Assembly (NCBI GenBank): GCA_021772055.1
Contig: JAETNR010000009.1
Coordinates: 1-64,000, forward strand
Length of the DNA stretch: 64,000 bases
Origin: Blautia sp.
GTDB taxonomy: Bacteria; Bacillota; Clostridia; Lachnospirales; Lachnospiraceae
Direction: 5' to 3'
Shown here one piece after another: positions 1-64,000 of this stretch. The position numbers were made by a program, and so were the translations under genes. The notes beneath the pieces are model-generated. The model was given only the letters and a program-made list of their open reading frames with translations. It was not told the DNA's origin and searched no databases. Every line of letters starts with the position of its first letter. Positions within the stretch are counted from its first letter, which is position 1.

Positions 1-188
1 TAGTATAACACACTATTACAAACAAGTACATACAAAAACGAAAAAATTGACAAAAAAAATACAGGCATTACAAGGCCTGCAAGGTATTTTTCTCTTATTC
101 AACTGTCAAACTCCCGCGCAAATCCTCCACCCAGAACTGCATCCGCCCCCACAACGCCAAATCCCCACACCCTAAATTTTTTCACACA
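1..188. other. Left-edge intergenic region with small hairpin
   Basis: No convincing coding sequence. A CAGGC/GCCTG inverted repeat (62-66 with 75-79, 8-nt loop) has an A8 run on its left. Read on the minus strand it is a short stem followed by T8, so it could be a weak terminator. An AGTATA at 2-7 (TATACT on the minus strand) could be the -10 of a divergent gene outside the window, but no good -35 goes with it. Confidence 0.3.
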
Positions 189-217
189 TTGACATCCCAC
201 CCCCAACTTATTATAAT
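189..217 (+). promoter_or_regulatory. Sigma-A promoter of rex
   Basis: TTGACA at 189-194, a 17-nt spacer and TATAAT at 212-217: a perfect consensus promoter about 55 nt ahead of the rex start. I see no TTGTGA-type Rex operator overlapping it, so autoregulation is not supported by eye. Confidence 0.85.
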
Positions 218-270
218 ATAAGAATATATGTCATAAGAATATATTGATGTATTGGGCAGGAGGAACAGCA

Positions 271-921
271 ATGGAGAAAGAAATATCACAGGCAGTCATA
301 CGCAGGATGCCTCGGTATTACAGGTATTTAGGGGAACTTCTGGACGATGGGGTAGAGCGGATTTCCTCCAACGAACTAAGCACAAGGATGCGTGTAACAG
401 CATCCCAGATCCGCCAGGACCTGAATAACTTCGGCGGTTTTGGACAGCAGGGATATGGATATAATGTAAAATATCTTTACACGGAGATCGGCAAAATTCT
501 CGGGCTGGATACGAAACATCCGATGATCATTTTGGGCGCAGGTAATCTTGGGCAGGCGCTTGCCAATTACGTGGACTTTGAGAAACGCGGATTTAAGCTG
601 GTTGGTATTTTTGACGTAAACCCTGTGTTGGAGGGAATCGCTGTCAGAGGAATCGAGATTCAGATGCTCAGTGAACTGCCTCTTTTTATGAAAGAAAATC
701 TGGTGGAAATTGCGGTGCTTACCCTGCCGAAGAATAAGGCAAGGGAGATGGCGGATATTCTGATTCAGAATGGAGTGAAGGCAATCTGGAATTTTGCCCA
801 TGTGGATCTGGATACACCGGATGATGTGATTGTGGAGAATGTTCACCTGTCCGAGAGCCTGATGACACTTTCCTATAATCTCAGTAAATACCGCCAGGAA
901 CATATTATTGACGAATCATAA
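271..921 (+). CDS. rex: Redox-sensing transcriptional repressor Rex
   Basis: A 216-residue cytoplasmic repressor that senses the NADH/NAD+ ratio and represses fermentation and redox genes when NADH is low. The N-terminal winged helix is visible (RMRVTASQIRQDLNNFGGFG), followed by a Rossmann dinucleotide-binding core (ILGAGNLGQAL) and a C-terminal domain-swap helix. The start at 271 is chosen because AGGAGG at 258-263 lies 7 nt upstream; the upstream TTG/ATG codons at 244/247 precede this site. It heads a block of metabolic genes but is separated from nnr by 145 nt. Length matches the family. The redox operon at 7.4 kb is a plausible target. Confidence 0.96.
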   Translation: MEKEISQAVIRRMPRYYRYLGELLDDGVERISSNELSTRMRVTASQIRQDLNNFGGFGQQGYGYNVKYLYTEIGKILGLDTKHPMIILGAGNLGQALANYVDFEKRGFKLVGIFDVNPVLEGIAVRGIEIQMLSELPLFMKENLVEIAVLTLPKNKAREMADILIQNGVKAIWNFAHVDLDTPDDVIVENVHLSESLMTLSYNLSKYRQEHIIDES

Positions 922-1066
922 CGATTCAGCAGGCAGTAGCTGTGAAGGTACTGAACAGTTACGAAGAATAAAGAAAGCAGGATGAGCTGTTACCGGCCGG
1001 AGAAGTTCAAAAGGGCAGGGTGGCGGCTTTTTCTTAAGTATTTTCTGAGCTTAAGTGAGGTAGCAT

Positions 1067-2611
1067 ATGAAAAAGATCGTAACCTGCAGCCGTATGAAGG
1101 AATTGGATGGAGCAGCCATAAATGAGAAAGGGATTCCGTCCTGTGTGCTGATGGAGCGGGCAGCCCTGAGATTAGTGGAAGAACTGCAAAAAGGCTTTCC
1201 TCTGGAAAAACAGAAAGAACATGTTTTAGTAGTATGCGGAAGCGGAAATAACGGAGGAGATGGGATCGCAGCAGCAAGGCTCCTTCACCTCCAGGGAGTC
1301 CACGCAGCCTATTATCTGGCTATGGATGCGGACCATATGACAGAAGAAACAAAACGGCAGTACCGGATCGCAGAAAATTATCAGGTGCCCCGGGTGCATA
1401 ACCCGGAATGGAATGAATATACTACTATAGTAGATGCCATATTTGGCGTTGGTCTTTCCCGCACTGTGGAGGGTAGGGTGAAGGAAATCATCCGCTGCAT
1501 GAATCAGGCAGATGCCTGGAAAGTGGCTGTGGACATTCCATCAGGGGTGGACGGTGACACAGGAAGGGAACTTGGCATTGCCTTTCGGGCAGATCTGACG
1601 GTGACCTTTGCATACCGAAAGCAAGGCCTTTGCTATTATCCCGGAAGAATGTATGCGGGGCGGGTGGTAACCGCGGATATCGGCATCTACGGGGCAGAAC
1701 AGGCAGATGACCGCACCTGTTATCTGGAATGGGCGGATCTGGGACTGCTGCCGGAACGTGTTCCATATGGAAACAAGGGAACCTTCGGCAAGGTTCTTGT
1801 GGTGGCCGGATCGGAAGGCATGTGCGGAGCAGCATTTCTCTGCGCTGCGGCAGCATTGGCTGGCGGAGCCGGTATGGTCAGGATCCAGACTGTGGAGGAA
1901 AATCGCATTCCTCTTTTGACCCTGCTGCCGGAGGCCATGGTCACCTGTGAATTTACGGAAGAGTCTAACCGGAAATGCCTGGACTGGTGTGATGTTCTTG
2001 TCATCGGACCCGGCCTTGGCATCTCCGGGCAAAGCCGGGGAAAAGCGGAATGGTTTTTACGCAATGCCGCAAAGGAATGTAAACCGGTGATCCTGGATGC
2101 GGATGGGCTGAATCTTCTGGCAATGCACCCTGAATGGAACTCCTGTCTGTCAGATCGTGTAACTGTCACCCCGCATCTGGGGGAAATGGGCAGACTATCA
2201 GGAAAAAGCATTGGACAGATTCAGCACCGTATCGGGCAGACCGCCCGGGAGTTTGCTCGGGAAACAGGTGCCGTATGCGTATTAAAAGATGCCTGTACCG
2301 TAGTTGCGGATAAGGATGGCAGAACCTATCTCAATCTTTCCGGAAATCCGGGTATGGCAACTGCAGGAAGCGGCGATGTTCTTTCCGGAGTGCTTGCGGC
2401 CATACAGTGCATGTATCTGGGAGAAGAATGTCCGGATCATGGGATGAGGGCGGCGCTTGGCGTTTATCTTCATGGGAAAAGCGGTGACCTGGCAGCAGAA
2501 GAAATCGGGACAAGAGGAATGACCGCAAGGGATATCATCCGCATGATTCCAAGGGTACTTCGCCGGATATCAGATGAGAAAGAAAACACAGGAAAAGGAG
2601 AAAAATTATGA
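1067..2611 (+). CDS. nnr: Bifunctional NAD(P)H-hydrate epimerase / ADP-dependent dehydratase
   Basis: A 514-residue two-domain repair enzyme. The N-terminal YjeF_N half (about 1-215) epimerises damaged NAD(P)HX, with the GSGNNGGDG loop near residue 58. The C-terminal ribokinase-like half (about 225-505) dehydrates the S-form using ADP, with NKGTFGKVLVVAGS and the GSGDVLSGVLAAI anion-hole motif. The ATG follows a GTGAGGT element. The last codons overlap alr by 4 nt (ATGA), so the two are co-translated. A cofactor-repair enzyme next to rex is a sensible grouping but not proof of shared control. Confidence 0.95.
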   Translation: MKKIVTCSRMKELDGAAINEKGIPSCVLMERAALRLVEELQKGFPLEKQKEHVLVVCGSGNNGGDGIAAARLLHLQGVHAAYYLAMDADHMTEETKRQYRIAENYQVPRVHNPEWNEYTTIVDAIFGVGLSRTVEGRVKEIIRCMNQADAWKVAVDIPSGVDGDTGRELGIAFRADLTVTFAYRKQGLCYYPGRMYAGRVVTADIGIYGAEQADDRTCYLEWADLGLLPERVPYGNKGTFGKVLVVAGSEGMCGAAFLCAAAALAGGAGMVRIQTVEENRIPLLTLLPEAMVTCEFTEESNRKCLDWCDVLVIGPGLGISGQSRGKAEWFLRNAAKECKPVILDADGLNLLAMHPEWNSCLSDRVTVTPHLGEMGRLSGKSIGQIQHRIGQTAREFARETGAVCVLKDACTVVADKDGRTYLNLSGNPGMATAGSGDVLSGVLAAIQCMYLGEECPDHGMRAALGVYLHGKSGDLAAEEIGTRGMTARDIIRMIPRVLRRISDEKENTGKGEKL

Positions 2612-3774
2612 AAAGATACAGCAGGGCAAAAGCTGTGATATCTCTGGATGCCATTGCCCATAATTTGATGGAAATGAAAAAGAATCTGAAAGAAGGAACG
2701 CAGATGATCGCAGTGATCAAGGCGGACGGTTACGGACACGGGGCGGAGGCCATTGCTCATCTGGTGGAAGAATATGACTATATTTGGGGATTTGCCGTTG
2801 CCACGGCAGAGGAGGCCATACAGCTGAAATGCGCAGGAATCAAAAAGCCGATCCTGATCCTGGGAATCGTCTTTGAGGAGTCTTATAGAGAATTGATCCA
2901 GGCAGATGTCCGTATTACAGTATGTACCCTGGAAATGGCTGAGGGATTATCCGAAGAAGCTCTTCGTCAGGGAAAAACTGTACATATTCACCTGGCTCTG
3001 GATACCGGCATGTCCAGGATCGGGTTCGCAGATACAAAGGAAAGCATAGAGGAGATTCAAAAAATCGCGCTGCTTCCAGGCCTGGAGATCGAGGGAATGT
3101 TTACCCACTTTGCAAGGGCAGATGAGTATGACCGGACACCGGCCATGGTACAGCTGGAACGTTATCTGGTATTTGCGGATATGCTCAAAGCTGTGGGAGT
3201 GGAAATTTCCGTACTGCATTGCTCCAACAGTGCAGGAATCATCCGTGTGCCGGAAGCAAATCTGAATGTTGTCCGTGCCGGAATTGCGATTTATGGAATT
3301 TACCCATCCAATGAAGTAGAGCGGGATATCATACGTCTTGAGCCCGCCATGGAGCTTTTTAGCCATATTACTTATGTGAAGGAGGTTGGGCCCGGAGCGG
3401 CAGTCAGCTATGGCGGTACATTCGTGACTGATCGGGTGACCCGGATCGCAACCATACCGGTAGGATATGCGGACGGCTATCCGAGAGCATTGTCCAATAA
3501 AGGCCGGGTTCTGATTCACGGGAAATCTGCCAGGATCCTGGGGAGGATCTGTATGGATCAGTTCATGGTGGATGTTACGAATATCCCGGAAGCATCGGCA
3601 GGGGATGAAGTGACACTGATTGGCCGGGATGGGGATGAAATGATCAGTATGGAAGAATTAGGGGATCTTTCGGGCCGTTTTTCCTATGAATTTGCCTGTG
3701 AGGTCAACAAGCGGGTTCCAAGGGTTTATAAAAAAGACGGCAAAGAGTTTGCCGAGCTGACATTCTGGAAATAG
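2608..3774 (+). CDS. alr: Alanine racemase
   Basis: A 388-residue PLP enzyme that interconverts L- and D-alanine for peptidoglycan. The PLP lysine is K38 in AVIKADGYGHG. The second-domain catalytic tyrosine lies in AVSYGGTF, followed by TIPVGYADGYPR. Domain order is the usual TIM barrel then beta-domain, at normal length. Its start overlaps the nnr stop by 4 nt. In Bacillus alr is followed by the ndoAI-ndoA toxin-antitoxin pair; here only the toxin-like gene follows. Confidence 0.97.
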   Translation: MKRYSRAKAVISLDAIAHNLMEMKKNLKEGTQMIAVIKADGYGHGAEAIAHLVEEYDYIWGFAVATAEEAIQLKCAGIKKPILILGIVFEESYRELIQADVRITVCTLEMAEGLSEEALRQGKTVHIHLALDTGMSRIGFADTKESIEEIQKIALLPGLEIEGMFTHFARADEYDRTPAMVQLERYLVFADMLKAVGVEISVLHCSNSAGIIRVPEANLNVVRAGIAIYGIYPSNEVERDIIRLEPAMELFSHITYVKEVGPGAAVSYGGTFVTDRVTRIATIPVGYADGYPRALSNKGRVLIHGKSARILGRICMDQFMVDVTNIPEASAGDEVTLIGRDGDEMISMEELGDLSGRFSYEFACEVNKRVPRVYKKDGKEFAELTFWK

Positions 3775-3895
3775 AATAAGGGTACGCCTGTTATAAAAAA
3801 GCACTACACACAATGCATGTATACTCAAGAAAAATCTGGAAATACTAATTCTAGAACACGGCAGAAGCCGGAAACAGAATCGGAGTGTGAATTGT

Positions 3896-4243
3896 GTGGT
3901 AATTAAAAGAGGGGATATTTTTTATGCAGATTTAAGACCTGTGGTGGGAAGCGAACAGGGCGGAATCCGTCCGGTGCTGATCATTCAGAATGATATTGGG
4001 AATAAGCACAGTCCTACAGTGATCTGTGCTGCCATTACATCCAAAATGAATAAGGCAAAGCTGCCCACACATATTGAAATTGATGCCCAGGCCTACGGAA
4101 TAGAGAAGGATTCCGTTATTTTGCTGGAGCAGCTTCGGACTATTGATAAAAGGCGTTTAAAGGACAAAGTGTGCCATCTGGATCAGGCGATGCTGGATCG
4201 GGTGAATCATGCGTTGGAAATCAGCCTGGAATTGTCTTTTTAA
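3896..4243 (+). CDS. MazF/EndoA (PemK-like) endoribonuclease
   Basis: A 115-residue SH3-barrel protein closely resembling Bacillus Endo[31 protein letters not shown], the [10 protein letters not shown] loop with the conserved Thr, and [13 protein letters not shown]. Such enzymes cut single-stranded mRNA at short motifs. GTG at 3896 is preferred, since GGAG at 3882-3885 sits 10 nt upstream; the GTG at 3887 is only 1 nt from it. The 121 nt between alr and this start hold no open frame long enough for an EndoAI-type antitoxin. The toxin fold and conserved residues look intact. Confidence 0.9.
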
Positions 4244-4284
4244 AGACCAGGAAGGGCGAGATCGGCACTTTTTCTTCGCGGTTC

Positions 4285-4313
4285 TTGACGAATGTCCGGG
4301 AAAGTGCTATATT
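4285..4313 (+). promoter_or_regulatory. Promoter of CBS/CorC gene
   Basis: TTGACG at 4285-4290, a 17-nt spacer and TATATT at 4308-4313. GCACTTT (4265-4271) and AAAGTGC (4301-4307) form a 7-bp inverted repeat flanking the -35 and could be an operator, though this may be chance. Confidence 0.65.
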
Positions 4314-4364
4314 TTAGCAGTAATTAACTATGAGACTCATACTGGAGGATGAATTTTAGAGCAT

Positions 4365-5723
4365 ATGGAAGATGGCAGTAGTTTGCCCTTATGGGGCTGT
4401 CTGGTACTGTTCCTGCTGCTTGTACTGAATGGGATTTTTTATGGATTTTCAGCGGCAGTGAGGAATCTCAGTGAAAATGAAATACTTAAGCAGGCAATGG
4501 ACGGAAACAAGAAGGCGGTTTTGCTGAAAAAGCTGATGGACCGTCCTGTACAGTATGTAAATGCAATTCCGCTGATCGTGACTGCATCTGGAATTTCCAT
4601 TGGAGCATTTCTGGTTCCGTGGGTAATCCGGTTATCCCGTTACTACATAGATCATTTGCCGGCGCTTGTTCTGGTGCTGTTCTTTTGTGTACTGGTGCTG
4701 GCTGCTTTTGGAATCCTTACTTTTCGGAGAATCGGAACATACTGTCCGGAAAAATTTGCATTCCGGTATGTAGGGCTGGTTTATTCCATCGTTTCGCTTT
4801 TGTATCCGCTGACTATGTTTATTACCTGGATTGCCAAGCTTACTGCAGTTCCTTTCGGTGTAGAGATGAATCAGACCGAGGATGCCGTAACAGAAGAGGA
4901 GATCATTTCCATAGTGGATGAGGCTCATGAGCAGGGGGTCATTGAAGAAAATGAAGCGGAAATGATCCAGAATATTATTTCTTTTAACGAGACGGCGGCA
5001 AAAGACATCATGACCCACCGCAAAAATGTGGTTGCCTTCTGCGAAGATATTCTTCTGAAGGAAATGGTGGAGCAGATGATGGAAGAGGGAATTTCCAGAT
5101 ATCCTGTCTACGGGGAGGATATGAATGACATTAAAGGAATTGTCCATTACAAAGACGCCATGAAGTTTATGACGAAAAATCCCTGGGCCAGGTTTACGCC
5201 TCTAAAGGAACTTCCGGGGCTGATCCGTACGGCTGCTTTTATTCCGGAAACAAGAGGAATCGGAGATCTTTTAAAGTCCATGCAGAGCAAAAAGCTTCAT
5301 ATGGCCGTTGTAGTGGATGAGTACGGGCAGACCGAAGGAATTGTTTCTATGGAAGACATTGTGGAAGAAATTGTAGGCGAGATCATGGATGAATATGATG
5401 ACGAAGAAATTTCTATCCGTACCCAGAAGGATAACAGCGTGATCATCGACGGTCTGACGTACCTGGAGGATGTGGAAGAGGAACTTAAGATTGATTTCGG
5501 GGATCTGGATTTTGAGACTCTGAACGGATATCTGACCTCTCTTCTGGGACACATTCCTGTGGAGAAGGATTTGGACAAAGAAATCGTTGCGAACGGTTAC
5601 CGCTTTAAAATTTTGTCATTGGGCAATAAGACCATTGACAAAGTAAGGGCCGAAAAAATAAATGATAAAGAACCAAAAGGAGAAAGAGAAGTATGTCAGG
5701 ACATTCAAAATTTGCGAACATAA
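4365..5723 (+). CDS. HlyC/CorC family CBS-domain membrane protein
   Basis: A 452-residue membrane protein: a DUF21-type domain with hydrophobic segments (about 8-160), a CBS pair (about 205-330, including [12 protein letters not shown] and [20 protein letters not shown]), and a C-terminal CorC/HlyC domain (about 345-430). The family is linked to Mg2+/Co2+ efflux and is often mislabelled hemolysin. The GGAGG at 4344-4348 is 16 nt from the ATG, longer than normal; an ATT codon at 4353 would be better spaced, so the start is uncertain. It overlaps yebC by 31 nt. Confidence 0.88.
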
Positions 5724-6421
5724 AGCATAAGAAAGAGAAAAACGATGCCAAAAAAGGAAAGATCTTTACTGTCATCGGCCGTGAGATCGTAATGGCTGTC
5801 AAAGCCGGAGGACCGGATCCCAATAACAACAGCAAGCTTCGTGATGTCATTGCAAAAGCAAAAGCAAACAATATGCCTAACGATACCATTGACCGTGGAA
5901 TCAAGAAGGCAGCAGGCGCCGACTCTGCGGATGCATACGAAAGAGCTACCTACGAAGGATATGGTCCCAACGGTGTTGCCATTATCGTAGAAACACTGAC
6001 AGACAATAAAAACCGTACTGCGAGCAATGTGAGAAATGCTTTTACCAAAGGTTACGGAAATATCGGAACACAGGGCTGTGTATCCTTTATGTTTGATCAG
6101 AAGGGGCAGATCATCATTGACAAAGAAGAATGCGAGATGGATGCAGATGAACTGATGATGATCGCACTGGATGCAGGTGCGGAGGATTTTTCCGAGGAGG
6201 AGGATTCCTATGAGGTAATCACTGCTCCGGATGATTTCAGTGCAGTTCGTGAAGCGCTGGAAGCAGCAGGTGTGCCTATGCTGGAAGCACAGGTTGCCAT
6301 GGTTCCCCAGACCTATGTGGAGCTCACAGACGAAAAGGATATTAAGAATATTCAGAAGACCCTTGATCTTCTGGATGAAGATGATGATGTTACGGATGTG
6401 TGGCATAACTGGGACGAGTAA
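5693..6421 (+). CDS. YebC/PmpR family regulatory protein
   Basis: A 242-residue YebC family protein starting [18 protein letters not shown], with the family signature GRTASNVR-like stretch ([13 protein letters not shown]) near residue 105. Members act as transcriptional regulators or, as reported more recently, as ribosome-associated factors that help polyproline synthesis; sequence alone does not decide. Its start lies inside the end of the CBS gene, with GGAGAAAGAGAAG upstream, so the two are translationally coupled. Confidence 0.93.
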
Positions 6422-6425
6422 GGGC

Positions 6426-6474
6426 TTGAGGGGGGAACAGCTCATAGTTGCGAAGCCCGCAGTTCCCCCCTCAA
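6426..6474. repeat. 13-bp perfect inverted repeat after yebC
   Basis: TTGAGGGGGGAAC (6426-6438) pairs perfectly with GTTCCCCCCTCAA (6462-6474) across a 23-nt loop. It starts 4 nt after the yebC stop. No U-tract follows, so it is not a standard intrinsic terminator. It may stabilise the 3' end of the transcript or be a remnant of a small repeat. Confidence 0.7.
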
Positions 6475-6587
6475 ACTCCCCTCTTCTTGGGCACGCCTGT
6501 GTTCGCGAAGAGTTTTGGGAAAATGGGATAGAAAATAGAATAATTGTGCATAATACCTTCAGGATTATTTCTTGGAGGTGTTTTTTT

Positions 6588-7301
6588 ATGTCGGAAGAGC
6601 TGGAAAAGGAAAAGGAACAGAACGAGCAGATTAGAGAGATGGGGCAGGTGATGCTGGAGGGGAATGCTAAGAAGCATAGAGTGGAGCTTTTGACGATTAT
6701 AGGGGAAGTGGAGGGGCATGAATCGGCGCCTTCTCAGAGTAAGACTACGAAATATGAGCATGTGCTTCCGAAGCTGGCGCTTATTGAGGATGATGAAAAT
6801 GTGGATGGGCTTTTGATACTTTTGAATACAGTGGGGGGAGATGTGGAGGCGGGGCTTGCTATTGCGGAAATGATTGCTTCCTTAAGTGTACCTACCGTTT
6901 CGCTGGTGCTTGGCGGGGGACATTCTATTGGGGTTCCCATGGCGGTTTCGGCGGATTATTCTTTTGTGGTTCCTAGTGCAACTATGGTGATTCATCCGGT
7001 ACGCTCCAGCGGGATGTTTATCGGGGTGGCGCAGACTTACCGGAATATGGAGAAAATACAGGATCGTATTACTACTTTTATTTCCAATCATTCTAGGATC
7101 AGCCAGAAACGACTGGAAGAGCTGATGCTGGATACCACCCAGCTTGTGAAAGATGTGGGAACCATGCTGGAGGGGAAGGAAGCTGTGGAGGAAGGCCTGA
7201 TCGATGCAGTGGGAGGTATGAAAGAAGCTCTGGCCAAACTTTATGAGCTGGTGGAGGATCAGAAGCATCAGAATATGCTTAAAAAATCTCTGGATTTATA
7301 G
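6588..7301 (+). CDS. ClpP-like serine protease (TepA family)
   Basis: A 237-residue ClpP-fold protein. The nucleophile loop is LGGGHSIGVPMA, the histidine is in MVIHPVRSSG, and the substrate strand is LLNTVGGDVEAGLAIAE; these match Bacillus TepA more than housekeeping ClpP. ATG 6588 has GGAGG at 6574-6578, 9 nt away; the frame stays open far upstream but only as overlap with yebC. Members are thought to degrade small or secreted peptides; the substrate is unknown. Glycine codons here are mostly GGG, unlike the GGT/GGC/GGA of the operon downstream. Confidence 0.85.
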   Translation: MSEELEKEKEQNEQIREMGQVMLEGNAKKHRVELLTIIGEVEGHESAPSQSKTTKYEHVLPKLALIEDDENVDGLLILLNTVGGDVEAGLAIAEMIASLSVPTVSLVLGGGHSIGVPMAVSADYSFVVPSATMVIHPVRSSGMFIGVAQTYRNMEKIQDRITTFISNHSRISQKRLEELMLDTTQLVKDVGTMLEGKEAVEEGLIDAVGGMKEALAKLYELVEDQKHQNMLKKSLDL

Positions 7302-7344
7302 AAAAAATAGTAAAAAATATAGCAAAAAAAATGTACTTTTTCCT

Positions 7345-7372
7345 TTGATTGTCTGCTCTTTTGTGCTATAAT
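7345..7372 (+). promoter_or_regulatory. Promoter of the NuoE/NuoF/GltD-NuoG operon
   Basis: TTGATT at 7345-7350, a 16-nt spacer and TATAAT at 7367-7372, about 54 nt before the first start codon. It lies in an A/T-rich intergenic region with no other strong candidate. Confidence 0.75.
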
Positions 7373-7378
7373 GCAAAA
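7361..7378. promoter_or_regulatory. Possible Rex operator over the -10 box
   Basis: TTGTG (7361-7365), 8 central bases and CAAAA (7374-7378) have the 18-bp spacing of a Rex site (TTGTG-N8-CACAA), with one mismatch in the right half. It covers the TATAAT. A Rex gene is 6.4 kb upstream and the operon is a redox complex. This is inference from one imperfect site. Confidence 0.4.
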
Positions 7379-7425
7379 GAATGAATATTTATGTTTAAAA
7401 TTATCTACACAGGAGGGACAATCAT

Positions 7426-7938
7426 ATGGGAAATATGTGTGAATGTCAGAACGGCGGAAACGCGGATTTCGCTGAGCTGGCTCCGGTACTGGAAAAATAT
7501 GCAAAGGTACCAGGAAGCCTGATCACCATTCTTCAGCAGACACAGGATATTTACGGTTATCTCTCTCTGGATGCGATCAACTACATTGCAGAGAGAACCG
7601 GAATTATGCCTGCGAAAATTTACGGTGTAGCTACATTCTATGCACAGTTCCGTTTACAGCCTATCGGCAAATACCTTATCATGCTTTGTAAAGGTACTGC
7701 CTGCCATGTAAATGGTTCTGACATGATCGAAGAAGCTGTTTGCGAACATCTTGGAATCAAAGACGGAGAGACTACAGAGGACGGATTATTTACGCTGAAC
7801 AATGTAGCCTGTCTCGGATGCTGTTCTCTGGCACCGGTAATGATGGTAAAGACCACAGACGGTGAAGAAACATTCGGGAACCTGACCAAATCTTCCGTTA
7901 AGAAGATTCTCGATGATTACAAAGCAAAGAATGCATAG
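7426..7938 (+). CDS. NuoE-like [2Fe-2S] subunit of a flavin oxidoreductase complex
   Basis: A 170-residue thioredoxin-fold subunit. The four [2Fe-2S] cysteines are visible in MLCKGTACHVNG (near 85-90) and NNVACLGCCSLAP (near 126-131). Such subunits (NuoE, HydC, HndA) relay electrons next to the FMN-bearing NuoF partner. It begins after AGGAGGG and is followed 11 nt later by the NuoF gene. The initial MCECQNGG stretch is a short extension with two extra cysteines. Product of the first gene of a three-gene operon. Confidence 0.93.
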   Translation: MGNMCECQNGGNADFAELAPVLEKYAKVPGSLITILQQTQDIYGYLSLDAINYIAERTGIMPAKIYGVATFYAQFRLQPIGKYLIMLCKGTACHVNGSDMIEEAVCEHLGIKDGETTEDGLFTLNNVACLGCCSLAPVMMVKTTDGEETFGNLTKSSVKKILDDYKAKNA

Positions 7939-7949
7939 GAGGTAAAAAT

Positions 7950-9704
7950 ATGAAAGTTGTAGTAGGGCAGGGAAGCTGTGGTATTGCTACCGGTGCGAAG
8001 AAAACCTCTAATGAATTCGAAAGAATCATTGCAGAAAAAAATCTGACAAACGTTGTGGTTGATAAGACCGGTTGTATCGGTACCTGTTATCTGGAGCCGA
8101 TCGTAGACGTTTACAATGACGAAGGCGCACTGGAAGCCAGATATGTAAAATGTACAACGGATAAAGTTTTAAGGATTGTTGAGGAGCATCTGATGGGCGG
8201 CAAGCCTGTAGAAGAATATGTGATTCCTGAGGAGGATGAGGCTTTCTTATCCCAGCAGCAGAGAATCGTTCTTCGCAACTGCGGACAGATCAATCCTGAG
8301 AAGATCGAAGAATATATTGCAGTAGGCGGATATGAGGCGGCCAGAAAAGCAATCACCTCCATGACTCCTGATGAAGTTATTGAGGAGATCAAGGTTTCCG
8401 GCCTTCGCGGACGCGGCGGCGCAGGATTCCCCACATGGTTTAAATGGAATGCTATCAAATCCAACAAAGGCGCACAGAAATACATGGTATGTAATGCTGA
8501 CGAGGGTGACCCGGGTGCATTCATGGACCGTTCCGTTTTGGAAGGTGACCCCCACTCTCTGTTGGAAGGTATGATCATCGGCGGTTTCGCAGCAGGTGCT
8601 ACCGAGGGTATCATTTACTGCCGTGCCGAGTATCCTCTTGCTATCGCACGTCTGGAGATCGCCATGGCGCAGGCCAGAGAAAAAGGCTATCTGGGCCAGA
8701 ACCTGTTTGGAACAGGCTTTAACTTTGATATCCGTATTAAGGCAGGTGCAGGTGCGTTCGTATGCGGTGAGGAAACCGCACTGATCGCTTCTCTGGAAGG
8801 CGAGCGCGGTATGCCTCGTCTGAAACCTCCGTTCCCGGCAGCTAAGGGATACTGGAAGCTTCCAACCAATATCAATAATGTAGAAACCTATGCGAACGTT
8901 GCATGGATCATGGCTAACGGCGGACAGGCCTTTGCGGACAGAGGCGCAGAGAAGTCCAAAGGCTCCAAGGTATTTGCTCTTGCAGGTAAGATCAAGAAGG
9001 GCGGCCTTGTAGAAGTACCGATGGGTATGACTCTCCGTGAGGTTATCTACAATATCGGTGGCGGAATTAAAAATGATAAGGAATTCAAGGCTGTTCAGAT
9101 GGGCGGTCCATCCGGCGGATGTATTCCGGCACAGCTCATTGATACTCCTGTTACATACGAAGATATTAACAAGACAGGTGCTATCGTTGGTTCAGGCGGT
9201 ATGATCGTTATGGACGAGGATACCTGTATGGTAGATATGGCCCGTTTCTTCCTGGATTTCACCAGAAAAGAGTCCTGCGGCAAATGTAACTACTGCCGTA
9301 TCGGTACCAAGAGGATGCTGGAGATCCTTGAGCGGATCACCAAAGGTGAAGGTAAAGACGGTGATATTGAGCTTCTGGAAGAACTTGCAGGCAAGATCAA
9401 AGACGGTGCAATGTGCGGTCTTGGCCAGACAGCTCCAAACCCTGTACTTACCACCATCCGTTATTTCCGCAACGAGTATGAAGACCATATTTACAATCAT
9501 AAATGTACAGCAAAATCCTGTAAGGCTCTGATTCATTATGAGATCACAGACGACTGCAAGGGCTGCGGCAAGTGTAAGAGAAATTGTCCGGTGAATGCGA
9601 TCAGCGGTGATAAGAAACAGGTTCATACCATTGATCCGAATGTATGTATCAAGTGCGGCAAGTGCGAAGAAAACTGTGCATTTGGTGCAGTGAAGAGAGT
9701 TTAA
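7950..9704 (+). CDS. NuoF-like NADH/FMN subunit with extra ferredoxin domain
   Basis: A 584-residue subunit like HydB/HndC. An N-terminal thioredoxin-like [2Fe-2S] domain (CGIATGA, TGCIGTCYLEP) precedes the NuoF core with the NADH/FMN loops GLRGRGGAGFPT and CNADEGDPGAFMDRS, then GAGAFVCGEETALIASLEG. The N3 [4Fe-4S] motif is SCGKCNYCRIG with a later Cys in MCGLG. The C-terminus adds two [4Fe-4S] sites (CKGCGKCKRNC, CIKCGKCEENC). It takes hydride from NADH at FMN, the likely bifurcation site in this class. AGGAGG precedes the ATG. Codon use suggests high expression. Confidence 0.95.
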   Translation: MKVVVGQGSCGIATGAKKTSNEFERIIAEKNLTNVVVDKTGCIGTCYLEPIVDVYNDEGALEARYVKCTTDKVLRIVEEHLMGGKPVEEYVIPEEDEAFLSQQQRIVLRNCGQINPEKIEEYIAVGGYEAARKAITSMTPDEVIEEIKVSGLRGRGGAGFPTWFKWNAIKSNKGAQKYMVCNADEGDPGAFMDRSVLEGDPHSLLEGMIIGGFAAGATEGIIYCRAEYPLAIARLEIAMAQAREKGYLGQNLFGTGFNFDIRIKAGAGAFVCGEETALIASLEGERGMPRLKPPFPAAKGYWKLPTNINNVETYANVAWIMANGGQAFADRGAEKSKGSKVFALAGKIKKGGLVEVPMGMTLREVIYNIGGGIKNDKEFKAVQMGGPSGGCIPAQLIDTPVTYEDINKTGAIVGSGGMIVMDEDTCMVDMARFFLDFTRKESCGKCNYCRIGTKRMLEILERITKGEGKDGDIELLEELAGKIKDGAMCGLGQTAPNPVLTTIRYFRNEYEDHIYNHKCTAKSCKALIHYEITDDCKGCGKCKRNCPVNAISGDKKQVHTIDPNVCIKCGKCEENCAFGAVKRV

Positions 9705-9719
9705 TAGGAGGTGCAGACT

Positions 9720-12700
9720 GTGAATAAATTCAGATTAAATATCGACGGCAAAGAGGTCTACGGACTTCCGGGACAGACAATTCTTGAAGTTTGCAGAGAG
9801 AATGATATTTTCATTCCTACTCTTTGTTATGATGAGAGAACAGAAATTTACGGCGCATGCGGTCTGTGTATGGTAGAGTGGGAAGGAAGTCCCAAGCTTT
9901 GGAAAGCCTGTGCAACAGAGATTGCTCCAAATATGGTGATCCGTACCAATACCCCGCGTGTCATTGAATCCAGGAAGACAAACCTGGAACTTCTTCTTTC
10001 CAACCACAAGGGCGACTGCCGTCCTCCGTGTATGCTGGCATGTCCAGCAGGTACTGACTGCCAGGGCTATGTAGGCCTGATTGCCAACGGCCAGTATGAA
10101 GAAGCAATCAAACTGATCAGAGAAAATATCCCGCTTCCGGGCGCAATCGGACGTGTCTGCCCGCATCCATGTGAAAAAGCATGCCGCCGCGGCCTTGTGG
10201 ATGAGCCGATTGCAATTGCAAACCTTAAGAGATTTGCAGCAGATACCGATGAATTCGGGGAAGATCCTTTTGTACCGGAGTGCGAGCCGGATACAGGAAA
10301 GAACGTTGCCATCATCGGCGGTGGCCCTTATGGTATTTCCATGGCATATTTCCTTCGCCAGTTAGGACATGACGTTACGATTTATGAGGCAATGCCGAAG
10401 CTTGGTGGTATGCTCCGCTACGGTATTCCGGAATATCGTCTTCCGAAGGAAGTCCTTGACGAAGAAATCGCTGTTCTGGAAAAAATGGGCGTAACCATGG
10501 TAACCAACACCAAGATCGGTGAGGATATTTCCTTCGAAGCAATTAAGAGAGACTTTGATGCCGTATGTATCGGTATCGGTGCATGGGTATCCACAGGCGT
10601 TCGCTGCAAGGGCGAGGACGCAGAGGGTGTGATCGGCGGTATTGACTTCCTGCGTAAGGTTGTCCGCAATGAGAAGATCGACCTTGGGGAAAATGTAGCT
10701 ATCGTAGGCGGCGGTAATACTGCAATGGATGCATGCCGTACAGCAGTACGTCTCGGCGCAAAGAAGGTTTACAACATCTACAGAAGAACCAAAGACGAAA
10801 TGCCTGCAGATATGATTGAGATTGAAGAGGCAGAAGAGGAAGGCGTAATCTTCCTGAACCTGACCAATCCTCTGGAGATCATTTCTGATGAAAGCGGCCA
10901 CTGCCGTCAGATGGTACTTCAGGTAATGAAGCTTGGTGAGCCGGATGCATCCGGACGTCGTGCTCCTGTTCCTGTAGAGGGTGAGACCAAGACCATTGAT
11001 GTGGATACTGTAATCCTGGCAATCGGTCAGAAAGTAAACGCAGCCGGAATCGAAGGCGTAGAGCTTACCAGAAAGGGCGGCATTGTTTACGACAAAGATA
11101 CTTATATGACTGCGATCCCAGGCGTATTTGCCGGCGGTGACTGCGGTAATGATAAGATTTCCATTGCTGTTGAGTCTATTGGAGACGCAAAGAAGAGCTG
11201 TGATATCGTAGATGCTTATCTGCGGGGCGAAGAAATCAAATATGAGCCAAACTATTATGTGACCAAGAAGGACGTAACTCCGGCTACTTTTGAAGACCGT
11301 GAGAGAATGTGCCGTCCGACTATGGAGCAGCTCAACGCAGAAGAAAGAAAAGACAACTTTACAGAAGTAGTATTCGGATATGACGAGGAGCAGGCTCTTG
11401 AAGAGGCTCACCGCTGTCTGGAATGCGGATGTAAGGACTATTTCGAGTGTAAGCTGATTTCCTATGCAAATATGTATGGCGTAGAGCCGGATCGTTTTGC
11501 AGGAGACATTAATGAAGTGGATTATAAGGATGAGCATCTGTTCATCTTGAGAGACCCCAATAAGTGTATTCTCTGCGGACTTTGTGTTCGTGCCTGTGAC
11601 GAGGTTATGGGCGTAGGTGCACTGGGTCTGGTGAACCGTGGATTTGATACGGTTGTAAAACCGGCTCTGGAACAGCCGTTATCCGAAACAGGATGTATTT
11701 CCTGCGGCCAATGTGTAAGTGTCTGTCCGACAGGCGCTCTGCAGGAAAGACTGTCCCTGGAGAAATCCGTTCCTCTTGCAACAGAAGTTACCGATACCAC
11801 CTGTGCACACTGCTCCGTTGGCTGCTCCATTCATCTGGAAACCTACGGCGATATGCTGGTGAAATCTGTTCCGGATAAAGAGGGTGCCGTAAACAAAGGC
11901 CTTCTTTGCGGACGGGGTAAATTCGGTTTCGACTGTGCAGTAATGGAAGACAAGCTTCTTGACCCAATGGCAAGAAAGAATGGCGAGCTGACAGAAGTAG
12001 ATTATCATGAGGCATTTGTTCTGGTTGCTAAGAAAGCAGAAGCACTTGCTGCAAAATACGGCAAGGATGCAGTTGCTGTAGCGATTTCTGACAGATACAC
12101 CAATGAAGAAGCTTATGTGATCAAGAAATTTGCTGATGAGATCGGTGCTAAGACACTTTGCTTTAACAACAGAGAGAGCGGACTTGAAAAGGTTCTGGGT
12201 GTAAATGCTTCTCCAAATACCATTGATGAGCTGCTTAGTGCAGAAGTGATCCTCTGCGCAGGCTTCATTGCAAAAGAGAACCAGGTAATCCGTCTGAAAC
12301 TGAAGCAGGCTGCTAAGAATGGTGCAAAAGTAATCCTGGTAAATCCGGAAGGATATGAGCAGGATCATATGAGCTTTGCATATAAGACTATTACCACAAG
12401 CAACAGTCTTGCATTCTTCAAGGGCGTTGCAAAGGCTCTGGTTGATATGGGCAAGGGTGCAGGAATGGAAGGCTATGATGCATTCAAGGCTTCCGTGGAA
12501 GGCGCTTCTGTCTGCGATGAAGTAAAAGCGGTTGCAGAAGCTTATGCTAATGCTAAGAAAGCAATGATCGTATTCCAGCAGAACGTGGTTACTACAGAGG
12601 CTGCTGCACTCCTTTCCGATATTGCGGTTGTATCCGGACACATTGGCAAAGCACGTGACGGTATCCTTCAGCTGAAGGCTAAGAATAACAGCCAGGGTCT

Positions 12701-13223
12701 TATTGATCTGGGCGTAACTGCAGGTGCTGAGGCTATGGAAGGTGTGAAAGCACTTCTGGTATTCGGTGAGGATGTTCCTGCAGATGCATTGAAAGAGCTT
12801 GTATTCCTGATGGTATGTGATACCCATATGACAGAAACTGCTAAGATGGCAGATGTTGTGATTCCGGGAACCGGATTTGCATCTACATACGGTACCTTCA
12901 CCAATACGGAACGCAGACTGCAGCCGGTAGAGCAGGCAATCGAAGAGGATGTAGTATTTACCAACTGGGAAGTTGCAGCAGAGCTGGCTCACGTTTATGA
13001 AATCGAAATGCCATTTGATGATGTAGAAGACATTTCCGATGAGATGAATGAGGTTCTTCCTGCTTACCGTTATGCGGAAATGGGTGAGATCTATGGCGGC
13101 ATTCTGGAATGCAAGGGTGCAAAACTTGTTGCTGTAGAAGATGCGGCACTGGTTGCTCCTTTGAAATGCACAGATCATCTTATGAATATGATCGATGAGA
13201 GACTGCCGAAGGCTTCCAAATAA
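9720..13223 (+). CDS. GltD-NuoG fusion subunit, probable Stn-type transhydrogenase
   Basis: A 1167-residue iron-sulfur flavoprotein. In order: [2Fe-2S] ferredoxin (1-75); GltD-type Cys cluster (about 100-165); FAD site IIGGGPYG (near 197) and NADP(H) site IVGGGNTAMD (near 330) with YRR; a Cys-rich stretch; two [4Fe-4S] motifs (CILCGLCVRAC near 615, CISCGQCVSVC); a NuoG-type cluster (CAHCSVGC near 695); and a molybdopterin-oxidoreductase-like fold with no obvious active-site Cys/Sec. The [FeFe]-hydrogenase H-cluster motifs are absent. With the two preceding genes this fits Stn-type transhydrogenases (NADH, ferredoxin, NADP). GTG 9720 is chosen because AGGAGG (9706-9711) overlaps the GTG at 9711. 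Confidence 0.82.
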   Translation: MNKFRLNIDGKEVYGLPGQTILEVCRENDIFIPTLCYDERTEIYGACGLCMVEWEGSPKLWKACATEIAPNMVIRTNTPRVIESRKTNLELLLSNHKGDCRPPCMLACPAGTDCQGYVGLIANGQYEEAIKLIRENIPLPGAIGRVCPHPCEKACRRGLVDEPIAIANLKRFAADTDEFGEDPFVPECEPDTGKNVAIIGGGPYGISMAYFLRQLGHDVTIYEAMPKLGGMLRYGIPEYRLPKEVLDEEIAVLEKMGVTMVTNTKIGEDISFEAIKRDFDAVCIGIGAWVSTGVRCKGEDAEGVIGGIDFLRKVVRNEKIDLGENVAIVGGGNTAMDACRTAVRLGAKKVYNIYRRTKDEMPADMIEIEEAEEEGVIFLNLTNPLEIISDESGHCRQMVLQVMKLGEPDASGRRAPVPVEGETKTIDVDTVILAIGQKVNAAGIEGVELTRKGGIVYDKDTYMTAIPGVFAGGDCGNDKISIAVESIGDAKKSCDIVDAYLRGEEIKYEPNYYVTKKDVTPATFEDRERMCRPTMEQLNAEERKDNFTEVVFGYDEEQALEEAHRCLECGCKDYFECKLISYANMYGVEPDRFAGDINEVDYKDEHLFILRDPNKCILCGLCVRACDEVMGVGALGLVNRGFDTVVKPALEQPLSETGCISCGQCVSVCPTGALQERLSLEKSVPLATEVTDTTCAHCSVGCSIHLETYGDMLVKSVPDKEGAVNKGLLCGRGKFGFDCAVMEDKLLDPMARKNGELTEVDYHEAFVLVAKKAEALAAKYGKDAVAVAISDRYTNEEAYVIKKFADEIGAKTLCFNNRESGLEKVLGVNASPNTIDELLSAEVILCAGFIAKENQVIRLKLKQAAKNGAKVILVNPEGYEQDHMSFAYKTITTSNSLAFFKGVAKALVDMGKGAGMEGYDAFKASVEGASVCDEVKAVAEAYANAKKAMIVFQQNVVTTEAAALLSDIAVVSGHIGKARDGILQLKAKNNSQGLIDLGVTAGAEAMEGVKALLVFGEDVPADALKELVFLMVCDTHMTETAKMADVVIPGTGFASTYGTFTNTERRLQPVEQAIEEDVVFTNWEVAAELAHVYEIEMPFDDVEDISDEMNEVLPAYRYAEMGEIYGGILECKGAKLVAVEDAALVAPLKCTDHLMNMIDERLPKASK

Positions 13224-13253
13224 TCGGACTTTCTTAACTGTATGAAAAAATGA

Positions 13254-13276
13254 CAGTTCAGTTTTGGACTGAACTG
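13254..13276. repeat. 9-bp inverted repeat after the redox operon
   Basis: CAGTTCAGT (13254-13262) and ACTGAACTG (13268-13276) with a TTTGG loop. No T-run follows; an A-rich stretch and a second, longer hairpin come next. It may be part of a tandem terminator. Confidence 0.55.
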
Positions 13277-13284
13277 AAATGAAA

Positions 13285-13322
13285 AAATGTCCCTGTACGG
13301 TTTGGGCTGTACAGGGGCATTT
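13285..13322 (+). terminator. Intrinsic terminator of the redox operon
   Basis: CCCTGTAC (13291-13298) pairs with GTACAGGG (13309-13316), and the stem extends outward through AAAATG with CATTTT. The A-run on the left and T-run on the right make it a likely bidirectional terminator. Confidence 0.75.
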
Positions 13323-13350
13323 TGTGCTTATGATGCCAATTCGGAATCTA

Positions 13351-13379
13351 TTGTATCTTTTTGGAATTTGTGTTATAAT
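13351..13379 (+). promoter_or_regulatory. Promoter of uppP
   Basis: TTGTAT at 13351-13356, a 17-nt spacer and TATAAT at 13374-13379. It lies inside the apparent long open frame ahead of uppP, which supports the internal ATG at 13465 as the true start. Confidence 0.7.
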
Positions 13380-13464
13380 ATTGCACATCATCGGTTCGTG
13401 TTCAGCAAAATTTATTGAAAAATTTATAGATTGTTTTTTCGAAACCCAGGAAAAGGAAAAGATT

Positions 13465-14343
13465 ATGTCAGCTTTTTTTGCAATCATATTAGGAATTGTT
13501 CAGGGAATTACGGAATTTCTTCCGGTCAGCAGCTTTGGGCATGTGGCAGTCCTGGAAAAGTATTGGGGAATCTCCCGAGGTTGCGGTGCTCTTTTTGAGG
13601 CCATGCTTCATCTCGGCACCCTTTTTGCTGTTTATATGGCATTTCGGAAGGATATCCGGAGAGTTTGCGTAGAATTTCTCGGAATAATTGCAGATCTTAT
13701 AGGAAATCTGAATTTATACATTCATAACAGAAGAACAGAAGAACAGCTTCATTATGCGAAGGTGATCACCAGCAGTTACCGCAGATTTGCAGTGCTGATC
13801 ATGATTTCCATGATTCCGACTGCTGCCATTGGCTATATCTGCAGGCGCCTGGTTGTAAGAAGCGCCCTTTCCTCTCTGGTAGCGGGAATCGGAATGCTGA
13901 TCACAGGGATTATCCTTCTGGTAACAGACATGGGAAAAGCCGGCGGGACGAGATCAGCCAGGGAGGTTTCCTATGATCACGCAATGTGGCTTGGAATCTG
14001 TCAGGGAATCTCTGTATTTCCCGGATTTTCCAGGAGCGGTCTTACGATCTGTATGGCTTTGCTCTTTGGGTTCAGCAGGACTTATGCGGTTAAATTTTCT
14101 TATATTATGTCTATTCCGGCAGTGGCTGGGGCTTTTTTTATGGAACTGGGCGAATTTACTTCTCCGTCTATGAGCCTGGAGCTGGGATTTGACTTCGTTC
14201 TGGGAATGCTGGCATCTGCGGTGACTGGCTATTTTTGTGCACGTTTTTTGCTGCGGCTGGTACATAGAATGAAATTCCGCTACTTTGCATATTATTGTTT
14301 TCTGGCAGGCATGATCGCACTGGCCGGCAGTTATCTGGTTTAG
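13465..14343 (+). CDS. uppP: Undecaprenyl-diphosphate phosphatase UppP/BacA
   Basis: A 292-residue integral membrane enzyme that recycles the undecaprenyl carrier by removing a phosphate, needed for cell wall synthesis and giving bacitracin tolerance. Both family motifs are present: GITEFLPVSSFGH near the N-terminus and FPGFSRSGLTI in the second half, with several hydrophobic helices. The frame is open from 13279, but those codons overlap the terminator and promoter, so ATG 13465 (AGGAAAAGGAAAAG upstream) is the start. It is followed 22 nt later by ftsK, perhaps as an operon. Confidence 0.93.
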   Translation: MSAFFAIILGIVQGITEFLPVSSFGHVAVLEKYWGISRGCGALFEAMLHLGTLFAVYMAFRKDIRRVCVEFLGIIADLIGNLNLYIHNRRTEEQLHYAKVITSSYRRFAVLIMISMIPTAAIGYICRRLVVRSALSSLVAGIGMLITGIILLVTDMGKAGGTRSAREVSYDHAMWLGICQGISVFPGFSRSGLTICMALLFGFSRTYAVKFSYIMSIPAVAGAFFMELGEFTSPSMSLELGFDFVLGMLASAVTGYFCARFLLRLVHRMKFRYFAYYCFLAGMIALAGSYLV

Positions 14344-14365
14344 AATAAGGGAGGGAGCCAATCGA

Positions 14366-16990
14366 ATGGCAGTTTCAAAAAGTCAAAAAGGCAAACGTAA
14401 AACAACATCAAAAAGCAGAGCACAGAAGAAATCTGTATCCAGCGGCTTTCAGACAGAAATTATCCTGCTGATCATATTAGCGGCAGCCATTATCCTGATG
14501 ATCAGTAACTTCGGGCTTGGGGGACTTGTGGGAAACGCCATCAGTACCTTCTCTTTTGGTACAGTGGGAATTCTTGCATACGCTTTCCCTGTCTTTCTTT
14601 TTGTAGGTTCGGCATTTCTGATTTCCAACAGAAGAAACCCACTTGCCTACAAGAAGGTTCTGGCGGCCGTTGTATTTTTTATTTTTTTGTGCGGATTTAT
14701 TCAGCTTATTACAGAAGGCTATATGAAAAGTACTACGTTACTGGATTATTATGCCATCAGCTCAGATTACAGAACAGGAGGCGGGCTGATCGGAGGGGCA
14801 ATCTGTATTTCCACGACCTCAGCTTTTGGCGTCTGGGGGGGATATGTGATCATCATTCTGGTACTCCTGGTCTGCCTGATCCTTATTACCCAGCGTTCCT
14901 TCTTTGAATTTCTGGAAGGAATCGGAATGCTTTTTGTGAATATGGTAAAAGGCGGCCAGAACCGTTATGCGGAAGGCAGGCCGGAGAGAGAACGGAAGAA
15001 AGAGCAAAAAGCACTGGAGAGGCGCAGACTGAAAGAGGAGCGTCAGGCGGAACGCCTTCGGGAACTGGAGGAAGCCCTGGCAGAGGAGGAAGACTCCCAT
15101 GAATTTTTGGAAGGAACCGATCTGAAACATACGGAAAAATCCAGGAGAAAGACGGCAAAAAGAACCGCGGCTTCGGAGAAAAAGGAAGAACCGGATCCTA
15201 TTACTGCGGATAACAGAAAATCCAGACAGAGGCAGGTGGAACTCAGAATCCAGCGTTCCCAGCCTGCGGAACCGGAAGAGAATCTGTCTGAGGACTTTTG
15301 GGAAGAACCGCCTGTGGAGACAATTTCTGCAGAGAAAGATTTCGCAGAGACTCTTATGGAAAGAGAGCCTGTTTCGAAGGGCTATGCCCAGGAGGAGACA
15401 GAGCCCCCTTTTCAGGAGGAGAAGGAGAAGAAGCCTTCGAAAAATCCAAAATCTTCCCAGAGTGAAATTGAGAATGGCATCCGAAATATTGACCATGAGA
15501 TCAACAGCCAACAGCCTCCGGTACCGAAAGTTTACCATTTTCCACCCCTGAAGCTTTTGAAGCGCGGGGACGGTAAGTCTCAGGGCGATTCGGATGAATA
15601 TCTGCGCAAGACTGCCCAGAAGCTTCAGGATACGCTTCATAATTTCGGTGTAAATGTAACGGTAACCAATGTAAGCTGCGGTCCTACAGTTACAAGATAT
15701 GAGCTTCAGCCGGAGATGGGGGTAAAGGTCAGCAAAATTGTGGGGCTTGCAGATGACATTAAACTGAATCTTGCAACTCCGGATATTCGTATTGAAGCTC
15801 CTATTCCCGGAAAGGCTGCCGTTGGAATTGAAGTCCCCAATAAAGAAAACAGTGCAGTAATGCTTCGCGACCTTTTGCAGTCCAGAGAGTTCCAGGAAGC
15901 AAAATCCAAACTGGCTTTTGCAGCCGGAAAGGATATTGCCGGAAAACCTGTAGTAGCGGATATTGCCAAAATGCCTCATCTGCTGATTGCAGGTGCAACC
16001 GGATCCGGCAAATCCGTCTGCATTAACACATTGATCGTCAGTATCCTTTATAAAGCAAAACCGGATGAGGTTAAGATGATCATGATTGACCCGAAGGTGG
16101 TGGAATTAAGCGTCTATAACGGAATTCCCCATTTGTTCATTCCTGTGGTCACAGACCCCAAAAAGGCAGCGGGTGCGTTAAACTGGGCAGTTTCGGAAAT
16201 GACTTCCCGTTATAATACCTTTGCGGAGTACAGTGTGAGGAATTTAGAGGAATATAATAAAAAGGTAGAAAATATGCGGATTCCGGAGGGAGAAGTGCGC
16301 CCTCCCAAAATGCCTCAGATCGTCATTATCGTAGACGAGCTTGCAGACCTTATGATGGTGGCCCCGGGAGAAGTGGAGGATGCCATCTGCCGTCTGGCAC
16401 AGCTTGCCCGCGCTGCGGGCATCCATTTGATCATCGCTACCCAGCGTCCTTCCGTAAACGTAATTACCGGATTGATCAAAGCCAATATGCCCTCCCGTAT
16501 TGCATTCTCCGTATCCTCCGGCGTGGATTCCAGAACCATTCTGGATATGAACGGGGCGGAGAAACTCCTTGGAAAGGGGGATATGCTCTTTTATCCTCAG
16601 GGATATCAGAAGCCTGCCCGTTTGCAGGGCGCTTTTGTTTCGGATGAAGAGGTCAGCAGCATTGTGGACTTTTTGTCCGATAAGAACCCCGGGGTGGAAT
16701 ATGATGCAAAAATCGAACAACAGATGAATACTGTCAGCCTGCCGGGAAGCGGAGGCGGAAGCGATGAGCGGGATATCCACTTTGAAGAGGCAGGCAGATT
16801 CATTATTGAAAAAGAAAAAGCATCTATCGGAATGCTTCAGAGAATGTTTAAGATTGGGTTTAACAGAGCTGCCCGTATTATGGATCAGCTTTGTGATGCA
16901 GGGGTTGTCGGACCGGAAGAGGGGACGAAGCCCAGAAAGGTATTGATGACAATGGAAGAATTCCAGAACTATATGGAAGAACACCTGTAG
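14366..16990 (+). CDS. FtsK/SpoIIIE family DNA translocase
   Basis: An 874-residue septal DNA pump. The N-terminus carries a basic stretch and about four membrane helices (30-190), then a charged Glu/Lys/Arg-rich linker (about 200-390), the alpha/beta motor with Walker A GATGSGKS (543-550) and Walker B IVIIVDELADLMM, and a C-terminal winged-helix gamma domain that would read KOPS/SRS-type polarity sequences. It moves chromosome DNA through the division or sporulation septum. GGGAGG precedes the ATG. Whether it is the sole family member is not visible here. Confidence 0.95.
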   Translation: MAVSKSQKGKRKTTSKSRAQKKSVSSGFQTEIILLIILAAAIILMISNFGLGGLVGNAISTFSFGTVGILAYAFPVFLFVGSAFLISNRRNPLAYKKVLAAVVFFIFLCGFIQLITEGYMKSTTLLDYYAISSDYRTGGGLIGGAICISTTSAFGVWGGYVIIILVLLVCLILITQRSFFEFLEGIGMLFVNMVKGGQNRYAEGRPERERKKEQKALERRRLKEERQAERLRELEEALAEEEDSHEFLEGTDLKHTEKSRRKTAKRTAASEKKEEPDPITADNRKSRQRQVELRIQRSQPAEPEENLSEDFWEEPPVETISAEKDFAETLMEREPVSKGYAQEETEPPFQEEKEKKPSKNPKSSQSEIENGIRNIDHEINSQQPPVPKVYHFPPLKLLKRGDGKSQGDSDEYLRKTAQKLQDTLHNFGVNVTVTNVSCGPTVTRYELQPEMGVKVSKIVGLADDIKLNLATPDIRIEAPIPGKAAVGIEVPNKENSAVMLRDLLQSREFQEAKSKLAFAAGKDIAGKPVVADIAKMPHLLIAGATGSGKSVCINTLIVSILYKAKPDEVKMIMIDPKVVELSVYNGIPHLFIPVVTDPKKAAGALNWAVSEMTSRYNTFAEYSVRNLEEYNKKVENMRIPEGEVRPPKMPQIVIIVDELADLMMVAPGEVEDAICRLAQLARAAGIHLIIATQRPSVNVITGLIKANMPSRIAFSVSSGVDSRTILDMNGAEKLLGKGDMLFYPQGYQKPARLQGAFVSDEEVSSIVDFLSDKNPGVEYDAKIEQQMNTVSLPGSGGGSDERDIHFEEAGRFIIEKEKASIGMLQRMFKIGFNRAARIMDQLCDAGVVGPEEGTKPRKVLMTMEEFQNYMEEHL

Positions 16991-17029
16991 GTTTGGAACT
17001 CTATCTTTATATGGAAGGAAGTGCTTCCT

Positions 17030-18112
17030 GTGAAATGTCCTAAGTGCCATGCAGAAGTGAAGGACGGGTCACTGTATTGTGATAAATGCCTGGCGGAAAT
17101 TCCCTGGGTGAAGGAATTTAATTCCGTTGAAACGCTGATGGAAAAAAAGAAACTGGAAGAGCCAAAGCAGAGCTTTTCGTTTATTAAGAAAGAACCGGCG
17201 GTTCGTTTCCCAAAGCTTTTGGTCAGCAGAAGGAAAGGTGTGCTTCTCTGTGCCCTGATACTGGTGCTGGGGATTCTGATGTTCAGGCAGCTTCATACGT
17301 TTTCTGCACTTTATCATAGGGCAGAGCAGGCATACCAAAGCGGAGAGTATGAGAATGCTCTTTCTCTGGCAGAGCAGGCACTGGACAAAAAGCCCGAACA
17401 TCTGCGTGTGAATCTTCTCCGCGCCAAGATTCTGGAGGCAGAAGGGGACGTTTCATCGGCAATCCTGGTAATGCAGCCGGTTATTAAGAAATTTCCGGAT
17501 AGTGCGCCCGTTTACCAGATGCTCCTTCGGCTTTTAAGCCACGAAAACCGTACCCGGGAGATCAAAAAACTGCTGTCAGAATGTGAAAGCCCGGAGGTTC
17601 TTGAAGTATGCAGGGAATATATAGCAGAACCGCCCAATGCCAGTCTCTTATCCGGAACCTATACGACGGAGCAGACGGTAGAACTCACGGCAGAGGGAGA
17701 AACGATTTATTATACCATGGATGGAAAGAATCCTACGGAAAAAAGTCTTGTCTATTCCGGGCCTATTCCTCTCATGGAAGGGAGCACCACCTTAAAGGCG
17801 ATGGCAGTCAATGCGCTGGGGATTCCCAGTGATGTGGTATCCTGGGATTATATCCTGGTTTACGGGGTACCTGCTCCTCCCAAGATCTATCCGGAGGATG
17901 GCAATTATTATAAAAAAACAGAGATAGAACTGGAGGTTCCGGATGGATGCATTGCATATTATGCATTTGATGAGATCCCCACAGTGAACAGCACACAATA
18001 CCAGAATCCTATTTCCATGCCGGAGGGATATCATGACTTTTATGCTATTTTAGAGGCAGCCAATGGAGAAGTGAGCGAAGCTGCTCACAGGGAATACTAT
18101 CTGGAATACTAA
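17030..18112 (+). CDS. Zinc-ribbon, TPR and chitobiase-C-like membrane protein
   Basis: A 360-residue protein of unknown function. It starts with a zinc ribbon (CPKCHAEV, then CDKC), has one transmembrane helix (about 70-87, [14 protein letters not shown]), then TPR-like helices (about 95-190), and two beta-sandwich repeats resembling chitobiase C-terminal modules ([34 protein letters not shown]). This predicts a cytoplasmic zinc ribbon and extracellular binding modules. GTG 17030 is preferred: GGAAGGAA (17013-17020) abuts the alternative GTG at 17021. It sits between ftsK and rlmH with short gaps. Confidence 0.75.
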
Positions 18113-18134
18113 AATAAAGGAAACAGAAACTTTC

Positions 18135-18614
18135 ATGGAAATCCGTATTTTGACTGTAGGAAAGATCAAAGAGAAATATTTAATTGACGGAATCAGCGAA
18201 TATGCAAAACGTCTCAGCCGATACTGCCGCCTGACTTTTTGCCAGGTTGCTGATGAGAAAACGCCGGATAGGGCGTCAGAGGCCGAAAACCGTCAGATCA
18301 GGGAAACTGAGGGAGAACGTCTTATGAAGCATATTCGAGAACAGGATTATGTGATCGCCCTTGCTATTGACGGCAAAATGCTGGACTCCGTAGAGCTTTC
18401 CCAAATGATCGGAAAGCTTGGGCTTAATGGAGTAAGCTCCGTGGCTTTCGTGATCGGGGGATCTTTGGGACTGAGTGACAAGATTCTTGCCAGGGCAGAT
18501 TATAAGCTGAGTTTTTCTAAAATGACCTTTCCGCATCAGCTGATGCAGATGATTCTTTTAGAACAGATCTACAGAGGTTACCGGATACTGCATCATGAGC
18601 CGTACCACAAATAA
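18135..18614 (+). CDS. rlmH: 23S rRNA (pseudouridine1915-N3)-methyltransferase RlmH
   Basis: A 159-residue SPOUT methyltransferase that methylates pseudouridine 1915 of helix 69 of 23S rRNA. The family features are the start [16 protein letters not shown], the glycine-rich SAM knot [11 protein letters not shown], and the C-terminal [22 protein letters not shown] ending in HHEPYHK. Length is exactly that of Bacillus and E. coli homologues. The ATG lies 22 nt after the preceding stop, with AAAGGAAA upstream. Confidence 0.97.
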
Positions 18615-18650
18615 AAATGGGAATTTTGGAAGAAAGGGTTGGAAAATTTT

Positions 18651-19826
18651 ATGCAATCAAATATACGGGAGAAATTGTTCGGGAGTATGTCAGAAGAGCA
18701 GGAGAGCAGATATATCCTGACAGTTGCGGAACGTATACTTCGGTGTGACGGATATCTCCTCTGGGTGATCATTGGCGTACAGGCCTTTAATCTTTTATAT
18801 GCATTGATTTATACAAATGGAAAACTGCATAGTGTTTCAAGCAGGGTGTATTCGTCTCTTTATCTGTTTTTGATGCTGCTGTCTGTAATTGGGCTGTTTT
18901 TACACAGATATCTTAAGAAAAATCTTCCTGCCAAGGCAATGCTCACAGTCCGGCTGCAGGTTATTTATGGATTCCTTCTTATCTTGTGGGGAGCCTGTAC
19001 CACTGCGTATGACCAGAGGGTGTCAGACAATGTAACGGTTTATCTGATCGTGGCTTTTACGGTCTCGGTATTGGTTTATATGACTCCCGGACAGGCTGCT
19101 GTGTCTTTTGTAACGGTACAGATTTTTTTGTTTCTGGCGATCCCCGCATTTCAGACGGACTCCACAAGGCTGCATGGGGTTTTGCTCAACACGGTGGTTA
19201 TGACCTTGCTGTCTTTTTTGATCGCTGTTTATCGCTATTCCAATTACCGGAAAGGCTATTTGATACACCAGGAAATGCTGGAAAAGAACCGGATACTGAA
19301 CGAGGCTGCAAACCATGATTCCCTTACAGGACTTTACAACAGAAGATTTCTGAACGGACAGATGGATGAAATTTACCGGTATTGCGCCAGAAACCAAAGA
19401 ACTATGACGATTATGATGATGGATATCGATTCTTTTAAGAACTATAACGATACCTATGGGCATCAGCAGGGGGATGAGTGCCTGCGCAGAATGACATGGC
19501 GTCTTTTGCAGGAAATGGACCCGAAGCAGGAGTATCTGATCCGCTACGGTGGAGAGGAATTCCTTTATGTGGGAACAAATCTGGATCATAAAACTGCACA
19601 GGAAAAAGCGGAAGAATTTACGAAGGTTATCCGGGATCTGATCATCGGACCATCGGAGAAGGATCCGCGAAACATTACCATTAGCATCGGTCTGTTTACA
19701 GAAATCCCTTCCATGGAAATGGCAGAGGATAAGGAGTGGATCAACTCCGTTGCCAGGGCAGACAGTGCTTTGTATGAGGCAAAAAAATCCGGAAAAGATC
19801 AATGGATCGATTTTTCTGTACAGTAA
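18651..19826 (+). CDS. Membrane-anchored diguanylate cyclase (GGDEF)
   Basis: A 391-residue protein with about six hydrophobic segments (35-205, similar to a 7TM/MASE-like sensor) followed by a GGDEF domain (about 225-390). The active-site loop is RYGGEEFLYV and the first metal-site strand is MMDIDSFKNYNDTYGH, so it should make cyclic-di-GMP. There is no RxxD inhibitory site five residues before GGEEF. ATG 18651 is chosen; the TTG at 18639 touches the GAAAGGG element. No obvious effector is nearby. Confidence 0.88.
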   Translation: MQSNIREKLFGSMSEEQESRYILTVAERILRCDGYLLWVIIGVQAFNLLYALIYTNGKLHSVSSRVYSSLYLFLMLLSVIGLFLHRYLKKNLPAKAMLTVRLQVIYGFLLILWGACTTAYDQRVSDNVTVYLIVAFTVSVLVYMTPGQAAVSFVTVQIFLFLAIPAFQTDSTRLHGVLLNTVVMTLLSFLIAVYRYSNYRKGYLIHQEMLEKNRILNEAANHDSLTGLYNRRFLNGQMDEIYRYCARNQRTMTIMMMDIDSFKNYNDTYGHQQGDECLRRMTWRLLQEMDPKQEYLIRYGGEEFLYVGTNLDHKTAQEKAEEFTKVIRDLIIGPSEKDPRNITISIGLFTEIPSMEMAEDKEWINSVARADSALYEAKKSGKDQWIDFSVQ

Positions 19827-19845
19827 GATGATTTTAGGCTATAAT
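19817..19845 (+). promoter_or_regulatory. Promoter of the cupin gene
   Basis: TATAAT at 19840-19845 with a weak TGTACA -35 at 19817-19822, 17-nt spacer. It overlaps the end of the diguanylate cyclase gene. Confidence 0.5.
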
Positions 19846-19890
19846 GATTTCATAAAAGAAAAATGAGAATCTTTCATAAAGGAGATAAAA

Positions 19891-20217
19891 ATGAAGACAG
19901 AACGAATTGAGAATATGTGCGGCGGCAATGGTCATGTGATTATAAAACATATCCTGGATGAAGCGGAAATGAAGGGAAAATGCAGACTTTATGCCCAGGT
20001 AACCATAGAACCGGGATGTTCATTGGGATACCATGAGCACCATGGGGAAAGTGAGATTTATTATATTCTTTCCGGGTCGGGAATTTACAGCGATAATGGA
20101 GAACTGCGCATGGTAAAAGCAGGGGAGAAAACCGTGACACCTGACGGAAAAGGCCATGCACTTTCCAATTCCGGAAATGAAGATCTTGTATTTATGGCTT
20201 TGATCATTAAAGACTGA
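19891..20217 (+). CDS. Small cupin-domain protein
   Basis: A 108-residue single-domain cupin. The metal-site pattern is visible: G-Y-HEHHGESEIYYILSG (motif 1) and GKGHALSNSGNEDLVFMALI (motif 2). Small cupins of this type bind a metal or sugar and serve as isomerases, dioxygenases or sensors; the substrate cannot be inferred. AAAGGAGAT precedes the ATG. Its own promoter suggests independent expression, with dus following after 17 nt. Confidence 0.85.
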   Translation: MKTERIENMCGGNGHVIIKHILDEAEMKGKCRLYAQVTIEPGCSLGYHEHHGESEIYYILSGSGIYSDNGELRMVKAGEKTVTPDGKGHALSNSGNEDLVFMALIIKD

Positions 20218-20234
20218 TTAAGAGAGTTTCTGCG

Positions 20235-21182
20235 ATGAAGGACTACATGGCTCCCATGGAGGGAATTACCAATTGCATTTTCCGGAATGCATACCATCAG
20301 TTTTTTCACCCTATGGACAAGTATTTTACGCCTTTTATTTCTGCCAAGCCGGATAAACGCCTGAGCGCCAAAGAGATTCGGGAGGTGCATCCCGAGACGA
20401 ACCGTGGATTGAAAGTGGTTCCTCAGATTCTGACCAACAATGGGGCTGATTTTATGCAGACAGCCAGAATTCTGAAAGAATATGGACATAGAGAGATCAA
20501 CCTGAATCTTGGCTGCCCCTCCGGTACCGTAACAGCCAAAGGAAAAGGCTCCGGATTTTTGAAAGAACCATATCTTCTGGAAAAATTTCTGGATACGATT
20601 ACAGAAGGTCTGGAAAAAGAGGGAATGCAGCTTTCCGTCAAGACCCGTATCGGAACCAGCGATGAGGAGGACTGGGGGCTTCTTCTTGAAATTTTTGGCC
20701 GCTATCCCCTTACGGAACTGATCGTCCATCCCAGGATCCAGAAGGATTTTTATAAGGGACCTTTGCGCCTGGATGCTTTTGGAATGGCCTTGGATGCCAT
20801 ACAGGTTCCTCTTGGCTATAATGGAGATTTGTTCAGCCCAAAGGACTGTCACGCAGTCATGGAACGCTTCCCGGAAACGAAGATCCTGATGTACGGAAGG
20901 GGATTGATTGTAAATCCCGGACTGGTCAGCGAAATCCGTGACGGAAAGAAGTTAGAGAAAGAGATTTTCCGAAAGTTTCATGATAAAATTTATGAGGATT
21001 ACAGGGAACTGCTTGGGGATGAGCGGAATGTGCTGTTCCGCATGAAGGAATTGTGGAGCTATTTTGCCGGGAGTTTTTCCAATGCAGCAAAATATGCGAA
21101 GAAGATCAAAAAAGCCCAGCATTTTACCAGCTATGAGGCTGCTGTATCTACGCTTTTTCGTGAGCAGGAGTTGATTGTATAA
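20235..21182 (+). CDS. tRNA-dihydrouridine synthase family protein
   Basis: A 315-residue FMN enzyme that reduces uridines in tRNA using NAD(P)H. The start MAPMEGITNCIFRNAYHQ, the catalytic loop INLNLGCPSGTVTAKGKGSG with its Cys, the KTRIG strand and the phosphate loop MYGRGLIVNPGL are all present. It is shorter and more divergent than the classical DusB, so the exact tRNA position is uncertain. It ends just before a hairpin with a T-run that precedes yqfC. Confidence 0.88.
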   Translation: MKDYMAPMEGITNCIFRNAYHQFFHPMDKYFTPFISAKPDKRLSAKEIREVHPETNRGLKVVPQILTNNGADFMQTARILKEYGHREINLNLGCPSGTVTAKGKGSGFLKEPYLLEKFLDTITEGLEKEGMQLSVKTRIGTSDEEDWGLLLEIFGRYPLTELIVHPRIQKDFYKGPLRLDAFGMALDAIQVPLGYNGDLFSPKDCHAVMERFPETKILMYGRGLIVNPGLVSEIRDGKKLEKEIFRKFHDKIYEDYRELLGDERNVLFRMKELWSYFAGSFSNAAKYAKKIKKAQHFTSYEAAVSTLFREQELIV

Positions 21183-21240
21183 GGAAACAGAAGAAGAACT
21201 TTGGGATTGTTTCACAGATGGGACATACATAAGAGAGATT

Positions 21241-21282
21241 CCTGCGGCATAGATTAGGAATAAAAGCCGCGGGGATTTTTTT
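21241..21282 (+). terminator. Terminator-like hairpin overlapping the yqfC ribosome site
   Basis: CCTGCGGC (21241-21248) pairs imperfectly with GCCGCGGGG (21266-21274), followed by T7 ending at the yqfC ATG (21283). The right arm is also the only Shine-Dalgarno candidate for yqfC. CATACATA at 21224-21231 resembles a sigma-E -10 box. Confidence 0.5.
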
Positions 21283-21558
21283 ATGAAAAAAAACGGCCAA
21301 TATAAGGAGATGCTGGTGAATGCAATGGAAGTGCCAGGGGATCTGGCTTACCGGGATGCAATCCTCACTGTTACCGGAAAAAATCTGGCAGTGATTGAAA
21401 ACTACCGCGGTATCCTGCGCTACACCGGGGAAGAAATTATTGTCCTGACCTATAGAGGAAGGCTGACCATCTGCGGAAAGCATTTGGAAATCCCCTGTTT
21501 TACCAGGGAGGAAATGCAGGTTCGGGGGTGCATTTCCCAGATTTCTCTGGAACAGTAG
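21283..21558 (+). CDS. yqfC: Sporulation protein YqfC (YabP/YqfC family)
   Basis: A 91-residue YabP/YqfC fold protein: GDLAYRDAILTVTGKNLAVIENYRGIL followed by LTYRGRLTICGKHLEI. In Bacillus yqfC and yqfD are sigma-E dependent mother-cell genes located before phoH, and the same order is seen here, which makes the call firm. Molecular role is unknown. The gap to yqfD is 12 nt. The start is immediately downstream of a T-rich stretch and a hairpin, so initiation may depend on RNA folding. Confidence 0.9.
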   Translation: MKKNGQYKEMLVNAMEVPGDLAYRDAILTVTGKNLAVIENYRGILRYTGEEIIVLTYRGRLTICGKHLEIPCFTREEMQVRGCISQISLEQ

Positions 21559-21570
21559 GAAGGAGGTTCT

Positions 21571-22791
21571 ATGGAAAAATTCCTGAAATTCCTTTCCGGA
21601 TATGTAAAGCTTCTGATATGTGGAGAACAGTGTGAACGCTTTTTAAATCTTTGCCGTACCAGAGGGATTTCCATCAGAAAGATATGCCGCAGGGGAGAAG
21701 AAGAAATGGTATGCGTCATGTCTGTCCGGGATTTTTTTTGTCTTAAGCCCATTCGAAACAAAACAGGGGTACATATTCATGTGCTGGAAAAGCGCGGGAT
21801 GCCCTTCTTTTTTTTGCACAGTAAAAAAAGAAAGGCTTTTTTTGCAGGAATTTTGCTTTGCTTTTGTCTTATGGTGATATTGTCCGGCAAAATCTGGAAT
21901 ATTCATATTGAGGGAAATCTAAGAAACACCACACCGGAAATTCTGGAATTCCTGGAGGAGCAGGGGATTGTCCACGGAATCGCCAAGGGGAAGATCAACT
22001 GCGGCAATCTGGCTGCTGCGATCCGGCGGCAGTATCCGGAAATTACCTGGGTTTCCGCACGAATAGAAGGTACACGCCTGATCCTGACCATACAGGAAGA
22101 GGAGATCAGACAGGAAGATTCCAAAGAAGAGCTGTCTCCCTGCAGCTTAACTGCTGATGCGGAGGGAAGGATCGTAAAAATCATTACCCGCAGAGGCATT
22201 CCTCTTGTAAAACAGGGCGATGTATGCAAAAAAGGGGACGTTCTGGTATTGGGGCGTCTGGAGATCCTGAACGACAGCCAGGAGGTGGTACGGTATGAAT
22301 ACGTCCATGCAGACGCAGATATTTATGTGGAGTATGAGCTGGCTTATTATAAAGAATTTCCGCTGAATTATATAAAAGAGATTCCTTCCGGGAATGCGCG
22401 GTCCGACTATCGGATTCGAATCGGCAATTGGATCTTTTCTACAGGAAAAAAGGCAGAAGAGGGATGGACGAGAATCCTTAGCGAGAGTCCCTTACGAATT
22501 ACAGAGAATTTTACGCTTCCTGTTTTCTTAGGGAAAATAACTTCCGGGAAAATGCAGAAGGCGGAGGCAATTTACTCAAAAGAAGAGGCGAAGGCCCTTG
22601 CCATAGAGGAGCTTCAGGAATATGAAAAAAATTTAATGGAAAAGGGGCTTCAAATCTCTGCAAATAATGTTAAAATAGAGACAAATTATAAATCCTGCGT
22701 AGCCAGAGGGTATTTCACTGTAATTGAAAAAACAGGAAAGGAAACTTCTGTGGAAGTGCAGGAGGAACCACCGGAAAATCCTGCCGGGTAA
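21571..22791 (+). CDS. yqfD: Sporulation protein YqfD
   Basis: A 406-residue protein of the YqfD family: an N-terminal domain (1-85), one membrane helix (about 90-107, AGILLCFCLMVILSGKI), and a large outside domain that starts with a POTRA-like segment (IWNIHIEGNLRNTTPEILEFL). Essential or important for sporulation in Bacillus through an unknown mechanism; probably part of the mother-cell membrane machinery. Start ATG follows AAGGAGG. Confidence 0.93.
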   Translation: MEKFLKFLSGYVKLLICGEQCERFLNLCRTRGISIRKICRRGEEEMVCVMSVRDFFCLKPIRNKTGVHIHVLEKRGMPFFFLHSKKRKAFFAGILLCFCLMVILSGKIWNIHIEGNLRNTTPEILEFLEEQGIVHGIAKGKINCGNLAAAIRRQYPEITWVSARIEGTRLILTIQEEEIRQEDSKEELSPCSLTADAEGRIVKIITRRGIPLVKQGDVCKKGDVLVLGRLEILNDSQEVVRYEYVHADADIYVEYELAYYKEFPLNYIKEIPSGNARSDYRIRIGNWIFSTGKKAEEGWTRILSESPLRITENFTLPVFLGKITSGKMQKAEAIYSKEEAKALAIEELQEYEKNLMEKGLQISANNVKIETNYKSCVARGYFTVIEKTGKETSVEVQEEPPENPAG

Positions 22792-22836
22792 GAGGGGATT
22801 TTCCGGATGATACAGAAGAGTAGAGGGAATTCAGAA

Positions 22837-23424
22837 ATGAATATAGAAAAATTTAACGAATTTATTTCCCAGTATCCTATTTATGAATATCGGATTCTGG
22901 ATACCCGGGACATTTTTGTCAGAGAACGGGTGCGCACGATCTGCAGGACGGAGTGTCAGCGCTACGGTTCTACCTGGGCATGTCCTCCTGCAGTGGGGGC
23001 GCTGGAAGAATGTGAAGCGAAGATTAAAAGCTACACGAATGCAGTCTTCTTCTCCAGTGTGGCGGAGGTTTCTGACATTTTAAATATGGAGGAGATGCTT
23101 TCTACAAGACGGGCGCATGAAGACCTGACTACGGAAGTAGGAAATTATCTGAAAGGCGAGGGGTATGAAGTTTATATTCTCTCTGCGGAATCCTGCGATA
23201 TCTGCGAGAACTGCAGCTATCAGGAGGGCAAGCCGTGCAGGCATCCTGACCGGATGCATCCCTGCCTGGAAAGTCATGGTGTTGTGGCGAATGAGATCGT
23301 AGAACGTGAATCCATGGAATATAATCTGGGAGGAAATACCATTCTCTGGTTTTCCATGGTGCTTTTCCGGGAGAAGGTGCCTGGCAAGAGTATTTGCCAT
23401 TCCCCTGAAAAAGTGCTAGAATAA
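22837..23424 (+). CDS. DUF2284 cysteine-rich metal-binding protein
   Basis: A 195-residue protein with many cysteines: CRTECQRYGSTWACPP in the N-terminal half and CDICENCSYQEGKPCRHP and MHPCLES in the second half, typical of DUF2284 predicted metal-binding (probably iron-sulfur) proteins. Function unknown. ATG 22837 has AGAGGG 9 nt upstream; an ATG at 22807 has a comparable AGGGG, so the start is ambiguous. It interrupts the yqfD-phoH pair that is adjacent in many Firmicutes. Confidence 0.8.
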   Translation: MNIEKFNEFISQYPIYEYRILDTRDIFVRERVRTICRTECQRYGSTWACPPAVGALEECEAKIKSYTNAVFFSSVAEVSDILNMEEMLSTRRAHEDLTTEVGNYLKGEGYEVYILSAESCDICENCSYQEGKPCRHPDRMHPCLESHGVVANEIVERESMEYNLGGNTILWFSMVLFREKVPGKSICHSPEKVLE

Positions 23425-23437
23425 AAAACAGGATTAT

Positions 23438-23455
23438 ACCTGTCCGCTGACAGGT
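23438..23455. repeat. 7-bp hairpin ahead of phoH
   Basis: ACCTGTC and GACAGGT flank a CGCT tetraloop, 24 nt before the phoH start. No T-run follows, so it is more likely a 5' leader structure or operator than a terminator. Confidence 0.4.
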
Positions 23456-23478
23456 AGCACAAGAAAGGACATTAGAGA

Positions 23479-24492
23479 ATGGCTAATATTATGGAATTGC
23501 ACGCTGATGTGCCTGCCAGTCTGGAGGGAAACGTATTTGGCCAGTTTGATGAGCATCTGAAGCTGATCGAGCGGACGTTAAACGTTACCCTGATCTCCAG
23601 GGACGGCTCTTTAAAGATTCTGGGAACGGAGCAGAGTGCATCTCAAGCGAAAAAACTGATAGAAGAACTGATCACCCTTGCAAAAAGGGGAAACACCATC
23701 ACAAAGCAAAATGTCAATTATGCCCTGTCCCTGGCGCTGGAACAGCAGAGCCAGGTGCTGACCGAAATTGATAAAGATTTTATCTGCAATACGATCCAGG
23801 GAAGACCCATTAAGCCCAAGACCCTTGGGCAGAAGGAATATGTGGACCAGATCCGGAAGAAAATGATCGTATTTGGCGTAGGACCTGCAGGAACCGGAAA
23901 AACATATCTGGCCATGGCAATGGCGGTCACTGCTTTTCGGAATGAGGAAGTCAGCAGAATCATTCTGACAAGGCCTGCCATTGAAGCAGGAGAGAAGCTG
24001 GGCTTCTTGCCGGGTGATCTGCAGAGTAAGGTAGACCCTTATCTTCGGCCTCTCTATGATGCACTTTATCAGATCATGGGGGCGGACAGTTTTGCCAAAA
24101 ATATGGAGAGAGGGCTTATTGAGGTTGCACCTCTTGCGTATATGCGCGGACGTACTTTGGACAATGCTTTTATTATTCTGGATGAGGCACAGAACACCAC
24201 ACCTGCGCAGATGAAAATGTTCCTGACCCGTATTGGGTTTGGTTCGAAGGTGATTATAACGGGCGATGCTTCCCAGAAGGATCTTCCAAGGGATGCCATA
24301 TCCGGTCTGGACGTGGCACTGAAGGTGCTGAAAAAGATTGACGATATAGGATTCTGCCAGCTTACCAGCAAAGACGTGGTGCGTCATCCTCTGGTACAGC
24401 AGATTGTACAGGCCTATGAGACCTATGAGAAAAAACAGAAGCCGGCGGCAGTTCCAAGACGCGGAAACCGCCGCAGTAAGGAGAATGCATGA
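23479..24492 (+). CDS. PhoH-family ATPase (PhoH-like)
   Basis: A 337-residue protein with an N-terminal KH-like RNA-binding region (1-100) and a PhoH ATPase domain: Walker A GPAGTGKTYLAM, Walker B FIILDEAQNTT, and GDASQKDLP. PhoH proteins pair genetically with YbeY and are associated with ribosome/RNA quality control. The stop overlaps ybeY by 4 nt (ATGA). The order yqfC-yqfD-phoH-ybeY is conserved in spore formers. Confidence 0.93.
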   Translation: MANIMELHADVPASLEGNVFGQFDEHLKLIERTLNVTLISRDGSLKILGTEQSASQAKKLIEELITLAKRGNTITKQNVNYALSLALEQQSQVLTEIDKDFICNTIQGRPIKPKTLGQKEYVDQIRKKMIVFGVGPAGTGKTYLAMAMAVTAFRNEEVSRIILTRPAIEAGEKLGFLPGDLQSKVDPYLRPLYDALYQIMGADSFAKNMERGLIEVAPLAYMRGRTLDNAFIILDEAQNTTPAQMKMFLTRIGFGSKVIITGDASQKDLPRDAISGLDVALKVLKKIDDIGFCQLTSKDVVRHPLVQQIVQAYETYEKKQKPAAVPRRGNRRSKENA

Positions 24493-24983
24493 CATTACAG
24501 TTTGAGTGTGAAACAGACCTGGATCTCGGGATTGACTGCGCAAGCCTTGCAAAAGAGGTGGCAGAGAAAGTTTTGGAAATGGAAGGGTGCCCCTATGAGA
24601 CATCGGTCAATCTGGTTTTGACGGATAATGAAGAAATTAAGCGGGTAAATACAGAGTTCCGGAACATTCTGGCTCCTACGGATGTACTGTCCTTTCCGAT
24701 GATTCCCTTTGAAAAACCGGCAGATTATCATATCGTAGAGGATGATGATTCTTATTTTGACCTGGATACAGACGAGCTTCTTCTGGGAGATATTATGATC
24801 TCCGCAGAGAAGGCAGCGGCTCAGGCAAAGGAATACGGACACAGCGTGAAGCGGGAATTCTGTTTTCTGGTAGCCCACAGTATGCTCCATCTTTTAGGAT
24901 ATGACCATATGACAAAAGAAGAGGCTGAGATTATGGAACAAAAACAAGCGGATGCATTGGAGGAACTGGGGATTACACGCTAA
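24489..24983 (+). CDS. ybeY: Endoribonuclease YbeY
   Basis: A 164-residue zinc-dependent RNase involved in 16S rRNA 3'-end maturation and ribosome quality control. The zinc motif HSMLHLLGYDHM (H-x3-H-x5-H) is intact, and LAPTDVLSFPM precedes it as in the family. Translation is coupled to phoH by a 4-nt overlap. Length is normal. Confidence 0.97.
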   Translation: MTLQFECETDLDLGIDCASLAKEVAEKVLEMEGCPYETSVNLVLTDNEEIKRVNTEFRNILAPTDVLSFPMIPFEKPADYHIVEDDDSYFDLDTDELLLGDIMISAEKAAAQAKEYGHSVKREFCFLVAHSMLHLLGYDHMTKEEAEIMEQKQADALEELGITR

Positions 24984-24990
24984 GGAGGTC

Positions 24991-25017
24991 TATGGTTTAG
25001 ACTACTGTCAGACCATA
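24991..25017. repeat. Short inverted repeat ahead of the DUF3048 gene
   Basis: TATGGT (24991-24996) and ACCATA (25012-25017) form the ends of an imperfect stem. It sits between an AAGGAGG at 24982-24988 that serves no real gene and the true ribosome site of the next gene. Confidence 0.35.
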
Positions 25018-25033
25018 ACACAGGAGGTACTTT

Positions 25034-26089
25034 ATGAGAAAAAAATATGTTGGTATCATTTTGGCAGCAGCATTGCTGGGAAGCAGCATGTCCGGCTCCT
25101 TTAACGTCTTTGCAGAGGAACAGTCTCCGGTGCAGATGGAGGCATCAGACAGCGGGAAAGGGACAAGCGAGACAGTACAAAGCTATCTGACAGGAGAACA
25201 GATTGCCTCGTCCATCGGGCGCAGAAGACCCGTTGCGGTAATGCTTGGAAACAGTCAGACCGCCTGCCCTCAAAGCGGAATCGGCAGTGCCGGTATCATT
25301 TACGAGGCTCCGGTGGAAGGAAATATGACCAGGCTTATGGGAATCTTTGAAAATTACGATTCCCTGGAGAAGATTGGCTCTGTCAGGAGCTGCCGTGATT
25401 ATTATCTCTTTTATGCCAATGAATTTGATGCGGTTTATGCCCATTTCGGCCAGGCAGTTTATGCACTGCAGTATCTGGACCAGCACCTTGTGGATAATCT
25501 GAACGGGCTGAATCTTGACGGAAGCGTTTATTTTCGGACTTCAGACAGGCAGGCACCTCACAATGCTTATGCAAGCGGAGAGACCCTTAAGCAGGGAATT
25601 CAGTCCTTTGGATACCGTCAGGAATATAAGGACGGGTATACAGGGCATTATCAGTTTGCTGTGGAAGGGACAGAAACCCTCCCGGAAGGAGGAACGGCTG
25701 CCAATATCGTACATCTGGACTGCTATGGAGATAACCGTCCATGGTTTGAATATGATGGAAATACGAAGAAATACAACCGTTTTCAGTTTGGCGGTCCGCA
25801 GGTAGATGAACTTACCCAGGAACAGCTTTCCTGCGATAATATTATTTTGCAGTACTCGGATTACCAGATGTACGATACAAACGGATATCTGAATGTAAAT
25901 CCCACATCCGGCGGAGCAGGGAAATATATCACCAGGGGAAAAGCCGTGGATATTCGCTGGGAAAAGGATTCGGAGTGGGGAATTACCCGTTATTATGATT
26001 CCAATGGTCAGGAGATCCGGTTAAACACTGGAAAAACATGGGTGGAAATTGTTCTGAATGACAAAATTACTTCCGTAACTTACCAGTAG
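25034..26089 (+). CDS. Secreted DUF3048 (YerB-like) protein
   Basis: A 351-residue exported protein. The first 27 residues form a Sec signal peptide (basic start, hydrophobic core, cleavage near VFAEE). The body matches DUF3048/YerB: GRRRPVAVMLGNSQTACPQSGI, IYEAPVEGNMTRLMGIF, GSVRSCRDYYLFYANEFDA, and a C-terminal half with the GKTWVEIV strand. Unlike Bacillus YerB it has no lipobox cysteine, so it should be released rather than lipid-anchored. AGGAGGT precedes the ATG. The biochemical role is unknown. Confidence 0.88.
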   Translation: MRKKYVGIILAAALLGSSMSGSFNVFAEEQSPVQMEASDSGKGTSETVQSYLTGEQIASSIGRRRPVAVMLGNSQTACPQSGIGSAGIIYEAPVEGNMTRLMGIFENYDSLEKIGSVRSCRDYYLFYANEFDAVYAHFGQAVYALQYLDQHLVDNLNGLNLDGSVYFRTSDRQAPHNAYASGETLKQGIQSFGYRQEYKDGYTGHYQFAVEGTETLPEGGTAANIVHLDCYGDNRPWFEYDGNTKKYNRFQFGGPQVDELTQEQLSCDNIILQYSDYQMYDTNGYLNVNPTSGGAGKYITRGKAVDIRWEKDSEWGITRYYDSNGQEIRLNTGKTWVEIVLNDKITSVTYQ

Positions 26090-26096
26090 GATTTCC

Positions 26097-26125
26097 GTAT
26101 AAACGAATGATGAACGCTGATACTA
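26097..26125 (+). promoter_or_regulatory. Possible forespore (sigma-G/F-like) promoter
   Basis: GTATA (26097-26101), 17 nt, then GATACTA (26119-26125), loosely like the sigma-G pattern. Supported mainly by the BofC-like product downstream; no sigma-A promoter is evident here. Confidence 0.25.
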
Positions 26126-26194
26126 TAGAAAAGAACCGCAGCAGCCTGCTGCAAAGGAGCGTGTACCAATGCGAAAATTTTTCTATAGTATCAG
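26117..26194. repeat. 16-bp perfect inverted repeat around a start codon
   Basis: CTGATACTATAGAAAA (26117-26132) pairs perfectly with TTTTCTATAGTATCAG (26179-26194). The 46-nt interval contains a GCAGCA/TGCTGC stem (26138-26152), the AAAGGAG ribosome site (26153-26159) and the ATG at 26169. The right arm is coding sequence. Confidence 0.85.
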
Positions 26195-26594
26195 TGTTAT
26201 TTTGTTTCTGGGGCTTTTGACCTTCGGATATTATGAGACCTACCGCCTGGCAGATACGCGTGATAAGATCTGGCTGGCGGAAAACTCGAAAACAGAACAG
26301 AGCGTCCGGGCGGAGGAAGGGGATTCTTTCGGTATTTCATTTGTACAGCCGGAGCTTCCGGGAACAGTTGTTATGGCAGACGGAAGCAGAGAAAAGAGCG
26401 GTTATGGGAGTTATTATCTGAAAGAGCAGGATGGTTTTGTGCAGGTATATCTTTCCGATAAAAAGACTGTCTTTGAAAATACTTCCATTCAGATCGCTTC
26501 TCTGCCTGAATTGCTCAGAGAGGAAATCCGACACGGAAAGTATTTAAAGGATCAGCAGGAACTTTATAGTTTTCTGGAGAATTATTCCAGCTAA
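26169..26594 (+). CDS. Small membrane-anchored protein with BofC-C-like domain
   Basis: A 141-residue protein with an N-terminal hydrophobic helix (about 4-22) acting as signal or anchor, a variable middle, and a C-terminal segment from about residue 84 (YYLKEQDGFVQVYLSDKKTV, then SLPELLREEIRHG and LYSFLENYSS) that resembles the C-terminal domain of Bacillus BofC, a forespore protein modulating SpoIVB signalling. That similarity is from memory and partial. AAAGGAG lies 9 nt before the ATG. Long inverted repeats enclose both its start and its stop. Confidence 0.65.
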   Translation: MRKFFYSISVILFLGLLTFGYYETYRLADTRDKIWLAENSKTEQSVRAEEGDSFGISFVQPELPGTVVMADGSREKSGYGSYYLKEQDGFVQVYLSDKKTVFENTSIQIASLPELLREEIRHGKYLKDQQELYSFLENYSS

Positions 26595-26661
26595 GGCTGC
26601 ATTGCACAGGAGGGGGGAGGGAGGAATAGGCACCTGTGCAATGCCGCCTTAGCTGGAATAA
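26582..26661. repeat. 29-bp near-perfect inverted repeat over the stop codon
   Basis: The arms 26582-26610 and 26633-26661 pair at 28 of 29 positions. The single mismatch is T26598 against C26645. The 22-nt loop (26611-26632) is purine-rich with runs of G. The left arm contains the last codons and stop of the preceding gene. No T-run follows the right arm, so it is not a canonical terminator. Confidence 0.92.
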
Positions 26662-26753
26662 GACCTTAAGAAAATTTCGGAAAAGAATGGACGAACGAAA
26701 AAAAATGTTGTAAGATAGTTCGAGTATAAAAAATAATGGAGTGACAAAAGATC

Positions 26754-27599
26754 ATGGACTATCGTGAACGACTGAAAGATAAAAAGAGAATTGTAATTAA
26801 AATAGGCACCTCCTCTTTGACCCATTCCGAGACCGGAAGGCTGAATCTTCGGAAGCTGGAGGTCTTGGTGCGGGAGATCAGTGACCTGCATAACCAGGGA
26901 AAGGATATTGTGCTGGTATCTTCCGGAGCCATCGGCGTGGGAGCTGCCGCACTTGGCCTGGACGGCAAGCCGGCGGAACTGGAAAAAAAGCAGGCTTGTG
27001 CTGCAGTGGGACAGGCAAGGCTGATGATGATCTATCAGAAGCTTTTTTCGGAATATAATCAGACTGCTGCCCAGATCCTGATGACCAAAAATACAATGCT
27101 GAATAACCTGAACAGAAAGAATGCACAGAATACCTTTGAGGAGCTTTTGAAGGTTGGGGCCATTCCCATTGTAAATGAGAATGACTCCGTATCTACATAT
27201 GAGATTCAGTTCGGTGACAATGATACGCTTTCTGCCGTGGTTGCTGCGCTGATCGGCGCGGATCTGCTGATCCTGCTTTCGGATATTGACGGATTATTTA
27301 CTGATGATCCCAATACCAATCCGGATGCCAGGTTTATTGATGTGGTGGAAGCTTTGGATGAACACCTTCTCCATATGGGAAAAGCATCAACCGGAAGCAA
27401 GGTTGGCACAGGAGGTATGGCTACGAAGCTGACTGCAGCAGAAATTGCAACAGCAGCAGGAACGGATATGGTGATCGCCAACGGGGCAGATTTCCATGTG
27501 ATCCATAAGATTGTGGAAGGCCGCAGGTATGGGACTCTTTTTGTATCTCAGCCAAAAGAGGAGTTTTATCTTATTGACTATATTGAGAAGCTTTTGTAA
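26754..27599 (+). CDS. proB: Glutamate 5-kinase
   Basis: A 281-residue amino acid kinase catalysing the first step of proline synthesis (glutamate to glutamyl-5-phosphate). Motifs: IVIKIGTSSLTH at the N-terminus, VSSGAIGVGAAALGL, NENDSVSTYEIQFGDNDTLSA, and GTGGMATKLTAAEIA. It ends after the kinase domain and lacks the C-terminal PUA domain of the E. coli enzyme, as in several Gram-positives. proA is not adjacent and not in the window. Confidence 0.96.
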   Translation: MDYRERLKDKKRIVIKIGTSSLTHSETGRLNLRKLEVLVREISDLHNQGKDIVLVSSGAIGVGAAALGLDGKPAELEKKQACAAVGQARLMMIYQKLFSEYNQTAAQILMTKNTMLNNLNRKNAQNTFEELLKVGAIPIVNENDSVSTYEIQFGDNDTLSAVVAALIGADLLILLSDIDGLFTDDPNTNPDARFIDVVEALDEHLLHMGKASTGSKVGTGGMATKLTAAEIATAAGTDMVIANGADFHVIHKIVEGRRYGTLFVSQPKEEFYLIDYIEKLL

Positions 27600-27616
27600 G
27601 GAGCAGGGAAAGAAAA

Positions 27617-27838
27617 ATGGAGAATGCAAAGATCGAAAGAATCAATGCTCTTGCCCGTAAATCCAAGAGCGTAGGATTGACAAAAGAAGAAAAGAAGGAG
27701 CAGGCCGCTCTTCGCAGGGAATTTCTTGCCAATATCCGGATGAACGTCCGGACACAGCTTGATAACATCAGCATTCAGGAAGAGGACGGCAGCGTAACGA
27801 ATCTGGGAGAAAAATATGGAAACCAAGAAAGACATTAG
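27617..27838 (+). CDS. DUF896 (UPF0291, YnzC-like) protein
   Basis: A 73-residue helical protein with the family signature IERINALARKSKSVGLT followed by EEKKEQAALRREFLANIR. Bacillus homologues include YnzC and SOS-linked YneB-region proteins; role unknown. GGAGCAGGGAAAG precedes the ATG. Its last 23 nt overlap the start of the next gene, so the two are co-translated. Confidence 0.9.
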   Translation: MENAKIERINALARKSKSVGLTKEEKKEQAALRREFLANIRMNVRTQLDNISIQEEDGSVTNLGEKYGNQERH

Positions 27839-28400
27839 GAAAAAGATTTTTGCCGCAAGAAAGGCATGTACAGACAGCCAGGTAGAGGAGTGGAGCAGGG
27901 ACATTACCAGGAGAGTGATAGCTCTTCCTGCATTTAAAAGAGCAGAGAGAATCCTGGCATATGCAGATTACAACCATGAGGTGATCACGCGGTATCTTAT
28001 AGAGGAAGCGTGGAATGCCGGTAAGGAAGTGGCAGTCCCAAAGGTCGTTGGCAAAGATATGATTTTTTACCATCTGAAAGATTTTGATCAGCTGAAGCCG
28101 GGATATTATGGAATTCCGGAACCGGAAGAAGGGGAGAGCGTGCAGTGGGATGAGGCTCTTATGATCATGCCGGGCGTAGCCTTTGACAGGGAGAATCATA
28201 GAGTTGGATACGGGGGCGGTTTTTATGACCGTTTTCTGGAAAAGCATCCTTCTCTGGAACGGGTGGCAGTGGCATTTGATTTTCAGATTCTGCCCCAGGT
28301 ACCCACGGAACCCACCGATATTTTTCCGCAGATCATTGTTACGGAGAAAGAAACATTTTATCTGGATCCGGGTTATTGTTCACACGGCACTGTTTCCTGA
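27816..28400 (+). CDS. 5-formyltetrahydrofolate cyclo-ligase
   Basis: A 194-residue ATP-dependent enzyme converting 5-formyl-THF to 5,10-methenyl-THF. It starts METKKDIRKKIFAARKA, with the substrate loop MPGVAFDRENHRVGYGGGFYDRFL and the late strand ILPQVPTEPTD. The frame begins inside the DUF896 gene. Length is normal. Confidence 0.95.
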   Translation: METKKDIRKKIFAARKACTDSQVEEWSRDITRRVIALPAFKRAERILAYADYNHEVITRYLIEEAWNAGKEVAVPKVVGKDMIFYHLKDFDQLKPGYYGIPEPEEGESVQWDEALMIMPGVAFDRENHRVGYGGGFYDRFLEKHPSLERVAVAFDFQILPQVPTEPTDIFPQIIVTEKETFYLDPGYCSHGTVS

Positions 28401-28432
28401 GAGCAGGAACTTCAGAAGGATTTCCCCAAGGT

Positions 28433-28462
28433 TTGACTTTTTTGCAGAAGATGTGCTATACT
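28433..28462 (+). promoter_or_regulatory. Promoter of surface protein gene
   Basis: TTGACT (28433-28438), 18-nt spacer, TATACT (28457-28462), 56 nt before the ATG. A weak stem (GTTTCCTG/CAGGAAC, 28392-28410) just upstream may end the previous transcript. Confidence 0.7.
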
Positions 28463-28518
28463 GATTCTATGTTTCGAAAAACTTTTTTACAATGCTCGTT
28501 TTACGGGGAGGATTTAAA

Positions 28519-31110
28519 ATGAGAAAACAACAGGTACTTGCATTGCTTTTAACAGGGGCTTTGACAATGGGCATGTCACCGGCTGCTGCTTTTGCTGCAG
28601 AGGATGTCAGCGCATTATCTATAGAAGATGGACTGAGTGCCGCTTTTGACGGCGGAGAAGAGATTTCGGATGAATCCACGCAGGATACTGCAGCAGAAGA
28701 CCCTTCTGCCGCAGACACACCTGCGGAACCTGCAGATACGCCTGCAGAACCGCCTGCAACAGATCCTGCAGAACCACCTGCTGCAGATTCTGCAGAACCG
28801 CCTGCCGCAGATCCTGCAGAGCCGCCGGCAGCTGAACCTACAGATACACCTGCAGAACCTGCGGATACCCCGGCAGCGGAGCCAACTCAGGCACCGGCAG
28901 AGAATCCCATGGCAGCTCCGGAAGGAAATCTTTCGCCGGAGTCAACGGCGACTCCTACGCCGACCGAGACTCTTGCAGGAGCGTTTACCATGGGCGGAAA
29001 AGACTATTCTACGCTGATGGAGGCAATTATCGCATCACAGGCTGTGCCGAATGGAGATGCGGATCTTATTTACATAAATGAAGATCTGGAGATTGATGCC
29101 GATACAATGATCTCCGTTCCTGCGGGTAAGAATATTGTCATCGCTGCTCCCACAGGAAAGACTGTGAATATTACCAGAAAAGCGGGATATGCGGGCAATA
29201 TGATTGAAGTGAAGGGCGGAGACCTTCAGCTTGGATATGGTGACGTTGACGAGGGAGGCAATGAGGCTTTCGGAACCCTGAATATCAACGGAAAAGGAGA
29301 TGGAAGTGTTTCTTCCGGCTCTATTGTTTCCGTCACAGAGGGAGGCTGGCTTGGCCTTGAAAATGTTACCCTCACAGGAAATACGACCGGCGGCAACGGG
29401 GGTGCGGTAAATTGTACATCCGGTACGGTGATCGTTTCCGGAGGAAGTATTACGGGAAATGCTGCTCAGGGACAGGGCGGCGCTATTTACAGCGACTCTA
29501 CGGTATATGTTGCAGGAAGTGTGAATATCAGCGGAAATACAGGTGCTGCCGGAACGGATAATATCACCCTGAATAATACTGCTGATGAGACAGATCCTGA
29601 TTTAACGGCTGTTGTGGATATTTGTGCACCGTTATCCGGTTCCTCTATCGGATTGAAGCTGGTAAATCCTGCAAGCGGGATACCTGCCGTTACTGTTTCT
29701 TATGAGGATGAAGAAGGGAAAACACCGGAGGAAATTCTGGCAGCGGCTTTGCCTCAGTTTATCTATGATGATGCGAAATTCTCCATTGACGAAACAGGTG
29801 CTTTGAAGTCTGCGGAAGAACCTCCTGCAGAAAAACTGGAATTGACGTTAAAGAACGATCCGAAATGGCTGAGCACGAACCGTGTACAGATCAATGGTGT
29901 TTCCACAAAAGATGCAGATGCTTATATCAAGGTTGTAAAAAAAGGTTCGAAAGCACTTACGGCAGAGCAGATTATTTCAGCAAACCAGAAGCTGAAAGGC
30001 GGAGTCACTGCAAATAAAGAATTTGCTTTTGCCCATACTTTTTCCAAAACAGAAAAGGAGGAAGTGGGTTCAGATGCCGTAACCGTATATATTTGTGTGG
30101 CAGATGCAGAAAGAAATACAGCAGTATCTTCCGTAGATATGAATGTAACAGCACGACCGCCAAAGGTAACGGGTGTATCTGCAGGTACAGGCTGGACAGG
30201 GCATAATTCTGCCAATGTTGTCTGCATTTCTGATAAAGCAGGAAGCTATTACTGGGGATGGTCTGTACGCTCTGAGGCGTCCACGTCCGCATCCAGCAAA
30301 ACACCGGAAATTGATTTTTCAAAGGATGGTGTTCCGGTAGCTGCGAATAAGAACTTTACCGTATATGCGAATGATCTTGATCCGGATCATCCCATTGATA
30401 TTTATGTTTATGTGAAGGGAGAGGACGGAAGTATCTCTGCTCCCGTAGTTGCAAAAATGAATGAAGCCAACCGGCCTCCGGCAGCTTCTCCTACGGTAAC
30501 GCCATCCCGCCAGCCAATCAATCCTTCTGTCAGTGAAAGTACGGTCAGCGGTTTGGAGAATCCGCTGGAGTTCTATCCCAATACTTTCTATGATTTTACG
30601 GTGATCGGTGCAGGGACAAAGAACAATGACCCCATCGAGGGTGATACCAGATGGGTACCTTTATATTGGAGTATGTCTTCCAATCCGGCAGATAAGGATA
30701 AACACAGCTCCTGGAGAATCGGAGCGAAAGGCGGCATCAAAGAGGCAGGCACCTATAACCTGTATGTATTCTTCCGCCAGGATCGCTACAACGGAAGAGA
30801 ATGGCAGCCCACAGACAGTGTGGTATCCCAGGTTTACCAGTTTATGTCTGCTGCGATTGACTATTCCCTGTCTCCTACGCCTACCATCATCCCGGGAACC
30901 TATGGATATGATGAGAATGGCAATCCGGTGGATGAATACGGAAATCCTATTGTAAGAGACGATGACGAGGAAGAAACCGGTTCTACGGCAGCAGGAGGAG
31001 CAGAAACTGCAGATGATTCTCCTGTGGGAACCATGAGCATGCTTGCGGTATTATCTCTTCTTGCAGGGGGTTATGTAATTACCAGAAAGCGTAAAAAAGT
31101 AACAGAATAA
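28519..31110 (+). CDS. Large repeat-containing cell-surface protein
   Basis: An 863-residue exported protein. Residues 1-27 are a signal peptide ending AAAFA. A Pro/Ala/Glu-rich stalk follows (about 55-150), including four 8-residue AEPPAADP-type repeats, then a right-handed beta-helix-like region (about 165-350, with GGNGGAVNC and GQGGAIYSDS), two or three Ig/Fn3-like beta domains (about 435-780), an acidic linker, and a C-terminal hydrophobic helix plus basic tail (ITRKRKK) preceded by DSPVGTMS. That end looks like a wall or membrane anchor without a classical LPXTG. ATG 28519 is chosen because GGGGAGG lies 7 nt upstream. Ligand unknown. Confidence 0.82.
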   Translation: MRKQQVLALLLTGALTMGMSPAAAFAAEDVSALSIEDGLSAAFDGGEEISDESTQDTAAEDPSAADTPAEPADTPAEPPATDPAEPPAADSAEPPAADPAEPPAAEPTDTPAEPADTPAAEPTQAPAENPMAAPEGNLSPESTATPTPTETLAGAFTMGGKDYSTLMEAIIASQAVPNGDADLIYINEDLEIDADTMISVPAGKNIVIAAPTGKTVNITRKAGYAGNMIEVKGGDLQLGYGDVDEGGNEAFGTLNINGKGDGSVSSGSIVSVTEGGWLGLENVTLTGNTTGGNGGAVNCTSGTVIVSGGSITGNAAQGQGGAIYSDSTVYVAGSVNISGNTGAAGTDNITLNNTADETDPDLTAVVDICAPLSGSSIGLKLVNPASGIPAVTVSYEDEEGKTPEEILAAALPQFIYDDAKFSIDETGALKSAEEPPAEKLELTLKNDPKWLSTNRVQINGVSTKDADAYIKVVKKGSKALTAEQIISANQKLKGGVTANKEFAFAHTFSKTEKEEVGSDAVTVYICVADAERNTAVSSVDMNVTARPPKVTGVSAGTGWTGHNSANVVCISDKAGSYYWGWSVRSEASTSASSKTPEIDFSKDGVPVAANKNFTVYANDLDPDHPIDIYVYVKGEDGSISAPVVAKMNEANRPPAASPTVTPSRQPINPSVSESTVSGLENPLEFYPNTFYDFTVIGAGTKNNDPIEGDTRWVPLYWSMSSNPADKDKHSSWRIGAKGGIKEAGTYNLYVFFRQDRYNGREWQPTDSVVSQVYQFMSAAIDYSLSPTPTIIPGTYGYDENGNPVDEYGNPIVRDDDEEETGSTAAGGAETADDSPVGTMSMLAVLSLLAGGYVITRKRKKVTE
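28744..28839 (+). repeat. Four tandem 24-bp repeats in the surface protein stalk
   Basis: Copies start at 28744, 28768, 28792 and 28816. They encode AEPPATDP, AEPPAADS, AEPPAADP and AEPPAAEP. In-frame units like these often vary in number between strains and alter stalk length. Confidence 0.85.
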
Positions 31111-31119
31111 AGAAATCTT

Positions 31120-31151
31120 AAGAGACAGGTCTGAGTGCCTGTCTCTTTTCA
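31120..31151 (+). terminator. Terminator of surface protein gene
   Basis: AAGAGACAGG (31120-31129) pairs with CCTGTCTCTT (31138-31147), with an 8-nt loop and a short T-run. Confidence 0.85.
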
Positions 31152-31242
31152 TATACTAATCCTGTAGTGATAAGGGATCCCCGGAATCCTAAGAGCTGAT
31201 ACAAAGAAATTCCGGGGGAAATGAAGAGGGAGGCGTTCCTGG

Positions 31243-32151
31243 ATGGTGCTGACAGAGCCGCTTACCTATGAGAAGATTTATTATACACTTTGGGAAAACG
31301 GACAGCGTTACAGCAGATTCACACAGTTTCGGGTAATCGGCAAAAGCCATGATGACCGCATGATTCCCATGCTGGAGCTGGGAAAGGGAAGTGATGCGGT
31401 ATTTTGTATTGCTGGACTGGATGGCATGGATCGGTGGATGCCTGCCTGTCTTGTCTGGATGATCCAGGAATACTGCAAAGCTTATGAGTGCGGTTGGGAA
31501 TTGGACGAGGAATATCAGGTACAGAAGCTTTTGGATGAAGTGAAAGTCTGCTTTATTCCGGTTGTGAATCCGGACGGATATGAAATCTGTGATAAGGGAT
31601 TCGGAGCTGTCCGGAATCCCATTTACAGGCAGATGCTGCGTATGATGGAATGGGATTCTCAGGATTTTGTCTATAATGCAAGGGGGATGGACATTCGGCA
31701 TAATTTTCCTACAAGCTACTGCGCCAGGGAGCGGATCCATCAGGAGCCTGCCAGTGAAAATGAGACAAAGGCACTGATCAGGATTTTTCAGGAATATAAA
31801 AGTGCCGGATTATTGTCTTTCTGCCATCTTGGCAAACGGATCGTTTATTTCAGGCAGCCCCAGGCATTTTCCTATAATCAGCGCAGCTACCGCCTGGCGC
31901 GCCATTTGCAGAAGCGAACCTGTTACCGTCTGGAAAGGTCTGCTCATGAGGAAATGGAAAAACGAAGAGCGGATGGACACAAAGAGAAAGGCACACCAGA
32001 GCAGTTTTATGGGGAGATTACGAAGCAGCCGGCTCTGCTGATTGAGACATCGGATTTTGGAAAAGACATGGAAAAGGAAAATCAACTAAAACAGGATTAT
32101 CAGGAAATCCATACGCTTCCCCTGGAATATATTTTTTCTTTGCTTCATTAA
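31243..32151 (+). CDS. M14 metallocarboxypeptidase-like protein with altered zinc ligands
   Basis: A 302-residue protein with the M14 fold signatures VCFIPVVNPDGYEI (near 102-115), RGMDIRHNFP (148-156), the third-ligand strand SFCHLGKRIVYF with H195, and the catalytic-Glu strand ALLIETSDFG with E268. The usual first zinc motif HGxE is replaced by DGMD (D60, D63). M14 enzymes of this kind in spore formers cleave peptidoglycan stem peptides; this one may have unusual metal use or be non-catalytic. No signal peptide, so probably cytoplasmic. GGGAGG is 9 nt before ATG 31243. Confidence 0.78.
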   Translation: MVLTEPLTYEKIYYTLWENGQRYSRFTQFRVIGKSHDDRMIPMLELGKGSDAVFCIAGLDGMDRWMPACLVWMIQEYCKAYECGWELDEEYQVQKLLDEVKVCFIPVVNPDGYEICDKGFGAVRNPIYRQMLRMMEWDSQDFVYNARGMDIRHNFPTSYCARERIHQEPASENETKALIRIFQEYKSAGLLSFCHLGKRIVYFRQPQAFSYNQRSYRLARHLQKRTCYRLERSAHEEMEKRRADGHKEKGTPEQFYGEITKQPALLIETSDFGKDMEKENQLKQDYQEIHTLPLEYIFSLLH

Positions 32152-32160
32152 AAATTTTTA

Positions 32161-32189
32161 TTGACAAAGATGAGATAGAGTGGTAAAGT
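32161..32189 (+). promoter_or_regulatory. Promoter of the T-box leader
   Basis: TTGACA (32161-32166), a 17-nt spacer and TAAAGT (32184-32189). Transcription would start near 32196, at the beginning of the T-box element. Confidence 0.7.
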
Positions 32190-32195
32190 ACAAAA

Positions 32196-32471
32196 CAGAT
32201 AAAAAGACACAGCGTTGATGAGGAAGAGTAACGGGAATAGGACGCTTCAGAGAATTGCCGGCTGGTGCGAGGCAATCGGATGATCCCGCGAATATCACCT
32301 CTGAGCTTTCAGGCCAAACGACATTGTCTAGTAAGTCTGGACGGCTAATATCCGTTATCTTATTCCATATTGACAGATATGTGATGGAGTGGCCGGCTGA
32401 TGCCGGCAATAAGAGTGGTACCGCAGAGGATAAAAGCCTTTGTCTCTTAATGGGAGACAGAGGCTTTTTTT
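32196..32471 (+). ncRNA. T-box leader, probable isoleucine specifier
   Basis: A tRNA-sensing 5' leader. Stem I begins with GATGAGGAAGAGTA (AGTA at 32227-32230). The distal part includes ATTGCC/GGCAAT (32254-32259 with 32271-32276) around GGCTGGTGCGA. The specifier side reads GAATATCACC, placing ATC (Ile) at 32294-32296; TAT (Tyr) one base earlier is the alternative. The T-box antiterminator sequence AAGAGTGGTACCGCAG is at 32411-32426, followed by the competing terminator. Uncharged tRNA-Ile would allow read-through into the transporter gene. Confidence 0.88.
32433..32471 (+). terminator. T-box regulated terminator
   Basis: AAAGCCTTTGTCTC pairs with GGGAGACAGAGGCTTT across a short TTAAT loop, followed by a T7 run. 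It is the off-state of the T-box switch. Confidence 0.9.
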
Positions 32472-32567
32472 GTATCTTTGGTTGTGAAGCACATCTGAAG
32501 GAAAAATGTTTCGTTTTCTAACCAACAGCCGTGTCCGATTTTATTTATCTTAGAGGAGGAAATTGAG

Positions 32568-33512
32568 ATGAAAGTTTTAGAAAAAATCAGTGACTTTTTT
32601 GGAAAGTACATGGCATTTATTGTTCTGGTGGTTGCCGCCCTGGCATTATTTGCGCCCGGCACCTGCCTTTGGATCCAGACTTCCTGGGTAAATTATCTTC
32701 TGATGATTGTAATGTTTGGTATGGGCCTGACTTTACGGCTTGAGGATTTTAAGCTGGTGTTTACCCGTCCCAAGGATATTGCCATCGGCTGCATTGCACA
32801 ATTTACGGTTATGCCCTTGCTTGCATGGATTCTGGGAATGATGTTCGGGCTTGATCCTGCGCTTCTGGCAGGCGTGGTTTTGGTAGGCACCTGCCCGGGC
32901 GGTACGTCAAGCAATGTAATCACTTATCTTTCCAAAGGAGATGTTGCCCTTTCGGTTGGCATGACAAGCGTAAATACACTGCTTGCTCCGTTTCTGACAC
33001 CTGCGATTACCTATCTTTTGCTGAGAACAACTGTTACGGTGGATCCCCTGAGCATGTTTTTGTCCATCATCAAAGTTGTGATCGTCCCCATTGCACTGGG
33101 CTTTATCATAAACAAGCTTTTTGGAAAGTTTACACAGAAGATGGTAACAGTCCTGCCTTCTGTTTCTGTAGTGGCAATCTGTCTGATCGTTGCCGCTGTT
33201 GTATCTCATAATGCGGAAAAGATTATGAGTACGGGTGCGATCGTGTTTGTGGTAGTTATTTTACATAATCTGCTGGGGTATGCCTGCGGATTTGGCATTG
33301 GGAAACTGCTGCATATGAATACCGCAAAGACAAAAGCCGTGTCTGTGGAAATCGGAATGCAGAATTCCGGATTAGCGACTTCCCTGGCAGGCACTGCATT
33401 TCCGGATCTGGCTATGGCTACAGTTCCGGGGGCTATTTTCTCCGTATGGCACAACATTTCCGGTGCGATCCTGGCAAATATTTACAGCAGATGGACAGAT
33501 GAGGAAAAATAG
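32568..33512 (+). CDS. BASS-family sodium-dependent transporter
   Basis: A 314-residue membrane protein with about nine to ten helices of the bile acid:sodium symporter (BASS) family: MFGMGLTLRLEDFKLV, GTCPGGTSSNVITYLSKGDVALSV, and VEIGMQNSGLATSLAGTAFP are the conserved crossover and substrate-site segments. Characterised relatives carry organic anions such as pantoate/ketopantoate (PanS), pyruvate or 2-keto acids. Control by a T-box, probably for Ile, points to a branched-chain amino acid precursor or keto acid as cargo. GAGGAGG-like AGAGGAGG lies upstream of the ATG. Confidence 0.9.
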   Translation: MKVLEKISDFFGKYMAFIVLVVAALALFAPGTCLWIQTSWVNYLLMIVMFGMGLTLRLEDFKLVFTRPKDIAIGCIAQFTVMPLLAWILGMMFGLDPALLAGVVLVGTCPGGTSSNVITYLSKGDVALSVGMTSVNTLLAPFLTPAITYLLLRTTVTVDPLSMFLSIIKVVIVPIALGFIINKLFGKFTQKMVTVLPSVSVVAICLIVAAVVSHNAEKIMSTGAIVFVVVILHNLLGYACGFGIGKLLHMNTAKTKAVSVEIGMQNSGLATSLAGTAFPDLAMATVPGAIFSVWHNISGAILANIYSRWTDEEK

Positions 33513-33565
33513 GCCGCTGTTTGCACTTAAGATGTGAGCAGGATGAAAAATATGGCGGAAACTCT

Positions 33566-33594
33566 TTGACAGTTCAGGCAAAATCCGATATGAT
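33566..33594 (+). promoter_or_regulatory. Promoter of miaB
   Basis: TTGACA (33566-33571), 17-nt spacer, TATGAT (33589-33594), about 85 nt before the start. Confidence 0.8.
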
Positions 33595-33679
33595 AAATAT
33601 GTTTCGTTACCGATATGCAGGGTATCAGATTGAATGCGGAACATCTTATCACTTATGACAATGGAAAGGAATGATATTT

Positions 33680-35074
33680 TTGAATAAAACGAACGTATCC
33701 AGATTTCAGAAGGAATACGTAGAAAAATGTAAGAGTCTGCTTCCGGATATGTATCCGGGCTGTCGGCCTACCTACCGAATCCAGAATGAGGGCTGTCAGA
33801 TGAATTCCCTTCAGACGGAGTCCATCGCAGCAATCATGGATGAAATGGGTTATCAGAAGATCGAAAGCGAAGAAGCAGATGCTGTGATATATAATACCTG
33901 TACTGTAAGAGAGAATGCAAATCAGAAAATTTTCGGGCATCTTGGCCATTTAAAGAGTATTAAGCGAAGCCGTCCGGGAATGAAGATCATCCTTTTTGGA
34001 TGTATGATGCAGGAACCGCATGTTGTGGAGAAGATACGGAAGGTTTATCCATTTGTGGATCTGGTTTTTGGTACCCACAATCTGCACAAATTTCCGGAAC
34101 TGTTTTATACAGTGCTGACCACCAATGACCAGATCATTGATATCTGGCAGGAGAGCAATGAAATTGTGGAAGGAATGCCTGCCTCCAGGAAATATCCTTT
34201 TAAAACAGGCGTCAATGTGATGTTTGGCTGCAACAATTTTTGCAGTTACTGTATCGTACCTTATGTGCGGGGAAGAGAAAAAAGCCGTGAGCCGCAGGCA
34301 ATCATTGAGGAAATCAAAAGTCTGGTGGCTGACGGGGTGAAAGAAGTCATGCTCCTTGGGCAGAATGTAAATTCCTATGGGAAGACTTTGGAAAATCCCA
34401 TATCCTTTGCACAGCTTCTGGGACAGATTGAGGAGATCGAAGGACTTAAGCGTATACGGTTCATGACTTCCCACCCGAAAGATCTTTCGGATGAACTGAT
34501 TGAGGCAATGGCAAAAAGCAAAAAAATCTGTCATCATCTCCACTTGCCTCTTCAGTCCGGCAGCAGCCGCATTCTGAAGGAAATGAACCGCCGCTATGAT
34601 AAAGAGAAATATTTAGGCCTGGTAGAAAAAATTCGTACCGCCATTCCGGATATTTCCCTTACCACGGATATTATTGTGGGATTCCCGGGGGAAACAGAGG
34701 AGGATTTTCTGGAAACTCTGGAGGTTGTGGAAAAATCCGATTATGATACCGCTTTTACCTTCATCTATTCTAAGAGGACAGGTACCCCTGCGGCAAGTAT
34801 GCCGGATCAGGTTCCGGAGGATGTGGTAAAGGAGCGCTTTGGCCGACTTCTGGCACTGGTTCAGGAAAATGGAAGAAAGGCTTCCTCCCGTTTTACAGGA
34901 ACTGTGAAGGAGATTCTGGTAGAAGAAGAGAGTAAGGAAAAAGGGATACTGACCGGAAGGACAGAGCATAATCTCCTGGTGCATTTCCCCGGGGACGTGA
35001 GCCTGATCGGGAAGTTTGTGAATGTAAGCCTGGATACCTGCAAGGGATTTTATTATTTCGGTCATATGGTTTAA
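33680..35074 (+). CDS. miaB: tRNA-2-methylthio-N6-dimethylallyladenosine synthase MiaB
   Basis: A 464-residue radical-SAM enzyme adding a methylthio group to i6A37 of tRNAs. N-terminal MTTase domain cysteines are in NEGCQMNS, YNTCTVREN and FGCMMQEP; the radical SAM cluster is CNNFCSYC; a C-terminal TRAM domain closes the protein (about 400-464). TTG 33680 is preferred, since AAAGGA (33665-33670) directly abuts the ATG at 33671 but is 9 nt from this TTG. miaA, which makes its substrate, lies 6 kb downstream beyond mutSL. Confidence 0.94.
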   Translation: MNKTNVSRFQKEYVEKCKSLLPDMYPGCRPTYRIQNEGCQMNSLQTESIAAIMDEMGYQKIESEEADAVIYNTCTVRENANQKIFGHLGHLKSIKRSRPGMKIILFGCMMQEPHVVEKIRKVYPFVDLVFGTHNLHKFPELFYTVLTTNDQIIDIWQESNEIVEGMPASRKYPFKTGVNVMFGCNNFCSYCIVPYVRGREKSREPQAIIEEIKSLVADGVKEVMLLGQNVNSYGKTLENPISFAQLLGQIEEIEGLKRIRFMTSHPKDLSDELIEAMAKSKKICHHLHLPLQSGSSRILKEMNRRYDKEKYLGLVEKIRTAIPDISLTTDIIVGFPGETEEDFLETLEVVEKSDYDTAFTFIYSKRTGTPAASMPDQVPEDVVKERFGRLLALVQENGRKASSRFTGTVKEILVEEESKEKGILTGRTEHNLLVHFPGDVSLIGKFVNVSLDTCKGFYYFGHMV

Positions 35075-35132
35075 AAAAACTGCTGGCAGCAGGAGAAAAC
35101 AATGTGTTTTCTTCTGTGTGTCAGCAGCTTTT
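35075..35132. terminator. Long imperfect hairpin between convergent genes
   Basis: CTGCTG...GAGAAAAC pairs imperfectly with GTTTTCTTC...CAGCAG, with A-rich left and CTTTT right flanks. It lies between the miaB stop and the minus-strand gene's stop, so it may terminate both. Confidence 0.65.
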
Positions 35133-35163
35133 GGTATGTACGGGAAAAATATGGTAAAAGCGA

Positions 35164-35772
35164 TTATTCCTCCTCAGAGGGTTCTTCTGTGTCCGAGAGG
35201 GATGTCGGCATCATAGCACGGTCATGCAGACTTTTTTTCGGAGCCTGGCTAGGAGAAGCAGCGGGCCTTTTTTGCTTGTCTGATACATAGATGCGGTCCG
35301 GATAGGCCTTTGCAATCTTGCAGAGTCTTGTGACGCTCCACAGCATGTACGAAGGAACCAGGATGGAAGTGATCAGCATGCTGAAATTAAACAATCCGGT
35401 GAAGAAGAGGAAAATCTGAATCAGGATTTCCACGACCATCAGCACAATGACAATTTTCTTCATAAAGAAACATTTATCCAGTCGGTTGCTTAAGCGGATG
35501 CTGAATACCCCTGCAAAAATTTCCGCAATTGCCAGCACCAGGAAACAGATGCCTGCGAGAACCAGCAGATTGGTGCTGAGGTTTGTTTTGCTCAGCATAT
35601 CCACATATTCTTTATTTCCTTTGGAGACCTCTGACACAATGTTGAACATATTTAAGCCATACATTAAGGTGGAGGTGATGGCGCTTAAGAGCAGGATCAC
35701 CCCGCCTCCCATCAGGCCAACCTTCCCGTTTACCGCCATTCGCATTTCTTTTGGATCTTTAAATTCATTCAT
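35164..35772 (-). CDS. Four-helix membrane protein of unknown function
   Basis: A 202-residue protein with about four hydrophobic segments (GLMGGGVILLLSAITSTLMYG; LLVLAGICFLVLAIAEIFAG; KIVIVLMVVEILIQIFLFF; FSMLITSILVPSYMLW) and a polar cytoplasmic tail rich in Pro, Ser and Glu ending EEPSEEE. Not recognised. The frame is open to 35835, but its promoter occupies 35807-35835, so ATG 35772 (GAAAGGCAGG upstream) is the likely start. It is divergent from mutS. Confidence 0.7.
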   Translation of the reverse strand: MNEFKDPKEMRMAVNGKVGLMGGGVILLLSAITSTLMYGLNMFNIVSEVSKGNKEYVDMLSKTNLSTNLLVLAGICFLVLAIAEIFAGVFSIRLSNRLDKCFFMKKIVIVLMVVEILIQIFLFFTGLFNFSMLITSILVPSYMLWSVTRLCKIAKAYPDRIYVSDKQKRPAASPSQAPKKSLHDRAMMPTSLSDTEEPSEEE

Positions 35773-35806
35773 ATAATTCGGATACCTGCCTTTCTGATAA
35801 TAAATC

Positions 35807-35835
35807 ATTATACTGCCGGAGCACGGGAGTTTCAA
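35807..35835 (-). promoter_or_regulatory. Promoter of the minus-strand membrane protein gene
   Basis: On the minus strand: TTGAAA (35835-35830), 17-nt spacer, TATAAT (35812-35807). It rules out the longer start in that frame. Confidence 0.75.
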
Positions 35836-35853
35836 CAGATATTTTTTGACCTA

Positions 35854-35882
35854 TTGAAATCATTTTTAAAAAATGATAATAT
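35854..35882 (+). promoter_or_regulatory. Promoter of mutS with internal palindrome
   Basis: TTGAAA (35854-35859), 17-nt spacer, TAATAT (35877-35882). The spacer is mostly the palindrome ATCATTTTT-A-AAAAATGAT (35859-35877). The -35 lies 19 nt from the divergent -35. A CCTGTC/GACAGG stem occurs in the leader. Confidence 0.55.
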
Positions 35883-35960
35883 TAAGACTGGATTAGCATC
35901 CCCTGTCCTTCTTGGAACAGAAACGACAGGCAGTTTTTAGAAAAGGACGTTAATAAAACT

Positions 35961-38594
35961 ATGGCACTATCACCAATGATGAAGGAATATATCAAAACAA
36001 AAGAAGAATATAAAGACTGTATTCTTTTTTACCGTCTGGGAGACTTTTATGAGATGTTTTTTGAAGATGCCCTGACGGTAACGAAGGAACTGGAGATTAC
36101 TCTGACCGGAAAGGACTGCGGGCTTGAGGAGCGAGCGCCTATGTGCGGGGTGCCTTATCATGCTGCGGAGTCTTATATTAAGCGTCTGATCGAAAAGGGA
36201 TATAAAGTAGCGATCTGTGAGCAGGTGGAAGACCCGAAGCTGGCCAAGGGGCTGGTGAAGCGGGAAGTGATCCGGGTAGTAACGCCCGGTACCACATTGG
36301 ATGCGGCCGCCCTTGATGAGTCAAAAAATAATTACCTGATGTCCATTGTTTCTATGGAAGATCATTTCGGATGCGCCATTGCAGATATTACCACAGGAGA
36401 TTGTTTTCTTACGGAAGTTGATAAGCCTTCAAAGCTTCTGGATGAAATCAACAAATTTGTCCCTGCGGAGATTATCTGTAATGATGCTTTTTTTGTGAGC
36501 GGGATTGATACGGAGGATTTAAAAAGCCGCCTGGGAATCTGCATTTATGCACTGGATTCCTGGTATTTTGATGATGAACTGTGCCGCAGGACCTTAAAGG
36601 AACATTTTCATGTAAGTGCCATTGAGGGACTTGGAATCAAGGATTATGACAGCGGAATCATTGCCTCCGGCGCTCTTTTTCTGTATTTGACGGAGACGCA
36701 GAAGACGGCGCTTTCCCATATGACCACGATTCGCCCTTATTCTGCAGATACCTTTATGCTCATAGACAGTTCCAGCAGGAGAAACCTGGAACTGGTGGAG
36801 ACTCTTCGGGAAAAGCAGAAAAGAGGTTCTCTTTTGTGGGTACTGGATAAGACAAAGACAGCTATGGGAGCCAGAACTCTTCGCTCCTATGTAGAACAGC
36901 CCCTGATCGATTTTGAGGAAATTAACAGACGCCTGGAGGCAGTGGAAGAACTGACGAAAAAGCCCATGCTGCGGGATGAGATCCGGGAATACTTAAATCC
37001 GGTTTATGATCTGGAACGTTTGATCAGCCGGATCAGCTATCAGTCTGCCAATCCCAGGGATATGGTGGCTTTTGCTTCTTCCCTGGAGATGTTGCCTTAT
37101 ATGAAGCAGGTTTTAAATGATTTCGAGTCTCCTCTTCTGAAAAAGCTGAATGAGGATATGGATGCGCTTTCGGATGTAACCGATTTGATCAAAAGTGCCA
37201 TTTGTGAGGAGCCGCCGATTGCTCAGAAAGATGGAGGCATCATCCGGGAGGGCTTCAATGAAGATGTGGATAAATTCCGTCGCTCCCGCACAGACGGAAA
37301 AAAATGGCTTTCCGAGCTGGAGGCAAAGGAACGGGAGCGAACAGGAATCAAGAGCCTGAAAATTAAATTTAACCGTGTGTTTGGTTACTCCCTGGAAGTT
37401 ACCAATACCTTTAAAGATCTGGTACCGGATAATTATATCCGCAAACAGACACTTTCCAATGCAGAGCGATACATTACCCAGGAATTGAAGGAACTGGAGG
37501 ATTTGATCCTGGGTGCGGAGGATAAACTTTATGCCCTGGAGTATGAGCTTTTCTGCAATGTCCGGGATACTGTGGGAAAAGAGGTGGTGCGCATTCAGAA
37601 AACAGCCAAAGCGGTGGCTGCTCTGGATGTGTTTGCATCCCTGGCCCTGGTGGCGGAGAGGAATCATTACGTAAGGCCTAAAATGAACCAGAATGGGGTC
37701 CTTGATATTAAGAACGGACGTCACCCGGTTGTGGAGCAGATGATCGAGCATGACATGTTTATTGCCAATGATACCTATCTGGATAATCAGAAAAAGAGGA
37801 TTTCCATTATTACAGGCCCTAACATGGCAGGAAAATCCACCTATATGCGTCAAAGCGCCCTGATTGTTCTAATGGCCCAGATTGGAAGCTTTGTTCCAGC
37901 AGAAAAAGCGAATATCGGAATTGTGGACCGGATTTTTACAAGAGTAGGGGCATCGGATGATCTGGCCAGCGGGCAGAGTACCTTTATGGTGGAAATGACA
38001 GAGGTTGCTAATATTCTTCGAAATGCAACCTCCAGAAGCCTTCTGATCCTGGATGAGATCGGCAGAGGTACCAGTACCTTTGACGGACTGTCCATAGCAT
38101 GGGCTGTGGTGGAGCATATCAGCAATACGAAGCTGTGCGGTGCAAAGACGCTTTTTGCCACGCATTATCATGAATTGACGGAACTGGAAGGAAAGCTTCC
38201 GGGAGTAAATAATTACTGCATAGCAGTAAAAGAAAAAGGCGATGATATCGTATTTCTCCGCAAAATTGTAAAAGGCGGTGCTGATAAGAGCTACGGTATC
38301 CAGGTAGCCAAGCTGGCAGGGGTTCCGGACTCCGTTATCAACCGTGCCAAGGAACTGGTGGAGGAACTGAGTAATGCGGACATTACGGCAGCAGTGAAGG
38401 ATTTTACTGCGCCGAAGAAGAAGCAGAAAATCGTATATGACCAGGTGGATATGGCACAGATGTCTCTGTTTGACACAGTGCAGGACAATGATATTGTGGA
38501 AGAAATCAAGGCGTTGGATCTGAGCAATCTCACACCTATGGAAGCCATGAATATTTTGTACAATCTGCAGAACAAGATTAAGAACCGCTGGTAA
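35961..38594 (+). CDS. mutS: DNA mismatch repair protein MutS
   Basis: An 877-residue mismatch sensor with all MutS domains. The mismatch-wedge Phe-x-Glu is in RLGDFYEMFFEDA near residue 30. Connector, lever and clamp domains run to about residue 590. The ATPase has Walker A GPNMAGKSTYMRQ, DDLASGQSTFMVEM, and Walker B LLILDEIGRGTSTFDG. The C-terminal tail DLSNLTPMEAMNILYNLQ is the usual helix-turn-helix/tetramer end. mutL follows 32 nt later. Confidence 0.98.
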   Translation: MALSPMMKEYIKTKEEYKDCILFYRLGDFYEMFFEDALTVTKELEITLTGKDCGLEERAPMCGVPYHAAESYIKRLIEKGYKVAICEQVEDPKLAKGLVKREVIRVVTPGTTLDAAALDESKNNYLMSIVSMEDHFGCAIADITTGDCFLTEVDKPSKLLDEINKFVPAEIICNDAFFVSGIDTEDLKSRLGICIYALDSWYFDDELCRRTLKEHFHVSAIEGLGIKDYDSGIIASGALFLYLTETQKTALSHMTTIRPYSADTFMLIDSSSRRNLELVETLREKQKRGSLLWVLDKTKTAMGARTLRSYVEQPLIDFEEINRRLEAVEELTKKPMLRDEIREYLNPVYDLERLISRISYQSANPRDMVAFASSLEMLPYMKQVLNDFESPLLKKLNEDMDALSDVTDLIKSAICEEPPIAQKDGGIIREGFNEDVDKFRRSRTDGKKWLSELEAKERERTGIKSLKIKFNRVFGYSLEVTNTFKDLVPDNYIRKQTLSNAERYITQELKELEDLILGAEDKLYALEYELFCNVRDTVGKEVVRIQKTAKAVAALDVFASLALVAERNHYVRPKMNQNGVLDIKNGRHPVVEQMIEHDMFIANDTYLDNQKKRISIITGPNMAGKSTYMRQSALIVLMAQIGSFVPAEKANIGIVDRIFTRVGASDDLASGQSTFMVEMTEVANILRNATSRSLLILDEIGRGTSTFDGLSIAWAVVEHISNTKLCGAKTLFATHYHELTELEGKLPGVNNYCIAVKEKGDDIVFLRKIVKGGADKSYGIQVAKLAGVPDSVINRAKELVEELSNADITAAVKDFTAPKKKQKIVYDQVDMAQMSLFDTVQDNDIVEEIKALDLSNLTPMEAMNILYNLQNKIKNRW

Positions 38595-38625
38595 TGGGAA
38601 AGCTCCTGGCGGATTGGAGGAAGAA

Positions 38626-40629
38626 TTGAGAAAGATTGCAGTTTTGGATCAGCATACCATTGATAAGATCGCAGCAGGCGAGGTGGTGGAACGTCCGGCA
38701 TCCGTAGTGAAGGAACTGGTAGAAAATGCCATTGATGCAGGGGCTACGGCGGTGACTGTGGAGATTACGGACGGAGGAAAAAAACTTATACGTATTACAG
38801 ATAACGGCGGGGGAATGGAAGCAGAGCAGGTTCCCCTTGCTTTTTTGCGCCATGCCACAAGTAAGATCGAAAAAATTGAAGATTTGGAGCACATTGCATC
38901 TCTGGGGTTTCGAGGTGAGGCACTTTCCAGTATTGCGGCTGTTTCCCAGGTGGAACTGATCACAAAAACGCCTTCCGCCATCAGCGGAGTGAGATATCTG
39001 ATCGAGGGGGGACAGGAACATTCCCTTGAGGAACTGGGGGCACCGGAGGGAACTACGTTTCTGGTGAGGAACCTTTTTTATAATACGCCTGCCAGGAGCA
39101 AATTCCTGAAATCCGATACAACGGAGGGGAATTATATCAGTATCCTTATGGAACAGCTTGCCCTTTCCCATCCGGAGATTTCCTTTAAATATATTCAAAA
39201 TAAGCAGGTGAAGCTTCATACTTCCGGAAATTACAGTGTGAAGGACGTAATTTATAATATCTACGGAAGAGAGATTACCAAAGCGCTCCTGAGCGTTTCT
39301 TACGAGAATGACTTTATGAAAATCACGGGCTTTGCGGGAAAACCGGAAATATCCCGGGGAAACCGGACTTTTGAGAATTATTATATTAACGGAAGATATG
39401 TAAAGAATAATATTATTACCAAGGCGATTGAGGATGCATATAAGGGATTTTTGATGCAGCATAAGTTTCCCTTTGTTTCCCTTCATATGGAGATGGACGG
39501 AAATGACCTGGATGTGAATGTACATCCTGCAAAGAGGGAGGTACGTTTTGCACGGGGACCGGAGGTTTATGACGGTATTTATGAAACGATCCGGAATGCA
39601 CTTACCCATAAGGAGATGATTCCCCAGGTGTCCTTTGGCAGGGAGGAAAAAGCGCCGTCTGTAAAGGAAACGGTGAAACGCGGGGACGTGCCGGAGCCCT
39701 TTGAGGTGAAGCGTCGGGAGCAGAGTTTTTCCATGAAAACTCCGCAGCCGGCAGAAACCAGGATGGTGAAAGAGAAAACGAATTATCCATCCTTTACCAT
39801 GGAAAAGAAAAATATGGAGGATCCGCTTGTTTTGCCCAATGGTCCGGCTCTTTCCAGGGAGGAAGAGACTTTATTTACAGGAACTCTCCGCCAGGCTTCC
39901 GGGAAAACGGACGAGGAAAACAGGGAGGAAACGGGGAAGGAGACAGTTCTTCCGGCTGCCGGCGGGACAGAGGCATCTCCTGTGGAAGAGATTCCAAAAG
40001 CAGGGCAGCAGTTGGAATTATTCCGGGAAAAGCTTCTTTCACCGGAATCCAGAAACAGGCATCAGCTTATCGGACAGCTTTTTGATACTTACTGGCTGGT
40101 ACAGTTTGGGGATGATTTTTATATCATTGACCAGCATGCAGCCCATGAGAAGGTCTTTTATGAACGTCTGGTCCGGCAGTTTCGGGAACAGACCATTGAA
40201 TCCCAGTATGTAAGTCCTCCTATGATCGTCACCCTGAATCTGCAGGAGGAGGAACTTCTGAAAGCCAATGCGGAGTATTTCCGGGATTTTGGCTTTGAGA
40301 TCGAGCCTTTTGGAGGCAGGGAATACTGCATCAGTGCTGTTCCCTCCAATCTCTACGGGTTCGATGAGGAGGGACTGTTTTTGGAGATGCTGGATCATCT
40401 GGGGGCTGAGGGAGAGAAAAATGCCCTTCAGCTTTTTACCTCACGGCTTGCCACTATGGCCTGCAAGGCAGCAGTGAAAGGAAATCATAAATTGTCCCCT
40501 CCGGAGGCAGACACACTGATCGACGAGCTTCTTACCCTGGAGAATCCATACCATTGTCCTCATGGAAGGCCAACCATTATTTCCATGTCCAAGGCGGAAC
40601 TGGAGAAAAAGTTTAAGAGAATCGTATAG
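38626..40629 (+). CDS. mutL: DNA mismatch repair endonuclease MutL
   Basis: A 667-residue MutL. The N-terminal GHKL ATPase has IAAGEVVERPASVVKELVEN, DNGGGM and GFRGEALSSI. A variable acidic linker spans about 330-470. The C-terminal endonuclease carries DQHAAHEKVFYE, ACKAAVKGN and CPHGRP, so it should nick the new strand as in methyl-independent repair. TTG 38626 is the start, with GGAGG at 38616-38620; the TTG at 38614 overlaps it. Confidence 0.97.
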   Translation: MRKIAVLDQHTIDKIAAGEVVERPASVVKELVENAIDAGATAVTVEITDGGKKLIRITDNGGGMEAEQVPLAFLRHATSKIEKIEDLEHIASLGFRGEALSSIAAVSQVELITKTPSAISGVRYLIEGGQEHSLEELGAPEGTTFLVRNLFYNTPARSKFLKSDTTEGNYISILMEQLALSHPEISFKYIQNKQVKLHTSGNYSVKDVIYNIYGREITKALLSVSYENDFMKITGFAGKPEISRGNRTFENYYINGRYVKNNIITKAIEDAYKGFLMQHKFPFVSLHMEMDGNDLDVNVHPAKREVRFARGPEVYDGIYETIRNALTHKEMIPQVSFGREEKAPSVKETVKRGDVPEPFEVKRREQSFSMKTPQPAETRMVKEKTNYPSFTMEKKNMEDPLVLPNGPALSREEETLFTGTLRQASGKTDEENREETGKETVLPAAGGTEASPVEEIPKAGQQLELFREKLLSPESRNRHQLIGQLFDTYWLVQFGDDFYIIDQHAAHEKVFYERLVRQFREQTIESQYVSPPMIVTLNLQEEELLKANAEYFRDFGFEIEPFGGREYCISAVPSNLYGFDEEGLFLEMLDHLGAEGEKNALQLFTSRLATMACKAAVKGNHKLSPPEADTLIDELLTLENPYHCPHGRPTIISMSKAELEKKFKRIV

Positions 40630-40646
40630 GACGGAGGGATTTCGGA

Positions 40647-41654
40647 ATGTCTCATGAAGAAAAAAAGCCCCTGATCGTGCTGACGGGGCCTACGGCTGTG
40701 GGAAAAACCAGGCTGTCTATTTCCCTTGCAAAAGCAGTGGACGGTGAAATCATTTCAGCGGATTCCATGCAGGTATACAGGAATATGGATATCGGCTCCG
40801 CTAAGATCCGCCCGGAGGAGATGCAGGGCGTTCCCCATCATCTGGTGGATGTGCTGGATCCCCGGGAGGAATTTCATATTGTCTGTTTTCAGAAAATGGC
40901 AAAAACAGCTATGGAGGAAATCTATGCCAAAGGAAAGATTCCCATTCTGGTAGGGGGAACAGGATTTTATATCCAGGCCATTACCAGGGATATTGATTTT
41001 ACTGAGGCTGTCCAGGAGGACGACTACCGCAGGGAATTGGAAGCCATGGCAGAGAGCCGGGGAGCGGAGACCCTTCACCGGATGCTTGAGAAGGTGGATC
41101 CGGTCAGCGCAAAGGAGATTCATGCCAATAATGTAAAACGTGTGATCCGCGCACTGGAATTTTATCATCAGAACGGCACTCCCATTTCCGCCCATAATCA
41201 GGAGCAGAAGGAACACAAAAGCCCTTATAACCTGGCTTATTTTGTGCTGAATGCCCCCAGGGAAATCCTTTATGAAAGAATTGACCAAAGGGTGGATGAG
41301 ATGCTTAAGGAAGGTCTTTTAAAGGAAGTGGAGGCCCTAAAGGCCATGGGCTTAAAAAAAGGCATGGTTTCCATGCAGGGACTGGGTTATAAAGAGATTT
41401 TATCCTATCTGGAGGGAGAATGCTCTCTGGAGGAGGCTGTTACTGTTTTAAAACGGGATACCCGTCATTTTGCCAAAAGACAGCTTACCTGGTTTCGAAG
41501 AGAGCAGGACGTGATCTGGGTCAATAAGGATGAATTCTGTTATGAAGACAGCCGTATTCTGGAATATATGCTTTCCATTTTAGAAGAGCGTGGAATCGGG
41601 ATTACAAATACAGGAAGGAACGATATAAAATATGATGATGAAAGAAATGTATGA
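40647..41654 (+). CDS. miaA: tRNA dimethylallyltransferase MiaA
   Basis: A 335-residue enzyme that prenylates A37 of tRNAs reading U-starting codons. P-loop LTGPTAVGKT, the DSMQVYRNMDIGSAK strand, and GGTGFYIQAI are all present, as is the C-terminal KRDTRHFAKRQLTWFRRE. GGAGGG precedes the ATG. Immediately after mutL (17 nt), as in many Firmicutes. The last 23 nt overlap the next gene. Confidence 0.97.
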   Translation: MSHEEKKPLIVLTGPTAVGKTRLSISLAKAVDGEIISADSMQVYRNMDIGSAKIRPEEMQGVPHHLVDVLDPREEFHIVCFQKMAKTAMEEIYAKGKIPILVGGTGFYIQAITRDIDFTEAVQEDDYRRELEAMAESRGAETLHRMLEKVDPVSAKEIHANNVKRVIRALEFYHQNGTPISAHNQEQKEHKSPYNLAYFVLNAPREILYERIDQRVDEMLKEGLLKEVEALKAMGLKKGMVSMQGLGYKEILSYLEGECSLEEAVTVLKRDTRHFAKRQLTWFRREQDVIWVNKDEFCYEDSRILEYMLSILEERGIGITNTGRNDIKYDDERNV

Positions 41655-42915
41655 ACAGCTGGGAATTTCTTCTCAGGTTTATGATTTTGGATATAAAATA
41701 GAGCAATCCTTAACGGAACGATTTGAGGAATTTGACCGTATTGCGGAATACAATCAGATGAAGGTGCTTCATGCGATGCAGAAGAACCGTGTAAGCGCTG
41801 AATGTTTCCATTCTTCTTCAGGCTACGGATACGATGATTTCGGCAGGGATACTCTGGAAAAGGTGTATGCAGATACCTTCCATACGGAGGCATGTCTGGT
41901 GCGTCCGCAGATTGCCTGCGGTACCCATGCCCTGGCCATTGCACTTTTCGGCAATCTTCGTCCCGGAGATGAACTGCTGGCACCTGCAGGAAAACCATAC
42001 GATACGCTGGAGGAAGTGATCGGCATTCGTCCGTCAAAAGGCTCCCTGAAAGAATACGGCGTTACCTATCGTCAGGTAGATCTTCTCCCGGATGGCACTT
42101 TTGATTATGAGAGCATCCGCAAAGCCATTCATGAAAAAACAAGGCTTGTGGAAATCCAGCGATCCAAGGGCTATATGACGCGCCCCTCTTTCTCTGTAAA
42201 AGAAATCGGAGAGCTGATCTCTTTTGTGAAGAGCATTAAGCCGGATGTGATCTGCATGGTAGACAACTGCTACGGCGAGTTTGTAGATATCGTTGAGCCA
42301 AGCGATGTGGGAGCAGATATGGTTGTGGGCTCTCTGATCAAGAATCCGGGAGGGGGACTTGCGCCCATCGGCGGATATATTGCAGGAACAAAGGAATGTG
42401 TGGAAAATGCTTCCTACCGTATGACCTGTCCGGGCCTTGGAATGGAAGTGGGAGCATCCCTTGGGGTAAACCGTTCCTTTTATCAGGGATTTTTCCTGGC
42501 ACCTATGGTTACGAAGGGGGCATTAAAAGGTGCTGTTCTTGCGGCAAATATTTACGAACGGCTGGGATTCCCCGTAGTTCCCAATGGAACGGAGCCCCGC
42601 CAGGATATCATCCAGGCAGTGACTCTTGGCACACCGGAGGGTGTAATTGCATTCTGCCAGGGAATTCAGGCAGCAGCTCCGGTAGACAGTTATGTGGCGC
42701 CGGAACCCTGGGATATGCCGGGATACGATAGTAAGGTGATTATGGCAGCAGGTGCCTTTGTACAGGGATCTTCCATTGAACTTTCCGCAGACGGCCCCAT
42801 GAAGCCGCCCTATGCGGTTTATTTCCAGGGAGGACTGACCTACGAGCATGCAAAACTTGGGGTACTTATGTCCTTACAGAAGATGATAGACAGGAAGCTT
42901 GTAAAACTGCCATAA
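41632..42915 (+). CDS. PLP-dependent methionine gamma-lyase-like protein (YnbB family)
   Basis: A 427-residue fold-type I PLP enzyme of the family often labelled aluminium-resistance protein. PLP-binding lysine is in VVGSLIKNPGGGLAPIGGYI, with the aspartate strand MVDNCYGEFVD and RPQIACGTHALA near the N-terminus. Actual substrate unknown, perhaps a sulfur amino acid. Start could be any of the ATGs at 41632, 41635 or 41638; AGGAAGGA is 12 nt before the first. miaA followed by this gene matches the Bacillus order apart from hfq, which is missing here. Confidence 0.88.
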   Translation: MMMKEMYEQLGISSQVYDFGYKIEQSLTERFEEFDRIAEYNQMKVLHAMQKNRVSAECFHSSSGYGYDDFGRDTLEKVYADTFHTEACLVRPQIACGTHALAIALFGNLRPGDELLAPAGKPYDTLEEVIGIRPSKGSLKEYGVTYRQVDLLPDGTFDYESIRKAIHEKTRLVEIQRSKGYMTRPSFSVKEIGELISFVKSIKPDVICMVDNCYGEFVDIVEPSDVGADMVVGSLIKNPGGGLAPIGGYIAGTKECVENASYRMTCPGLGMEVGASLGVNRSFYQGFFLAPMVTKGALKGAVLAANIYERLGFPVVPNGTEPRQDIIQAVTLGTPEGVIAFCQGIQAAAPVDSYVAPEPWDMPGYDSKVIMAAGAFVQGSSIELSADGPMKPPYAVYFQGGLTYEHAKLGVLMSLQKMIDRKLVKLP

Positions 42916-42952
42916 ATTGAATCGTGATAAATTGCGGAAAGCAGGAGGAATG

Positions 42953-44167
42953 ATGGAAAAAAAGCGGGTTCTCGTTGTGGGCGGCGGTGCGGCCGGACTG
43001 ATGGCTGCAATTGTGGCAGCAAGAGCAGGAGCTGCAGTAACGGTTTTGGAGCACAATGACCGGCCGGGAAGGAAAATCTGTGCCACAGGCAATGGCAAAT
43101 GTAATCTGACCAATCTGGAAATGCCTTTCGATGCTTTTCGGGGAACAGATCCTGCGTTTACGGAAAAAATCCTGGCACAATTTTCTGTGAAAAAGACGAT
43201 TGATTTTTTTACAGAGCTTGGTATTTCTATTGTGAATAAAAACGGTTATCTGTATCCCCGAAGCGGCCAGGCTGCAAGTGTGACAGAGGTTCTCTGTATG
43301 GAAGCCGGAAGCTTAAAGGCAAAACTGAAAACCAATGCCCATGTAAGAGAAGTGTTCTTTGAAAACGGACTCTGGAAAGCCCGGACAGAGGACTGGACTT
43401 ATGAAGGGAATGCCCTGATCCTGGCTAATGGCTCCTGTGCATCCAATATTCCGGGGGCAGACGGAAGCGGCTACACCCTTGCAGAATCCCTGGGACACCG
43501 GATCGTAAGGCCTCTTCCTGCACTGACAGGGCTGAAATGCCAATGCATGTATTCCCAGGCAGGCAAAAAGAAAGGCAGCAGCTCCTTCGCTCTCTGGGCC
43601 GGTGTCCGCACAGAGGGAGAACTGACTCTTATAATCGGAGGGGAGCCTTTGCGCAGGCAGAGAGGTGAACTTCAGCTTACAGACTACGGCATTTCCGGGA
43701 TACCGGTATTTCAGTTAAGCCGCTATGCCATCCGCGCCGTTGAAGAGGGCAGGAAGGTGCAGATAAGGATCGATTTTCTGCCGGGGATTTCGAAGGAAGA
43801 ACTTCACCGGCTTCTGGAGAACAGAAAAAAAGCCTGTCCTTACAAAAACACAAAGGAGATGCTTACCGGCCTGTTCCCGGATAAGCTGATTACTGTGCTT
43901 TGCCAGGCTCCTGATTTGGAAGAGGCAATCCGGGAGTTTCCTTTAAAAGTGACAAAAGGATTGGATTTTAAGCAGGCACAGGTATGCTCCGGCGGTGTGG
44001 ATACGGATGAGATCCACCCGGAGACGATGGAATCCAGGCTTCATCCGGGCCTTTATTTTGCCGGAGAGCTGGTGGATATTGACGGGACGTGCGGCGGTTA
44101 TAATCTGCAATGGGCATGGTCCAGCGGAGCTGCCGCAGGTTTTTATGCAGCAAAGGAGACGAAATGA
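42953..44167 (+). CDS. HI0933-like FAD-dependent oxidoreductase
   Basis: A 404-residue flavoprotein of the BaiN/HI0933 family. FAD site VLVVGGGAAGLMAAIVAARAG, then the family hallmark CATGNGKCNLTN, and the C-terminal GELVDIDGTCGGYNLQWAWSSG. Some relatives (BaiN) act on bile-acid double bonds; specificity cannot be inferred. AGGAGG at 42943-42948 is close to ATG 42950/42953. Its stop overlaps the next start by 4 nt (ATGA). Confidence 0.9.
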   Translation: MEKKRVLVVGGGAAGLMAAIVAARAGAAVTVLEHNDRPGRKICATGNGKCNLTNLEMPFDAFRGTDPAFTEKILAQFSVKKTIDFFTELGISIVNKNGYLYPRSGQAASVTEVLCMEAGSLKAKLKTNAHVREVFFENGLWKARTEDWTYEGNALILANGSCASNIPGADGSGYTLAESLGHRIVRPLPALTGLKCQCMYSQAGKKKGSSSFALWAGVRTEGELTLIIGGEPLRRQRGELQLTDYGISGIPVFQLSRYAIRAVEEGRKVQIRIDFLPGISKEELHRLLENRKKACPYKNTKEMLTGLFPDKLITVLCQAPDLEEAIREFPLKVTKGLDFKQAQVCSGGVDTDEIHPETMESRLHPGLYFAGELVDIDGTCGGYNLQWAWSSGAAAGFYAAKETK

Positions 44168-45750
44168 TTCGAATAACCCAAATGAAGCTTCCTGTTACCC
44201 ATACAAAGGAGGCATTGAAAGAAAAGATTGCAAAAACCCTCCGGTGCGGGAAGCTGCCCTTTACTTATGAAATCCGAAGGCAGTCTCTGGACGCACGCCA
44301 TAAAAACGATAAAAAATTTGTTTATACAGTGGATGTGTTTTTTCAGGATGAAAAGAAGATTTCTAAGAAGGTTTACAATAACAACATTATGTCAATCAAA
44401 GAAGAACCATACCATTTTCCAAAACCAGGAGAGGAGTCCCTTGATTTTCCGCCTGTGATTGTAGGAAGCGGACCGGCAGGGATTTTTTGTGCGTGGTATC
44501 TTGCAAGAGCAGGATACCGGCCCATTGTCCTGGAACGGGGAGAGGAAGCGCGAAAGCGCCAGGAGCGTGTAAATGACTTCTGGAAAAACGGGATTCTGGA
44601 TCCGGATTCCAATGTGCAGTTCGGGGAGGGCGGTGCAGGAACTTTTTCTGACGGAAAGCTGAATACCCTGGTAAAAGATTCTTTTGGAAGAAATCAGGAA
44701 GTTCTGAAGCGGTTTGTAGAGGCAGGGGCAAGCCCGGAAATCCTTTATCAGCAAAAGCCCCATCTTGGCACAGATGTGCTGGTGAGAATCGTAGAAACCC
44801 TGCGTCATCAGATTGAAGAAATGGGCGGCTCCTTCCGGTTCCGAAGCAAAGTAACGGATCTTCGGATAGAACAGGGGGCACTGAAGGCAGTGGTAATCAA
44901 TGAAACCGAGGTGCTTCCTGCCAGTGTGTGCGTGCTTGCCATCGGGCACAGTGCAAGAGATACCTTTGGAATGCTTCATGACAGGGGTATTTGTATGGAG
45001 CCAAAGTCCTTTGCTGTGGGGCTTCGGATAGAGCATCCCCAGAAGTTGATCAATGAGGAGCTTTACGGGGAACCGGAGAATGAGATTCTGGGAGCTGCCA
45101 GCTATAAAGTGACCCATACCTGCAAGAATGGAAGAGGAGTGTATTCCTTTTGTATGTGTCCCGGAGGCTTTGTGGTAAATGCTTCCTCAGAGCCCGGGAT
45201 GCTTGCAGTCAATGGCATGAGCTATCAGGCCAGGGATGGAGAAAACGCCAACAGCGCTCTGATCGTAACCGTGACTCCGGAGGATTTTCCGGAAGAGGGA
45301 CCTTTGGGTGGAATTGCGTTTCAGCGGCTGCTGGAGAAAAGAGCCTGGGAAGCAGGAAAAGGAAAGATTCCTGTGCAGACCTTCAAAGACTACCGGATGC
45401 ATCAGGCATCTGTCTCTTTTGGCACAGTATGTCCGAAGATCAAAGGGGCTTATACGCTTTCGGATGTGCGCTCTATTCTGCCAAAGGAAATCGGGGATTC
45501 CATTGAAGAGGGAATCCTTTCCTTCGGAGAAAAGCTGAAAGGCTTTGACAGAGAGGATGCGCTGCTCAGCGGTGTGGAAAGCAGAACCTCCTCTCCTGTA
45601 CGCATGGTCAGGGACAAAGACCTGGCAGCCAATATCCGGGGAATCTATCCCTGCGGGGAAGGAGCCGGCTATGCAGGGGGGATTACAAGCGCAGCCATGG
45701 ATGGTATAAAAATTGCAGAAAGCATTTCTAAAAAATATAGAAATTTCTAG
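44164..45750 (+). CDS. FAD-dependent dehydrogenase, COG2509-like
   Basis: A 528-residue flavoprotein with an N-terminal ferredoxin-like domain (1-95: MIRITQMKLPVTHTKEALKEK) and an FAD/NAD(P) core: VIVGSGPAGIFCAWYLARAG, NVQFGEGGAGTFSDGKLNT, RGIYPCGEGAGYAGGIT-type ending. Conserved across Firmicutes, function unknown. ATG 44164 overlaps the previous stop; longer frames upstream lie within the preceding gene. Confidence 0.9.
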   Translation: MIRITQMKLPVTHTKEALKEKIAKTLRCGKLPFTYEIRRQSLDARHKNDKKFVYTVDVFFQDEKKISKKVYNNNIMSIKEEPYHFPKPGEESLDFPPVIVGSGPAGIFCAWYLARAGYRPIVLERGEEARKRQERVNDFWKNGILDPDSNVQFGEGGAGTFSDGKLNTLVKDSFGRNQEVLKRFVEAGASPEILYQQKPHLGTDVLVRIVETLRHQIEEMGGSFRFRSKVTDLRIEQGALKAVVINETEVLPASVCVLAIGHSARDTFGMLHDRGICMEPKSFAVGLRIEHPQKLINEELYGEPENEILGAASYKVTHTCKNGRGVYSFCMCPGGFVVNASSEPGMLAVNGMSYQARDGENANSALIVTVTPEDFPEEGPLGGIAFQRLLEKRAWEAGKGKIPVQTFKDYRMHQASVSFGTVCPKIKGAYTLSDVRSILPKEIGDSIEEGILSFGEKLKGFDREDALLSGVESRTSSPVRMVRDKDLAANIRGIYPCGEGAGYAGGITSAAMDGIKIAESISKKYRNF

Positions 45751-45757
45751 GAGAGAG

Positions 45758-45786
45758 TGTACATCCATTTTAATTTATGCTAAAAT
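45758..45786 (+). promoter_or_regulatory. Extended -10 promoter of radC
   Basis: TGTACA (45758-45763), 17-nt spacer ending TGC, and TAAAAT (45781-45786): an extended -10 promoter about 47 nt before radC. Confidence 0.5.
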
Positions 45787-45832
45787 GTTTCTGTTATTCT
45801 TACCCGTTTATGAGAGCGGCAGGTAACAGATT

Positions 45833-46546
45833 ATGCAAAAAACGATCAGGGAACTGCCGGCATCAGAGAGGCCATACGAGAAATGTCTGAAAAACGGTCC
45901 GGGAGCTTTGAGCGACAGTGAGCTTCTTGCGGTGATTTTGAAGAACGGAGTCAAAGGCAGCAGTTCCATAGATCTTGCAAATGAGATTTTAAATACAGCA
46001 GAAAATACTCCATATGCCGGTCTTCTGGGATTGATGCATCTTTCTTTGAAGGAATTGATGAAAATCAAGGGTGTGGGCCAGGTGAAGGCGATCCAGTTGA
46101 AATGTATCGGGGAGCTGTCTAAGCGGATCGCGGCTACCAGTGCCAGCCTGCATCTTTCCATGAGTCATCCTGAGACCATTGCACAATATTATATGGAGCA
46201 GCTTCGTCATGAGGAAAAGGAAATTCTGATCTTAATGATGCTGGACAGCGGCATGCACCTGCTGGGAGAACAGGTTCTTTCCACAGGGACGGTCAATGCA
46301 TCGTTGGTGACGCCCAGGGAAGTTTTTCTGGAGGCACTTCGTTATCATGCGGTCAGCGTGGTAATGATCCATAACCATCCAAGCGGGATTCCGACACCCA
46401 GTGATGAAGATCTCCAGATTACCGAACGAATCTACCATACAGGGGAAATGTTAGGGATTCACCTGGTGGATCACATTATTATCGGGGATCAGCGTTATGT
46501 CAGCTTTATGGAACAGGGGATATTGAAGGGGTATGCCGGTGCGTAG
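45833..46546 (+). CDS. radC: RadC/JAMM-family protein
   Basis: A 237-residue protein with an N-terminal helix-hairpin-helix region (MKIKGVGQVKAIQLKC) and a C-terminal MPN/JAMM metal site HNHPSGIPTPSDED, with the partner Glu in VTPREVFLEALRY. Despite the name, a DNA repair role is doubtful; function unresolved. It precedes mreB as in Bacillus and most Firmicutes. Confidence 0.95.
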   Translation: MQKTIRELPASERPYEKCLKNGPGALSDSELLAVILKNGVKGSSSIDLANEILNTAENTPYAGLLGLMHLSLKELMKIKGVGQVKAIQLKCIGELSKRIAATSASLHLSMSHPETIAQYYMEQLRHEEKEILILMMLDSGMHLLGEQVLSTGTVNASLVTPREVFLEALRYHAVSVVMIHNHPSGIPTPSDEDLQITERIYHTGEMLGIHLVDHIIIGDQRYVSFMEQGILKGYAGA

Positions 46547-46610
46547 CTTCCGTTGGCGGGGTTAGGTGGAAGCAGGACATGGCGTACATTATAATTGAAG
46601 GGACAGAGAT

Positions 46611-47624
46611 ATGCTGTTTAGAAATACATATGGGATAGATCTTGGCAACAGTACCATGAAAGTCTATTCCGCTCTGCGAAACAAAACCTTTTTAGAAAAG
46701 AATATGATCGCGTCCAGAGGGCGCACCATTATCGCCGTGGGCAATGAGGCTTATGAAATGTATGAGAAGGCACCTTCCAATATTTCGGTCAGTTCGCCGA
46801 TGGCTTTTGGTATGATTGCCGATACGGAGCTTCAGGAGATCGCACTTTACAGCATGTTAAAGAGAATCGACAGGATCATCCGCTTTGGTTCAGATATTTA
46901 TTTTTCCGTTCCCCTTGATATGACTGCAGTGGAGAAGCGGGCCTATTACCATGTGGCAAATGGACACTGGCTTCGCAAGAACCGGGTTTTCATGGTGGAA
47001 GCGCCCATTGCAGATGCCATTGCCATGGGGGTGGATCCGGAGAAAAAAGAAGGCAGCATGATCGTCAATATCGGAGCACAGAGCACCCAGTTTTCCATCA
47101 TCACAGACGGACGGATCATTATCAGCAAAAAGATATCCATTGGCGGCCGTCAGATGAATGAGTCCATATGCAGTGAAGTACGCAAGCGTTACAGTCTCCA
47201 GCTTGGAACAAGAACAGGAAAACGTTTAAAGCTTGTGATGGGAAGGCTGAGTGACCAGCGTAAGGATGCCAGAAAGGTTGTGGGAATCGACAGCATTTCC
47301 GGACTTCCCAGGGAAGAGGTGATTTCTTCGTATGTGGTAAACGCAGGGATCATGAACTGCGTCAATGAAATTGCAGGAGAAATGAAAACCTTCCTGGAAA
47401 GAATCCCTCCGCAGATTTCTTATCAGATTGCAAAAGAGGGAATTTATCTGACAGGAGGAAGCACACGGCTTCCATACATAGATAATTATCTGGCAAGCTA
47501 TACGGGTTATGCCTTTAACTTATCGGATCTTTACGAAACCTCCGCTGTCTGCGGCCTGGAAAAGATCATTCGCAGCAGGGAACTAAGAAAATGGGCACAG
47601 TCCATCAAACAACGAAAATTATAA
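46611..47624 (+). CDS. mreB: Rod shape-determining protein MreB
   Basis: A 337-residue bacterial actin that guides side-wall synthesis. Phosphate-1 loop GIDLGNSTMKVY, connect and phosphate-2 region MIVNIGAQSTQFSII, adenosine loop YLTGGSTRLPYID. The phosphate-1 and -2 loops differ somewhat from the canonical MreB (DLGTAN, DIGGGT), so it is a divergent member. A TATAAT at 46590-46595 with a poor -35 may provide its own promoter. Confidence 0.9.
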   Translation: MLFRNTYGIDLGNSTMKVYSALRNKTFLEKNMIASRGRTIIAVGNEAYEMYEKAPSNISVSSPMAFGMIADTELQEIALYSMLKRIDRIIRFGSDIYFSVPLDMTAVEKRAYYHVANGHWLRKNRVFMVEAPIADAIAMGVDPEKKEGSMIVNIGAQSTQFSIITDGRIIISKKISIGGRQMNESICSEVRKRYSLQLGTRTGKRLKLVMGRLSDQRKDARKVVGIDSISGLPREEVISSYVVNAGIMNCVNEIAGEMKTFLERIPPQISYQIAKEGIYLTGGSTRLPYIDNYLASYTGYAFNLSDLYETSAVCGLEKIIRSRELRKWAQSIKQRKL

Positions 47625-47664
47625 CTTTTTTTATAGATAGAATCTTTTAGGGGAATGATATTAC

Positions 47665-48564
47665 ATGAAAAACCTGAAAAAGAAATCACATTTTCGAATT
47701 AATTTAAAAAGCAAACACCTGCTTGGAATTATGACGCTGTTTTGTGTCAGTACCATTGCGGCGACTTTTGCTTCCGGAATCACTACAGCGCCCTTAAAGG
47801 ATGCTGCCGGGATGATCATTGTTCCTTTTGAGAACAGTATCAGCCGGATCGGTGCCTGGCTTACCGAAACCAGAGACAGTTTCCAGGAGAAACAGACTCT
47901 GATAGCGGAAAATGAGAGCCTGAAGGCGGAAATTGACAGCCTGACTACCCAGAACAATAAGCTTCTCCAGGATCAGGCAGAGCTGGAGCGGTTAAAACAG
48001 CTTTACAATCTGGATGAAGAATATGCGGAATATCCCAAAGTGGCTGCAAGGATCATCTCCAAGGATCCTGGGAACTGGTATGATACCTTTACCATAAACC
48101 GGGGCTCTGATGACGGAATCCGGGTAGATAATAATGTGATCGCAGGGAAGGGACTTGTGGGAATCATTACATCCGTGGGTCCTCACTGGGCCACAGTCCG
48201 TTCCATCATTGACGACAGCAGCAATGTGGTTGCCATGACGGTTTCTACTTCCGATAACTGTGTCGTAACAGGAGACTTGGAGCTGATCGATGAAGGGAAA
48301 CTAAGCTTTCATCAGCTTTATGACCAGGAGGATCAGGTTACCATAGGGGAACGGCTGGTAACCTCCAATATAAGTGAAAAGTATCTGGAGGGATTATTTA
48401 TCGGCTATGTAAGTGAAGTGGAGCTGGAAAGCAATAATCTGACCAAAGCGGGCACCGTGGTAACTCCTGTAGACTTTCAGCATCTGAAGGATGTTTTTGT
48501 CATTACAGTGAATAAGCAGGATGCCGGCAGTCAGGGAACGGAGGGCAGTTCAGATGAAGAGTAA
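47665..48564 (+). CDS. mreC: Cell shape protein MreC
   Basis: A 299-residue protein with a short basic cytoplasmic end, one membrane helix (about 16-36), a coiled coil (about 68-112) and the twin beta-barrel MreC domain (VAARIISKDPGNWYDTFTINRGSDDGI; GLVGIITSVGPHWATVRSI). It links MreB filaments to PBP2 and RodA outside the membrane. GGGGAAT precedes the ATG. Its end overlaps mreD by 11 nt. Confidence 0.95.
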   Translation: MKNLKKKSHFRINLKSKHLLGIMTLFCVSTIAATFASGITTAPLKDAAGMIIVPFENSISRIGAWLTETRDSFQEKQTLIAENESLKAEIDSLTTQNNKLLQDQAELERLKQLYNLDEEYAEYPKVAARIISKDPGNWYDTFTINRGSDDGIRVDNNVIAGKGLVGIITSVGPHWATVRSIIDDSSNVVAMTVSTSDNCVVTGDLELIDEGKLSFHQLYDQEDQVTIGERLVTSNISEKYLEGLFIGYVSEVELESNNLTKAGTVVTPVDFQHLKDVFVITVNKQDAGSQGTEGSSDEE

Positions 48565-49081
48565 ACTGGTCCTTTTAGGAACAATCCTGGTCTGTTTTTT
48601 GCTGCAGTGTACTTTGCTTCACCTCATTTCCATTGGTTCCATTACGCCGAATCTGATGCTGATCCTCTGTGTGTCCATGGGGCTGATGCGAGGAAGGAAA
48701 TGCGGCATGTGGACGGGTTTTTTTTCAGGGCTTCTCATTGATCTGTTTTACGGATCCCTGTTTGGGTTTTATGCCCTGATTTATATGTACTGCGGATTTT
48801 TCAGCGGCTATGCCTGCAGGATCTACTATGATAATGATATCAAGGTGCCTCTGGCGCTGACGGCAATCGCAGATGTTTTATACAATCTGGCAGTATATGC
48901 GCTGCAGTTTCTGCTTCGGGGACGCCTGGGGCTTTCTACATACCTTATGCGGATCATTCTGCCGGAGGTTTTTTATACAGTGTTTGTAACACTGTTGGTT
49001 TATCGCGTATTTTACTATGTAAACTATCATTTTATGAGTGCTACCAGGAAAGAAAGTGAGTCAATTTGGGTTCTAAAATAA
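48554..49081 (+). CDS. mreD: Cell shape protein MreD
   Basis: A 175-residue polytopic membrane protein (about five helices), starting MKSKLVLLGTILVCFLLQCTL and including SIGSITPNLMLILCVSMGLMRGRK and GFFSGLLIDLFYG, typical MreD. ATG 48554 lies within the mreC end with GGAGGG upstream; the longer frame start at 48521 is inside mreC and unlikely. It overlaps the PBP2 gene by 16 nt. Confidence 0.93.
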   Translation: MKSKLVLLGTILVCFLLQCTLLHLISIGSITPNLMLILCVSMGLMRGRKCGMWTGFFSGLLIDLFYGSLFGFYALIYMYCGFFSGYACRIYYDNDIKVPLALTAIADVLYNLAVYALQFLLRGRLGLSTYLMRIILPEVFYTVFVTLLVYRVFYYVNYHFMSATRKESESIWVLK

Positions 49082-51963
49082 AAAAATACTTAAAGAAAAT
49101 CCGGCTGAAAAGAACGACTGTCCTGGCGCTGGTTTTTGTTTTTTTATCCTTTCTCCTGATACGGCAGATTTTTGATCTGCAGATCATCCAGGGAGAAGAT
49201 TATATCAGTAAATTCCGGACAAGAACGACCAAACATCGTGTGATCAAAAGCACCAGGGGAAATATTTTTGATAGAAACGGAGACCTGATTGCTTCCAATG
49301 TTTTGTCTTATACAGTGACTCTGGAAGATAATGGAAGCTATGAGACCAACCGTGAGAAAAATCTGACGCTGAACGGAGTAGCTTACCAGGTTTTGAAAAT
49401 TCTGGAAAAGAATGGAGACAGCCTTTCCAATAACTTCCATATTTATATAGATGATCATGGGGAATATGCCTTTGATGTGGAGGAAGGCTTCACCCTGAAC
49501 AGATTCCGGGCGGATATTTATGGCCACCCCTTAATTGATGATCTGAAAGAGGAAGAAAAGAACGCCACTGCAGCGGAGATGGTGGAGCATTTAAGCAGCA
49601 GCAGGGGATTTTCTATTGTACTGTACGGGGAGAATGCCTATACCGCGGAAGAACTGGAAGCCCACCATCTGCCGGGTGAGCTTACCAAGCAGGAAATTCT
49701 GGATATTGCTATTATCCGGTATGAACTGAACAATAACAGCTTTATGAAATATGTGCCTGTGACCATCGCTACGAATATCAGCGAAGAATCGGTGGCTTCC
49801 ATTGTGGAAAATCAGAGCAGTCTTCAGGGAATCGAAGTCGTGGAGGACTCCATCCGTAAATATGTGGATGAGGAAAGCATGGGGCCCATCCTTGGCTATA
49901 CAGGCAAGGCTTCCGCAGAAGAGCTGGAAGAGCTCCGCAGGCAGGATGCAGGCTATTCCAATGATGCCGTGATCGGGAAGGCCGGAATCGAGCAATATAT
50001 GGAGCTGACCCTGCAGGGAACGGACGGAGAAGAAACCGTGTCCGTGGACAATATGGGAAAAGTCTTAAAAATTGATGAGGACACCAAAGTTGAGCCCATT
50101 GCAGGAAATGATGTTTATCTTACCATTGATACAGAATGGCAGAGTGCCGTTTACCAGATCCTGAAGCAGCGTGTTGCCGGTATTTTGCTGTCCAATATTA
50201 CAACAGCCAAGGAATTTGATTATGAAAGCATTCACGATGCCAGTCAGATTCAGATTCCCATTTACGATGTGTACAATGCGTTAGTGGAAAACAGTGTCAT
50301 TGACATTACGGAATTTGAATCCGAAGATGCTTCCAACACAGAAAAAAAATTATATGCCAAATTTCAACAAAAGCAGCAGGAAGTTTTTGATACAATAACA
50401 AAGAGGCTCACAGGGGATGATTCTCCTGCCCAGAAAGAGGAAAGTGAGGAGATGCAGGAATATTTTCTTTACATCTGCAATACGCTCCTCCGCGATACGC
50501 TGGGGGTCATCTCCAGGAATGCCATTGATACCTCGGATGAAACCTACAAGGCATGGACTATAGAGGAGAGCATCAGCTTAAAGGACTATTTAACCTATGC
50601 AGCCGGCCAGAACTGGATTGATATTTCCAAGATCGCTCCTGAGGGAGAATATCTGGATTCCGGGGAAATCTACAGTTCCCTAACTTCCTATATTACGGAT
50701 TATCTGCGTACAGATCTTGGGTTTTCCAAGCTTTTGTACAAGTATATGCTCCACGAGGATCGGATCACCGGCCAGGAATTGTGTCTTGTGCTTTACGAGC
50801 AGGGGGTTCTGTCCAAAGATGACGGCGTATATGAGTCTCTGGCTTCCGGTGCAACTGGTGCGTATAATTTTATGATCAATAAAATTGCGAACCTTGAGAT
50901 CGAGCCTGCGCAGCTTGCCCTGATGCCTTTTTCCGCGTCAGCAGTGATTACTGATGTAAATTCCGGCCAGGTGCTTGCGTGCGTTTCCTATCCGGGATAT
51001 GATAATAACCGTCTGACCAATAACATGGATACGGAATATTATGCGAAGCTGGCTACCGATCTGTCCAGCCCTTTCTTCAACAAAGCTACCCAGCAGACGA
51101 CGGCACCGGGTTCTACCATGAAGCCGCTGTCTACCATTGCAGGTATGATGGAAGGTGTGATCGATGATAATACCTATATTGACTGTACAGGATCCTTCGA
51201 TTATGTGGAGCCTCCTGTTCATTGCTGGAACTGGTCAGGACACGGCCCTTTAGATATCCGTACGGCAATTCAGGAGTCCTGTAACTATTACTTTAATATG
51301 ATCGGTTTCCAGCTTGGAAAAACCGGGGATGATGAGTTCTCAGAATCATTGAGCCTCTCCAGGCTTCAGCAGTATGCATCTCTTATAGGACTGGACAAAA
51401 AAACAGGAATTGAACTTACAGAGGCATCCCCCCATGTATCCGATTCGGCTGCAGTGCGCTCCTATATGGGACAGGGTACCCATTTGTACACCACAAGCCA
51501 GCTTGCCCGTTATGCATCTGTTCTTGCAAACTCCGGAACGGTTTACAATCTGACCCTTCTGGACAAGGTGACGGATTCTAAGGGCACCGTTCTGGAGGAA
51601 TATGAGTCTGAAATGGAAAATACCATGAATGTACCTGATAATGTGTGGGATGATATTCATGACGGTATGCTTCGTGTAATCCAGACCCATGATCAGTTTA
51701 ATAATCTTGGGATTGATGTTGCCGGAAAAACCGGTACTGCCGAAATCGACAAATATCATCCAAACCATGGTCTGTTTATCGGCTATGCACCGGCCTCAGA
51801 GCCGAAGTATTCCATAGCAGTACGTATTGCCAACGGGTATTCCTCCGGCAATGCGTGCCTTGCAGCTAATGATATTCTGAAATACATTTTTGAGTTGGCA
51901 GATGAAAAGTCTATTTTGACTGGCTATGCTTCAACAGAAGTCAGTACGACCTCCAATGACTAA
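49066..51963 (+). CDS. Class B penicillin-binding protein 2 (elongasome transpeptidase)
   Basis: A 965-residue PBP with a cytoplasmic basic end, a membrane helix (about 17-37), a PBP dimer domain (to about 340), an extra region of roughly 280 residues (about 350-620), and the transpeptidase domain with S683-T-M-K, S738-C-N and K888-T-G motifs intact. It crosslinks side-wall peptidoglycan with RodA and MreBCD. TTG 49066 is the start, with GTGAG upstream, overlapping mreD. Bacillus PBP2a-type enzymes are near 700 residues, so the middle insertion is notable. Confidence 0.94.
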   Translation: MGSKIKKYLKKIRLKRTTVLALVFVFLSFLLIRQIFDLQIIQGEDYISKFRTRTTKHRVIKSTRGNIFDRNGDLIASNVLSYTVTLEDNGSYETNREKNLTLNGVAYQVLKILEKNGDSLSNNFHIYIDDHGEYAFDVEEGFTLNRFRADIYGHPLIDDLKEEEKNATAAEMVEHLSSSRGFSIVLYGENAYTAEELEAHHLPGELTKQEILDIAIIRYELNNNSFMKYVPVTIATNISEESVASIVENQSSLQGIEVVEDSIRKYVDEESMGPILGYTGKASAEELEELRRQDAGYSNDAVIGKAGIEQYMELTLQGTDGEETVSVDNMGKVLKIDEDTKVEPIAGNDVYLTIDTEWQSAVYQILKQRVAGILLSNITTAKEFDYESIHDASQIQIPIYDVYNALVENSVIDITEFESEDASNTEKKLYAKFQQKQQEVFDTITKRLTGDDSPAQKEESEEMQEYFLYICNTLLRDTLGVISRNAIDTSDETYKAWTIEESISLKDYLTYAAGQNWIDISKIAPEGEYLDSGEIYSSLTSYITDYLRTDLGFSKLLYKYMLHEDRITGQELCLVLYEQGVLSKDDGVYESLASGATGAYNFMINKIANLEIEPAQLALMPFSASAVITDVNSGQVLACVSYPGYDNNRLTNNMDTEYYAKLATDLSSPFFNKATQQTTAPGSTMKPLSTIAGMMEGVIDDNTYIDCTGSFDYVEPPVHCWNWSGHGPLDIRTAIQESCNYYFNMIGFQLGKTGDDEFSESLSLSRLQQYASLIGLDKKTGIELTEASPHVSDSAAVRSYMGQGTHLYTTSQLARYASVLANSGTVYNLTLLDKVTDSKGTVLEEYESEMENTMNVPDNVWDDIHDGMLRVIQTHDQFNNLGIDVAGKTGTAEIDKYHPNHGLFIGYAPASEPKYSIAVRIANGYSSGNACLAANDILKYIFELADEKSILTGYASTEVSTTSND

Positions 51964-52018
51964 GACACTTTAGAGAACACCAGAAGTATGGAACATTTTT
52001 TTAGGAGGAATTGGAAAC

Positions 52019-52807
52019 ATGAGTGAAGTCATTGTCATAACATCCGGCAAGGGCGGCGTAGGAAAGACGACGACCGTAGCCAATATCGGCACCGGACTGG
52101 CTATGATGGGTAAAAAAGTAGTGGTTGTTGACACGGACATCGGTCTCAGGAATCTGGATGTAGTGCTGGGATTGGAAAACCGGATCGTTTATAACCTGGT
52201 AGATGTGGTAAATGGAAGCTGCCGCCTTCGGCAGGCACTGATCAAGGACAAGCGCCACCCGGATCTTTATCTTCTGCCTTCTGCACAGACAAAGGATAAA
52301 TCTGCGGTTTCGCCGGAACAGATGATTAAGCTTACGGAGGAATTGCGGGAGGAATTTGATTTTGTTCTTTTAGACTGTCCTGCAGGAATTGAACAGGGCT
52401 TTCGCAATGCCATTGCAGGAGCGGATAAGGCTCTTGTGGTAACAACACCGGAGGTGTCGGCGATTCGGGATGCAGACAGGATCATCGGTCTTCTGGAGGC
52501 CCATGATCTTCGGGATATTCATCTGATCATTAACCGGCTGAGACCGGATATGATTGCCAGAGGTGATATGATGTCAGTGGATGACGTCATTGAGATCCTG
52601 GCTGTCAATCTCATCGGAACCCTTCCGGATGATGAACAGATCGTAATTGCAACCAATCAGGGGGAACCTCTTTCTGCGAAAAATTCCAGGGCGGAAGAAG
52701 AATACCGCAATATCTGTAAGCGGCTTTTGGGAGAGAATGTGCCGTTTATGGACATCCGGCAGAAAAAGGGCGTATTTGGCAGACTTGGGGGAATCTTTCG
52801 GAAATAA
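52019..52807 (+). CDS. minD: Septum site-determining ATPase MinD
   Basis: A 262-residue membrane-binding ATPase. Deviant Walker A SGKGGVGKTTTVANIG, Walker A' strand VDTDIGLRNLDVVLG, Walker B LLDCPAGIEQG, and a C-terminal amphipathic helix (KKGVFGRLGGIFRK) for membrane attachment. AGGAGG lies 12 nt upstream. It normally partners with MinC to block FtsZ at the poles; minC would usually be just before it but is absent. Confidence 0.97.
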   Translation: MSEVIVITSGKGGVGKTTTVANIGTGLAMMGKKVVVVDTDIGLRNLDVVLGLENRIVYNLVDVVNGSCRLRQALIKDKRHPDLYLLPSAQTKDKSAVSPEQMIKLTEELREEFDFVLLDCPAGIEQGFRNAIAGADKALVVTTPEVSAIRDADRIIGLLEAHDLRDIHLIINRLRPDMIARGDMMSVDDVIEILAVNLIGTLPDDEQIVIATNQGEPLSAKNSRAEEEYRNICKRLLGENVPFMDIRQKKGVFGRLGGIFRK

Positions 52808-52834
52808 TGCACCTGGAATAAAGGAGGGGAATGC

Positions 52835-53089
52835 ATGAAAGCCTTTCAGAATGTCAGGAAACGTTCCGCAGGCTATGCAAGAGAGCGCATGAAGCTGCTT
52901 CTTGTTTCGGAACGGATCGACTGCTCCCCGCAAATGATGAAAATGCTTCGAAATGACCTGATACATACAGTAAAAAAGTATGTTCTGATAGATGAGGAAC
53001 AGGTACACTTAAAAATCACACAGGAACCGCCTGTGATTTATGTGAAAATACCTGTACAGAAGAAAAGGAATCGTTTGGATCATGATTAA
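52835..53089 (+). CDS. minE: Cell division topological specificity factor MinE
   Basis: An 84-residue MinE: an N-terminal amphipathic part, the SAGYARERMKLLLVSERIDCSP stretch that contacts MinD and drives its ATP hydrolysis, and a C-terminal dimerisation domain (MMKMLRNDLIHTVKKYV, then VHLKITQEPPVIYVKIPV). Its presence implies MinD oscillation rather than DivIVA-type anchoring. GGAGGGGA precedes the ATG. It overlaps rodA by 8 nt. Confidence 0.93.
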   Translation: MKAFQNVRKRSAGYARERMKLLLVSERIDCSPQMMKMLRNDLIHTVKKYVLIDEEQVHLKITQEPPVIYVKIPVQKKRNRLDHD

Positions 53090-54242
53090 ACAGTATAAGC
53101 TTCGTTTTTATAATTTCAGACTGGTGTTTTTTCTGCTGATGCTTAGTTTGTTCGGTGTTCAGCTTGTCGGGATTGCTGCGGCAGATCTGCGCAATAAGCA
53201 GCTTTTAGGAGTCATTATGGGTGTGATGATCATGGTGATCCTTTCCTTGATGGACTATTCCTGGATCATGAATTTCCAGTGGATCATGTATTTCGGGAAT
53301 ATCATAATGCTGCTGGGGGTACGTCTTTTCGGAGATTCCGCAAACGGCGCTGCCCGCTGGATCGACCTTGGCTTTATCCGATTCCAGCCTACGGAGCTTT
53401 CCAAAATCATTATTATCGTCTTTTTTGCGAAATTTTTTATGGATCATGAAGAAAAGCTGAACTCCCTTCGGGTGATCGCAGAATCCGCGCTGCTGCTCAT
53501 GGTTCCGCTGGTGCTGATCTACAATCAGCCGGATATGAAAAATACCATTACGGTTGCGATTCTGTTCTGTGTGCTGATCTATGTTGCAGGACTGAGTTAC
53601 CGAATCATAGGAGGAGCCATATTGATCGCGATCCCTTTGGTTATTGTATTTTTAAGTATTGTCATTCAGCCTGACCAGAAGCTTATTAAGGATTATCAGA
53701 GAAATCGTATTATGTCCTTCCTCTATCCGGAAAATGAGGAATATTCGGATGATATTGAACAGCAGAACAATTCTATAACAGCGATTGCTTCCGGAGAGTT
53801 GATCGGAAAGAAATATTCCGAAGGGGAAACGGGAACCTCGGTAAATGAAGGAAATTTTGTGGCAGAAAATCAGACGGACTTTATTTTTGCAGTGGCAGGA
53901 GAGGAGTACGGATTTATCGGATGTACGGCGATCATTCTGCTTTTGCTGCTTATCGCTTTGGAATGTATCCGAATGAGTCTGCGGGCAAAGGATATGGCCG
54001 GGAAGATCATCTGCTGCGGTGTGGGGACCCTTGTGGCGATTCAGGGAACCATTAACATTATGGTGGCAACCGGATTGGGGCCAAATACCGGCACACCCCT
54101 TCCTTTTGTCAGCTATGGGCTTACCTCCATCGTCAGCATGTATATTGGCATGGGGTTTGTTCTGAATGTAGGACTGCAGAGCAGTGCTTATAATAAAGAA
54201 CTTCTGAAAAAGAACACGTATAAGAGAGAGGAATACTTATGA
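53082..54242 (+). CDS. rodA: RodA/FtsW-family SEDS glycosyltransferase
   Basis: A 386-residue polytopic membrane enzyme polymerising peptidoglycan glycan strands. SEDS hallmarks: NGAARWIDLGFIRFQPTELSKI, the conserved Asp loop NQPDMKNTITVAI, ENQTDFIFAVAGEEYGFIG and GLTSIVSMYIGMGFVLNVG. Context with mreBCD and PBP2 favours RodA over FtsW. It starts within minE and ends 4 nt into dacA. Confidence 0.93.
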   Translation: MIKQYKLRFYNFRLVFFLLMLSLFGVQLVGIAAADLRNKQLLGVIMGVMIMVILSLMDYSWIMNFQWIMYFGNIIMLLGVRLFGDSANGAARWIDLGFIRFQPTELSKIIIIVFFAKFFMDHEEKLNSLRVIAESALLLMVPLVLIYNQPDMKNTITVAILFCVLIYVAGLSYRIIGGAILIAIPLVIVFLSIVIQPDQKLIKDYQRNRIMSFLYPENEEYSDDIEQQNNSITAIASGELIGKKYSEGETGTSVNEGNFVAENQTDFIFAVAGEEYGFIGCTAIILLLLLIALECIRMSLRAKDMAGKIICCGVGTLVAIQGTINIMVATGLGPNTGTPLPFVSYGLTSIVSMYIGMGFVLNVGLQSSAYNKELLKKNTYKREEYL

Positions 54243-55318
54243 AACGCACCTCAGAATTACAAAATAGAAAGCCTGCCCGAAACAGCGCCAGAGCTGTGCG
54301 GCTGAGAAGAAGGCGCAGAAAGAAAATACTTCATACCATTCTCCTTTTGTTTCTCATGGCAATCCTTACTGCGGGAGGCATTTATGCGGTTTATCTGCTG
54401 AAGGGCGGTACTTTTTCCACACCGAAAGAGCCGTACAGCGCTTCCAGGGAATTTACGGATACCGGCATTTCCGGCAGTGCAGGAAGGGCCGTGGCGTTTG
54501 CTGCGGATTTGTGTGTGGTGGAAAGGGATGTACCTTTGGAGTCTGCTGCGCTGGAAAATAATCAGTCAGGCCTTCTTTTTGACCTGAATGAGCAAAAGGT
54601 TCTGTTTGCTCAGGGCGCTTATAACCGGGTTTATCCGGCCAGCATTACCAAGATTATGACAGGAATGCTGGCTCTGAAATACGGAAATATGGAGGATACC
54701 GTCACCATTACACAGGAGAATGTGACATTGGAAGAAGGCTCGCAGGTATGCGGATTCCAGGCAGGTGACAGAGTGACTATGAGCCAGCTTTTGAACTGTC
54801 TCCTTGTATATTCCGGAAATGATGCAGCGTCTGCCATTGCAGAGCATGTGGCCGGCTCCACTTCTGCTTTTGTGGATATGATGAATCAATATGCTGCCCA
54901 GCTTGGCTGTACGGGAACGCACTTTACTAATCCCCATGGTCTGCAGGACGAGAACCATTATACTACGCCTTATGATATCTATCTGATGCTGAAGGAGGCA
55001 CTGAAGTATCCGGAATTTACGGAAATTACTCAGAGTCCTTCCTATACGGTAGAATATACAAGGGCAGACGGCTCCTATATGGCTACCACTCTGCCTGCAA
55101 CAGACCACTATCTTACCGGAGAGGCTATTCCGCCCAAGGATGTCACCGTTTTAGGCGGAAAGACCGGAACTACGGATAATGCAGGAAACTGTCTGGCTCT
55201 GCTTTCACAGAATGCTTACGGAAAGCCTTTTGTGTCCATTGTGATGGGGGCATCCAGCAAGGAAGTTCTGTACCAGCAGATGAATTCTCTTTTGGAAAAT
55301 ATCAATAACGCTTTATAA
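54239..55318 (+). CDS. D-alanyl-D-alanine carboxypeptidase (PBP5/DacA-like)
   Basis: A 359-residue membrane-anchored S11 peptidase that trims terminal D-Ala from stem peptides. The N-terminus has a basic stretch and a transmembrane helix (about 30-55). Active motifs: S135-I-T-K, S192-G-N and K308-T-G. The C-terminal PBP5 beta-domain and anchor helix are missing, so the N-terminal helix replaces it as anchor. It closes the cell-shape operon, followed by a strong terminator. Confidence 0.93.
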   Translation: MKRTSELQNRKPARNSARAVRLRRRRRKKILHTILLLFLMAILTAGGIYAVYLLKGGTFSTPKEPYSASREFTDTGISGSAGRAVAFAADLCVVERDVPLESAALENNQSGLLFDLNEQKVLFAQGAYNRVYPASITKIMTGMLALKYGNMEDTVTITQENVTLEEGSQVCGFQAGDRVTMSQLLNCLLVYSGNDAASAIAEHVAGSTSAFVDMMNQYAAQLGCTGTHFTNPHGLQDENHYTTPYDIYLMLKEALKYPEFTEITQSPSYTVEYTRADGSYMATTLPATDHYLTGEAIPPKDVTVLGGKTGTTDNAGNCLALLSQNAYGKPFVSIVMGASSKEVLYQQMNSLLENINNAL

Positions 55319-55342
55319 AAAGCCCGGGGATCCGGCAGAAAT

Positions 55343-55397
55343 CAGCTAACCTTTGCAGCAGACAGTGTAAAAGAAGGTTAGCTGTTTTTTTGTTTTT
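55343..55397 (+). terminator. Terminator of the cell-shape operon
   Basis: CAGCTAACCTT (from 55343) pairs with AAGGTTAGCTG (ending 55384) with a 20-nt loop and a long T-run (55385-55397). Confidence 0.9.
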
Positions 55398-55477
55398 CTA
55401 CTAGGAAAAAGCTCTGTAAGATGATAAAATGATTTATATCGGGATGAATTTATCATAAGGGAGAAAGGAAAAACAGG

Positions 55478-58400
55478 ATGAAGGAGAAAATGACATTTCG
55501 CCCCATCCCGGGACTTACAAGAGAAGACGAGGAACAAATGCTTGCAGAGATTATCCGGGCAGCGCAGAGTAATCTTGATAAGACGGAAGGATATATTCGA
55601 AGTCTGTCAGAGGAACTGCACGATCTGATGGAGACCTATGGGCCGAAGGATAAAGAAGCCCTGGCTCTTCTGCATAATACGCAGTCACAGCTTCGGGAAA
55701 ATAAGCGTGATCTGCTGCGATGCCAAAATGCAAGAAAAAAGCCGTATTTTGGCAGAATTGATTTTAGGGATTCCAGGCTTCCTCGGGATGAGTCATATTA
55801 TGTGGGCAGAGTCGGTATTTCCAAAAGCGGAGCAGAACCTGTGGTAATCGACTGGAGAGCTCCTGTGGCATCCGTTTATTACGAAAATGCCATAGGGCCA
55901 TGCAGCTACACGGTGAAGAGCGAGGGACGCTTTGACATTGAATTAAAGCGCAAGCGGACTTATGAGATTGCAGAGGACAGGCTGAAGGACTTTTTTGATT
56001 CCGATGTGGTAGCCAATGATGAACTTCTGACAAAATACCTGGCAAAAAGCAAGAAGGCCGTTTTAGGTGAGATCATCGCTACCATCCAGAAGGAGCAAAA
56101 TGCAATTATCCGTAAATCCCCCAAAACAAACATGATCGTGCAGGGAGTGGCCGGTTCCGGCAAGACCACTGTAGCGATGCATCGTATCTCTTATATTCTG
56201 TATAATTACGGGGAGGAATTTCGTCCGGAGGATTTTTATATTATTGGAAGTAACCGGATCCTATTGAATTATATTACAGGAGTGTTACCGGAACTGGATG
56301 TGTATGGCGTATCCCAGATGACAATGGAGCAGTTGTTTGTCCGCCTTCTTTATGAGGACTGGAACCCCCAAATTCATAAAATCCGTTCCCTTGAGAAGCA
56401 GGATTCCCAGTCCTGCATGAAGGGAAGTTATGAATGGTTTCATGACCTGGAAGAGTTTTGCGCGGAATATGAGTATGAGAAGATTCCAAAAGGGGAAATC
56501 TGCATGGAGAAAAACGGTGCTCTTCTCATGGACTCCAAAACCATTACGGATTATCTGAAGGAATATCCGGGAATGTCCATGCAGAGTAAGATCCATATGC
56601 TGAATGAGATCCTTCTTTCCAGACTGGAAAATGAAATCACAGGGAAATATGTATCCTACACAAAAGCAGAACAGAAAGAACTGAAACGGATGTACCGCTG
56701 GCACTTCGGAAAGGACGAATGGAAGGGAGACATTTTTCAGGTTTATCAGGAATTCCTGCTGTTCCAGGAACAGAAGGGCAAGTGCATTTCTGTCACAGAG
56801 AATGCATATGATGTATACGATCTGGCAGCCCTTGCCTATCTCTACAAGCGGATCAAAGAGACGGACGGCATCCGGGAAGCAAGCCATGTGATCATTGATG
56901 AAGCACAGGATTTCGGCATGATGGCATATGGAGCACTTTCCTACTGTCTTCGGGGATGTACTTATACCATTATGGGAGATGTGTCCCAGAATATTCATTA
57001 TGGTTATGGCCTGAATGATTGGGAAGAACTGAAAAGTCTGATTTTAACAGGAACATACGATGGCTTTGGCGTTTTAAAGAAAAGCTACCGGAATACTGTG
57101 GAAATTTCAGAATTTGCGACAGAAATCCTCCGGCACGGAAATTTTCCGGTTTATCCTGTGGAGCCTATTATCCGTCATGGCAATGAGGTTGAGGTGAGAG
57201 AATGTACAGATGAAAGCGATATGCTTCTTCAATCTGTAAAGATTATCAAAAACTGGCAGAAGGAAGGACATGAGACGATTGCAGTGATCTGTTGTGATGA
57301 GGCGGAAGCATCCATGGTAAGCAGACGGCTTGGCGAAGTGATCCGAGTGGAGGACAGCTGCCTGGAGACCGCAGAATTCGGAAGCGGCGTTATGGTGCTT
57401 CCTGTGGAATATACAAAAGGGTTGGAATTTGATGCTGTTCTTCTATACCATCCTTCTTTGGAAAGCTACCCGGCAGAAGACCGTTATGTGAAGCTTCTCT
57501 ATGTAGCCGCCACCCGCGCTTTGCATGAACTTTCGGTTGTTCATATGGGAGACCTGACAGATCTGATCGGAAAAACGGTATCCATGGAAAAGCGTATGCA
57601 GTCACTGGATGGGCAGGGAGAGAGGGGGCTTTCACAATACACAAAAGAGGAAAGAAACGCAAAAGAACAGCATCTTTTGGATGTACAGACGGGGGATCTT
57701 GAGCGTGAGCTTCGCAATCGCTTTGGCCCGAAACCCATTGTAGTACAGCAGAATAAAAGCAGTGTCCGGGAATCCCCTTTCCAGAAAGGGGCAAAGAAGA
57801 ATGGGGAATTGCCCGCTTCTGCCAATAACCTTCTGATAAAAAAGAAGCAGGTGCGGGAAGCTCCTGGAAAGTCTTTGCATCCTGTTCTTATCAATCCTTC
57901 TCCCTATCCCTTTGGCGCGTGCCCCATTACTGCGCTGCTGCGGCCAAAAGGATTCAGCCGTATGGACCATTCCATCCGTATTGTGCGAAAGATGAAACGA
58001 TACATTGATTTTACAAGCAGATATGGAACCTTGCGTCTCACACCTCTTGAGGAGGGGATGATCCGTGTGCAGTTCCAAAAAGGAGGGCTTGCAGAGTTTG
58101 CACCCGGCCATTGGAACTATCTTCCCCAGCATCCTGTTTCCTGGGCTGCAAAAGAAGGGAAAAATCTGGTGGAGGTTACAGCCGGAAAACTCCTTGTAAG
58201 AGCAGATAAAAAAACAGGTGCCATCAGTTTCTGGAATCAGGAAGGAAAGCGGCTGCTTGCAGAGAAAGCAGCTATTCCCAGGCAGATCGAAAGCGGTGCT
58301 GTCCTGGAATCCTGGGTGCACTTTGACTGGGGAAGAAATGAAAAGCTGTATGCAAAAGGCGTCCTTGCAGACGATCTGGAACAGATGAACCAGAAGGCAA

Positions 58401-58615
58401 GGTACATCAGCTTTGGCAGGAAACCGCTTCGTATGCCGTTTCTGTTTTCTGAATTTGGTTACGGTATCGGTGCTGCAGCAGAACAGACTGTAATGTGCTG
58501 TGCGATTCCTATGTACGGAACTTATCTATATACAGACGGAATGAAGCAGATTGATTATTATTTTCTTTATGGAGGAGATTATAGGACAACTTTGGAATTA
58601 TACAAGAAGTTATAA
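55478..58615 (+). CDS. HelD-like UvrD-family ATPase fused to a GH31 N-terminal-like domain
   Basis: A 1045-residue protein. Residues 1-160 form the coiled arm seen in HelD. The helicase core has Walker A GVAGSGKTT (near 223-231), D474-E-A-Q-D, VEYTKGLEFDAVLLYHP and LYVAATRALHELSVVH. HelD proteins release stalled RNA polymerase. From about residue 800 the frame continues through a linker into roughly 220 residues (RYGTLRLTPLEEGMIRVQF; ending DYYFLYGGDYRTTLELYKKL) resembling the mutarotase-like N-terminal sandwich of GH31 glycosidases. It stops where the catalytic barrel would begin. No frameshift is visible. GGGAGAAAGG precedes the ATG. Confidence 0.83.
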   Translation: MKEKMTFRPIPGLTREDEEQMLAEIIRAAQSNLDKTEGYIRSLSEELHDLMETYGPKDKEALALLHNTQSQLRENKRDLLRCQNARKKPYFGRIDFRDSRLPRDESYYVGRVGISKSGAEPVVIDWRAPVASVYYENAIGPCSYTVKSEGRFDIELKRKRTYEIAEDRLKDFFDSDVVANDELLTKYLAKSKKAVLGEIIATIQKEQNAIIRKSPKTNMIVQGVAGSGKTTVAMHRISYILYNYGEEFRPEDFYIIGSNRILLNYITGVLPELDVYGVSQMTMEQLFVRLLYEDWNPQIHKIRSLEKQDSQSCMKGSYEWFHDLEEFCAEYEYEKIPKGEICMEKNGALLMDSKTITDYLKEYPGMSMQSKIHMLNEILLSRLENEITGKYVSYTKAEQKELKRMYRWHFGKDEWKGDIFQVYQEFLLFQEQKGKCISVTENAYDVYDLAALAYLYKRIKETDGIREASHVIIDEAQDFGMMAYGALSYCLRGCTYTIMGDVSQNIHYGYGLNDWEELKSLILTGTYDGFGVLKKSYRNTVEISEFATEILRHGNFPVYPVEPIIRHGNEVEVRECTDESDMLLQSVKIIKNWQKEGHETIAVICCDEAEASMVSRRLGEVIRVEDSCLETAEFGSGVMVLPVEYTKGLEFDAVLLYHPSLESYPAEDRYVKLLYVAATRALHELSVVHMGDLTDLIGKTVSMEKRMQSLDGQGERGLSQYTKEERNAKEQHLLDVQTGDLERELRNRFGPKPIVVQQNKSSVRESPFQKGAKKNGELPASANNLLIKKKQVREAPGKSLHPVLINPSPYPFGACPITALLRPKGFSRMDHSIRIVRKMKRYIDFTSRYGTLRLTPLEEGMIRVQFQKGGLAEFAPGHWNYLPQHPVSWAAKEGKNLVEVTAGKLLVRADKKTGAISFWNQEGKRLLAEKAAIPRQIESGAVLESWVHFDWGRNEKLYAKGVLADDLEQMNQKARYISFGRKPLRMPFLFSEFGYGIGAAAEQTVMCCAIPMYGTYLYTDGMKQIDYYFLYGGDYRTTLELYKKL

Positions 58616-58698
58616 AGGTTCCGAAATAAAGAAGACCAGCTGTCATCCAGGGCAGCTGCCGCCATCAGAAACACGTTGATGTTAAGGAGATTTTTTTC

Positions 58699-61563
58699 AT
58701 GAATAGATTTCTGGAATTTTTTGACAATATGAATGAACTGGTATATGTTTTGGATATTGCAGATCATAGTCTGGTCTATGTAAATAAAAAGGGCCTGGAG
58801 ATTCTTGGACTTTCTTCTATGGAAGAGGCTGCTGGAAGGATGTGCTACGAGCTTCTGCAGAATTCTTCTTTACCCTGTACGACTTGTAATCCGGAGGAAT
58901 TAAAACCAGGATACTTTAAGGAATACCGGTATTATAATCCTGTTCTTGACAGACATCTGATGATGAAGGAAACGGTTCTGGAAGAAAACGGAAGGAAATA
59001 CCGGCTGGAGCTGGCCATTGATGTCAGCGGACAGGTGCAGAGGGAGACCATGGAAGGAAGGTACCAGAACCTGGAGGCGATCATTAACGAAGGGCTTAGG
59101 GTGGCCCTTCAGGAAAAGAAGCCCTCCGGTACTTTGGCTGTCCTTCTGGAATATCTGGGTAATGCCCTGAATGGTGAACGTACCTACATATTTGAAAAAA
59201 ATGCAAAGGGTGGAGATGACAACACATACGAGTGGACTGCAAAGGGAATTATGCCGGAAAGAGAAAATCTTCAGGATCTTCCTTCAGAGGTATGTGAAAG
59301 CTGGTACCGCAGTTTCCGTGCCGGCAGGCATATTATGATTGAAGATCTGGAAGATATCCGTACAACAAATCCGATGCAGTATGAGGTGCTTAAGAATCAG
59401 AAAATCCATTCCCTTGTGGTGGTGCCCCTTTATGATAATGACAAAGTGATCGGCTTTTTTGGTGTGGATAATCCTCCGGGAAAGGCTATGGAGTATGCGT
59501 CCGATATGCTTCAGATCACGGCACATTTTATTGTTTCCAGTTTAAAGCAGCGCAATCTGTTAAAAAGGCTGGAGGAGAGAAGCTACGATATTTTTAAATC
59601 CCTGAATGTGGATTATGTAGGAATTTTTGAAATTGATTTTAATACGGATAAGTGTGAAGTATACAAAAAAATAGAACATTCCAGGGGAACGATGAATCCC
59701 AATTTGGAATTCTGCAGGAGCTATCAAAGTGCAATAGAAAACTATATTTCGCTGTATGTATCGGAATGGGACCAGGAAGCTCTGCGTACTGTGACAAAGA
59801 AAGATTATGTGCTTGAACAGCTTAAAACAAAAAAGAAATTTTATATGAGATATCATGTAAAAGAAAATCCACAAAACGTAGAGAATTTTGAAATTCACTT
59901 TGCAAGCATGGGAAATGATCTCAATAAGGTGATTCTGGCATTTCGGAATGTGGACTCCGTAGTAAAGGAAGAAGAGCAATATAAACTGGAGACCAGACGA
60001 AATGTGGAAGATATTCTGGAGGGTTCCAGAACAGGCATGTGGACTATAGAACTTGAGGAAAGCTGCAGGCCCCGGATGTATGCGGACAGAACCATGCGGA
60101 TGCTTCTTGGCGTGGAAGAGAATATCGGACCGGAGGAATGTTATCAGCATTGGCTTTCCAATATCGATCCGGAGTATACGAATCTAGTGCAGGAAACGGT
60201 AGAAGAAATTTTGAAAAGAGGCCGTTCTGAAGCCGTTTATCCCTGGAACCATCCGCTGCTTGGGAAAATTTATGTACGTTGCGGAGGCGTGCCTGATGGA
60301 CGCTTCTCGAAAAAGGGCGCTTGCCTGAAAGGTTATCATCAGGATATTACGGAGACCATGGTTACGAGACAAAAGCAGGAGAAAGCTATTCTGGAGGCAC
60401 TTGAAAAGGCACAGAGGGCGAGTTCCGCAAAAAGCGAATTCCTTTCCCATATGTCACATGATATCCGTACGCCTATTAATGGGATTTTGGGCATGCTTTC
60501 CATCAGCGAAAAAAATCCCCGGGACATGGAACGGCAGAGGGAATGCAGAGCAAAAATCCGGATATCTGCAGAGCATCTGCTGTCTCTTATTAACGATGTC
60601 CTTGAAATAAGCAAATTGGAGAGCGGAGAGCTGTCTCTGATGGAAGAATCCTTTGATCTTTATGACCTTTTAGACAATTGCATGACCATAATAAGTCCAA
60701 GGGCCGTAGAAATGGGAATTACACTGGAAATGAAGCCGCTGGACATCCGGCATAGAAAATTAGTGGGAAGCCCTTTGCATATACGGCAGATCCTGATCAA
60801 CCTTATAGGGAATGCCATTAAATATAACCGGAAAAATGGCAGCGTATGGGTTTATGCAGAAGAATTATCCTTTGAAAATGACATTGCACAATACAGGTTT
60901 GTGGTGGAAGATACGGGAATCGGAATAGGGGAGGAGTTCCAGAAGTATATTTTTGAGCCTTTTACCCAGGAGCACCATGATGCAAGGACAGAGTACCACG
61001 GAACAGGTCTCGGAATGTCCATTACCAGGAAGCTGGTGGATCAGATGGGTGGAACTATCGGTCTGGAAAGCCAGATCGGCAAAGGAAGTACTTTTACCGT
61101 ATGCATTCCGATCCGGATGGATATGGATACGAAGGAGGAGCCTGCTATTATGGAGGAATCTGCTGATATTTCAGGAATGCAGGTTCTTCTGGTGGATGAC
61201 AATGAGATTAACTGTGAAATCGTACAGTACATGCTGGAGGACGCAGGAGCGTCCGTGGTAATTGCAGGAAATGGCTTGGAGGCTGTGGAAGCCTTTGAGA
61301 AATCTTCCTATGGAGCGTTTGACTGCATTTTAATGGATCTGATGATGCCTGTAATGGACGGTATGGAAGCTTCCAGAAAAATTCGCAGTCTGGAGCGGAG
61401 CGATGCAAAGTCGATCCCTATCATCGCCCTTTCTGCGAATGCCTTTGAGGAGGATGCAAGAGCAGCAAAAGAGGCAGGGATGAACGAGCATCTTGCAAAG
61501 CCGGTGGATATTGAGAAAATGATAAAGACAATTTCTTATTTGGTGAAGGCTGCGGCGGTATGA
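58699..61563 (+). CDS. Hybrid sensor histidine kinase (PAS-GAF-PAS-HK-REC)
   Basis: A 954-residue cytoplasmic sensor with no transmembrane segment. An N-terminal PAS domain (1-115) includes SSLPCTTCN, then GAF (about 125-285), one or two further PAS-like domains (about 290-570), HisKA with H587 in SHMSHDIRTP, HATPase (NLIGNAIKYN; DTGIGIG; GTGLGMSI), and a receiver with D880 in LMDLMMPVMDG and the Lys in LAKPVD. No separate response regulator or Hpt gene is adjacent. AAGGAGA precedes the ATG. Confidence 0.92.
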   Translation: MNRFLEFFDNMNELVYVLDIADHSLVYVNKKGLEILGLSSMEEAAGRMCYELLQNSSLPCTTCNPEELKPGYFKEYRYYNPVLDRHLMMKETVLEENGRKYRLELAIDVSGQVQRETMEGRYQNLEAIINEGLRVALQEKKPSGTLAVLLEYLGNALNGERTYIFEKNAKGGDDNTYEWTAKGIMPERENLQDLPSEVCESWYRSFRAGRHIMIEDLEDIRTTNPMQYEVLKNQKIHSLVVVPLYDNDKVIGFFGVDNPPGKAMEYASDMLQITAHFIVSSLKQRNLLKRLEERSYDIFKSLNVDYVGIFEIDFNTDKCEVYKKIEHSRGTMNPNLEFCRSYQSAIENYISLYVSEWDQEALRTVTKKDYVLEQLKTKKKFYMRYHVKENPQNVENFEIHFASMGNDLNKVILAFRNVDSVVKEEEQYKLETRRNVEDILEGSRTGMWTIELEESCRPRMYADRTMRMLLGVEENIGPEECYQHWLSNIDPEYTNLVQETVEEILKRGRSEAVYPWNHPLLGKIYVRCGGVPDGRFSKKGACLKGYHQDITETMVTRQKQEKAILEALEKAQRASSAKSEFLSHMSHDIRTPINGILGMLSISEKNPRDMERQRECRAKIRISAEHLLSLINDVLEISKLESGELSLMEESFDLYDLLDNCMTIISPRAVEMGITLEMKPLDIRHRKLVGSPLHIRQILINLIGNAIKYNRKNGSVWVYAEELSFENDIAQYRFVVEDTGIGIGEEFQKYIFEPFTQEHHDARTEYHGTGLGMSITRKLVDQMGGTIGLESQIGKGSTFTVCIPIRMDMDTKEEPAIMEESADISGMQVLLVDDNEINCEIVQYMLEDAGASVVIAGNGLEAVEAFEKSSYGAFDCILMDLMMPVMDGMEASRKIRSLERSDAKSIPIIALSANAFEEDARAAKEAGMNEHLAKPVDIEKMIKTISYLVKAAAV

Positions 61564-61679
61564 TCCATGCAGATACCATGGCAACAGAAGAAATTTATTG
61601 TGAAAGCCGATTGAAAGGCATGCGGAGGATGTGCGAAATATTCACCAAAAAGTTTCTTGTAGTTTTTATGAATTTAGGA

Positions 61680-61708
61680 TTGATATTTCTGATAAAATGC
61701 ACTATAAT
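61680..61708 (+). promoter_or_regulatory. Promoter of the small P-loop protein gene
   Basis: TTGATA (61680-61685), 17-nt spacer, TATAAT (61703-61708). A second A/T-rich stretch (GAATTTGTTCAAAATTAATA) lies between it and the gene. Confidence 0.8.
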
Positions 61709-61773
61709 TGAAACATATTAATTATAGAATTTGTTCAAAATTAATATTATAGTGTCTAAGGAGGAAAAACAGG

Positions 61774-62193
61774 ATGGTTGAACTGATTGTAGGAAAGAAA
61801 GGCAAAGGCAAAACAAAAGTACTGTTAGACAGAGTGAACGGCGCGATTAAAGACGCAAATGGCAGCATTGTTTACTTAGACAAGAGCACGAAGCATATGT
61901 ATGAGCTAAACAATAAGGTCCGTCTGATTGATGTTTCCGGTTATCCGCTTAAGAACTGTGATGAGTTTGTTGGATTTATCTGCGGCATCATTTCTCAGGA
62001 TCATGACCTTGAGCAGATATATCTTGACAGCTTCCTGAAGATTGCGAAGCTGGAAGAAGCCGATGTTACAGGTACATTAGAGCAGCTTGATGCGATTGGA
62101 ACCAAGTTCGGGGTATCTTTCATAATCAGTATTTCTCTTGATAAAGAAGAAATTCCGGAATCTTTCCAGGATAAAGTTGCTGTTTCGTTATAA
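61774..62193 (+). CDS. Small P-loop protein of unknown function
   Basis: A 139-residue protein starting MVELIVGKKGKGKTKVLLDRV, a clear Walker A (GKKGKGKT). IVYLDKSTKHMYELN and VGFICGIISQDHDLEQIYLDSFLKI follow; the latter may hold a Walker B-like IYLD. Homologues in Clostridia are sometimes labelled PilT-like, but there is no retraction-ATPase domain here. AAGGAGG precedes the ATG. It has its own strong promoter and a terminator, so it is a single-gene unit. Confidence 0.7.
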   Translation: MVELIVGKKGKGKTKVLLDRVNGAIKDANGSIVYLDKSTKHMYELNNKVRLIDVSGYPLKNCDEFVGFICGIISQDHDLEQIYLDSFLKIAKLEEADVTGTLEQLDAIGTKFGVSFIISISLDKEEIPESFQDKVAVSL

Positions 62194-62237
62194 TGCAGAT
62201 ACGAAAGCTGTACATACGGGAGAATTATTAAAAAACG

Positions 62238-62275
62238 AAGGGGCCATGCGAATTTCTTACGCATAGTCCCTTTTT
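62238..62275. terminator. Bidirectional terminator between convergent genes
   Basis: AAGGGGCCATGCG pairs with CGCATAGTCCCTT, with a T5 run on the plus side and CGTTTTTT on the minus side. It serves the P-loop gene and probably the recombinase. A further GAACAT/ATGTTC hairpin (62283-62302) follows. Confidence 0.85.
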
Positions 62276-62334
62276 ATGTGTTGAGAACATCCTGAAAAAT
62301 GTTCCGCGGATCTTCCTGGCTTACGGGAAAACCG

Positions 62335-63390
62335 TCAGTCCTCCCTAAGCCTGACTGCAGTAGCCGCCTGGCGCCGTCTGGCGTCGTCCAGGGCTGCGTA
62401 ATGCTTCTTGGTCGTGTTCACATCCCTGTGGCCTAAAACATCCGCTACAAGGTAAATATCGCCCGTTTCCTGGTAAAGGGCAGTGCCGTAGGTACTGCGG
62501 AGCTTGTGGGGCGTAATTTTTTTGGTGGTGGTTACTTCCCTGGCATATTTCTTTACCAGATTTTCTACCGCCTGGACACCGATGCGGCGGCGCTGGGCAG
62601 AGTAGAAGAGAGCGTGTTCATGCCCTGCAAGGGGTGTGATCCCTTTCCGGACTTCCAGGTATTTCTTCAACGCTTTTTCTACCTCAGGGCCGAAATATAC
62701 GATCATTTCATTCCCGCCTTTTCGGGTAACCTTAATTCCGTTATTTTTAAAATCAATATCCTCCACATCCAGCCCCACACATTCGGAAACACGAATCCCG
62801 GTTCCAAGAAGCAAAGTCACAAGAGCCAGATCCCGTTCTTTTGTTTTTTCATAGAATACACGTTTCTGACCTGTCAGATGATCACCGCAGTGTTCGATAT
62901 AATCCAAAAGAATTGCCACCTCATCGGTATCAAGGCGCACAATGCTTTTCTGGTGGATTTTCGGGACATCCACCAGAACGGTGGGATTGGTATGGATCAT
63001 TTCTCTTTTAAAATAATAGGCATAGAAGCTGCGCAATGCGGAAATTTTTCGTTTCAGCCCCCGTTCACCGTTTGTTTCGGTTTTGTCGCCGCTTTTGTAT
63101 ACTTTGAGATATTCCTGATATTCTTCAATATCCAGTGCCTGCACCTGATCCAGAACATCAACGGAAAAGTCCTGCATGGTATAATTTTTAAATGCCGGAT
63201 TTTCCTCCAGAAGAAACTGAAAAAAAATGCGGATATCATATGCATAGGAAATCCTTGTTTTTGTTGTGGTGGTTGGCTCTACAGCGCGAAAATAATCCCT
63301 GCAGAAAGGCGGCAGGGTCTTTAAAACTTCCCGAAGCTTTATCGTATTGTTAATGTCTGTTTGTTCATGATAAGTAACTCGTTTGTCCAT
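62335..63390 (-). CDS. Tyrosine recombinase (XerC/D-like)
   Basis: A 351-residue integrase-family enzyme. An N-terminal SAM-like DNA-binding domain (about 20-130) precedes the catalytic domain with Arg in GTGIRVSECVGL, H-x-x-R in TPHKLRSTYG, and H...Y in LGHRDVNTTKKHYAAL: all catalytic residues are present. Housekeeping-like context, next to dtd, and no flanking attachment repeats, argues for a Xer-like or conserved recombinase rather than a phage integrase. Slightly longer than XerC/D (near 300). Confidence 0.88.
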   Translation of the reverse strand: MDKRVTYHEQTDINNTIKLREVLKTLPPFCRDYFRAVEPTTTTKTRISYAYDIRIFFQFLLEENPAFKNYTMQDFSVDVLDQVQALDIEEYQEYLKVYKSGDKTETNGERGLKRKISALRSFYAYYFKREMIHTNPTVLVDVPKIHQKSIVRLDTDEVAILLDYIEHCGDHLTGQKRVFYEKTKERDLALVTLLLGTGIRVSECVGLDVEDIDFKNNGIKVTRKGGNEMIVYFGPEVEKALKKYLEVRKGITPLAGHEHALFYSAQRRRIGVQAVENLVKKYAREVTTTKKITPHKLRSTYGTALYQETGDIYLVADVLGHRDVNTTKKHYAALDDARRRQAATAVRLRED

Positions 63391-63469
63391 AGTTTGACCT
63401 CAATTAAAAAAATTCTCCATATCTATTTGAAAAACTCGGGTTTGTCGTATAGATGTATCGCTATCCCTA

Positions 63470-63916
63470 TTACAGGATAGACTCATCAAGAATAACGGTA
63501 AACGGTCCGTCATTTTCCAAAGAAATCTTCATGTCAGCGCCGAAAATGCCATGCTGTACTACAGGAACAGATTTGGCTGCTTCGGCAATCATATATTCAT
63601 AAAGCTGTTCTGCAAGCGTTGGATTGCCTGCCTCAATGAAGCTTGGCCGGTTGCCTTTTTTACAGTTGGCATAAAGGGTAAACTGTGATACCAAAAGCAA
63701 TTCTCCCTGCACATCTTTTAAGGACAGATTGGTTTTTCCGTCACTGTCCTCAAAAATACGAAGTCCGAGAAGCTTTTTCAGATATTTCTCTGCAATTTCC
63801 CTGGTGTCATTTTGTCCTACGCCAACAAAAACCAGAAAGCCTTTGCCAATTTTTCCAACGGTTGCTCCCTCAACCTTTACCTCTGCGTAATTTACACGCT
63901 GTATGACTAATTTCAT
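63470..63916 (-). CDS. dtd: D-aminoacyl-tRNA deacylase
   Basis: A 148-residue enzyme removing D-amino acids (and misacylated glycine) from tRNA. Both active-site motifs are visible: [10 protein letters not shown] (SQFTL) and the [12 protein letters not shown] stretch with the cross-subunit GNPT variant of GxPxT-like NxPxP region. The start [17 protein letters not shown] is typical. A CTATCC/GGATAG stem overlaps its stop. Confidence 0.95.
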
Positions 63917-63931
63917 TACAAATGTGCCCCT

Positions 63932-64000
63932 TTATGATTTTTTTCTTCTTTTATCCAGTTCCTGCCTGTATTTTCCGTAAAGCTCTTTCAGTTTGGCTGT
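63932..64000 (-). CDS. C-terminal end of an unidentified protein (partial)
   Basis: The last 22 codons and TAA of a minus-strand gene running off the window: TAKLKELYGKYRQELDKRRK, then KS. The basic helical tail is too short to identify. It lies 16 nt upstream of dtd, so the two are probably co-transcribed. Confidence 0.6.
   Translation of the reverse strand, partial: TAKLKELYGKYRQELDKRRKKS

Follow-up and report, generated by a model that had tools for sequence, protein, structure and literature searches.

A HelD-type motor protein of Blautia sp. carrying a GH31 N-terminal beta-sandwich without the catalytic barrel

Results

Structure of the Fusion Gene and Its HelD Motor

The window analyzed here, i.e., the whole 64,000-nucleotide stretch of Blautia sp. 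DNA (contig JAETNR010000009.1), contains at positions 55478–58615 of the + strand a single open frame of 1045 aa, in which a complete HelD-type motor comes first, then a variable linker and, at the C-terminus, the N-terminal beta-sandwich of a GH31 enzyme. The features of this ORF were as follows:

55478..58615, + strand: whole HelD–GH31N fusion gene (1045 aa; full-length relatives known)
55520..55738, + strand: N-terminal helical hairpin, presumed secondary-channel arm (residues 15–87; modelled helices 15–53 and 59–87)
55850..55864, + strand: DWRAP motif, the HelD Trp-cage motif (residues 125–129; alignment to 6wvk)
56144..56167, + strand: Walker A GVAGSGKT (residues 223–230; motif)
56345..56797, + strand: helical insertion at the HelD clamp-arm position (about residues 290–440; mostly helical in the model)
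56888..56914, + strand: Walker B VIIDEAQDF (residues 471–479; motif)
57065..57562, + strand: 2A (head) motor domain (about residues 530–695, limits approximate; alignments)
57563..57895, + strand: variable linker (residues 696–806; low identity, low pLDDT)
57896..57967, + strand: tail-specific lead-in SPYxFGxCPDxxxLRPKG (residues 807–830; absent from most GH31 enzymes compared)
57968..58612, + strand: GH31 N-terminal beta-sandwich, with no barrel after it (residues 831–1045; profile, fold, pairwise comparison, model)

The initial annotation had described a HelD-like ATPase and a GH31 sandwich joined in one uninterrupted frame, a tail ending exactly at the boundary of the GH31 N-domain, and no barrel nearby, and all of this was borne out. 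Both parts were matched within the single ORF, and the GH31 match ended just before the stretch leading into the GH31 barrel (LTGKA..LP.WA.G). The catalytic barrel is absent, as the protein stops at this domain boundary, and no other window ORF of at least 60 aa matched either of the two GH31 queries at an E-value of 1e-3 (241 window ORFs).

Residues ~1–695 matched HelD (PDB 6wvk_H, E-value = 1e-67), and the best fold match of the full model was B. subtilis HelD (PDB 6wvk/6zca, E-value = 1.5e-39). The NCBIfam model HelD_BACSU gave an E-value of 1.2e-104 and 350.8 bits, which is below its equivalog cut-off of 419 bits; consequently, the protein belongs to a HelD-like subfamily rather than being the B. 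subtilis equivalog. It shares with class I HelD of B. subtilis the SF1-like motor with Walker A and B, the DWRAP Trp-cage motif, the N-terminal hairpin with an acidic tip and the helical insertion at the clamp-arm position, whereas the linker of ~110 residues, the GH31 N-domain and the score below the equivalog cut-off set it apart. Walker A and Walker B were present in all 36 intact fusions; three other ORFs, which are cut or split tail pieces, were without them. The DWR-x-P sequence was likewise found in 36/36 fusions, with A or S at the variable position in 35 and T in one (L028); DWR[A/S]P is given as the HelD Trp-cage motif in PMC8655204. The hairpin is predicted by the model to have an acidic tip (residues ~52–60, with E52, D58 and E60 in the window protein), and three to five acidic residues were found there in 36/36 fusions. 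Residues 440–693 aligned to residues 512–758 of 6wvk_H, no sequence match to 6wvk being reported for residues 288 to 439, and the 2A domain was also matched by 6vsx (residues 537–696) and 3dmn (residues 535–699). The main text of PMC8655204, where HelD is classified, describes large (~740–850 aa) and small (~680–720 aa) variants differing in their arms and contains no mention of "C-terminal", "tail", "extension", "fusion" or "glycos". The gene product would be a HelD-type motor that recycles RNA polymerase in an accessory role, its polymerase binding being presumed from homology.

Identity of the C-Terminal Tail

Library searches with the single tail sequence gave weak evidence: the match to Pfam Gal_mutarotas_2 (PF13802) had an E-value of 0.029 and 15.1 bits, under the cut-off of 27, and that to the 7kmp alpha-xylosidase had an E-value of 0.0039. 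In a comparison covering the 241 window ORFs plus the ORFs of two loci, tail residues 845–1045 aligned to residues 24–230 of an intact GH31 relative, L087 (E-value = 1.8e-14), whose nearest PDB relatives are xyloglucan-type alpha-xylosidases. The tail profiles pointed to the same enzymes (7kmp, E-value = 2.9e-14; 5jou, E-value = 3.4e-13). In a Foldseek search with the tail, the best match was 5zn6 (E-value = 6.5e-10), and the best 50 of 637 matches (E-values up to 10) were all GH31 enzymes, some of the PDB entries among them being ones that we take to belong to this family. Thus, fold, profile and pairwise comparison agree with the mutarotase-like sandwich proposed initially, and a fold unlike that of GH31, which would have spoken against it, was not found.

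The tail shares the N-terminal beta-sandwich fold and profile with the alpha-xylosidases Xac1773 (7kmp), BoGH31A (5jou) and CjXyl31A (2xvg) but is without the barrel and hence without the catalytic residues, and, unlike 7kmp and 5jou, it has no long insert between tail positions 193 and 215. In our own alignment of 36 tails and 12 GH31 enzymes, from which the loop YGLGQ..EEG..N.RG was taken (it is not a curated definition), the GH31-conserved residues along this loop were present in most of the enzymes and lost in most of the tails; the early-branching member L081 still has LYGLG. Conversely, W946, A959, A974, S978 and C1008, together with F812, G813 and P816 of the lead-in, were conserved among the tails but seldom present in GH31 enzymes. 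Conservation of such tail-specific residues reached 97% of the 36 tails; for F812, G813 and P816, it was 89–94%, these positions being a gap in 10/12 GH31 enzymes.

The linker, measured from residue 693 to residue 811, ranged from 68 to 183 aa in the 36 fusions and had an identity of 9–65% to that of the window in 35 relatives. In the full-length model, motor and tail were mostly confident, whereas the linker was largely below a pLDDT of 50 (residues 710–729 and 741–802); the linker thus evolves fast and is predicted to be disordered. The lead-in segment 811–820 had a block pLDDT of 85 in this deeper full-length model versus <50 in a seven-sequence tail model. The pTM of the full-length model was 0.58, a value at which the position of the tail is not defined and which, together with the low-confidence linker, suits a tethered arrangement.

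Distribution and Origin of the Fusion

The fusion architecture was found in 6 of 64 genomes of the genus. At the family level (397 genomes, at least 334 genera), the tail profile had matches in 34 genomes, in 33 of which they were not plain GH31, and in 30 the fusion was encoded by a single unbroken frame that included both Walker motifs, A and B. A class-wide sample of 391 genomes yielded nine tail-profile matches, namely, the fusion of the window itself as the only fusion and eight GH31 enzymes. Since same-frame homologues occur in many genomes, a local frameshift or misjoin, which had been considered near residue 800, is ruled out.

The HelD tree included 14 of 35 tail-less genes, plus L029 and L030, the other 21 of the 35 being called tail-less from frame length alone. 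One clade of this tree combined 37 fused HelDs and one tail-less HelD (support 100/99); the tail-less member, L030, had lost the tail once. The final tail/GH31 tree comprised 36 tails and 16 GH31 sequences, namely, those similar enough to the tails to pass their profile, more distant GH31 loci having been omitted; in it, a single branch with support 100/100 separated all 36 tails from the 16 GH31. It replaced a first tree with 19/36 tails, from which L116–L119 and other GH31 loci had been left out because the boundary motif was not found in them; the tails lay beside L089 and L087 in the first tree and next to L116–L118 in the fuller one. Two loci cut by contig ends (L079 and L082) and L163 were in no tree. 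The topology of the trees points to a single fusion event with one subsequent loss, and, judging from these sequences, the sandwich of a xyloglucan-alpha-xylosidase-like GH31 enzyme was acquired once without its barrel, in an ancestor within the family. Tail-less sister HelDs close to the fusions exist, and a six-frame search behind the HelDs of 16 tail-less loci found no remains of a tail (best E-value = 2.9).

Genomic Neighborhood

No shared sugar-gene neighborhood was found across the 39 fusion loci. The commonest neighbor groups, present in 8/39 loci each, resemble generic signalling proteins and ABC transporters, and the next group was present in 5/39; a GH13-like gene, recognised by eye, lay within 6 kb of the fusion in 3/39. 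Neighboring genes thus give no hint as to a partner of the tail.

In the genome of the window, a GH31 gene lies directly upstream of a second, canonical HelD (L022), and, from compared positions, the same arrangement was also found in G056, G038, G015, G016 and G017, i.e., in at least 6/64 genomes of the genus. A close relative of this GH31 was present in 34/299 family genomes, with HelD beside it in 2/30 loci (of 38 matches; ~1.5 kb on each side), both of the same genus. A general functional link between HelD and GH31 was therefore rejected, the adjacency concerning a canonical HelD in one genus only. Derivation of the fusion from the neighboring GH31 was not supported either: the gene order is reversed, and this gene was not among the GH31 with the highest tail-profile scores (L117, L116 and L118 from another family, L089, L119 and L087).

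An anti-phage defence helicase (UvrD-like in PADLOC) was likewise rejected, as the 20 matches were at the level of helicases in general (the best, GajB, had an E-value of 2.9e-12 and covered only residues 469–623). As for a mobile element, 0/91 matching records of the plasmid collection covered 80% of the query. A phage-collection record, MT836747.1, contains a whole fusion of 1077 aa flanked by two genes that by eye are like those of L084, and is probably a mislabelled bacterial scaffold.

Discussion

Since many related species have retained the fusion gene, the borrowed sandwich very likely does a new job in HelD. Co-option of the domain as a structural part, which the initial annotation had named as an alternative, is supported. 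We give about even chances to the reading that the tail was co-opted as a non-catalytic module for docking or regulation that, tethered to HelD, recruits or positions this copy. In this reading, some 110 residues would connect the sandwich to the head (2A) domain of HelD. The former barrel-packing face of the sandwich would have been remodelled for another binding target, for which RNA polymerase or a partner of stalled complexes is the likeliest candidate, and the tail would in this way bring this HelD copy into place in the manner of the linker and Tudor domain of PcrA. The C-terminal Tudor domain of PcrA/UvrD, held on a flexible linker, is described as RNA polymerase-associated in PMC8318588. 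An SF1 motor, a disordered linker and a small beta-rich C-terminal domain are common to both proteins, whereas the fold and origin of the Tudor domain are unrelated, and RNA polymerase binding by the GH31 N-domain tail is hypothetical.

Alternatively, the sandwich may be an intramolecular part that packs on the HelD head or arms and stabilises them or limits their movement with no outside partner. This is rather unlikely: the inheritance of tail and motor together, the long-term retention of the tail and the confidently modelled lead-in agree with it, whereas the poorly conserved linker of such variable length and the low pTM do not suggest a fixed contact, and the close tail-less sisters manage without a tail.

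Compared with the motor, the tail has changed faster (identity to the window of 23–81% for the tail and 53–88% for the motor), it was lost once in L030, and in one of eight pairs its dN/dS was 1.16, with almost no synonymous change, as might be expected if a chance fusion had left the domain as a folded but functionless relic, carried along as a neutral passenger. However, dN/dS of the tail was 0.07–0.16 in the other seven pairs, i.e., the sequences point to purifying selection, and with its retention in one frame in 30 family genomes and the conservation of tail-specific residues, this makes such a passenger improbable.

The initial annotation had further proposed a carbohydrate- or ligand-sensing module controlling transcription recycling, in which the sandwich would bind a sugar or sugar phosphate and gate HelD by nutrient state. 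The fold, the descent from a sugar-active enzyme and the few GH13-like neighbors are in favor of a sensor. The GH31 catalytic pocket, however, lies mainly in the barrel. The proposal found no support, since the barrel is absent, the GH31-conserved residues along the YGLGQ loop are eroded and no sugar-gene neighborhood is conserved; moreover, the GH31-beside-HelD pairs involve the other, canonical HelD within one genus. A ligand sensor is accordingly doubtful, and its wider form is more doubtful still; there, the fusions would be a separate HelD lineage with a C-terminal extension, in which the domain taken from a glycosidase would detect a signal arising from carbohydrates and start or stop the clearing of stalled RNA polymerase, so that transcription recycling in the family would follow sugar supply. 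An artefact in the form of a frameshift, a misassembly or a similarity arising by chance, for which the single-sequence Pfam match below the cut-off might speak, has a negligible probability given the same-frame relatives in many genomes and the profile, fold and pairwise GH31 matches.

Many bacteria have multiple HelD copies, for which the reason is described as open in PMC8655204. Here, one HelD copy carries a domain of clear origin and single birth, with tail-less sisters available for comparison, which makes differences between HelD paralogues and domain-based recruitment directly testable. The fusion also illustrates clearly how an accessory domain of a glycosidase can be put to use outside catalysis, here in a protein belonging to the transcription machinery.

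Architecture of the Fusion Protein

The fusion combined a motor of the HelD type, which frees stalled RNA polymerase (RNAP), with a C-terminal tail joined by a linker:

55478–58615, + strand: fusion gene of 1045 codons without interruption
residues 1 to ~695: entire HelD-type motor
residues ~831–1045: N-terminal beta-sandwich of GH31 enzymes (tail)

According to phmmer, the fusion matched B. subtilis HelD from its RNAP complex (6wvk_H, E = 1e-67) in two stretches, 45–287 and 440–693; nothing was aligned between residues 287 and 440, the position of the HelD clamp arm according to PMC7749167. The NCBIfam model HelD_BACSU scored 350.8 bits (E = 1.2e-104), below its equivalog cut-off of 419 bits, and the protein is therefore placed in a HelD subfamily and not with the B. 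subtilis equivalog. Walker A, Walker B and DWR-x-P motifs were present in all 36 intact fusions, the fourth position of the latter being A or S in 35 and T in L028, and in 36 of 36 the N-terminal helical hairpin had 3–5 acidic residues at its tip. PMC7749167 and PMC8655204 assign roles in RNAP recycling to the HelD arms, to the acidic tip and to the Trp-cage.

The Pfam Gal_mutarotas_2 model matched the window's single sequence weakly (E = 0.029, 15.1 bits; cut-off 27) and was found at E ≤ 0.1 in 20 of the 36 tails (best 4.2e-5). Residues 845–1045 were aligned with residues 24–230 of an intact GH31 relative, L087 (E = 1.8e-14 in a small search), and a profile of 36 tails detected alpha-xylosidases in PDB (7kmp, E = 2.9e-14; 5jou, 3.4e-13; 2xvg, 3.1e-8). 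On intact GH31 proteins, this profile stopped at the start of the lead into the barrel. The AlphaFold2 model of the tail (7-tail alignment) had a mean pLDDT of 71 and pTM of 0.78, with pLDDT of 60–65 in the remaining four models; the best 50 of its 637 Foldseek matches in PDB (E up to 10) were all GH31 enzymes (some by presumed family), with 5zn6 at the top (E = 6.5e-10). The statement in the initial annotation that no catalytic barrel lies nearby was borne out, because none of the window's 241 ORFs (≥60 aa) matched GH31 apart from the fusion.

Built from 36 sequences, the model of the whole protein (mean pLDDT 78, pTM 0.58) comprised a mostly confident motor and tail whose mutual placement was without confidence. 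Its top fold match was HelD of the 6wvk complex (E = 1.5e-39), and GH31 5zn6 was at rank 33 with a 230-column alignment. The linker (68–183 residues, with abundant K, E, A, R and P) was mostly predicted to be disordered (pLDDT < 50 at 710–729 and 741–802), with a predicted helix at 728–749. Identity to the window copy over 35 relatives was 53–88% in the motor, 9–65% in the linker and 23–81% in the tail. Across eight pairs, many with dS near or past saturation, dN/dS was 0.04–0.15 for the motor and 0.13–0.23 for the linker (seven pairs each, one not computable), and 0.07–0.16 for the tail in seven pairs, with 1.16 in one pair nearly devoid of synonymous change.

Distribution Across Genomes

In the genus sample, the fusion was found in 6 of 64 genomes, with seven copies in total, including those of G056 (84% to the window copy), G038 (79%) and G039 (two copies, 74% and 70%); in G006 and G004, motor and tail were matched separately within one frame each. 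All six genomes carried an additional, more canonical HelD at another site, which contained an internal stop in G004. In the family sample, the tail profile (threshold 1e-12) matched 34 of 397 genomes; in one of these, G224, the match was GH31 alone, and 30 of the other 33 had a single open frame of about 1000–1150 aa with HelD motifs. The G111 fusion was truncated by contig ends, and in G069 a contig end cut the gene such that any HelD part would lie outside the sequence. The fusion is thus neither rare nor an artefact of a frameshift or misjoin, which the initial annotation had considered, since same-frame fusions occur in 6/64 genus and 30/397 family genomes.

The G212 fusion (L074:5579–7828 + 7716–8687) consisted of two overlapping frames of 749 and 323 aa broken near the linker, reflecting either a true frame change or a sequencing error. 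A complete 1077-aa fusion was also present at 982–4215 of MT836747.1 (L163), an unverified GenBank 'Bacteriophage sp.' record from a human faecal sample; its neighbours resemble those of locus L084, and the record is probably a bacterial scaffold under a wrong label.

In the class sample (threshold 1e-15), the tail profile matched 9 of 391 genomes, the window's own included; the eight others were all GH31 enzymes (L117–L122, L116 and the contig-cut L132), one of them from the same family as the window's genome. Therefore, within this sample and threshold, the fusion seems confined to the family of the window's genome, which, judged by its size (334 or more genera in the sample), is probably Lachnospiraceae.

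Among the open-access papers listed, none described the architecture in its title or the beginning of its abstract; the main text of PMC8655204 contains none of the terms fusion, glycos, C-terminal, tail or extension.

Origin and Divergence of the Tail

In the HelD tree (55 sequences), 37 fused proteins and one tail-less protein (L030) formed one clade (support 100/99), next to which branched the tail-less L102–L105 and then L106. One gain and one loss is the simplest account of the tail's history. The HelD of G060 (L030:7021–9333) stops shortly past the motor, and a six-frame search nearby did not find the tail, an apparent secondary loss. One genome, G420, contained both a fused and a tail-less copy.

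When 36 tails were placed in one tree with 16 GH31 N-domains, a branch with 100/100 support separated all tails from the GH31 sequences; nearest to this branch among the latter were L116–L118, which come from a different family within the class. In an earlier tree with these left out, L089 and L087 were nearest instead. A GH31 of the 7kmp/5jou alpha-xylosidase type is the probable donor, because these were the closest PDB entries to L087 (E = 2.9e-138 and 1.3e-135, respectively); 5jou belongs to a xyloglucan locus. It should be noted that L089:4384–6807 (G224), the within-family GH31 scoring highest on the tail profile, is interrupted by a stop, and that G224 also has a sister-clade HelD that lacks the tail (L104).

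Comparison of 36 tails with 12 GH31 N-domains revealed a common core (G850, P856, R863, G914, E929, W951, E955, Y976, G994-Y995, D1026-Y1027 and others). The GH31-conserved residues along YGLGQ..EEG..N.RG, together with Q979 and N981, were gone in most tails; these are presumably barrel-facing in GH31 structures. Newly conserved in tails were W946, A959, A974, S978 and C1008, as well as F812, G813 and P816 of a lead-in missing from 10 of the 12 GH31 domains. The early-branching fusion L081 retains LYGLG, which fits decay of the motif after capture.

Gene Neighbourhood

The neighbours comprised 344 ORFs within 6 kb at 39 fusion loci (some contig-cut, some close kin). Judged by eye, the widest groups (8/39 loci each) resembled ABC transporters and signalling proteins of a generic kind, and 3/39 loci had a GH13-like enzyme; the neighbourhood does not help to explain tail function. 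Two features assigned by eye flank the fusion gene in the window:

55344–55391: 10-base inverted repeat AGCTAACCTT/AAGGTTAGCT, then a T run; terminator-like
58699–61563, + strand: PAS/GAF hybrid sensor kinase-like gene, 954 aa

The repeat, which was not among the predictions of a consensus scan, separates a D-Ala-D-Ala-carboxypeptidase-like gene (by eye) from the fusion gene; the kinase-like gene follows the fusion gene with 83 bases between them, and in G056 such a gene follows on the same strand at the same spacing. Elsewhere in the window's genome (L022, C123), a GH31 gene (6965–9502) lies upstream of a canonical HelD gene (9562–11694) on the same strand, 59 bases apart. At least 6 of the 64 genomes in the genus sample shared this pair, but it occurred at only 2 of 30 family loci of that GH31, both within the window's genus.

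Proposed Function

Computation shows three parts in the fusion: a HelD-like motor that is intact, a linker that tethers loosely, and a sandwich that is folded, under selection and non-catalytic. Sugar sensing by the tail would accord with its descent from a GH31 enzyme, beyond which it has no positive evidence. A docking or regulatory role is proposed instead: the sandwich may serve as such a module of this accessory HelD. The face that has been remodelled would then most likely bind either RNAP or a partner found at stalled complexes, in the manner of the linker-borne Tudor domain of PcrA (PMC8318588).
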